From the NCBI GenBank assembly GCA_002172675.1, contig NETF01000207.1, positions 1 through 32,181 of the forward strand: a stretch of 32,181 bases of DNA. Reading direction: 5' to 3'. The position numbers were made by a program, and so were the translations under genes. The notes under the pieces are model-generated. The model had not been told where the DNA came from. It did no database searches and was given only the letters and a program-made list of their open reading frames with translations. The number at the start of each line of letters is the position of its first letter. Position 1 is the stretch's first letter. Of the stretch, positions 1 through 32,181 are shown in pieces. This DNA comes from an unicellular cyanobacterium SU3 (lineage in GTDB: Bacteria; Cyanobacteriota; Cyanobacteriia; Cyanobacteriales; Microcystaceae).

Positions 1-90
1 ACCTATTTAAGCATCAAATCTCCTTAAAAGCAACCTACATAAAGCTTTTACTTATTATTCTCTTGTCTTTATACTTTTAAAAATACGTTT

Positions 91-684
91 TTATTTTTGT
101 AATTTACATGACAAGTTCGGTAGAACCAAAGGTAAAAGATCAGCTATTTTCAACCAGGAAAAAGTTAAACTAGAATCAGATTGAATATAATTATAATTAT
201 TTAAAATAAAAACAATTAACTGATTACCATCATATCGCCAAATTTCAGGAACCCCTAAAGCAGCATAAATCGGTAACTTATTTAGAGAACTATTACTCAT
301 ATCAATTTCTAACACTAAATCAGGGGGTGGATCAATATCCAGTCTGATATCTTGTTTATGTCTAACTAAAGGTTCATTGTTTAAATAATAACAAGAGTCA
401 GGTTCAACTCCTTTTTTAACCATTTCTTTTTTTAAGGTCAATGATCCCATTGTTTTAATATCCAAATCAAGTTCTAGAGCAATTACTAAAATTAAATTGT
501 CAATAAAACGATTACTATATTCATGTTGTCCAAAAGGAGTCATAATTTCAACAATTCCTTTATCATAAGCTAAACGAATTATTCTTTTATCTCCTATTTC
601 TTTAAGAATCTGATTAAACGTTTCCCAAGTAATATGATTTAAGATAACTCTATTTTCAGTAATATTCGGTTGAATAGTTGGCAT
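91..684 (-). CDS. Uma2-family (DUF820) PD-(D/E)XK nuclease-like protein
   Basis: A 197-residue protein of the Uma2/DUF820 family, which is greatly expanded in cyanobacteria. The family has a restriction-endonuclease-like fold, but its biological role is not established. The family pattern is visible: a VEIMTPFGQHEY segment (45-56), EPDSCYYL (94-101), the core PDLVLEID (121-128) carrying the predicted catalytic acidic residues, and a later K...Y..LGVPEIWRYD block (136-152). The length is normal for the family and the start ATG gives the typical short N-terminal lead-in. It stands alone on the minus strand, diverging from chlL across a gap of about 580 bases, with no toxin-antitoxin partner beside it. 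The family call is firm; any function beyond putative nuclease is inference. Confidence 0.85.
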   Translation of the reverse strand: MPTIQPNITENRVILNHITWETFNQILKEIGDKRIIRLAYDKGIVEIMTPFGQHEYSNRFIDNLILVIALELDLDIKTMGSLTLKKEMVKKGVEPDSCYYLNNEPLVRHKQDIRLDIDPPPDLVLEIDMSNSSLNKLPIYAALGVPEIWRYDGNQLIVFILNNYNYIQSDSSLTFSWLKIADLLPLVLPNLSCKLQK

Positions 685-1263
685 TATCTTTTGATCGGTG
701 ATGCTTAATAGCTTTATAACTTCACTTAATTGATATTATAGACTGTTTCCCAAAATTTCCTATTATCGTCTGTTTGCAACGAAAGTTTACATTGTAACTA
801 TTCTTTATAAAATTCTTTCTGATACCATTTTTAGTCCCTTAACTCAGGGAAAATCACCCTTTTTTGTTACATCACTTAATTTTTTACTGCTTTTTACTAT
901 AACACTATCCCAATAGTAAATCCTTGTAAGCCTTATATAATGATAGTTTTTGGGGTTTCAACCTTACCATGAGCGATCGCTTACATCGCAAATTTTTTAT
1001 ATTGTTCCTATTTATCTAAATGCGGAACACAAAAAATAATTAAGTGACTTTTTTTAGGTTTAAAAAATCTTCTGACAGGTTTTAAATAAATTTTTCTTTT
1101 ATATTCGTAGCTTTACTTAAAATTTATACCTAGTTTATCTTTAACACCCCTTGGAATTCTTGGCCACTTGTTTCATAATGCGAGTAATGAGATTGACAAC
1201 CTTGCTGTCGTCACAACGCAGTAATAACAAGCTTTATATTTGATCACAAAGGAGACAAAACCC
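685..1263. other. Long intergenic region between Uma2 gene and chlL
   Basis: About 580 bases of AT-rich sequence with no convincing gene. It must hold the promoters for the divergent Uma2 gene and for chlL. A HIP1 site lies at 973-980. A small hairpin possibility, AGGG (846-849) with CCCT (857-860) followed by five T, is too weak to call a terminator. TTGACA occurs at 1193-1198 upstream of chlL, but no -10 hexamer sits at a normal spacing from it. The chlL ribosome binding site AAAGGAG is at 1248-1254. Confidence 0.5.
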
Positions 1264-2133
1264 TTGACTTTAACACTCGCAGTTTACGGAAAAGGTGGAA
1301 TCGGAAAATCAACCACCAGTTGCAATATCTCTACCGCATTAGCTAAACGGGGTAAAAAGGTACTACAGATTGGTTGTGATCCTAAACATGATAGTACATT
1401 TACTCTAACTGGGTTTCTCATTCCTACCATCATCGACACCCTACAAGAAAAAGACTTTCACTACGAAGATATTTGGCCCGAAGACGTTATCTACAAAGGA
1501 TATGCAGGGGTTGACTGTGTAGAAGCAGGGGGACCTCCTGCCGGTGCTGGTTGTGGTGGTTATGTTGTCGGAGAAACTGTTAAACTCCTTAAAGAACTCA
1601 ATGCGTTTGATGAGTACGATGTCATCCTATTTGACGTATTAGGGGACGTTGTTTGTGGTGGGTTTGCTGCACCCCTAAACTATGCTGACTATTGTTTAAT
1701 TGTCACGGATAACGGGTTTGATGCGTTGTTTGCGGCTAACCGCATTGCTGCTTCAGTGAGAGAGAAAGCAAGAACCCATCCGTTACGGTTAGCCGGGTTA
1801 ATTGGTAATCGGACTTCTAAGCGTGATTTAATTGATAAATATGTAGAAGCAGTTCCCATGCCGGTGTTAGAAATTTTACCGTTAATTGAGGATATTCGGG
1901 TATCACGGGTTAAGGGTAAAACCTTGTTTGAAATGACAGAAAATGACGCTTCTCTTGACTATGTTTGCAATTATTATTTAAACATTGCTGACCAATTATT
2001 AGCGATGCCGGAGGGTGTTGTTCCTAATGATGCTCAAGATAGAGAATTATTCACTTTATTATCTGATTTCTATCTTAATCCTCAAGCTCCTAAACAAACA
2101 GAAGAAGATGAATTAGACCTAATGATGGTGTAA
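1264..2133 (+). CDS. chlL: Light-independent protochlorophyllide reductase, iron-sulfur ATP-binding subunit ChlL
   Basis: ChlL is the NifH-like reductase component of dark-operative protochlorophyllide reductase. As an ATP-hydrolysing homodimer with a bridging [4Fe-4S] cluster, it passes electrons to the ChlN-ChlB complex, allowing chlorophyll synthesis without light. The P-loop GKGGIGKST is at residues 9-17. The two cluster cysteines are Cys97 (in GAGCGG) and Cys131 (in GDVVCGG). The length of 289 residues is normal for the family. I place the start at the TTG at 1264, because AAAGGAG (1248-1254) lies nine bases upstream and the product then begins [12 protein letters not shown] like other ChlL proteins. 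A longer frame opening at the TTG at 1240 would put the ribosome binding site inside the gene. chlN lies 1.1 kb downstream on the same strand, separated by a repeat segment and two DUF5331-like genes. chlB is not in the window. Confidence 0.97.
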
Positions 2134-2136
2134 AAA

Positions 2137-2317
2137 GTAGGTTGGGTTAGCGACAGCGTAACCCAACAAAATAATACCAAATCTTGAAAGTTGTTAGAGA
2201 CTTAAGTCGTCATTGCGAGGGATAGTATAAACAGTAAGCTTTGACTTTTATTGAAAATACCCCGAAGCAATCTCTCTAGTTCGTTGGTGTTGGGTTGAGG
2301 AACGAAACCCAACCTAC
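2137..2317. repeat. 181-bp segment bounded by 12-bp inverted repeats (MITE-like or paired short palindromes)
   Basis: GTAGGTTGGGTT at 2137-2148 is matched exactly by its reverse complement at 2306-2317. Each end is itself a small palindrome: GTTGGGTTA (2141-2149) with TAACCCAAC (2159-2167), and GTTGGGTT (2289-2296) with AACCCAAC (2306-2313). The right end is thus an inverted copy of the left palindrome with a different loop. The interior carries ATTGCGAGG near 2213 and CGAAGCAATCTC near 2263, two halves of another common interspersed bacterial repeat. The left hairpin begins three bases after the chlL stop codon and may also help end the chlL transcript. There is no transposase gene inside. 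Confidence 0.6.
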
Positions 2318-2382
2318 GGGTTAGAATTTTATCTAACAAGGGAACACTAATTATAGTAACTTTTGTGATTAGGATAAAATTC

Positions 2383-2757
2383 ATGATGACGTTTGAACAA
2401 ATTAAAGCAAGTTTACCTGATAAATGGTTAGATTATTATCAAGTTAACCGTTGTTGGATTAAACCTTTAATGGACTCTAGAAATTTGTGGAAACAAATTC
2501 CTAATAATGGTCAACGACCTTCCGCTAGTATCATTTTAGGTGTTATTACAGCTTTAGAACCAGAGTTAGCTTATTGGATGCCACCTTTTTGTGAGCTTAA
2601 CCCTGATTTTGACAAATTTGTAGACGTTTTAGGATTAAATTTTGACCCTGAAACTGAACTAAACAACCGTGAAGAAGAAAAAGCAAAATCAACCCAGTTA
2701 AATTCTTCGGATACGGATGAACTTGAAAGCATTAGAAAACAATTACAAACAGGATAA
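2383..2757 (+). CDS. DUF5331-like protein, copy 1
   Basis: A small soluble protein of 124 residues that I recognise as resembling the cyanobacterial DUF5331 family, whose function is unknown. It opens with MMTFEQIKASLPDKWLDYY, matched by the next gene's FEKLKATLNDKWLDYYEVN segment. Both share a central LGVITA motif and a charged C-terminal helix ending in a SSD/E..ELE.IR.QL pattern. No signal peptide or membrane segment is seen. The ATG at 2383 is preceded by AGGA at 2371-2374; the adjacent ATG at 2386 is an equally possible start. It lies between chlL and chlN on the same strand, so a link with dark chlorophyll synthesis is plausible but is only inferred from position. Confidence 0.8.
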   Translation: MMTFEQIKASLPDKWLDYYQVNRCWIKPLMDSRNLWKQIPNNGQRPSASIILGVITALEPELAYWMPPFCELNPDFDKFVDVLGLNFDPETELNNREEEKAKSTQLNSSDTDELESIRKQLQTG

Positions 2758-2766
2758 CTTAAAAAT

Positions 2767-2793
2767 ATGAAAGGAGGTAAATAAATGACATGA
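2767..2793 (+). other. Strong Shine-Dalgarno site serving only minimal ORFs
   Basis: A near-perfect ribosome binding site, AAGGAGGT at 2771-2778, sits six bases before an ATG (2785) whose frame ends after two codons (ATG ACA TGA). The site itself lies inside a five-codon frame, ATG AAA GGA GGT AAA TAA (2767-2784). No longer frame uses it. It could be a relic of a gene start displaced by the local duplication, or a leader that recruits ribosomes ahead of the second DUF5331-like gene. Confidence 0.4.
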
Positions 2794-2853
2794 ATTTCAT
2801 TTAACAAGGGAATACTAAAAAATAGTGACTCTTGTTAATTAAGGAGACTTCTG

Positions 2854-3240
2854 ATGATAATGAGTGAGTTTGAGAAATTAAAGGCAACTCTTAATGATAA
2901 ATGGCTGGACTATTATGAAGTTAACTGTTCTTGGATTATAAGAATACTTCCAAAGCATACTAATGGATATAATCAATATGTAGATTCTGAAACATTAGCT
3001 TATGTAGTCTTGGGTGTAATAACCGCAATAAAACCAAAAGTTAAAGAGTTTTTAGAGCTTTTTTCTGAACTTAATCAAGATCCTCGTAGTATACTTCGAG
3101 TCTTAAGTATAGATTATCTAGCTTTAGATGAAAAACTCAAAGAAAGGCCAGAAGAAAGAGCCAAAAATCCAAAATTTAACTCATCAGAAATAGACGAAAT
3201 TGAACGAATTAGACAACAATTAAGTAAAGGAGAACTCTAA
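2854..3240 (+). CDS. DUF5331-like protein, copy 2
   Basis: A 128-residue paralogue of the preceding gene. It shares the KLKATLNDKWLDYYEVN-type N-terminus, the central VLGVITAIKP segment and the acidic C-terminal pattern FNSSEIDEIERIRQQL, but has diverged in the middle and carries a slightly longer insert around residues 35-48. AAGGAG at 2841-2846, seven bases upstream, supports the ATG at 2854, although the ATG at 2860 is also in frame. Its stop is separated from the chlN start by three bases and the chlN ribosome binding site lies inside its last codons, so the two are almost certainly co-transcribed and may be translationally coupled. The function is unknown. Confidence 0.85.
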   Translation: MIMSEFEKLKATLNDKWLDYYEVNCSWIIRILPKHTNGYNQYVDSETLAYVVLGVITAIKPKVKEFLELFSELNQDPRSILRVLSIDYLALDEKLKERPEERAKNPKFNSSEIDEIERIRQQLSKGEL

Positions 3241-4644
<1,404 letters not shown>

Positions 4645-4651
4645 GATCATC

Positions 4652-4674
4652 TAGGGTAGACGTTGTCTACCCTA
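4652..4674 (+). terminator. Stem-loop downstream of chlN
   Basis: TAGGGTAGAC (4652-4661) pairs perfectly with GTCTACCCTA (4665-4674) around a three-base loop, seven bases after the chlN stop codon. There is no T-run after it, so it is not a textbook intrinsic terminator. It may be a short interspersed palindrome that stabilises the chlN transcript 3' end. Confidence 0.5.
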
Positions 4675-4780
4675 CTGTTGAAAAAATATGAGTGTCGTCC
4701 AATTTACTTTAAATATTATTTGTCAAGAGCAGTTATTGAAATGTTTTTCCATAGTGTTTCTATGGATTTTTTTATTCAAT

Positions 4781-4812
4781 TTCTTTTAAGTTTAAATAAT
4801 GTTGTCTATAAT
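4781..4812 (+). promoter_or_regulatory. Putative promoter for the PEP-CTERM gene
   Basis: A perfect TATAAT at 4807-4812 lies about 50 bases upstream of the start codon, with only a weak -35 candidate (TTCTTT near 4781-4786). The -10 is convincing; the pairing is uncertain. Confidence 0.35.
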
Positions 4813-4862
4813 GGTATCTTAAAGTATGTTGTACCTACATAAAAATACCTAATCAAATCCAT

Positions 4863-5501
4863 ATGGCTCGTATTGCAAGCGTTTTGACTACTGTCGCGTT
4901 CACCTCGATTATCCCATTCTCTTTGGGTAACGTTGCCCAGGCTCAGCAAGTTGCTGGAAGTATTGGTTTTACTGGTGTTGGAAGTGTCTCTTTTACCGGA
5001 CCTAACTTAGGTTCAGCTATTACTCTGGACTTTCCTGATATCAATATCGTCAATATCGTTGACCCTACATATAATATGGGTGGCCCAGCTATCCCTAATG
5101 ATTTTTTTGTTTCACCTCTGTTGGTCAGTCTTAGTTCTCCAGTCACTATCACGCCTAATCTTCTTGATACAACAATTCCTGTCCCCTTCTCTGTTGACTT
5201 CACCACGGCTGTGGGACTTGCTACTTTTACCGGTACTAGCTTCTTCCGTGCATCTGCTGTGTCCAATGCTCTCGATATCTCATACGAAGGAATACTCACT
5301 GGAACAGGTTTTCAGCCTACCAATGCACAACTGAGTCTTGCTTTTACCAATACGGGTAACGTTAACTACTCTGGAACTCTGGCTACTATTCCTAATATTC
5401 CTAATCCTCAAGGGCTAGAGTCAGTTCCTGAACCAGGGATGATGATTAGTTTATTATTTGTAGGTGCTCTTGGTCTAGCGAGTCGTCGTCGCCAGTTCTA
5501 G
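4863..5501 (+). CDS. PEP-CTERM sorting domain protein
   Basis: A 212-residue secreted protein. The N-terminus is a signal peptide with a hydrophobic core and a probable cleavage site after AQA (around residue 27). The C-terminus is a classic PEP-CTERM signal: PEP at 189-191, a hydrophobic stretch, and a terminal arginine cluster (RRR). Exosortase removes such tails during export to the cell surface or extracellular matrix. The mature part is rich in Thr, Ser, Gly, Asn and Pro with beta-prone repeats and almost no charge, as in other proteins of this class. No enzymatic motif is seen. No clear Shine-Dalgarno site precedes the ATG and no in-frame upstream start exists back to about 4818. It is monocistronic, closed by a terminator at 5547-5586. 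No exosortase gene is in the window. Confidence 0.85.
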   Translation: MARIASVLTTVAFTSIIPFSLGNVAQAQQVAGSIGFTGVGSVSFTGPNLGSAITLDFPDINIVNIVDPTYNMGGPAIPNDFFVSPLLVSLSSPVTITPNLLDTTIPVPFSVDFTTAVGLATFTGTSFFRASAVSNALDISYEGILTGTGFQPTNAQLSLAFTNTGNVNYSGTLATIPNIPNPQGLESVPEPGMMISLLFVGALGLASRRRQF

Positions 5502-5546
5502 TACAGCTTGGCAAAAAATTGCTCAAGTTAAAATAGAGGTAGTAAT

Positions 5547-5586
5547 AAAAGCGGTCAATCTATCATATTCATTAACCGCTTTTTTT
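5547..5586. terminator. Bidirectional intrinsic terminator between convergent genes
   Basis: AAAAGCGGT (5547-5555) pairs with ACCGCTTTT (5575-5583) across a 19-base loop, and a run of T continues to 5586. The A-run on the left gives a U-run for transcripts from the minus strand as well. It sits between the PEP-CTERM gene and the converging glycosyltransferase gene, as expected for a shared terminator. Confidence 0.8.
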
Positions 5587-5618
5587 GTTGAATAGAGGTT
5601 TTGTTGTCGATTCACTGT

Positions 5619-7268
5619 TCATCCTTTCTTTTCATACACATTCAAATCAAAATTATCTAATTCCCAAGTTCCTACTAATCTTTGAGAACTTTGTAAATTA
5701 TAACTATTATCTAAAACAGTTTTAACCTCTTCTTTTTGTTTTTCTGTACTGGGTTTTCCCCAAACTGGACGTTGACTATCTAGCCATAAAATACGTTGGT
5801 ATTGTTCAGAATTCTTACTTAAATTTTGGTCTAAAATAGAAGGTAAATTATTAGATTTTTGCGCTAGTAAACTAATAGGTGAACTCGTAGGAAGATAATA
5901 AGCTAATCTCAATACATGACCCCAAGCTTGAGAATTCATGATAATTAGAGTAGGTGTATTGGGTTGTTGATTGATAATATCTGCTACCTGATGAAACATC
6001 TGACGGGAACGTAAACTAAAATCAGCAATATTAATCCCTAAATATAATAATAAAATGCTTATAATAGCAAAGTTTTTAAACTTTATACCTGCTTTTTCTA
6101 TCCAAATAACTAAGAATAATAAACAACCAGGTAAAACAAAAATTACAGAACGTCCAAATCCAAAGGCTAAGGTAAATTTTCCTGTAATAATATCAACTAT
6201 TAACATTAAAAATAAAGGAAATAGACCCAATAATAAAGCAATGTTTAATAATTTAATTTGCTCATTTTTATATAAACTCCAGCTACAATAAATTAAACCA
6301 ATAAAAAATAAAAAGCCCACAATAGTTATGATAAAATTAGGTAAAATACTTGACCAATCACCTACTAATAAATGAATTCCTAAAACATCAAAAAATTCTT
6401 GTAAATGTCTAACGATTGCAGTTAAAAACCCACCTTTATTTGAGAATCTTCCTAAGTCAGCATTTCTCAATTGTTGTCTTGTTCCCCACCAAAGCCAAGG
6501 AATGGTAATAATAATACTACTCATTAAATAAAGTGCATATTGCCACCATCTTCGTCGATCTAAATATAAAACTAAAGCAGCAAATACCAAGAAAAATACA
6601 GCAAAATAGTAAAATGTCATAAACCCCGATGCTGCAGAAAAAATCAATAATATTGTCCAAAATAATTTAGATAGTTTAGAATTACTTTGATTGATTTCTG
6701 AAGTATTTAAGCTAATTAATTCTAGCAAAGACCAACTACTTAATAAAACCCAAAAAACCAATGAACCATACATCCTTACGTTTAATGAATGAAAAAGGTA
6801 ATAAGGATTTAACCCTAATAAAGCAGCGAATAATAAACCGCCTTGAAATCCTAATAATTTTCTACCTAAACCATAAGCACAGCCTAAAGATGCCAAACTA
6901 AATAAAACAGTAATACTTCTTACTGATGCTTGAGAATTTCCCCATAATCTTAACCAAAAATGCTGTTCTAAAAAGAAAAGAAACGGATGGGGTTCAGCCA
7001 TTAATCCTTTAAGAAACTTCTCAAAGGTAACAAGAACATCAGAGAAACTATTTTCAACAGGAAGGCTTAATAAACGGGTATAATTAGCTAAAGTAACAGG
7101 CACATCTTGAGGGGTTTGATATCGTGCTTTTTGTCCAGTGGAAAGTAATAAAGATAAGACCTCATCATACCAAAACTCTCGACTGCTTAAATTAATAATT
7201 CTGAGAATGACAGCACAGGCGATCGCAACTAAAAGAATGATATTAATGGTTTTCCTTGAAATTTTCAT
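5619..7268 (-). CDS. GT39-like integral membrane glycosyltransferase (PMT/ArnT superfamily)
   Basis: A 549-residue polytopic membrane protein with roughly eleven hydrophobic helices. After the first helix it carries REFWYDE (residues 30-36), the acidic motif in the first outside loop of GT-C enzymes such as PMT, ArnT and the GT39/GT83 families. A second conserved stretch, EPHPFLFFLEQHFWLRLWG, begins about residue 92 and precedes the next helix. A soluble C-terminal tail follows about residue 430. Such enzymes transfer sugars from polyprenyl-phosphate donors on the periplasmic side; the acceptor cannot be read from sequence. It is monocistronic on the minus strand and divergent from cofH. The superfamily call is good; the exact substrate is unknown. 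Confidence 0.8.
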   Translation of the reverse strand: MKISRKTINIILLVAIACAVILRIINLSSREFWYDEVLSLLLSTGQKARYQTPQDVPVTLANYTRLLSLPVENSFSDVLVTFEKFLKGLMAEPHPFLFFLEQHFWLRLWGNSQASVRSITVLFSLASLGCAYGLGRKLLGFQGGLLFAALLGLNPYYLFHSLNVRMYGSLVFWVLLSSWSLLELISLNTSEINQSNSKLSKLFWTILLIFSAASGFMTFYYFAVFFLVFAALVLYLDRRRWWQYALYLMSSIIITIPWLWWGTRQQLRNADLGRFSNKGGFLTAIVRHLQEFFDVLGIHLLVGDWSSILPNFIITIVGFLFFIGLIYCSWSLYKNEQIKLLNIALLLGLFPLFLMLIVDIITGKFTLAFGFGRSVIFVLPGCLLFLVIWIEKAGIKFKNFAIISILLLYLGINIADFSLRSRQMFHQVADIINQQPNTPTLIIMNSQAWGHVLRLAYYLPTSSPISLLAQKSNNLPSILDQNLSKNSEQYQRILWLDSQRPVWGKPSTEKQKEEVKTVLDNSYNLQSSQRLVGTWELDNFDLNVYEKKG

Positions 7269-7353
7269 CGATTAATTAACCTTTTAAAAATAACCAAATA
7301 TTTGATATAATAATCTAAGAATACTTATTTATATTTTGAGTTTTTATCCTCCG

Positions 7354-8493
7354 ATGGTTAATCAAATAAAAACAATAAAAACGATTTTAGAATACGTAGA
7401 AAATGACAGGGAATTATCAGAAAGCGATGGGATCGTGCTTCTGTCCCAAACTGATGAAAGCACAATTGAGGAAATTCGTCAAACTGCCGATAAACTCCGT
7501 CAAAAACAAGTAGGAAACACCGTCACTTATATTATTAATCGTAATATAAACTTTACCAACATTTGTGAGCAACATTGTAATTTTTGTGCCTTTCGACGAG
7601 ATGCAAGGGATGAGGGGGCATTTTGGCTAAATACAGAGCAAATTATTGAAAAAGCAACGGATGCAGTAAAAAAAGGGGCGACAGAAATTTGTATGCAGGG
7701 TGGTTTAAACCCCGAAGCCAAAATACAAGGCAGTTCTTTGCAATATTATCAACAATTAATTATTAGTCTAAAACAAGCCTTTACTCACCTCCATCTACAC
7801 GCTTTTTCTCCCCAAGAAATCCAATTTATTGCCAGGGAAGATAATCTCAGTTATGCTGAGGTAATTATAGGCTTGAAAAATGCTGGTTTAGGGTCAATGC
7901 CAGGAACAGCAGCAGAAGTTTTAGACGATAAAGTCAGACGGATTATTTGTCCTGAAAAAATCAACACTCAAACCTGGTTAGAGATTATTGGCTTAGCCCA
8001 TTCCCTAGGATTATATACTACCAGTACCCTATTATCTGGACATATAGAAACCCGCGAACAACAAATACACCATTTAAGTCATTTAAGAAACTTACAAAAA
8101 ACAGCCATTGAAAACAATTATCCAGCCAGAATAACAGAATTTATCATCTTACCTTTTGTGGGAAAAGATGCCCCTCTAGCCCTACGAAACCGCGTCAAAC
8201 GAGATCAACCCAGTCTTAAAAATACTTTATTACTAACCGCAGTGTCGCGAATTTTCCTAGGAAAATGGATACCTAATCATCAACCCAGTTGGGTAAAATT
8301 GGGCTTAAACGGTGCAACGGAAGCCTTGCGATGGGGGTGTAACGATATTGGCGGAACCCTCATGGAAGAACATATTACCACCATGGCAGGGGCGATGGGA
8401 GGAACTTGTATGGAAGTCGAAACCCTACAACAAGCGATCGCATCTTTAAACCGTCCCTATCAACAAAGGACTACCTTATATGACAACGTTTAA
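7354..8493 (+). CDS. cofH: CofH, 5-amino-6-(D-ribitylamino)uracil-tyrosine 4-hydroxyphenyl transferase (deazaflavin F0 synthase subunit 2)
   Basis: A 379-residue radical SAM enzyme that, with CofG, makes the 7,8-didemethyl-8-hydroxy-5-deazariboflavin chromophore F0. In cyanobacteria F0 serves as an antenna cofactor of DNA photolyase. The radical SAM cysteines are Cys71, Cys75 and Cys78 in CEQHCNFC. Further family signs are the SMPGTAAE segment in mid-protein and the GCNDIGGT and MEEHI motifs towards the C-terminus. I prefer the ATG at 7354; a TTG six codons earlier (7336) is in frame but has no better ribosome binding site, and neither has a clear one. CofG is not in the window. The gene precedes the phosphonate operon on the same strand by 179 bases and is probably independent of it. 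Confidence 0.92.
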
Positions 8494-8612
8494 CTATTAA
8501 AGAAAGTTCTTTTTGCAAAGAATACCAACAACTTAGTCAACTTGTCCGAACAAATTGATAATCAAAATTTATTCCAAAATTAAAAGAGGTTTAAATTTCC
8601 CTCCTTAAGCTA

Positions 8613-8627
8613 TGGATAATCTATCCA
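8613..8627 (+). promoter_or_regulatory. Candidate operator dyad upstream of phnD
   Basis: TGGATA (8613-8618), three bases, then TATCCA (8622-8627) form a perfect 15-bp dyad 45 bases upstream of the phnD start. It overlaps GATAAT (8615-8620), a plausible -10 hexamer. A symmetrical site over a promoter is what a GntR-type repressor such as the PhnF encoded at the operon's end would need. I found no second copy of this dyad. A regular three-repeat Pho box was not found here. Confidence 0.35.
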
Positions 8628-8672
8628 AAAACTGAGCATTATCTTTTATTCAAGTTTAATCTGGGAAAATCT

Positions 8673-9569
8673 ATGTTACGTCGTCAATTATTGTTAGGGG
8701 CATTACTAATATTGCCTTTATTCGGGGGATGTGCTAACAACTCGCAAACTTCAGACAATTCTTCATCAGCTAAGTCTGAAATTATTATGGGTTTAATTCC
8801 CGCAGAAGACAACGAAGAAATGCTGGCTAAATTTGAGCCAATGCGCGCTCATTTAGAAGAAAAAATCGGAATGCCAGTTAAAGTCTTTCAAGCCACTGAC
8901 TATGCAGGTGTCATTGAAGCAATGAAACGCGATCGAGTGGATATTGCTTGGTTTGGTCCGCTTTCCTACGTTTTAGCTGAACAAGAAGCAGAAGCGGAGG
9001 CGTTTGCCGTAGGAGTCAAAGAAAGTGGCACTTCTACCTATCAAAGTATGATTTTTGTGCCTGGAGATTCTCCTGCTAAATCCATCGCTGATTTAAAAGG
9101 GGCCGATGTGGCATTTGTTGATCCGGCTTCTACCTCAGGATCGTTAGTACCGAGTTATATGGTAAAGAAAACCACAGGAGAAATGCCTGAAGAATTTTTT
9201 GGCAAAGTTACCTATGCTGGTTCTCACGATGCTGCACAGTTAGCCGTGAAAAATAAGACAGTGGCAGCCGCCGGCAGTAATGATATTACTCATGACAAGA
9301 TGTTAGAAAAGGGTTTAATTAAAGGAAATGATTTACGTATTTTAGAAACCTCTGATCCCATTCCGGGTTCCCCGTTAACCTACCGTAGTGATTTAGATCC
9401 CGAAATTAAAGCCCAGATAAAAGAAGTTATTTTAAATGCTCATAATGAGATTAAAGTGACAGGTTATGGTACCTTAGCCCGTTATGAAGAAGTCACGGCC
9501 CAAGACTATCAAGTGATTCGGGATATTGTGCAAGAGTTAGGTCTGCAAAAAGAGGAAATTCTTAAATAA
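8673..9569 (+). CDS. phnD: Phosphonate ABC transporter substrate-binding lipoprotein PhnD
   Basis: A 298-residue periplasmic binding protein that captures phosphonates, and in some relatives phosphite or phosphate, for import by PhnC-PhnE. The N-terminus is a lipoprotein signal: twin Arg, a hydrophobic core and the lipobox LFGGC with the lipidated Cys at residue 20. Family features include the MGLIPAEDNEEM segment near the mature N-terminus, DIAWFGPLSYV, the GADVAFVDPASTSGSL ligand-binding region, and the later GSPLTYR. GGGA a few bases upstream of the ATG is a weak ribosome binding site. It is the first gene of the operon, 11 bases ahead of phnC. Which phosphonate it prefers cannot be told. 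Confidence 0.95.
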   Translation: MLRRQLLLGALLILPLFGGCANNSQTSDNSSSAKSEIIMGLIPAEDNEEMLAKFEPMRAHLEEKIGMPVKVFQATDYAGVIEAMKRDRVDIAWFGPLSYVLAEQEAEAEAFAVGVKESGTSTYQSMIFVPGDSPAKSIADLKGADVAFVDPASTSGSLVPSYMVKKTTGEMPEEFFGKVTYAGSHDAAQLAVKNKTVAAAGSNDITHDKMLEKGLIKGNDLRILETSDPIPGSPLTYRSDLDPEIKAQIKEVILNAHNEIKVTGYGTLARYEEVTAQDYQVIRDIVQELGLQKEEILK

Positions 9570-9580
9570 GTATTGTTTTC

Positions 9581-10342
9581 ATGACTACCATTAACTTTAA
9601 AGGCGTGACGAAAACTTTTAACAACGGTTTTCAAGCAATTCAGAGAACAGATTTAACCATTCATCCAGGGGAGTTTACGGTTATTCTGGGGTCTTCAGGT
9701 GCCGGAAAATCAACGCTGTTACGTATGGTAAATGGCTTAGAAACCCCCTCCCAAGGGGAGATTTTCATTGATAAACGGAAGTTAACCCCACAAAATCAGC
9801 GTCATATTCGCGCTAAAGTAGGGATGATTTTCCAACAGTTTAACCTAGTTAATCGTCTCAATGTCATGACCAATGTGTTAATTGGACGTTCTTATTATCG
9901 TCGTTGGTGGGAAAGTCTTTTTTATCTTTTTACCAAACAAGATTATGAGTTAGCCCAATGGGCCCTAGAAAGGGTTGAATTGACAGATAAAGCTTGGCAG
10001 AGGGCCAATGATTTATCGGGAGGACAACAACAACGGGTCGCTATTGCTCGTGTTTTGGTACAAAAACCCCAGATTATTATTGCTGATGAACCAGTGGCTA
10101 GTTTAGATCCTGCCACGAGTATAGAGATTCTAGAACTGCTTTTCAACATCTGTAAAAATGATGGGGTAACAGTATTAGCCAGTTTGCACCAAGTTAATTT
10201 AGCCATGCAGTTTGCCGATCGCATTATTGGCATTAAACAAGGCAAAGTCATCTTTGATGCTCAACCTGCTAATTTGCTCCAGAATAGTCTTCTAGAGACA
10301 ATTTATCACAAACAAGACCATGAAAATATCCCTGTGGCCTAG
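9581..10342 (+). CDS. phnC: Phosphonate ABC transporter ATP-binding protein PhnC
   Basis: The 253-residue ATPase of the phosphonate importer. The Walker A motif GSSGAGKST is at residues 37-45, a Q-loop follows (IFQQFN), the ABC signature is LSGGQQQRVAIAR, and Walker B is IIIADEP followed by the D-loop SLDP and the H-loop His in SLHQ. The length is normal. The 3' end overlaps phnE by 23 bases, so the two are likely translationally coupled. It works at the cytoplasmic face with the two PhnE permeases that follow. Confidence 0.96.
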   Translation: MTTINFKGVTKTFNNGFQAIQRTDLTIHPGEFTVILGSSGAGKSTLLRMVNGLETPSQGEIFIDKRKLTPQNQRHIRAKVGMIFQQFNLVNRLNVMTNVLIGRSYYRRWWESLFYLFTKQDYELAQWALERVELTDKAWQRANDLSGGQQQRVAIARVLVQKPQIIIADEPVASLDPATSIEILELLFNICKNDGVTVLASLHQVNLAMQFADRIIGIKQGKVIFDAQPANLLQNSLLETIYHKQDHENIPVA

Positions 10343-11123
10343 ACATTGGCCCACCAAAAATGGATTACCGACTCATGGGAGCATTGTCTTTGTTGTCATC
10401 GTTATCATCATTTTGTTAGTAACGGCTCCCCTGGTAGAATTTAATCCCATTACTATCATTAAATCTATCGATAATTTCTTTGCTTTTGTATCTAATTTAC
10501 TGACAATTCCTGAATGGAGTTATGTGCCTACCCTTACCAATAAAATGCTCGAAACGATTGCTATGGGTTTTTTAAGTACAGTGTTTTCTTTTTGTTTGAG
10601 TTTACCACTAGGAATATTAGCAGCCAGAAATAGTAGTCCTTTACCGATTGTTTTTCATGGTGTCAGAAACTTACTTAGTTTGATGAGAGCGTTACCTGAA
10701 ATTGTTTGGGCGTTACTGTTTGTTTCTGCTTTGGGTTTAGGTCCATTTCCTGGTATTTTAGCCCTTACGTTTGTGACAACGGGATTTATGGGTAAATTCT
10801 TTGCTGAAAGTATTGAAGTGGTTGATGTGGGGATGATTGAAGGGGTAGAAGCAACGGGAGCAAATTGGTTACAAACGGTTCATTTTTCGATGTTGCCTCA
10901 AGCAATGCCGGATTTTATTGGGACAACTCTTTATATTCTTGATAATAATATTCGTTCAGCGACGGTACTAGGTTTTGTCGGTGCCGGTGGAATTGGTTAT
11001 GAGTTAATTTCTTCTATTCGTTTATTTAATTATGGTCGTTTAATTTTAATTGTTTTGGCAATTTATTTGATGGTGACTATTTTAGATCATTTATCAACTC
11101 AATTGCGTTCTTATATTATTTAA
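10320..11123 (+). CDS. phnE: Phosphonate ABC transporter permease PhnE (first copy)
   Basis: A 267-residue inner-membrane permease with about six hydrophobic helices. The cytoplasmic EAA-type coupling loop is seen as EGVEATGANWLQT with a following LP.A....I segment. The C-terminal GFVGAGGIGYEL is characteristic of the PhnE/MetI-type fold. Its start lies inside the end of phnC, 23 bases before the phnC stop. A second, related permease follows after eight bases, so the channel is probably a PhnE1-PhnE2 heterodimer, as in other cyanobacterial C-P lyase operons, rather than a homodimer. Confidence 0.95.
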   Translation: MKISLWPRHWPTKNGLPTHGSIVFVVIVIIILLVTAPLVEFNPITIIKSIDNFFAFVSNLLTIPEWSYVPTLTNKMLETIAMGFLSTVFSFCLSLPLGILAARNSSPLPIVFHGVRNLLSLMRALPEIVWALLFVSALGLGPFPGILALTFVTTGFMGKFFAESIEVVDVGMIEGVEATGANWLQTVHFSMLPQAMPDFIGTTLYILDNNIRSATVLGFVGAGGIGYELISSIRLFNYGRLILIVLAIYLMVTILDHLSTQLRSYII

Positions 11124-11131
11124 TCGAAAAT

Positions 11132-11911
11132 ATGATCATGTCTAAGTTACCCTCGAAACCGTTTAACTGGGTCTTTGTCATCTTTGGCATCGTTTTATTT
11201 TTAATGATTATTTGTTTAGTTTATTTACAGTTACCCTTCGGGAAATTTTTCCGTAGCGGTGAAGATATGGCAGAATATTTAAGTCGTTATACTCGTCCAG
11301 ATTTTAGTGAGTTAACTAAATATATTTGGTTAATGATCACTACAGTGATTATTGCTCTTTGGGGGACGGTTTTAGCGCTTAGTTTAAGTTTTTTTTTGGC
11401 ACCCATAGCCGCTAAAAATCTCTCACCTAACCCCTTAATTTATCGAATCGTCAGAGAAATTCTTAACTTTTTTCGTGCCATGCCGGATTTAGTTTTAGCC
11501 TTGATTTTTGTAGTCGCATTAGGGTTAGGACCTCTCCCTGGTTTTTTGGCTTTAGGAATTCATACGACGGGTTTTTTAGGCAAATTTTTAGCCGAAAGTA
11601 TGGAACGAGTTGATAAAGGAGTTTATGAGGGCGTAAGTGCCACTGGAACTAATACTTTACAGTTAATTATGTATGCTGCTTGGCCATCTATTTTACGAGA
11701 GGCGATCGGTTATACTCTGTATATTTTTGATCGGAATGTTCGTATGGCAACGGTATTAGGTTTAGTGGGGGCTGGCGGTATTGGTGTAGAATTAAATACA
11801 ACGTTGCGATTTTTTGATTATGATAAATCTGCTACTTTAATTCTGATTATTCTGATGACAATTATTGCTATTGACTATTTATCGACTTGGCTAAGGAAAC
11901 AAGTTTTATGA
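11132..11911 (+). CDS. phnE: Phosphonate ABC transporter permease PhnE (second copy)
   Basis: A 259-residue paralogue of the preceding permease. It shares the LALIFVVALGLGPLPGFLAL helix region, the coupling loop EGVSATGTNTLQL and the C-terminal GLVGAGGIGVEL. It differs in having a longer periplasmic stretch after the first helix, around residues 36-60. ATG codons at 11132 and 11138 are both possible starts and neither has a strong ribosome binding site. The stop TGA overlaps the next gene's start as ATGA, a coupling signal to phnG. Confidence 0.95.
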   Translation: MIMSKLPSKPFNWVFVIFGIVLFLMIICLVYLQLPFGKFFRSGEDMAEYLSRYTRPDFSELTKYIWLMITTVIIALWGTVLALSLSFFLAPIAAKNLSPNPLIYRIVREILNFFRAMPDLVLALIFVVALGLGPLPGFLALGIHTTGFLGKFLAESMERVDKGVYEGVSATGTNTLQLIMYAAWPSILREAIGYTLYIFDRNVRMATVLGLVGAGGIGVELNTTLRFFDYDKSATLILIILMTIIAIDYLSTWLRKQVL

Positions 11912-12375
11912 TGACTGATGAACGTTCTTTATGGGTTAAAGCTTTAACGGCTCATTCTTTAGAAACTATCTCTAATTTAGCTCAAGAAATTAGCAAAAAT
12001 TGGCAGATCAAATATAAGGTTTTACCGCAGAATGGCTTAAGTCTTTTAACCTTACAAGATGGGGTATTTCATGAACCTTATTATCTTGGAGAAATTCCTA
12101 TTTCTCATGCTTACTTAAGTCTTATTAATCAACAAGGAGATAGTTATGATGGGGCAGCCCAAGTGATGGGTGATTCTGACAATTTAGCGGTTGCTTTAGC
12201 AGTTTGTGATGCTGTCATGGCTCATCAACTTCAAGGGTGGGAAAAAGTCGCCCATTATATTGAATTGGGTATGAAAAAAAGAGCAGAAGAAAATCAGATT
12301 AGGGGGGCAATGTTAGCTAAAACAAAAGTAAACTTTTCTTTGTTAAGTCAGGAGGAGAACGATGCTGAAAATTAA
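11908..12375 (+). CDS. phnG: C-P lyase complex subunit PhnG
   Basis: A 155-residue subunit of the PhnGHIJ core complex. With PhnI, PhnH and PhnL it forms 5-phosphoribosyl-like alkylphosphonate by displacing adenine from ATP. Recognisable parts are the DGVFHEPYYLGEIPISHA segment and GAAQVMGDSDNLAVALAV leading into the A..D helix. I set the start at the ATG at 11908, which overlaps the phnE stop and has AAGGA at 11893-11897. A TTG at 11887 would extend it seven codons into phnE without better support. The end overlaps phnH by 14 bases. Confidence 0.92.
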   Translation: MMTDERSLWVKALTAHSLETISNLAQEISKNWQIKYKVLPQNGLSLLTLQDGVFHEPYYLGEIPISHAYLSLINQQGDSYDGAAQVMGDSDNLAVALAVCDAVMAHQLQGWEKVAHYIELGMKKRAEENQIRGAMLAKTKVNFSLLSQEENDAEN

Positions 12376-12925
12376 TTCTATTTGGCAACCCCAAACCCAA
12401 CAAAAGATTTTTCGTCAACTCCTCCATTGTTTTAGTTATCCTGGTGAAGTTGTCAGTTTAAAAGAACAGATAGGAACCGATTCAATTATAGTAGCAATTC
12501 TATCTACGATTTTGGATCAAACTGTTACTTGGAACGATGAAGATAATCTAATTTCACAGAGCGATCGCCTTTTATTACAAAGTCTTTTAAACAGTACAGA
12601 AAAGGCTCAATATGTGGTAAAAAATGCTAGTTCTACTCCTGTAGATGACTTTAAGATTAATATAGGGGATTTATGCAATCCAGAAAAGGGAACAACCCTT
12701 ATTTTACAAGGAAAATCTCTAGGAAAAGGAGACATAAACTTACACTTAAGTGGGCCAGGTATTCCTCATAGTAAAAACATCTTATTACAAGGATTTGACA
12801 CCCATTGGTTTACCCTGAGAAATCAATGGAATGGCAATTTTCCTTTAGGGGTGGATTTAATTTTAGTAGATGCTGAGCAATTGTTAGCTTTACCACGCAC
12901 GATTATAATTTCTTTAAATCATTAA
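12362..12925 (+). CDS. phnH: C-P lyase complex subunit PhnH
   Basis: A 187-residue subunit of the C-P lyase core complex. The N-terminal IFRQLLHCFSYPGEVVSL pattern matches the family's FR.LL...S.PG motif, and LSGPGI in the C-terminal half is also typical. PhnH resembles PLP-dependent transferases in fold but lacks their cofactor chemistry. The ATG is preceded by a strong AGGAGG about seven bases upstream, located inside the end of phnG. The gene is 25 bases from phnI. Confidence 0.9.
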   Translation: MLKINSIWQPQTQQKIFRQLLHCFSYPGEVVSLKEQIGTDSIIVAILSTILDQTVTWNDEDNLISQSDRLLLQSLLNSTEKAQYVVKNASSTPVDDFKINIGDLCNPEKGTTLILQGKSLGKGDINLHLSGPGIPHSKNILLQGFDTHWFTLRNQWNGNFPLGVDLILVDAEQLLALPRTIIISLNH

Positions 12926-12950
12926 TGTTCATAATTTGGAGAATTCGTCA

Positions 12951-14048
12951 ATGGGTTATGTAGCCATACAAGGAGGAGAAGAGGCGATCGCAGAAGCAAT
13001 TAATCTCTTAGATATGTTGCGTACAAAGGACAAAAAAAATGCCCCTTTATCTTCCGATACTATCGAAAATCAATTACATTTCTTACACAGTCGAGTCTTA
13101 TCAGAAGGGGGTTTATATCATCCCGAATTAGCCTCTCTAGCCATTAAACAAAGTGCAGGAGACATCCTCGAAGCAGCGTTTTATCTTCGCGCTTATCGTT
13201 CTACTAAACCCCGTTTAGGAGAAACCCCTGTCCATCATGGAGAAAACTTAAGATTAATTCGTCGTATTTCTGCTGCCTTTAAAGAAATTCCAGGGGGACA
13301 AATGTTAGGGCCAACTTCTGATTATTTACAGCGATTATTCCGTTTTAATTTATTAAATGAATCCCCCGATGAATTTCGTAATTTTGCACAGCATTGGCTG
13401 AAAAATATCCCCGATGAAAACTTACCCACTACGTTTCCCAAAGTATTAGATAGTTTAAGAACAGAAGGTTTATTAACCCCTGTTACTAATAAACCGACAT
13501 TACCCTTTGATATTACCCGTGAACCCTTAATTTTCCCGGTTTCTCGCTCAGCAGCATTAGCAACCATGGCCAGAGCAGAAACCGGTTCGATTTTAGCGAT
13601 CGCCTATTCTAATATGAGGGGTTATGGTGACGTACACCCCACCGTAGCAGAGTTGAGAGTGGGTTATTTACCCGTTATGTTACCCCATCCCATCACCGGA
13701 GACTTACAAGAAGTGGGAGAGGTATTAATGACCGAATGCGAAATTGTAGCGATGTATAACAGTAAAGATAAGGAGAGTGTACCCACCTTTGGCTTAGGGT
13801 ATGGTGCCTGTTTTGGTCATAACGAAGTCAAAGCGATCGCTATGGCTATCTTAGATCGCGCTTTACAGAAAGGACAAACCCACGGCATCGAAAACCCCTC
13901 AGAAGATCCCGAATTTGTCCTATTACACATCGATGGTGTGCAATCTATGGGTTTTGCGTCTCACTACAAAATGCCTCATTATGTCACGTTTCAATCCGAT
14001 CTCGATCGCCTTCGTACAACTCAACAGAAAGGTGTATCAAAGTTGTAG
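12951..14048 (+). CDS. phnI: C-P lyase complex subunit PhnI (nucleosidase)
   Basis: A 365-residue protein. PhnI is the subunit with purine nucleosidase activity that, in complex with PhnG, PhnH and PhnL, attaches the phosphonate to ribose C1 of ATP. The start GYVAIQGGEEAIAEA matches the family opening (YVAVKGGEKAI in E. coli). TTGGAG (12936-12941), nine bases before, supports the ATG at 12951; that TTG could be read as an earlier in-frame start but is better explained as the ribosome binding site. Other family blocks are RRISAAFKEIPGGQMLGPT and YGACFGHNEVKAIAMA. It contains several HIP1 sites. A palindromic repeat follows its stop codon before phnJ. Confidence 0.95.
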   Translation: MGYVAIQGGEEAIAEAINLLDMLRTKDKKNAPLSSDTIENQLHFLHSRVLSEGGLYHPELASLAIKQSAGDILEAAFYLRAYRSTKPRLGETPVHHGENLRLIRRISAAFKEIPGGQMLGPTSDYLQRLFRFNLLNESPDEFRNFAQHWLKNIPDENLPTTFPKVLDSLRTEGLLTPVTNKPTLPFDITREPLIFPVSRSAALATMARAETGSILAIAYSNMRGYGDVHPTVAELRVGYLPVMLPHPITGDLQEVGEVLMTECEIVAMYNSKDKESVPTFGLGYGACFGHNEVKAIAMAILDRALQKGQTHGIENPSEDPEFVLLHIDGVQSMGFASHYKMPHYVTFQSDLDRLRTTQQKGVSKL

Positions 14049-14052
14049 CTTT

Positions 14053-14116
14053 GTAGGGTGGGCAAAGTTCTCTAGTTTACGGGTAGTCGAAATAACTCTC
14101 TGATTTGCCCACCTAC
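14053..14116. repeat. Palindromic repeat between phnI and phnJ
   Basis: GGTGGGCAAA (14057-14066) is matched perfectly by TTTGCCCACC (14104-14113), with partial extension by GTAG / CTAC outside and a 37-base loop. It begins five bases after the phnI stop and fills most of the only large gap (109 bases) inside the operon. It looks like a short interspersed cyanobacterial repeat. In RNA it could form a hairpin that protects the upstream mRNA or lowers expression of phnJ onward. No T-run follows, so full termination is unlikely. Confidence 0.65.
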
Positions 14117-14157
14117 CGTCTTACGATTTTGTTTATCAACAGCCCTTTAGTCAAACC

Positions 14158-15036
14158 ATGACAACAGAAACCTTAAACAGCACAAAAAACTACGGTTATC
14201 AATTCGGGTTTATTGACGAATATGCTAAAAAAGAAATTCGTCGCAGTCTTCTCAAAGCGGTGTCTATTCCAGGGTATCAAGTGCCTTATGCTTCGAGGGA
14301 AATGCCGATGGCCAGGGGGTTTGGTACAGGGGGGCTACAAATAACCCTATCGTTGGTAGGTGTAGGAGATACTCTAAAAGTGATTGATCAAGGTAGCGAT
14401 GACTCAGTTAACGCTGTCAATATTCGTAAATTTGTCGCTCAAACTTGTCCAGGAGTCAATCTCACCAAAAAAACCGTCGAAGCAGATATTATTCAAACCC
14501 GTCATCGTATCCCTGAAATACCGATGAAAAAAGGACAAATTTTGGTGTTACAAGTACCTTATCCCGATCCTTTAATTGTCGTTGAAGCGAACGAGGAAAA
14601 ACGGAAAATTATGCACGGGGAAAAAGATTACGCGCGTTTATGGGTCAAACTCTACGAAGACATCGTTAAATTCAAGGAAATCACCATTTCTCATCGTTAT
14701 CCTACCAGTGTTAACCATCATTATGTCATTGATCCGTCCCCTATTCCTCGGTTTGATGTGCCTAAATTAAACAATTCCCCTGTTTTACATTTGTTTGGAG
14801 CCGGTAGAGAAAAGAAAATTTATGCTATTCCTCCTTATACTCAAACTGCACCGTTAACCTTTAAAGATATGGGGTTTCGAGTTGAAGATTTTACCGATAA
14901 AAAAGGAGAAAGACGCGCTTGTAGTCGTTGTGGTTCAACAGACAGTTATTTAGATGAATTACAACACAAAACTGGGGAAAAAATCTATCAATGTTCTGAT
15001 AGTGACTATTGCAACTCTCAATTAAATCTAAACTAA
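14158..15036 (+). CDS. phnJ: Carbon-phosphorus lyase catalytic subunit PhnJ
   Basis: The 292-residue radical SAM enzyme that breaks the C-P bond of ribosyl alkylphosphonate phosphate, giving alkane and ribosyl cyclic phosphate. The unusual C-terminal cluster motif is present: Cys255, Cys258, Cys279 and Cys285 (C-x2-C-x20-C-x5-C). This matches E. coli Cys241, 244, 266 and 272 with one residue fewer in the long gap. Gly39 in IPGYQVP corresponds to the E. coli glycyl-radical residue Gly32. REMPM and GTGGLQ follow. All residues needed for activity as I know them are kept. A KKGERRA stretch just before the first Cys makes the protein slightly longer than E. coli's. phnK starts 10 bases downstream. 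Confidence 0.97.
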   Translation: MTTETLNSTKNYGYQFGFIDEYAKKEIRRSLLKAVSIPGYQVPYASREMPMARGFGTGGLQITLSLVGVGDTLKVIDQGSDDSVNAVNIRKFVAQTCPGVNLTKKTVEADIIQTRHRIPEIPMKKGQILVLQVPYPDPLIVVEANEEKRKIMHGEKDYARLWVKLYEDIVKFKEITISHRYPTSVNHHYVIDPSPIPRFDVPKLNNSPVLHLFGAGREKKIYAIPPYTQTAPLTFKDMGFRVEDFTDKKGERRACSRCGSTDSYLDELQHKTGEKIYQCSDSDYCNSQLNLN

Positions 15037-15046
15037 TTAAAAACTT

Positions 15047-15880
15047 ATGGAAAAAATACTAGAAGTTAGGGAATTAACTAAAATTTATGGTAAGGGTTGC
15101 TCTCATTGTATTAAATCTACAGGAGCAGAATATAACAGAAATATTTGTCCCCATTGTGGCAGTATTGTCGCCACTTATAACCTTAATTTTGATCTCTATC
15201 CAGGGGAAATTTTAGGCATTATGGGAGAGTCTGGGAGTGGTAAATCAACCCTGGTTAAAATGCTTTATTTTGATGAAAAACCTACCTCTGGAAAAGGGAT
15301 TTTTTCGGCTCAAGGGGAAACTTATGACCTATTTCAACTCAATGCTGCTCAAGGAAGATGGTTACGTAATAATAAACTAGGCATGGTTTATCAAAATCCC
15401 CATTTAGGCTTAAATTTTCGGGTATCTGCTGGTGGGAATATTGCTGAAAGATTATTGATGAATGACTGTTTTGAGTACGCAAAAATTCGTCAGAAAGCGA
15501 AGGAATTACTTGATCGCACAGAATTTCCGATGGCAAGAATGGATCAATTACCGGGGCAATTTTCTGGGGGAATGCAGCAACGGGTACAAATTGCTTGCGC
15601 TTTAGCAACCGAACCCCCCTTACTACTTTTAGACGAGGTAACAACAGGATTAGATTTATCGGTACAAGCGCGTATTCTTGATTTAATTCTACAATTACAA
15701 CAACAATTAAATGTTTCAATGATTGTGGTTTCTCACGATTTAGGAGTTATTAAATTGTTAGCAGATCGAACTTTAATTATGAAACAAGGTCGAATTGTAG
15801 AATCGGGTTTAACGGATCAAGTGTTAGAAGATCCTCAACATCGATACACTCAACAATTAGTTTCGTCTGCTCTTTATTAA
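15047..15880 (+). CDS. phnK: C-P lyase ABC ATPase PhnK with a four-cysteine insert
   Basis: A 277-residue ABC-type ATPase that docks on the C-P lyase core complex rather than on a membrane transporter. Walker A is GESGSGKST, the signature is FSGGMQQRVQIA, and Walker B is LLLLDEV followed by TTGLDLS. AGGNIAERL and the C-terminal VVSHDLGVIKLLADR and VESGLTD match E. coli PhnK closely. Unlike E. coli PhnK, it has an insert after the first strand with Cys18, Cys21, Cys34 and Cys37 (C-x2-C-x12-C-x2-C, the last pair in CPHCG), a zinc-ribbon pattern. Walker B is followed by Val where Pro is common (DEV instead of DEP). Its own start is separated from phnJ by 10 bases. Confidence 0.93.
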   Translation: MEKILEVRELTKIYGKGCSHCIKSTGAEYNRNICPHCGSIVATYNLNFDLYPGEILGIMGESGSGKSTLVKMLYFDEKPTSGKGIFSAQGETYDLFQLNAAQGRWLRNNKLGMVYQNPHLGLNFRVSAGGNIAERLLMNDCFEYAKIRQKAKELLDRTEFPMARMDQLPGQFSGGMQQRVQIACALATEPPLLLLDEVTTGLDLSVQARILDLILQLQQQLNVSMIVVSHDLGVIKLLADRTLIMKQGRIVESGLTDQVLEDPQHRYTQQLVSSALY

Positions 15881-15906
15881 ATTTATTTCTTTAGTTATCA
15901 TAAATT

Positions 15907-16629
15907 ATGAGAAATAACCTTATTTTAAAAATAGAGAATTTAAGTAAACGCTTTTTTCTCCATGAACAACAAAAATTTATTCCTTCGGCTCACAATATTT
16001 TTCTTGAAGCTTTTTCTGGAAAAATCACCGCAATAACAGGAGAGTCTGGTGTGGGAAAATCGAGCATTTTAAAATGTGTTTATGGGACTTATTTAACTAG
16101 CGAAGGGTCTATTTTTTACTATACTAAAGACAAAAAATGCCTAGATTTAACAAAAGTAAGTGAACAAGAAATGCTTAGTTTACGTAAAACTGATATTAGT
16201 TTTGTTACTCAATTTCTGAACTGTTTACCCAGAAAATCTACCATAGATGTCGTAGCAAAACCTCTTTTTGATTTAGGAATGGATCAAAAAGAAGCTAGAG
16301 AAAAAACAAAAAATCTTTTAGCAGAAATTAAACTACCTGAAAGATTATGGAATTTGTCTCCGAGTACCTTTTCAGGGGGAGAAAAACAACGGGTAAATAT
16401 TGCCAGAGGGATGATTTTTTCTCCCCGTCTTTTACTTTTAGACGAACCCACAGCTAGTTTAGATAAGACTTCAGCAGAAAGAGTTGTTAAAATTATTGAA
16501 CGAATTAAAGCATCTGGGGCAGCAATTTTAATCATTCTTCATGATCCTGATTTAGTTGAAAGATTGGCTGATTTTCAGGTTTATTTATCCTCTGAAAATA
16601 GTCAGATTACAAGCAAAGTATTAACTTAG
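15907..16629 (+). CDS. phnL: C-P lyase ABC ATPase PhnL
   Basis: A 240-residue ABC-type ATPase of the C-P lyase pathway. In vitro work on the E. coli system shows PhnL is needed with PhnG-H-I to make the ribosylated phosphonate. Walker A is GESGVGKSS, the signature is FSGGEKQRVNIARG, Walker B is LLLLDEP followed by TASLDK, and the H-loop His is in LHDP. SFVTQFL in the Q-loop region fits PhnL. It has no zinc-ribbon insert, unlike its neighbour PhnK, so the insert is specific to one of the two ATPases. Confidence 0.93.
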   Translation: MRNNLILKIENLSKRFFLHEQQKFIPSAHNIFLEAFSGKITAITGESGVGKSSILKCVYGTYLTSEGSIFYYTKDKKCLDLTKVSEQEMLSLRKTDISFVTQFLNCLPRKSTIDVVAKPLFDLGMDQKEAREKTKNLLAEIKLPERLWNLSPSTFSGGEKQRVNIARGMIFSPRLLLLDEPTASLDKTSAERVVKIIERIKASGAAILIILHDPDLVERLADFQVYLSSENSQITSKVLT

Positions 16630-16671
16630 TTTATCCTAATTTATCGACTTAATTATTAGAAATTAAAAACA

Positions 16672-17829
16672 ATGAAAACTTATTTTACAAATGCTCAAAT
16701 TATTCTCAAAGATCAAATATTAGAATCAGCTTCTCTTTTAATCGAAGATGGAGTTATTCAAGCAATTAATCCTCATACACCAATTAATGTAGAAGAAATT
16801 AATTTACAGGGACAATATTTAATGCCGGGGATGATTGATGCTCATTGTGATGCCATAGAAAAAGAAATAGAACCCAGGACAAATACATTTTTTCCCTTAG
16901 ATTTTGCCATCGCTCAAATTGATAGAAAAAATGCGATCGCTGGCATTACCACACCGTTTCATAGTATTTCTTTTGCTCATGAAGAGTTAGGGGTAAGAAA
17001 CAATAAAATGGCAGCAGAAATTGTTCGAGGAATTCATCAATATCAACCGTTTGCCTTAGTTGATAATCGGGTTCATTGCCGTTATGAAATTACCGATCCT
17101 ACCAGTTTACCTATCCTCTTAGACTTATTAGGAGAAGATTCTGTTCATTTATTCTCTTTAATGGATCATACTCCAGGACAAGGACAATTTAAAGACTTAC
17201 AAGCGTATCGGGATTATTTAAAAAATACCTATAAAAAATCAGAGACTGAAACTGATGTCATGGTGGCGAAAAAATTAGATAATGCACAAGGGTCTCAAGA
17301 CCGAATAAAAACTCTAGTAACTAAAGCTCATCTCCATAATGTAGCGATTGCTTCTCATGATGATGATACACAAGAGAGAATAGAAACTATGGCAAATTTA
17401 GGCATTACTATAAGTGAATTCCCGATTAATTTACCCACTGCCAAAAAAGCAATTGAAATGGATTTACATACTATTTTTGGCGCACCGAATATTTTAAGAG
17501 GGAAAAGCCAAAGTGGTTCGATGAAAGCTATTGAAGCTATTACTAATAATGTTGCGAGTTGTTTATGTTCTGATTATTCTCCTGCTACCTTATTAATGGC
17601 AACTTTTCGTCTGCCAACTCTCTCTCATTTAACGTTACCAGAAGCGATCGCTCTTGTGACTGCTAATCCGGCAAAAGCACTTTTATTAAGCGATCGCGGT
17701 GACATTTCTCTGGGAAAAAGAGCCGATTTAATTGTAGTACAAACGATTAATAATTTACCCCAAGTGACGCAAACCTGGGTCAATGGTGTTAAGATTTATG
17801 GTTGTTCTTATAATAATCACAATAACTGA
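16672..17829 (+). CDS. phnM: Alpha-D-ribose 1-methylphosphonate 5-triphosphate diphosphatase PhnM
   Basis: A 385-residue amidohydrolase-superfamily enzyme that removes pyrophosphate from ribosyl phosphonate triphosphate, producing the substrate of PhnJ. The metal-binding start LMPGMIDAHCDAIEKEIEPR is present in the correct place (about residues 50-69). HNVAIASHDDDT carries the later His/Asp ligands, and SDYSP near the C-terminus holds the catalytic Asp region. The C-terminal GKRADLIVV strand is typical of the superfamily. The stop TGA (17827-17829) overlaps the inferred CTG start of phnF by three bases. Several HIP1 sites lie in the gene. Confidence 0.95.
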   Translation: MKTYFTNAQIILKDQILESASLLIEDGVIQAINPHTPINVEEINLQGQYLMPGMIDAHCDAIEKEIEPRTNTFFPLDFAIAQIDRKNAIAGITTPFHSISFAHEELGVRNNKMAAEIVRGIHQYQPFALVDNRVHCRYEITDPTSLPILLDLLGEDSVHLFSLMDHTPGQGQFKDLQAYRDYLKNTYKKSETETDVMVAKKLDNAQGSQDRIKTLVTKAHLHNVAIASHDDDTQERIETMANLGITISEFPINLPTAKKAIEMDLHTIFGAPNILRGKSQSGSMKAIEAITNNVASCLCSDYSPATLLMATFRLPTLSHLTLPEAIALVTANPAKALLLSDRGDISLGKRADLIVVQTINNLPQVTQTWVNGVKIYGCSYNNHNN

Positions 17830-18587
17830 CGAAACATAAAACTAAATATTTCTTATATCAAAAAATAGCCGATATCTTAATTAGTAATATTAATCAAAAA
17901 AAGTATATACCCAATGAAGTATTACCTTCTGAAAAAAAATTAGCCGAAAAATATAAAGTTAATCGTTCCACGATTCGTCAAGCGATAAATATTTTAATTG
18001 AAGAAGATTTGGTTTATCGTCGCCAAGGTAGTGGTACTTTTGTTAAAGATAATAAACTGAACTATTCTCTTAACGATCAATCTAATTTTACACAAAATCT
18101 TATAGAAATAGGCTACTTACCTTGTTTAAAAATTCTTAGTTCTAAATTAATTTCAGCCCCTTTAAGTGTTGCGAATAATCTTAAAATTGATAAAGATGAT
18201 CATGTTTTTAAAATAAAAACTATTCGTTCTGCTTTTTTTTCTACGGAAGAAATTAATGATAATGAAATTAAGCCTTTATGCTTAAGCACTTCCTATTTTG
18301 TGGAAAGGAAATGTCCTAAATTATCAAGTTTAATCTATCAAACGAATTCCATTTATAAATTATTGAAGAATCAATATAATATTAGTCCTTATCGAACTAA
18401 GAATATCGTTGAAGTAAGTCTATCAAACCGAGAAGATAGTCAATATCTTAATATTAAAAAAAACAGCCCTATCTTGATATCTATTAGTTTAGTAAAAGAT
18501 TCTGATGAAAGTTTTTTTGAATATACTGTTAGTCGTTTTTCTGGAGAGATGGTCTCCTTTGAAATTTCTTTCCCTCCTATTCTTTAG
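17826..18587 (+). CDS. phnF: GntR-family (HutC/UTRA) regulator PhnF, apparently with a CTG start
   Basis: From CTG at 17826 the frame encodes 253 residues with the full plan of a GntR/UTRA regulator. Residues 8-73 form the winged helix-turn-helix: YFLYQKIAD, then LPSEKKLAEKYKVNRSTIRQ, then YRRQGSGTFV. Residues from about 80 on form the UTRA ligand-binding domain. PhnF proteins with this plan repress phosphonate operons. From the TAA at 17823-17825 to codon 62 there is no ATG, GTG or TTG, and the first conventional start (TTG at 18009) would delete almost all of the DNA-binding domain. The CTG overlaps the phnM stop as CTGA, in the position where ATGA would be expected. There is no Shine-Dalgarno site, so coupling to phnM translation is likely. 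Alternatives are a lost start codon (incipient pseudogene) or a sequencing error. The domain identity is firm; the start mechanism is inference. Confidence 0.8.
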   Translation: MTKHKTKYFLYQKIADILISNINQKKYIPNEVLPSEKKLAEKYKVNRSTIRQAINILIEEDLVYRRQGSGTFVKDNKLNYSLNDQSNFTQNLIEIGYLPCLKILSSKLISAPLSVANNLKIDKDDHVFKIKTIRSAFFSTEEINDNEIKPLCLSTSYFVERKCPKLSSLIYQTNSIYKLLKNQYNISPYRTKNIVEVSLSNREDSQYLNIKKNSPILISISLVKDSDESFFEYTVSRFSGEMVSFEISFPPIL

Positions 18588-18740
18588 CAATGGTGGAGCA
18601 ATCGGTTCCGTTGCAAGAATTTTCAAAAAGTACAATTACTCTCAGGGAACTCTTAACGATGCTTTTACATCCTATAGGAGTAGACTATTAACCTCACTAG
18701 GCTACGGAGTCATCTTAAATCTGAGAGTCAAAAACGATTA

Positions 18741-19904
18741 ATGCTAAGGTACTTTATCCCCATTCTCGATCCGACGGTAGAAGACTGGTCTAGAGAAGCC
18801 CGCTTTTTACGCTGGTTAACCTTCCTTTGGCTATCTCTAGGGTTAATTGCCCTATTTTCTGCTTCTTATCCCGTTGCTTTAGCAGAAACTGGGAACGGTT
18901 GGTATTATGTTATGCGTCAAATCATTTGGATCTGGATTGGATTACAAGGGTTTAACTTAATTGTGCGATCGCCTCTACAATACCTAATTAAACTCGCCCC
19001 TTGGTGTATTTTTCTTCTCTTAGGATTAATTTTATCAACTTTAGTGCCAGGGTTAGGCCACGAAGTTTATGGGGCTACCCGTTGGATTAAATTAGGACCT
19101 GTTTTGATCCAACCCTCAGAACTCATGAAACCCTTTTTAGTGTTGCAAAGTGCCTATATTTTTGGCTTTTGGGACCGTCACCCTTGGCGAGTGAGACTGC
19201 AATGGGTGGGTATTTTTGGGGTTATATTAGCTTGTATTTTATTACAACCGAATTTAAGTACCACTGCCTTATGTGGTATGAGTTTATGGTTAATTGCCCT
19301 AGCATCAGGTATTCCTACCCTGTATTTAACCACCACTGCATTAGGGGGTTTATTAACGGCTTTTGTCAGCATTAGTTTACGGGAATATCAGCGTAAACGG
19401 ATCACAGCTTTTCTCGATCCTTGGGACGATCCTTTGGGTAATGGTTATCAGTTAGTACAAAGTTTAATGGCGGTAGGATCTGGGGGAACCTTTGGCGTGG
19501 GTTATGGCCAGTCTGTACAAAAACTATTTTATCTTCCTATTCAATACACCGATTTTATTTTTTCAGTCTACGCCGAAGAATTTGGCTTTATTGGTAGCAT
19601 TCTTTTACTATTATTATTATTTACCTATACAACCTTTGCTTTAAGAGTTGCTCTTAACTGTCTTCATCGGGTAAAACGTTTAATTGCTATGGGTGTGATG
19701 GTGATGATGGTAGGCCAAGCTTTATTAAACATTGGCGTTGCTACGGGGGCTTTACCGACGACGGGTTTACCCTTTCCTTTGTGGAGTTATGGGGGAAGTT
19801 CTACCCTAGCTAGTTTAACCTTAGCAGCCTTATTAATTCGCGTGGCTAGGGAAAGCAAAGAAGCAGACATTCTCCCCTTGAAAAAACAGTTACCTGATAA
19901 TTAA
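18741..19904 (+). CDS. ftsW: SEDS-family peptidoglycan glycosyltransferase FtsW
   Basis: A 387-residue polytopic membrane protein of the SEDS family, which polymerises lipid II at the division septum with its partner class b penicillin-binding protein. It has about ten hydrophobic helices. Conserved SEDS features are GATRWIKLGPVLIQPSELMK, GNGYQLVQSLMAVGSGG, YTDFIFSVYAEEFGFIG and, near the end, TTGLPFPLWSYGGSS. The catalytic Asp expected in the extracytoplasmic loop is in the YTDFIF block. The N-terminal ILDPTVEDWSREARFLRWL matches cyanobacterial FtsW. It lies 153 bases after phnF; the intervening sequence has no recognisable gene or terminator, so read-through from the phn operon cannot be excluded. 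Confidence 0.93.
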   Translation: MLRYFIPILDPTVEDWSREARFLRWLTFLWLSLGLIALFSASYPVALAETGNGWYYVMRQIIWIWIGLQGFNLIVRSPLQYLIKLAPWCIFLLLGLILSTLVPGLGHEVYGATRWIKLGPVLIQPSELMKPFLVLQSAYIFGFWDRHPWRVRLQWVGIFGVILACILLQPNLSTTALCGMSLWLIALASGIPTLYLTTTALGGLLTAFVSISLREYQRKRITAFLDPWDDPLGNGYQLVQSLMAVGSGGTFGVGYGQSVQKLFYLPIQYTDFIFSVYAEEFGFIGSILLLLLLFTYTTFALRVALNCLHRVKRLIAMGVMVMMVGQALLNIGVATGALPTTGLPFPLWSYGGSSTLASLTLAALLIRVARESKEADILPLKKQLPDN

Positions 19905-19937
19905 TAATTAACAATTAATAATTCAGTAAACTAGAGA

Positions 19938-20120
19938 CTACGGTGCATTTTCCGCTTGTTTTAGGATTAAACTATTTGTTTGATCCATATTGGTTTTTAT
20001 GCCACTATTTTGTTTATCGTTGATAATGTAGGTGAGACTAAAACTAAGTAATCCTACTATAATCAAATAGAATAAATAATGACATAAAATTGTCAGATAA
20101 TTATTAGAATGGTCTAACAT
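19938..20120 (-). CDS. Small single-span membrane protein, unknown function
   Basis: A 60-residue frame with one strong hydrophobic segment (about residues 10-32, LTILCHYLFYLIIVGLLSF and on), a short charged loop and a polar C-terminus. The ATG at 20120 is supported by GAGGAGGG about eight bases upstream, one of the best ribosome binding sites in the window. TATAAT with a TGAAAT box 17 bases further up gives a reasonable promoter. I do not recognise the family. It lies between convergently arranged ftsW and the gyrase-type gene, and an in-frame TTG at 20138 would put the start inside the ribosome binding region. The signals make a real gene more likely than chance, but there is no homology evidence. 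Confidence 0.5.
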   Translation of the reverse strand: MLDHSNNYLTILCHYLFYLIIVGLLSFSLTYIINDKQNSGIKTNMDQTNSLILKQAENAP

Positions 20121-20169
20121 TGTCAATTCCCTCCTCAAAGAAGTTAGGAAGATACGATTGCTTAATACT

Positions 20170-20198
20170 ATTATAAGTTTTTCTCTTCTACAATTTCA
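20170..20198 (-). promoter_or_regulatory. Putative promoter of the 60-residue membrane protein gene
   Basis: Read on the minus strand, TGAAAT (20198-20193) and a perfect TATAAT (20175-20170) are 17 bases apart and about 50 bases upstream of the start codon. Confidence 0.4.
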
Positions 20199-20273
20199 GG
20201 GATAGTTTACGATTTTTAATCAATTTCTATGATGCTCAAATCTGTTAGACCATTTTAGACTTCAGTTTTTTGC

Positions 20274-22769
20274 TTAAATAACATAATCAATTACCTCTTG
20301 ATTAGATAATTTAACTAAGCGATCGCCTTGACCATCTTTCCCCCAAATTTTTACATCTTTGGCTACTATATTCAGAGTTTTCTTTTGGTTAGTTAGCAAG
20401 GTAATATCCTTAGAATCTGCAACCTTAATCATTCCTAATAAACTATCCTGTTTATGGACAAATTGTAAGGATTGTGTGCCAATATCTCCTAATTTTGTCA
20501 TGCGTAACCCTGTTATATTTAATCGCTTACCATAGCCCAATTTTGAGACTAATAAAACAATTTTATTATCATCAAGGGTCACACAACCGACTATGCTTTC
20601 TCCGTAGCGTAATTTTAACCCTTGATTTCCTTGAGCATTACGACCCATAATAGGAATCACTTCATCAACAACAGGGAACCGTAAAACTCGACCACTGGAC
20701 ATGGCGATCGCAACTTCTTCTCCTTCTTTTGTGATGGAAACCGACTCTAAACCATCTTGCTCTTTGAGTTTAATTAATACTAACCCGCGATTAGTTAATC
20801 CTTCTAATTCTGATAATTGAATACGTTTAATTTTTCCTTGATTTGTCAATAATAATAAATCCTTATTGTCCGTATTATCTGACAAGAAGAAAAGAGAAAC
20901 AACTTTTTTACTATCCCGTTGTGCGGCTTTGGATAATAAACTCAGTAAAGGAATGGGTTGAATATCAATGGGAGGAACATCGGCAACATTGACAGGATAA
21001 GCTTTACCAATGTCGGTAATAACCACAAATTGCTCCCTTTCTTGAATCGGTTCGCTATAAATTGGCAGATGATTATCAGGAATTTTAGTATCAGGTGATC
21101 GCCAGCAAATTGTTCCTTGATACGTCATTTCTAGAATGGCATTTTTTGGAGGCGTTTGGGGAGTAAACAGACTAAAAGGTTGAGCAATTGTTTCTGTTCC
21201 TTTGCTTTGAGAATTGCTTTGTTTTTTAGCAGTTTGTGCTGTTTTCGATGAACTCTTTTGAGGAGTCGGCTGCACGATACGAGTGCGTCTTTCATCGCCG
21301 TATTTACGTTTAAGCGATCGCAGTTCTTTTTTTAAGACTTTTAAGAATTCAGGACGATTATTTAAAAGGTTTTCTAACTCATTAATTCTCCCTGCTAACT
21401 CATCATATTCTGCCTGTAATTTTTGTCGTTCCAACCCCGTTAAACGACGCATCGGCATCGCTAAAATACCATTCGCTTGTGCCTCACTCAAATTCAATTC
21501 TTGTTGAAACTGTATTTTAGCGGTGGTTCCATCGGCAGCATGACGTAAAATATCAATCATGCGGTCTAAATCTTCGAGAGCAATTAATAATCCTTCTAAA
21601 AGATGTAACCGATTACGACATTCTTCTAACTCATAAGTGTATTGACGGGTTAAGGTATGTTCTCGAAATTTCAGGAATTCTTCTAATAATTGACGCAGGG
21701 ATAATTGACGGGGTTGGTTATCGACTAAAGCCAACATAATTGCCCCAAAATTCTGTTGTAGGGCGGTTTTTTTATACAATTCCCTAAGAACCGTTTTCGC
21801 TACAGCATCCCGTTTTAACTCGATCACCACCCGCATTCCACTGCGATCGCTTTCATCCCTAATATCGGCAATGCCGTCTAATCTACCACCGTTGACCAAA
21901 TCGGCAATTTTTTCTATCCAAGTAGACTTTGTTACCTGATAGGGCAATTCTGTGACAATAATAGCCGTTCTTTCCTTACGTCGTTTTTTGCCCACATCCA
22001 TACGTTCAATACGAACCACCCCACGCACCGGAATAATGCCTTTTCCGTGGCGATAAGCGTCGTCTATGCCCTGAGTTTGGATAATTTCCCCTCCTGTCGG
22101 GAAATCAGGGCCAGGGATAATCTTCCATAACTTTTCGTCGGATACCTCAGGATTATCAATTAAAGCGATTAACCCATCGACTAATTCCCCTAAGTTGTGG
22201 GGGGGAATATTAGTGGCCATTCCTACGGCAATTCCGGTACAACCATTGAGAAGTAAATTAGGGAGTTGCGCTGGTAAAACAACCGGTTCTTGTTGAGAAT
22301 TATCAAAATTACTACTGAAATCAACGATCGCTTCGCTGATCTCGGTCAACATGGCTTGATCAGCAATAGGAGAGAGTCTGGTCTCGGTGTAACGCATGGC
22401 CGCAGGGGGATCGTTATCCACCGATCCAAAGTTACCGTGTCCAGCTAACAGGGGATAACGACTTGAAAAATCCTGAACCATCCGAACTAAGGCATCATAC
22501 ACCGCCTGATCGCCGTGGGGGTGATATTTACCCAACACATCCCCTACCACACGGGCGCATTTCCGAAACGGGCGATCGGGGGTTAACCCTAATTCGTGCA
22601 TGGCGTAGAGAATACGACGATGAACCGGTTTGAGTCCATCTCTAACATCCGGCAGAGCCCGTCCCACAATCACACTCATGGCATACTCAAGATAGGAACG
22701 TTGCATCTCTGTGTGTAACGCTGTGGGAGTAATTTCACCTGTTCCTACGAGTTTTAACTGTTTTGCCAT
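20274..22769 (-). CDS. Type II topoisomerase subunit A (GyrA/ParC family, lacks a GyrA box)
   Basis: An 831-residue DNA cleavage subunit. The catalytic Tyr127 is in AMRYTETR. The winged-helix region reads [13 protein letters not shown], with Gln88 at the position of E. coli GyrA Ser83 and Asp92 at that of Asp87. The coiled-coil and linker follow, with a low-complexity Ser/Thr/Gln/Lys stretch around residues 505-530. The C-terminal beta-pinwheel has recognisable blades such as [10 protein letters not shown] and [11 protein letters not shown]. The first blade lacks the QRRGGKG GyrA box needed for wrapping-dependent negative supercoiling. Cyanobacteria usually carry two GyrA-like proteins; this one may act as a ParC-like relaxing or decatenating subunit. 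AAAGGAAA upstream supports the start. Which gyrase or topoisomerase B subunit it pairs with cannot be told here. Confidence 0.93.
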
Positions 22770-22901
22770 AAGTTTCCTTTCCTATTGAATCAATCACATT
22801 AGGGGATGTCCCTTTATTTACCATACATCCCTTGCGTTTTTTGACAACTATTTTTAGGGTACATCCTCAATAGTATATTTGTAGCAGAAGTTTGGCAGAG
22901 A

Positions 22902-22950
22902 GTGGGGAGTGTACTTCGGCAAGCTCAGCAATAGGGGAGTGTGGGGAGAT
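22902..22950. repeat. 49-bp interspersed repeat, copy 1
   Basis: This sequence matches 31723-31771 at 46 of 49 positions in the same orientation, including an exact GTGGGGAGTGTACTTCGGCAAGCTCAGCAA-type left part. The core ACTTCGGCAAGCTCAG resembles the CTTCGACAAGCTCAG phrase found in interspersed repeats of many bacteria. Both copies lie in intergenic DNA. It has no coding potential. Confidence 0.8.
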
Positions 22951-23191
22951 TAATATCTAGCGTTTTTTTTATTGCATCTAAAAGGGTGATATTTATCAAT
23001 TCTTACTGGTAATCTTACTCACAGAAACGACCTTTGATTAAAGTTAAGATTAAAATGATAACATTATGTAAAGAAACGACAAAATATCAGTATAAATACA
23101 GAAGTTTTTATTACTTAAAGAGAGTAAAATTAAGTCAGATCCTAAATTAGTATATTTGATGTTTTTTTATAAACTCATTTCCTATACTAAC

Positions 23192-23244
23192 TTTAATACC
23201 TCGGCTTTGCTCGGTATTAAAACTGAACTTCGATAAGCTCAGTT
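23192..23244. repeat. Two adjacent hairpin-forming palindromes
   Basis: TTTAATACC (23192-23200) pairs with GGTATTAAA (23213-23221). Directly after it, AACTGA (23221-23226) pairs with TCAGTT (23239-23244), with an inner CTT/AAG pairing. The second hairpin has the core ACTTCGATAAGCTCAGT, related to the 49-bp repeat core about 300 bases away. They lie about 175-225 bases upstream of the pilG-like gene and may be repeat remnants. Confidence 0.5.
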
Positions 23245-23417
23245 TCCGCAGACCCGAAGTGTTAAAAATCACTAAACTAAAAGCAAATTAACCTAATTAT
23301 TTAAAACCCAAAGTATTTCTTAAAGCTTTTTGAATTGTTAATTACGAATAAATTTTAAAGTTATTTGCAATTTCATCAACAGTCTACTCATTGATTTATG
23401 GAGTCGCAACTTTTATT

Positions 23418-24677
23418 ATGAATATTATGAATGTCAAAAACCACCGAAAAGAATCCTCAGTTTTAGTTAAAGAGTTACCTAAATTTTCTCCCATGAATAT
23501 ATTAGTGAAACTTTGCCATGCTCAAAAAACTGGATGTTTAGTGGTATCTTATAAGTCAGTAAAGTGGCGAATTTATGTTGCTCAAGGACGATTAGTTTAT
23601 GCTAACCATTCCCTAGATTCTTTTGAACGATTAGAAAGACATTTACGACGTTTAAGTTATACAGTATCTTCTTTAACAGCAGGAGTACGAAATCAGACAA
23701 GATTAAATTTTGAAAATGAAAAAGAAGATAAAGATAATGCACCCCTTGAATATCAAGCAATTCATTGGTTAGTTCGGGAAAATTATTTAGAAGATCATCA
23801 AGCAGCTAACCTAGTTAAATCTCTAAATAAAGAAGTCATTGAATTATTTTTATTATTAACTGATGCTGATTATACCTTTATCAAGAATGCCGAACTTTCG
23901 CATCAGTTAGTTAGGATGGATCTTAAAAATGTGATAATTGAATGTCAACAAAGATTAAACTGTTGGCAAACCTTAGCACCTTTGATTACTTCCCCTGAAC
24001 AAAGACCTTATTTTTTTAGTAATAATCAAAAAACAAGTGGATTATCTTCTGAAGAAACTCAAAAATTTAGTAAACTTTTAAGAGGATTTAATTTTAGACA
24101 ATTAGCGGTTTTGACTAATAAAGATGAGATCAAAATTGCTCAATATATTTACAAATTTATCCAAAGTAAAAACATTATTATTCATGATCCTCAAGCCCCT
24201 TTTGATCAACTTCCCCAGATCGTAGCTCAGACAAAATCTGATCAGATAATCCCTAATAAGACTATAAAAAAAGATCACTTTGCTGATCTTCACAATCATA
24301 GTAATGAAACCAAACAATATAAATTAGTCTGTGTGGATGATAGCCCAACCATTTTGAGTGAAATTAATCGTTTTCTTGACAAGCAAGATTTAGTAATCCA
24401 CGCCATTGATGATTCTAAAAAAGCCTTATTAGAAATAATTAGATTTAAACCTGACATTATTTTATTAGATGTAGGAATGCCAGGAATTGATGGGTACCAT
24501 CTTTGCCAACTCATTAGAAATCATCCCCTATTTAAAACTACCCCGATTATCATGGTAACTGGAAACAGAGGTTTAGTTGATCGTGCCAAAGCCAGAGTCG
24601 CAGGGGCTTCAGATTACTTAACTAAACCTTTTACTCAGTCAGACTTATTAAAAATGGTATTTCGTTATTTAAGTTAA
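23418..24677 (+). CDS. PatA/PilG-type response regulator (DUF4388-like plus receiver domain)
   Basis: A protein of about 419 residues with a cyanobacterial PatA-like N-terminal half, including LVKLCHAQKTGCLVV and W.IYVAQGRLVYANHS as in DUF4388 domains, a variable middle, and a C-terminal CheY-type receiver. In the receiver the acidic pair (CVDDSPT), the phosphoacceptor Asp near residue 351 (LLDVGMPG), the Thr (MVTG) and the Lys (LTKPF) are all present, so it should be phosphorylatable. Paralogues of this kind (PilG, PixG, TaxP1) head type IV pilus phototaxis operons, and here a PilH-like and a CheW-like gene follow. The start is uncertain: the ATG at 23418 or 23427 seems best, while a TTG at 23391 is also in frame and none has a good ribosome binding site. 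Confidence 0.85.
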   Translation: MNIMNVKNHRKESSVLVKELPKFSPMNILVKLCHAQKTGCLVVSYKSVKWRIYVAQGRLVYANHSLDSFERLERHLRRLSYTVSSLTAGVRNQTRLNFENEKEDKDNAPLEYQAIHWLVRENYLEDHQAANLVKSLNKEVIELFLLLTDADYTFIKNAELSHQLVRMDLKNVIIECQQRLNCWQTLAPLITSPEQRPYFFSNNQKTSGLSSEETQKFSKLLRGFNFRQLAVLTNKDEIKIAQYIYKFIQSKNIIIHDPQAPFDQLPQIVAQTKSDQIIPNKTIKKDHFADLHNHSNETKQYKLVCVDDSPTILSEINRFLDKQDLVIHAIDDSKKALLEIIRFKPDIILLDVGMPGIDGYHLCQLIRNHPLFKTTPIIMVTGNRGLVDRAKARVAGASDYLTKPFTQSDLLKMVFRYLS

Positions 24678-24797
24678 ATTAAAATAACTACTTTTCAAAG
24701 ATAACTGTGTCAATTTTCATAATAATTATGGGAACTCTAAGATTAAGAAGATTTTTCACCCCATAAATTTACACGATTTTTTTGAGGATATTTACCA

Positions 24798-25157
24798 ATG
24801 TCTAAAGTTTTAATCATAGAAGATACAGTATCTGAAATGGAGTTAATCAGTGATTATCTGCGAGATAGTGGGTACACTGTCATAGCAACAAGTGATCCTA
24901 AAGATGCCCTAGAAAAAATTAATCAATATAAACCCAATGTGATTATTACTGACTTAGTGATGCCTGGTATGAATGGCTTAGAATTATGTCGAAGTATTCG
25001 CAAAAATCCTGAGACTCAAAATTTACCCATTGTGGTTTGTACCTCAAAAAATCAAGACTTAGATCGAATGTGGGCTATGAAACAAGGGGCTGATGTTTAT
25101 GTTACAAAACCCTTTAGTAAAGAAGAATTAGTGAAGGCGATTAGATCCGTTGAATAA
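24798..25157 (+). CDS. pilH: CheY-like response regulator, PilH type
   Basis: A 119-residue single-domain receiver. The acidic pair is Glu8-Asp9, the phosphoacceptor is Asp52 (ITDLVMPG), and the switch Thr82 and Lys104 (VTKPF) are present, so all the functional residues are in place. GAGGA at 24784-24788 precedes the ATG by nine bases. The order pilG-like, pilH-like, pilI/cheW-like is that of cyanobacterial type IV pilus chemotaxis operons. It follows its neighbour by 120 bases, enough for its own promoter. Assignment to PilH rather than PixH or another paralogue is inference. Confidence 0.85.
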   Translation: MSKVLIIEDTVSEMELISDYLRDSGYTVIATSDPKDALEKINQYKPNVIITDLVMPGMNGLELCRSIRKNPETQNLPIVVCTSKNQDLDRMWAMKQGADVYVTKPFSKEELVKAIRSVE

Positions 25158-25176
25158 TTAATCATCAATAATGAAT

Positions 25177-25225
25177 AATGAATAATTAATAATTATTTAA
25201 CTTTTAAAATTGTTAATTATTCATT
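25177..25225. repeat. AT-rich long palindrome between pilH-like and cheW-like genes
   Basis: AATGAATAATTAA (25177-25189) is perfectly complementary to TTAATTATTCATT (25213-25225), with a 23-base loop. Similar TAATTAATAATT strings follow ftsW (about 19901) and the acyltransferase gene (about 27191), suggesting an AT-rich repeat family. It may modulate read-through into the cheW-like gene. Confidence 0.5.
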
Positions 25226-25269
25226 TTAGTCTTTTGTATTATTCATAAATAGAGTCTCAAAGTATTTCT

Positions 25270-25752
25270 ATGATAGAAACTCAAGCATTATCTAATCAAA
25301 GAGCAGTAAATGATCCTTATCTTCATCTGCAAATTGATAGTCAAACTCAAATTTTATTACCTATGGCAATGACAAAAGAAGTATTGATTATTGCTTCTAG
25401 TCGTTTAACTATTATGCCCAATATGCCTCCATTTTTTTTAGGATTATTAAATCAACGTAGTCGAATTTTTTGGGTGGTGGATCTCGGAAAATTCCTAAAC
25501 TTATCTTCACTTAAATTAGATAATCAGGAATATTCTATCGCTATTATTTACTCAAGGAAAAAAGCATTAGCATTAGCAGTAGAAAAGGTGATGGGAGTGA
25601 CGCGTTTTTCTAAAGAAAAAATAGAATCTCCTTTTAATACCGTCAAACCAGATTTAATTCCATACTTACAAGGCTGTATCCCTCAAGAAAAACAACTTTT
25701 TTTTATTTTAGACCCTGAAGCCATTTTGAATTCACCGATTCTCAGTGTATAA
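25270..25752 (+). CDS. pilI: CheW-like adaptor, PilI type
   Basis: A 160-residue CheW-domain protein, the adaptor that joins methyl-accepting receptors to a CheA-type kinase. A divergent CheW beta-barrel is visible in the MPPFFLGLLNQRSRIFWVVDL block, where family members typically show IP.....VLG..N.RG...PV.DL, followed by ALAVEKVMGV and a C-terminal strand ending ILDPEAIL. The usual RG reads RS here. In related operons the next genes encode a receptor (PilJ) and a CheA kinase (PilL); here a strong terminator follows within 50 bases and neither gene is present. Confidence 0.82.
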   Translation: MIETQALSNQRAVNDPYLHLQIDSQTQILLPMAMTKEVLIIASSRLTIMPNMPPFFLGLLNQRSRIFWVVDLGKFLNLSSLKLDNQEYSIAIIYSRKKALALAVEKVMGVTRFSKEKIESPFNTVKPDLIPYLQGCIPQEKQLFFILDPEAILNSPILSV

Positions 25753-25801
25753 ACCTTGCTAATTACCCCTAAAGAGGGGAAGAACTTCTCGAAAATTGAC
25801 T

Positions 25802-25857
25802 AACACTCAGAGATTACTTCGCGATACAACAACGGAGTAATCTTGAAGTGTTTTTTT
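25802..25857 (+). terminator. Intrinsic terminator after the pilG-H-I set
   Basis: AGATTACTTCG (25811-25821) pairs with CGGAGTAATCT (25833-25843), one pair being G-T, around an 11-base loop. A lower stem AACACT (25802-25807) / AGTGTT (25847-25852) runs straight into a T-run ending at 25857. This is the clearest terminator in the window. A small CCCCT/AGGGG hairpin lies just upstream at 25766-25779. Confidence 0.85.
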
Positions 25858-26229
25858 ATGATTATTGAGTTTATTTATAAGATACACAAGAAGTCGGTAC
25901 AACTAATTTTGCTGACGACTCAGTATATTCCTCATGACTGCAGTTGATTTAATCACCAAACAATAAAAATTTGTTAACTTTTTCTTAATATAGTTTTTTT
26001 GTTCTCTACGCACATTTCTGTATTATTACGGAACTCACAAATTTTATGTGTAGTAAGAATTAGTTATTAATTGAAAAATAAGCACAATGACTTAGTAAAA
26101 ATACTGATTTTTTTTTATTTACTCAAGTTTTAAAAAAAGTCAGTGAATATACGATGGCTCTTTAGAATTTTCATATTTACAATTAAGAAGAATCTAGGAA
26201 TTACAACTTTTTTACAAAAATTTCACATC
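25858..26229. other. Intergenic region upstream of the acyltransferase gene
   Basis: About 370 AT-rich bases. A GTG at 26143 opens a frame continuous with the acyltransferase gene, but that stretch lacks protein-like character and I treat it as leader. I see no RNA gene, repeat or clear promoter here. Confidence 0.4.
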
Positions 26230-27195
26230 ATGTTATTGTCTTCTTTACAAAACAAGGAAAATCCCACCGTTTGGGTTTTTCCAGGACAGGGTTCTCAAAA
26301 GTTAGCAATGGGACGAGAACTATTAGAGTTTCCCTTAACGCAATGGAGATTGCAACAAGCCGAATCTATTCTGGGTTGGTCTATTGCAAAGTTATGGCAA
26401 AGTGATGACAAGCAATTATCTCATACTCAGTACACTCAACCGTGTCTTTATGTTTTTATGACACTTTTGGTTGATTTTTTGAAGCGTTCAGGCTACCAAC
26501 CTAACTTAGTATCTGGTTATAGTTTTGGGGAATATGTCGCTTTATACGCTGCAGGAGCTTACGATTTTGAAACAGGTTTAAAATTGATTAAAAAACGGGC
26601 AGAAATCATGTCTCGTTTACCCCAAGGTTCTATGATGACTTTAATAGGGTTCGATCCTGAAAAACTTAGACAACTGGTGATTGATACTCCTAATGTTTGG
26701 TTAGCGAATGATAACTCAACTTATGCCCTTCTTTCGGGTACATCTGAAGCGATCGCCTCTGTTTTATCTCAAGTTTCAGTTGATCGTGTGATTCCTTTAT
26801 CCGTTAGTGCAGCCTTTCATACACCATTAGTAGAAACGGCAGCCCAAGAATTCAAAGAGATTTTATACTCCGTTGATTTTCAACCTTTTTGGGTTCCTGT
26901 TTTTTGTAGTGTAGACTGTACTTTGAGTTTAAATATTAATCAGGTCAAACGTAATTTGATTGAGCAAATTAGTCAACCAGTTCGATGGGAAATGATTTCT
27001 AGAACCCTAATACACCAAGGAATTAAACAAGCTTGGCAAATTGGTTGTGGTCAAGGTTTAGTTAAACCGATGAAGCAGATTGATCCCAATTTAGAAATTA
27101 ATAATATTGCTTCGACTGCTGATATCGATAGTATCGTGATTCGAGAGCAACTCCAAAAATTGTTCATTGCTAATCGAGAAATTGTAGAAAGATAA
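26230..27195 (+). CDS. Stand-alone acyltransferase, malonyl-CoA:ACP transacylase (FabD) type
   Basis: A 321-residue acyltransferase-fold protein. The oxyanion loop GQGSQ is at 19-23, the nucleophile Ser98 is in GYSFGE (usually GHSLGE), Arg123 (KKRAEIM) is at the position that binds the malonyl carboxylate, and catalytic His197 is in AAFHTP (usually AFHSP). The active site looks complete but is divergent. I start it at the ATG at 26230, which gives the usual short lead to the VWVFPGQGSQ strand; a GTG at 26143 would add 29 atypical residues. No fatty-acid or polyketide gene lies nearby. It could be the cell's FabD or an in-trans acyltransferase for a polyketide or glycolipid synthase. Confidence 0.82.
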   Translation: MLLSSLQNKENPTVWVFPGQGSQKLAMGRELLEFPLTQWRLQQAESILGWSIAKLWQSDDKQLSHTQYTQPCLYVFMTLLVDFLKRSGYQPNLVSGYSFGEYVALYAAGAYDFETGLKLIKKRAEIMSRLPQGSMMTLIGFDPEKLRQLVIDTPNVWLANDNSTYALLSGTSEAIASVLSQVSVDRVIPLSVSAAFHTPLVETAAQEFKEILYSVDFQPFWVPVFCSVDCTLSLNINQVKRNLIEQISQPVRWEMISRTLIHQGIKQAWQIGCGQGLVKPMKQIDPNLEINNIASTADIDSIVIREQLQKLFIANREIVER

Positions 27196-27227
27196 TTAAC
27201 TTCTTGTCATACAATTAATTATTCATA

Positions 27228-27335
27228 TATAGCGTTTCTCGGACTCATTAGGCACACAGGCACATTTTCCACCCGCTTCCTGCCTTCTGCTTCAAAGTAC
27301 AACTTTTATACCTCACAAGTATGAGAACTGCTATA
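27228..27335. repeat. 108-bp MITE-like element with imperfect terminal inverted repeats
   Basis: The left end TATAGCGTTTCTC (27228-27240) and the reverse complement of the right end, TATAGCAGTTCTC (27323-27335), agree at 11 of 13 positions. The interior has no ORF and includes a CT-rich stretch and ACAACTTTTATACCTCAC. It lies between the acyltransferase gene and a small convergent gene. TA-flanked, non-coding elements of this size fit a miniature transposable element or its remnant. Confidence 0.45.
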
Positions 27336-27409
27336 ATTAATAAGAAAATTGATTGTTAATATTTTATCAGTTTACAATCGATTGCCTGAAAAACTATTTT
27401 GTAGAATAA

Positions 27410-27673
27410 CTAAATTGTTTCAAGTTCATAGATTTGTTTTTCAATCCAATGATTAAGGCTAGAAGGTTGAGTGTCTTTTGATGTTGATGGACTCCCGAAA
27501 ATATGATCGATATCATCAATTAAAGTAGAATATTCATATTCACTAATCTCTCCTGTTGCTAAACGGAGTCTTATCGAAGCATATCTCAAAGCAGCTTTTT
27601 CATCAATTCCCTCAATTATGGCTTGAAGTCGAAGTTTGACAATAAATTGCTCAATTGCTGTATCTGAAAACAT
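27410..27673 (-). CDS. Small hypothetical protein
   Basis: An 87-residue, mostly helical, acidic protein with no signal peptide or membrane segment. The middle IDEKAALRYASIRLRLATG and a following acidic stretch (about residues 45-55) can be seen, with a Ser/Thr-rich linker before the last helix. I do not recognise the family. The ATG and coding character (balanced residue composition, no low complexity) favour a real gene, but there is no clear ribosome binding site. It stands alone between the MITE-like element and ycf4. Confidence 0.5.
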   Translation of the reverse strand: MFSDTAIEQFIVKLRLQAIIEGIDEKAALRYASIRLRLATGEISEYEYSTLIDDIDHIFGSPSTSKDTQPSSLNHWIEKQIYELETI

Positions 27674-27911
27674 ATTTGGACTAAAGATTAAGGACTGTTA
27701 CATCTAATTATGCCCAGTTGTTACGATAAAGTCTGTGATAGTTACAAAAATAAATATTGACCAAGATCACTCCTAATCACTACTATGGGACAAATAATAA
27801 AAATAATTGTTTCAATTACAGCCAACAGCCAACCCCATAGGATTGAGCTTTCCTTTTAATGATAGAATGCGATCGATCATCTGTAGGAAAAATCGGACAA
27901 AGGCAACGGCT

Positions 27912-28463
27912 ATGACAAGCGATCGCCTCATTTTTCGTCAAGACGTAATTGGTTCGCGTCGTTTCAGTAATTACTGGTGGGCAACCGTTTCAACCATTGG
28001 CGGTATTGGTTTTCTTTTAGCAGGACTTTCGAGTTATTTACACACGAATATACTCCTGGTTAGCGATACCTCTTCCCTTCAATTTATCCCTCAAGGAGTC
28101 GCTTTACTATTCTATGGGATAGCGGGGTCTCTTTTGGCATCCTATCAATGGTTAATGATTATCTTGAATGTGGGTGGAGGTTATAACGAATTCAATAAAC
28201 AAACCAATCAAGTTAAGATTTTTCGTTGGGGGTTTCCTGGGAAAAATCGCCAAGTTGAATTCACCTGTCCCCTCGAAGATGTCCAAGCCGTTAAGGCTGA
28301 GATTCAAGAAGGATTAAACACCAAACGGAAACTCTACTTAAAGGTTAAACAAAAACGCGATGTTCCCCTAACCCGTATCGGCCAACCTCTGTCCCTCTCA
28401 GAATTAGAAAATGAAGGGGCAGAATTAGCCAGTTTCATAGGGGTTCCCTTAGAAGGGTTGTAA
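27912..28463 (+). CDS. ycf4: Photosystem I assembly protein Ycf4
   Basis: A 183-residue thylakoid membrane protein that helps assemble photosystem I. Two transmembrane segments (about residues 20-42 and 62-85) are followed by a soluble C-terminal domain with GGGYNEFNK, the KIFRWGFPGKNR block and a C-terminal ELASFIGVPLEGL, all typical of Ycf4. I choose the ATG at 27912, which gives MTSDRLIFRQDVIGSRRFSN, the normal Ycf4 opening; an in-frame TTG at 27807 would add 35 residues without family similarity. A HIP1 site lies over codons 3-5. No close partner gene is adjacent. Confidence 0.92.
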   Translation: MTSDRLIFRQDVIGSRRFSNYWWATVSTIGGIGFLLAGLSSYLHTNILLVSDTSSLQFIPQGVALLFYGIAGSLLASYQWLMIILNVGGGYNEFNKQTNQVKIFRWGFPGKNRQVEFTCPLEDVQAVKAEIQEGLNTKRKLYLKVKQKRDVPLTRIGQPLSLSELENEGAELASFIGVPLEGL

Positions 28464-28602
28464 ACACACTGGGGGACTTGGGAGACAATTAAGAAATCTC
28501 GGAATTCTATATTCTCAATTCTGTATTCGCCTCCCTAACCCCATCAACTAATATTAGGGAGTACAAAGAAGCCTCAAACACATATTAACCTTGAAGATAT
28601 CT

Positions 28603-29331
28603 ATGAGAAACCTAAAAAAACGTTGGTTAACAACTTTAGCCTGTCTTATCTTAGTCTCTGGTTTCATGATAAGTGGGTGTTCTAATGCCGATAGTAACTC
28701 TGAGACTGTAGTCAATCCTAATGAAAATCAACAAGTGAGTCAATTAAATATGGATAATTATCCCAGATTAGAGGGTAACGCTGTGGTTGAAATGACCATT
28801 AATGGTTCTCCTGTTACCATCGAAGTTAAAGGAGAAAATGCCCCAATTACAGCCGGAAATTTTGTGGATTTAGTTCAGAGGGGTTTTTATGATGGGTTAA
28901 CCTTCCATCGTGTGGTCAAAGATCCTCAACCGTTTGTGGCCCAAGGGGGTGATCCTCAAGGAACTGGAATGGGTGGCTTTGTTGACCCCCAAACGAAACA
29001 AGAAAGACGTATTCCCCTAGAAATTAAGCTAGAAGGAGACGAAAATCCCACCTATAGTAAAGCCCTCGGACAACAAGGAAACCGTACCGCTATGTCTCAA
29101 CCAGTGGTTCTGAAACATGAACGGGGAGCCGTGGCCATGGCTCGTTCTGGAATGCCGGATTCTGCTTCGTCTCAATTTTATTTCGCCCTATCAGATTTAG
29201 AATTTCTCAATGGAGACTATGCTGTTTTTGGGGAAGTCACCGACGGAATGGATGTAGTCGATGGCATTAAACAAGGCGATCGCATTGACTCGGCTAAAGT
29301 GGTTTCTGGTTTGGAAAATTTGAAAAAATAG
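28603..29331 (+). CDS. Cyclophilin-type peptidyl-prolyl cis-trans isomerase, lipoprotein
   Basis: A 242-residue exported cyclophilin. The N-terminus has positive charges, a hydrophobic core and the lipobox ISGC with the lipidated Cys at residue 26, so it should be anchored outside the cytoplasmic membrane or in the thylakoid lumen. A Ser/Asn-rich linker leads to the cyclophilin domain (about residues 60-240). Catalytic-site motifs are seen: [35 protein letters not shown] and [14 protein letters not shown] 15-20 residue insert (around residues 145-160) between the GGDP and AMAR blocks is longer than in minimal cyclophilins. I use the ATG at 28603 rather than an in-frame TTG four codons earlier. 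Confidence 0.92.
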
Positions 29332-29382
29332 TTAAACTCTACCGTTAACGACGGGGTCTGATTTTCTTAATCCAATAATAAC

Positions 29383-29416
29383 GCTCTCGATAATAACTTA
29401 AGCTAAAATCGAGAGC
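29383..29416 (+). other. Dyad between the cyclophilin gene and ppk
   Basis: GCTCTCGA (29383-29390) pairs exactly with TCGAGAGC (29409-29416) over an 18-base loop, about 50 bases after the cyclophilin stop and 90 before ppk. No T-run follows. It could be a weak terminator, a transcript-stabilising hairpin or a regulatory site. Confidence 0.4.
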
Positions 29417-29442
29417 AATTACTATTATTATAAACTTAATAC

Positions 29443-29472
29443 CTTAAACCCGCTTTAAAGAAATCTAAATCT
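29443..29472 (+). promoter_or_regulatory. Degenerate Pho-box-like repeats upstream of ppk
   Basis: CTTAAACC (29443-29450), TTTAAAGA (29454-29461) and CTAAATCT (29465-29472) are spaced by three bases, the period of the cyanobacterial SphR/PhoB box (Py-TTAA-Py-Py-T/A). They match that consensus at 6, 6 and 7 of 8 positions. They end 33 bases before the ppk start. The sequence is AT-rich, so chance similarity is possible. Confidence 0.3.
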
Positions 29473-29505
29473 TAAGAGTGTATGAGTTAGGAGAACACTA
29501 AAATT

Positions 29506-31677
29506 ATGGCACAGACAAAAGCTAAAGAAACCAACATTGATATTAAAGATCCTCAGTATTATATTAATCGAGAATTGAGTTGGTTAGAATTTAATTATCG
29601 TGTTTTAAATGAAGCCCTAGACTCTCGAACTCCTTTATTAGAAAGACTTAAATTTGTTGCTATTTTTAGCTCAAATCTAGACGAATTTTTTATGGTTAGG
29701 GTAGCAGGATTAAAACAACAAGTAGAAGCAGGAGTAACTAAGTTAACCGCCGATGGACGGACTCCTTTAGAACAATTAATTGCGATTAGCGATCGTCTGC
29801 GACCTTTAGTCAAAGAACAAGATCATCTTTTTGAATATACCTTAAGAAATTTATTAATTAATCAGGGAATTTATTTAATTAATTATGTAGACCTTGATCA
29901 AGAACAACGGACTTATTTACATCAATATTTTGATGATAATATTTTTCCGGTTTTAACCCCGTTAGCGGTTGATCCGTCTCACCCTTTTCCTTACATTTCT
30001 AATCTTAGTTTAAACTTAGGAGTGGTAGTCCGTGATCCTGAAACCAACGAAGAACATTTTGCACGGGTAAAAGTTCCTGGGGTATTACCCCGTTTTGTGG
30101 CACTTCCTCCAGAATTAAGACATCAAGAAGACGATCAAACCGCTATTTGGACTGGGGTTCCTTTAGAACAAGTCATTGCCCATAATCTTGAGGCTTTATT
30201 TCCTGGTATGATTGTTCAAGAATGTCATCCGTTTCGAGTGACAAGAAATGCCGATTTATCCGTAGAAGAAGACGAAGCCGATGACTTATTATTAGCTATC
30301 GAACAAGAATTAAGAAAGCGACATATTGGTAAGTCTGCGGTACGGTTAGAAATTCATGTCAGTACCCCCGAACCGATTAGAAATCAACTCATAGAAGACT
30401 TAAACTTAGAAGAGATTGATGTCTATGACATAGAGGGATTATTAGGATTAAAAGACCTATTTTATTTTATGTCCCTTCCTTGTCCAGACTTGAAAGATGA
30501 ACCTTGGAGTGCAGTGATTCCTCCAGCATTACAATCAGTAAAAAAGATAGTTGATGATAACGATGAAGGAAAAGTTCAAAGGGAAGGGGAGGATATTTTT
30601 TCGATTATTCGTCAAGGGGATATTTTAGTTCATCATCCTTATCATACCTTTAGTTCTTCTGTTCAACAATTTATTACTCAAGCAGCTTATGATCCCGATG
30701 TTTTAACCATCAAAATGACCTTATATAGAACGTCAGGAGATTCTCCTATTGTTAATGCTTTAATTGCTGCTGCTGCTAATGGTAAACAAGTGGCCGCTCT
30801 GGTCGAATTAAAAGCCAGATTTGATGAAGAAAATAATATTATTTGGGCCCGTCGTTTAGAACAATCAGGGGTTCATGTGGTCTATGGTTTGGTAGGATTA
30901 AAGACCCATACAAAAATTATTTTAATTGTTCGCCGAGAAGGTCAAAAAATTCGTCGTTATGTACATATTGGAACAGGAAATTATAACCCAAAAACAGCTA
31001 AGTTATACACTGATTTAGGACTGTTTAGTTGTCGAGAAGAATTAGGAGAAGATTTAACAGATTTATTCAACTTTTTAACAGGATATTCCCGTCAAAAGTC
31101 TTACCGTAAACTATTAGTTGCCCCTGTAAATATGCGCGATCGCATGGTATCGATGATTAATAGAGAAGCAGAACATTGTCGCAATGGAGGCAGTGGTCGT
31201 ATTGTCGCTAAAATGAATTCTTTAGTTGATCCTCAAATCATTGAAACCCTTTATCAAGCTTCCCAAGCAGGGGTAAAAATCGATTTAATTATACGGGGAA
31301 TTTGTTGTTTAAAACCTGGGGTTGAGGGGGTTAGTGAAAATATTCATGTAATTAGTATTGTCGGACGTTTCTTGGAACATTCACGAATTTTTTACTTCCA
31401 TAATGGAGGGGAAGAAGAAGTTTATATTGGTAGTGCAGACTGGATGACGCGCAATCTTTCTCGTCGTGTTGAAGCGGTTACGCCGGTAGAAGATGCTAAT
31501 ATTGCTCAAGAATTACAAGAAATTTTAGGGGTGATGTTATCTGATAATCGTCAAGCTTGGGAATTACAAACCGATGGTCGTTATATTCAACGTCAACCGA
31601 AAAGCAAAGCTCATCAACAAAGTTCTCAGAAAACGTTTAGGGAGATGGCGTTACAAGCTGCAAAAGACTCCGTTTAA
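29506..31677 (+). CDS. ppk1: Polyphosphate kinase 1
   Basis: A 723-residue enzyme that reversibly polymerises the ATP gamma-phosphate into polyphosphate. The N-terminal ELSWLEFNYRVLNEA block and SSNLDEFFMVRVAGLK are typical. The phospho-acceptor His468 is in GLKTHTKI and the second active-site His625 in FLEHSR, followed by GSADWMTRNL, the phospholipase D-like motif of the C-terminal domain. All catalytic residues known to me are kept and the length is normal. AGGAG at 29489-29493 lies 12 bases before the ATG. It is monocistronic, 174 bases after the cyclophilin gene. Confidence 0.97.
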   Translation: MAQTKAKETNIDIKDPQYYINRELSWLEFNYRVLNEALDSRTPLLERLKFVAIFSSNLDEFFMVRVAGLKQQVEAGVTKLTADGRTPLEQLIAISDRLRPLVKEQDHLFEYTLRNLLINQGIYLINYVDLDQEQRTYLHQYFDDNIFPVLTPLAVDPSHPFPYISNLSLNLGVVVRDPETNEEHFARVKVPGVLPRFVALPPELRHQEDDQTAIWTGVPLEQVIAHNLEALFPGMIVQECHPFRVTRNADLSVEEDEADDLLLAIEQELRKRHIGKSAVRLEIHVSTPEPIRNQLIEDLNLEEIDVYDIEGLLGLKDLFYFMSLPCPDLKDEPWSAVIPPALQSVKKIVDDNDEGKVQREGEDIFSIIRQGDILVHHPYHTFSSSVQQFITQAAYDPDVLTIKMTLYRTSGDSPIVNALIAAAANGKQVAALVELKARFDEENNIIWARRLEQSGVHVVYGLVGLKTHTKIILIVRREGQKIRRYVHIGTGNYNPKTAKLYTDLGLFSCREELGEDLTDLFNFLTGYSRQKSYRKLLVAPVNMRDRMVSMINREAEHCRNGGSGRIVAKMNSLVDPQIIETLYQASQAGVKIDLIIRGICCLKPGVEGVSENIHVISIVGRFLEHSRIFYFHNGGEEEVYIGSADWMTRNLSRRVEAVTPVEDANIAQELQEILGVMLSDNRQAWELQTDGRYIQRQPKSKAHQQSSQKTFREMALQAAKDSV

Positions 31678-31722
31678 TAGCGGTTTTTAATTGGGTGTAT
31701 CAATATTCTAGTTAAGGTGAGG

Positions 31723-31771
31723 GTGGGGAGTGTACTTCGGCAAGCTCAGCAACAGGGAAGTGTGGGAAGAT
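31723..31771. repeat. 49-bp interspersed repeat, copy 2
   Basis: Same orientation as the copy at 22902-22950, differing at 3 of 49 positions, all transitions (T to C, G to A, G to A). It lies 45 bases after the ppk stop in non-coding DNA. Confidence 0.8.
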
Positions 31772-31838
31772 AGGGAGAATTTTTAGTTTAATCGTTATCG
31801 ATATGAAAACTGCTCTAAACCTGATTCAGGCTTATTAT

Positions 31839-32030
31839 TTACTCTTGCCGTTGCTCGAAGCACGCAGTAAGAGCATAATAGATCATGGCTTTTACTATTT
31901 GCCAAAAGGGTAAAATAATAAGATTGAGTAACGAAAAGAAGAGTATTGATCCCAAAAATCCCAAAGCAATTATCCCATAAATAGTAAAGTCAGTGTTTTC
32001 ATTAATAGTGAAGAATGGGATCACTGACAA
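31839..32030 (-). CDS. Doubtful small membrane ORF
   Basis: A 63-residue frame with two hydrophobic stretches (about 16-33 and 35-52) that opens only at a TTG (32030) without a ribosome binding site. The frame stays open about 15 codons further upstream, also hydrophobic (KPYLISVIPILSV), without an ATG. It may be a real small membrane protein with an unusual start, a decayed gene fragment, or chance. No family is recognised. Confidence 0.25.
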   Translation of the reverse strand: MSVIPFFTINENTDFTIYGIIALGFLGSILFFSLLNLIILPFWQIVKAMIYYALTACFEQRQE

Positions 32031-32181
32031 GATGGGAATAACTGAGATTAAATAGGGTTTGCTGAATAAAAGCTAAACCCTCATTATTAAAAGGTTACAC
32101 TTATACTCGATGAGGAAAAAAGATCAGCTAGTGCAGCTAAAAACCGCTAAAATTGGTAGAAAGACCTCGCAGTTGTTAGAC
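32031..32181. other. Window end, no feature recognised
   Basis: The last 151 bases show no gene, repeat or regulatory signal that I can support, apart from the open upstream extension of the minus-strand frame ending at 31839. Confidence 0.4.

Follow-up and report, generated by a model that had tools for sequence, protein, structure and literature searches.

The phn block and the open frame of its last gene

The window, by which we mean the whole stretch of 32,181 nucleotides analysed here, is an entire contig of a 5.6-Mb draft genome of 208 contigs, which belongs to the genus Crocosphaera. phnF is the last gene of its phn block (Table 1); the names of the other genes of the block are those that we assume from their order and look. 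Read directly from the sequence, the frame of phnF is closed upstream by a TAA, and the first codon thereafter is a CTG that overlaps the TGA stop of phnM in the form CTGA. From this CTG, translation stays open for 253 codons until the TAA at 18585-18587. The first ATG, GTG or TTG within the frame is codon 62, the TTG at 18009, and the list of open reading frames that gives phnM at 16672-17829 holds a 192-aa ORF from this TTG as the sole standard-start ORF in the phnF frame. The original prediction, namely a frame that opens right after the TAA at a CTG overlapping the phnM stop, with 61 further codons free of ATG, GTG and TTG ahead of the TTG, holds as read.

Table 1. Features at the phnM-phnF junction and in the phn block of the window
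Feature	Position	Strand	Basis or remark
phn block phnD C E1 E2 G H I J K L M F	8486..18644	+	between a CofH-like gene and rodA/ftsW
phnM, upstream neighbour	16672..17829	+	ORF list, Pfam
In-frame TAA upstream of phnF	17823..17825	+	sequence read directly
CTG at the position of the relatives' ATG, overlapping the phnM stop	17826..17828	+	sequence; comparison with relatives
phnM stop TGA	17827..17829	+	stops of G004 and G002 align (by eye) with 17818-17820
phnF	17826..18587	+	253 codons from CTG to stop TAA; GntR HTH and UTRA; TIGR02325 162.6 bits
GntR winged helix-turn-helix	17853..18044	+	Pfam, residues 10-73
UTRA ligand-binding domain	18126..18551	+	Pfam, residues 101-242
UTRA-only 192-aa ORF from TTG, without HTH; probable mis-call	18009..18587	+	ORF list, Pfam, TIGR02325

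Among its 253 codons phnF has five that read ATG, GTG or TTG; when the codons were shuffled, 25% of the shuffles left none in 61. A gap of 61 codons without a standard start is thus not rare on its own in such AT-rich sequence, and therefore the weight of the case rests on the relatives. Thirteen of the 61 codons lie one base away from ATG; the CTG is the first of them and an ACG the second, whilst those reading ATA, ATC or ATT fall inside the helix-turn-helix (HTH). No Shine-Dalgarno-like stretch was seen by eye ahead of the CTG, and folding of the RNA at the phnM-phnF junction gave no structure beyond that of shuffled sequences (z -0.01). A frameshift from phnM into phnF was also considered and was rejected, as no slippery sequence was found by eye.

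Domain content and identity of the regulator

The product read from the CTG matches the Pfam GntR domain with 70.4 bits (E 1e-19; cut-off 27 bits) and the Pfam UTRA domain with 74.8 bits (E 7.7e-21), and the version read from the TTG matches UTRA alone. The GntR winged HTH that had been proposed for the 61 codons is thereby confirmed. Against TIGR02325, the NCBIfam equivalog for PhnF, the CTG product scores 162.6 bits, above the cut-off of 156.8, and the TTG product scores 98.5 bits, below it. Six relatives with ordinary starts score between 116.3 and 176.9 bits, a range within which the phnF of the window falls; five of these six lie below the cut-off and four were entered without their first residues, and the cut-off is not sharp here. 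Moreover, phnF is linked to C-P lyase genes, as it adjoins phnM and the phnD-L homologues upstream form a cluster common to other cyanobacteria.

PhnF in the sense of TIGR02325 is a regulator of C-P lyase operons. The gene in the window is like it in both domains, in score and in its phn neighbours, but differs in that it is without a standard start and that its frame directly overlaps phnM. The gene is a full-length phnF whose product, a GntR/HutC-type regulator, would be expected to act on the phosphonate operon as a repressor. The 192-aa ORF from the TTG is probably a mis-call and not a gene in its own right; gene callers limited to ATG, GTG and TTG would plausibly report a regulator without its DNA-binding half.

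Start codons of related loci

All 35 related loci with an N-terminus that were compared have an ATG, GTG or TTG as a potential start upstream of the first tyrosine of the HTH, and in 33 of them an ATG lies at most 16 codons ahead of it. The set is made up of the six best loci besides the window, 26 from the search of the order, and L078, L090 (Stenomitos) and L092 (Nostoc mirabile); 11 weaker loci, order matches without a locus and L093, which has no N-terminus, were excluded, and the 35 include more distant GntR/UTRA proteins that may not be phnF proper. In L020, the full copy of G239, and in L092 an ATG stands 10 codons before the tyrosine, and the CTG of the window likewise stands 10 codons before it. 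The distance is 11 codons in L004, L021 and L022, and 8 in L003, L078 and L090. A search of plasmids with phnF gave 1227 records, all below 60% identity, and the enterobacterial ones annotated as PhnF, with start codons taken as annotated, align from residue 1 of the query.

The CTG is thus not conserved, with a standard start in 35 of 35 relatives. We infer that the ancestral phnF start was a standard codon (ATG in the nearest relatives) which is now the CTG at 17826. The unusual trait of the gene is the lack of any standard start ahead of the HTH, set against 35 related loci that all have one; phnF is full-length, and the start codon is the part that differs. That the CTG would lie where a start is expected had been claimed in the original prediction, and this is upheld, in that the HTH is part of the gene and its start is to be placed at 17826, give or take a few codons. 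The comparison with relatives that it had called for yields an ATG at exactly the CTG position in two loci and none that begins elsewhere.

A wrong base in the draft genome would produce the same picture, the real codon then being ATG or another standard start. One base is enough for this, the assembly is a draft of 208 contigs, and the named relatives found in the genus are MAGs; however, the site is not a homopolymer and phnF has no other disruption of its frame, and we consider such an error unlikely. It is very improbable, in turn, that translation begins somewhere else, be it at the ACG at 17829, at an ATA or ATT inside the HTH, at the TTG at 18009, or at an out-of-frame ATG (17783 or 17798) with a frameshift. 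These codons are present, and a proteogenomic study of Nostoc 7120 reports ATA and ATT starts, with CTG listed among the typical ones (PMC8557916). However, the in-frame ATA, ATC and ATT codons (from 17865) would cut off the first part of the HTH, before which every one of the 35 relatives has a standard start, whilst the frame of the ATGs at 17783 and 17798 runs, by eye, into a stop at 17837 and would yield an N-terminus that is hydrophobic and does not resemble that of the relatives.

The end of phnM

In the window phnM is three codons longer than in the sister genomes G004, where it ends in TAA, and G002, where it ends in TGA, and its own TGA overlaps the CTG with the geometry of an ATGA junction. 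The codon aligned with the stop of the sisters (17818-17820) is CAC in the window and the extension lies within 17812-17829, as judged from an alignment made by eye over the few bases beyond window position 17811, where the blastn match ends. The longer phnM could be due to chance or could be a compensating change. In a stronger version, which we find rather unlikely, the shift of the phnM stop and the weak CTG would have evolved together, and a start that is otherwise dead would be rescued by the overlap. Once phnM had lost its old stop, terminating ribosomes would have come to lie exactly on the CTG; this codon would not function on its own, and the repressor would arise solely as a side product when phnM is translated.

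Rate, composition and constraint

There are no stops or frameshifts in the 253 codons of phnF, and the inactivating changes beyond the start codon by which we would recognise a pseudogene are absent. The branch of the window phnF is the longest in a seven-taxon tree, at about 1.04 substitutions per residue, and by a crude count some 24 nonsense changes would be expected on it under neutrality. Since no inactivating change has occurred on this long branch and the PhnF score is within the range of the relatives, constraint on phnF lasted at least until recently. The GC content of phnF (0.269) is the lowest of 15 genes compared, that of phnM being 0.351. The ratio of phnF to phnM branch length is 3.5 for the window genome versus 1.9 for the rest of the tree, which is suggestive only, as the terminal branch of Stenomitos reaches 4.2 and several rows lacked a few N-terminal residues.

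Distribution and loss of phnF

Within the order, phnF matches at E<=1e-12 were found in 53 of 388 genomes. The best of them besides the window are 43% (G239), 41% (G148 and G276), 40% (G021) and 36% (G017) identical. A search of the family (50 genomes, the own genome included) returned phnF matches only in the own genome, G021 and G017. None of the eight other genomes of the same genus has phnF at E<=1e-10; a weak match (3.7e-4) is present in G007, of the same genus. Searching contigs with the PhnF protein brought up no close relative from a named organism.

A phnM at least 60% identical to that of the window is present in 11 of the 388 genomes (own included), five of which have phnF at E<=1e-12. 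At this threshold it is absent from the other six (G002, G004, G005, G182, G367 and G339), some of which are incomplete (G005 85%, G339 92%, G004 93%). The phnM of the sister Crocosphaera without detectable phnF is about 90% identical. No phnF was detectable in the 1.5 kb after phnM in G002 and G004, and the G005 contig ends inside phnM.

Partial copies were seen in two further genomes. G239 has an HTH-only PhnF remnant, a 94-codon open frame directly after phnM (L078:2116-2400), and, on a different contig, a complete phnF that is divergent from phnD. In Nostoc sp. WHI, the C-terminal third of phnF is found alone after phnM within the flank examined (L093:7282-7617). Nostoc mirabile (L092), unlike Nostoc sp. 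WHI, has phnF whole, and Iningainema tapete (L091) has no phnF within the flank examined. The remnants in G239 and Nostoc sp. WHI suggest a phnF that is apparently decaying beside phnM; they are truncated, whereas the gene in the window is full-length. One study describes phnF as missing from Trichodesmium IMS101 and from a Synechococcus strain, both of which degrade phosphonates, but states that phnF is present in most strains with the cluster (PMC5955973). On the distribution given here, phnF is dispensable and easily lost.

It is accordingly a serious possibility that phnF of the window has itself recently lost its start, through a change of ATG to CTG or in a rearrangement beside phnM. Little useful PhnF would then be made, the phn operon would be left to other control, and the coding sequence would not yet have decayed. 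The failure to detect phnF in six of the 11 genomes with a close phnM, and after phnM in G002 and G004, argues for such a loss, as do the truncated copies in G239 and Nostoc sp. WHI, the phosphonate degraders published as lacking phnF, and the high AT content and long branch of the gene. Against it stand the intact frame and the profile score within the range of relatives, so that any loss of phnF must be recent. Moreover, going by mutation spectra, random loss of an ATG would give ACG or ATA more often than CTG.

Possible use of the CTG

In the reporter experiments of one study, no GUS was obtained from CUG with either of two promoters, be it in tobacco chloroplasts or in E. coli, which likewise favours loss of the start, with the caveat that one promoter also gave very low CUG transcript in chloroplasts (PMC9845219). 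The same source counts 20 ORFs (0.024%) with an annotated CUG start in 69 model genomes. Initiation complexes on CUG are described as less stable, and this is offered as the reason why CUG is not a common start (PMC11497404). A non-exhaustive search of the literature brought up no cyanobacterial gene with a proven CTG start.

The infC gene of E. coli is autoregulated through IF3, a link for which phnF of the window has no equivalent. The two genes are alike in having a rare start codon, that of infC being ATT (named in PMC5472188). The sigR gene of Streptomyces has been characterised and, according to that source, depends on its weak non-standard start, GTC; it encodes a regulator, the level of which would be lowered by the unusual codon, as would be the case for phnF. 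However, the sigR start is proven by experiment, whereas phnF of the window is known solely from its sequence and has relatives with standard starts.

Our tentative preference is that the CTG is still used, weakly, to initiate PhnF in coupling with phnM. Ribosomes that finish phnM at its TGA would come to rest over the CTG, move back by one base and reinitiate there with fMet; the few PhnF dimers made in this way would suffice for a repressor. The absence of any inactivating change despite the long branch, together with a phnM stop that has moved onto the CTG, supports use of the codon. The match of its position with the starts of relatives, the profile score and the non-standard starts of Nostoc 7120 and sigR weigh on the same side. 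The sister genomes without phnF, the lack of conservation of the CTG, the AT-rich and fast-evolving gene, the lack of a Shine-Dalgarno stretch or of RNA structure and the failed CUG reporter speak against it. Use of the CTG and recent loss of the start are nearly equally likely, with a base error less so. The original prediction had offered the first two as alternatives; the premise that they share is sound, and the choice between them is left even by the sequence. The low repressor level and the derepression that it attached to them are inferences of what each would entail.

If the CTG works, codons that fail alone as starts may become usable to bacteria through a stop-start overlap, and annotation confined to ATG, GTG and TTG would deprive real regulators of their DNA-binding domains. 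If it fails, the window shows a regulator caught at the outset of its loss. phnF is missing from many cyanobacterial phosphonate operons, which release methane. With one gene from one draft genome to go by, the wider weight of the case is limited.

The site of the phn block and the region upstream of phnD

The phn block, of about 10 kb, is absent from this site in the close congener G006, in which similarity to the window breaks off where the CofH-like gene ends (8485) and is found again from 18645 on, ahead of rodA. The gap between the CofH-like gene and rodA is about 0.4 kb in G006, 232 bases in G004, 246 bases in G008 and about 1 kb in G005. The phn genes of G002, G004 and G005 are found on contigs other than those of the CofH-like and rodA genes, and in G002 some 10 kb lie between phnH and phnI. 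The site of the phn block in the window is unusual.

In a search for operators over stretches upstream of phnD and phnF, no HutC-like GT-N-TA-N-AC core or palindrome was common to the phnF-bearing genomes compared. The region upstream of phnD in the window contains an imperfect TCAACTTGT-ccga-ACAAATTGA and a TGGATA-atc-TATCCA, both of which may be chance. Also upstream of phnD, the stretch at 8560-8672 is similar, by eye, in the sisters without phnF. It contains repeat-like words such as CTTAAGCT, and words of this type may be Pho boxes.
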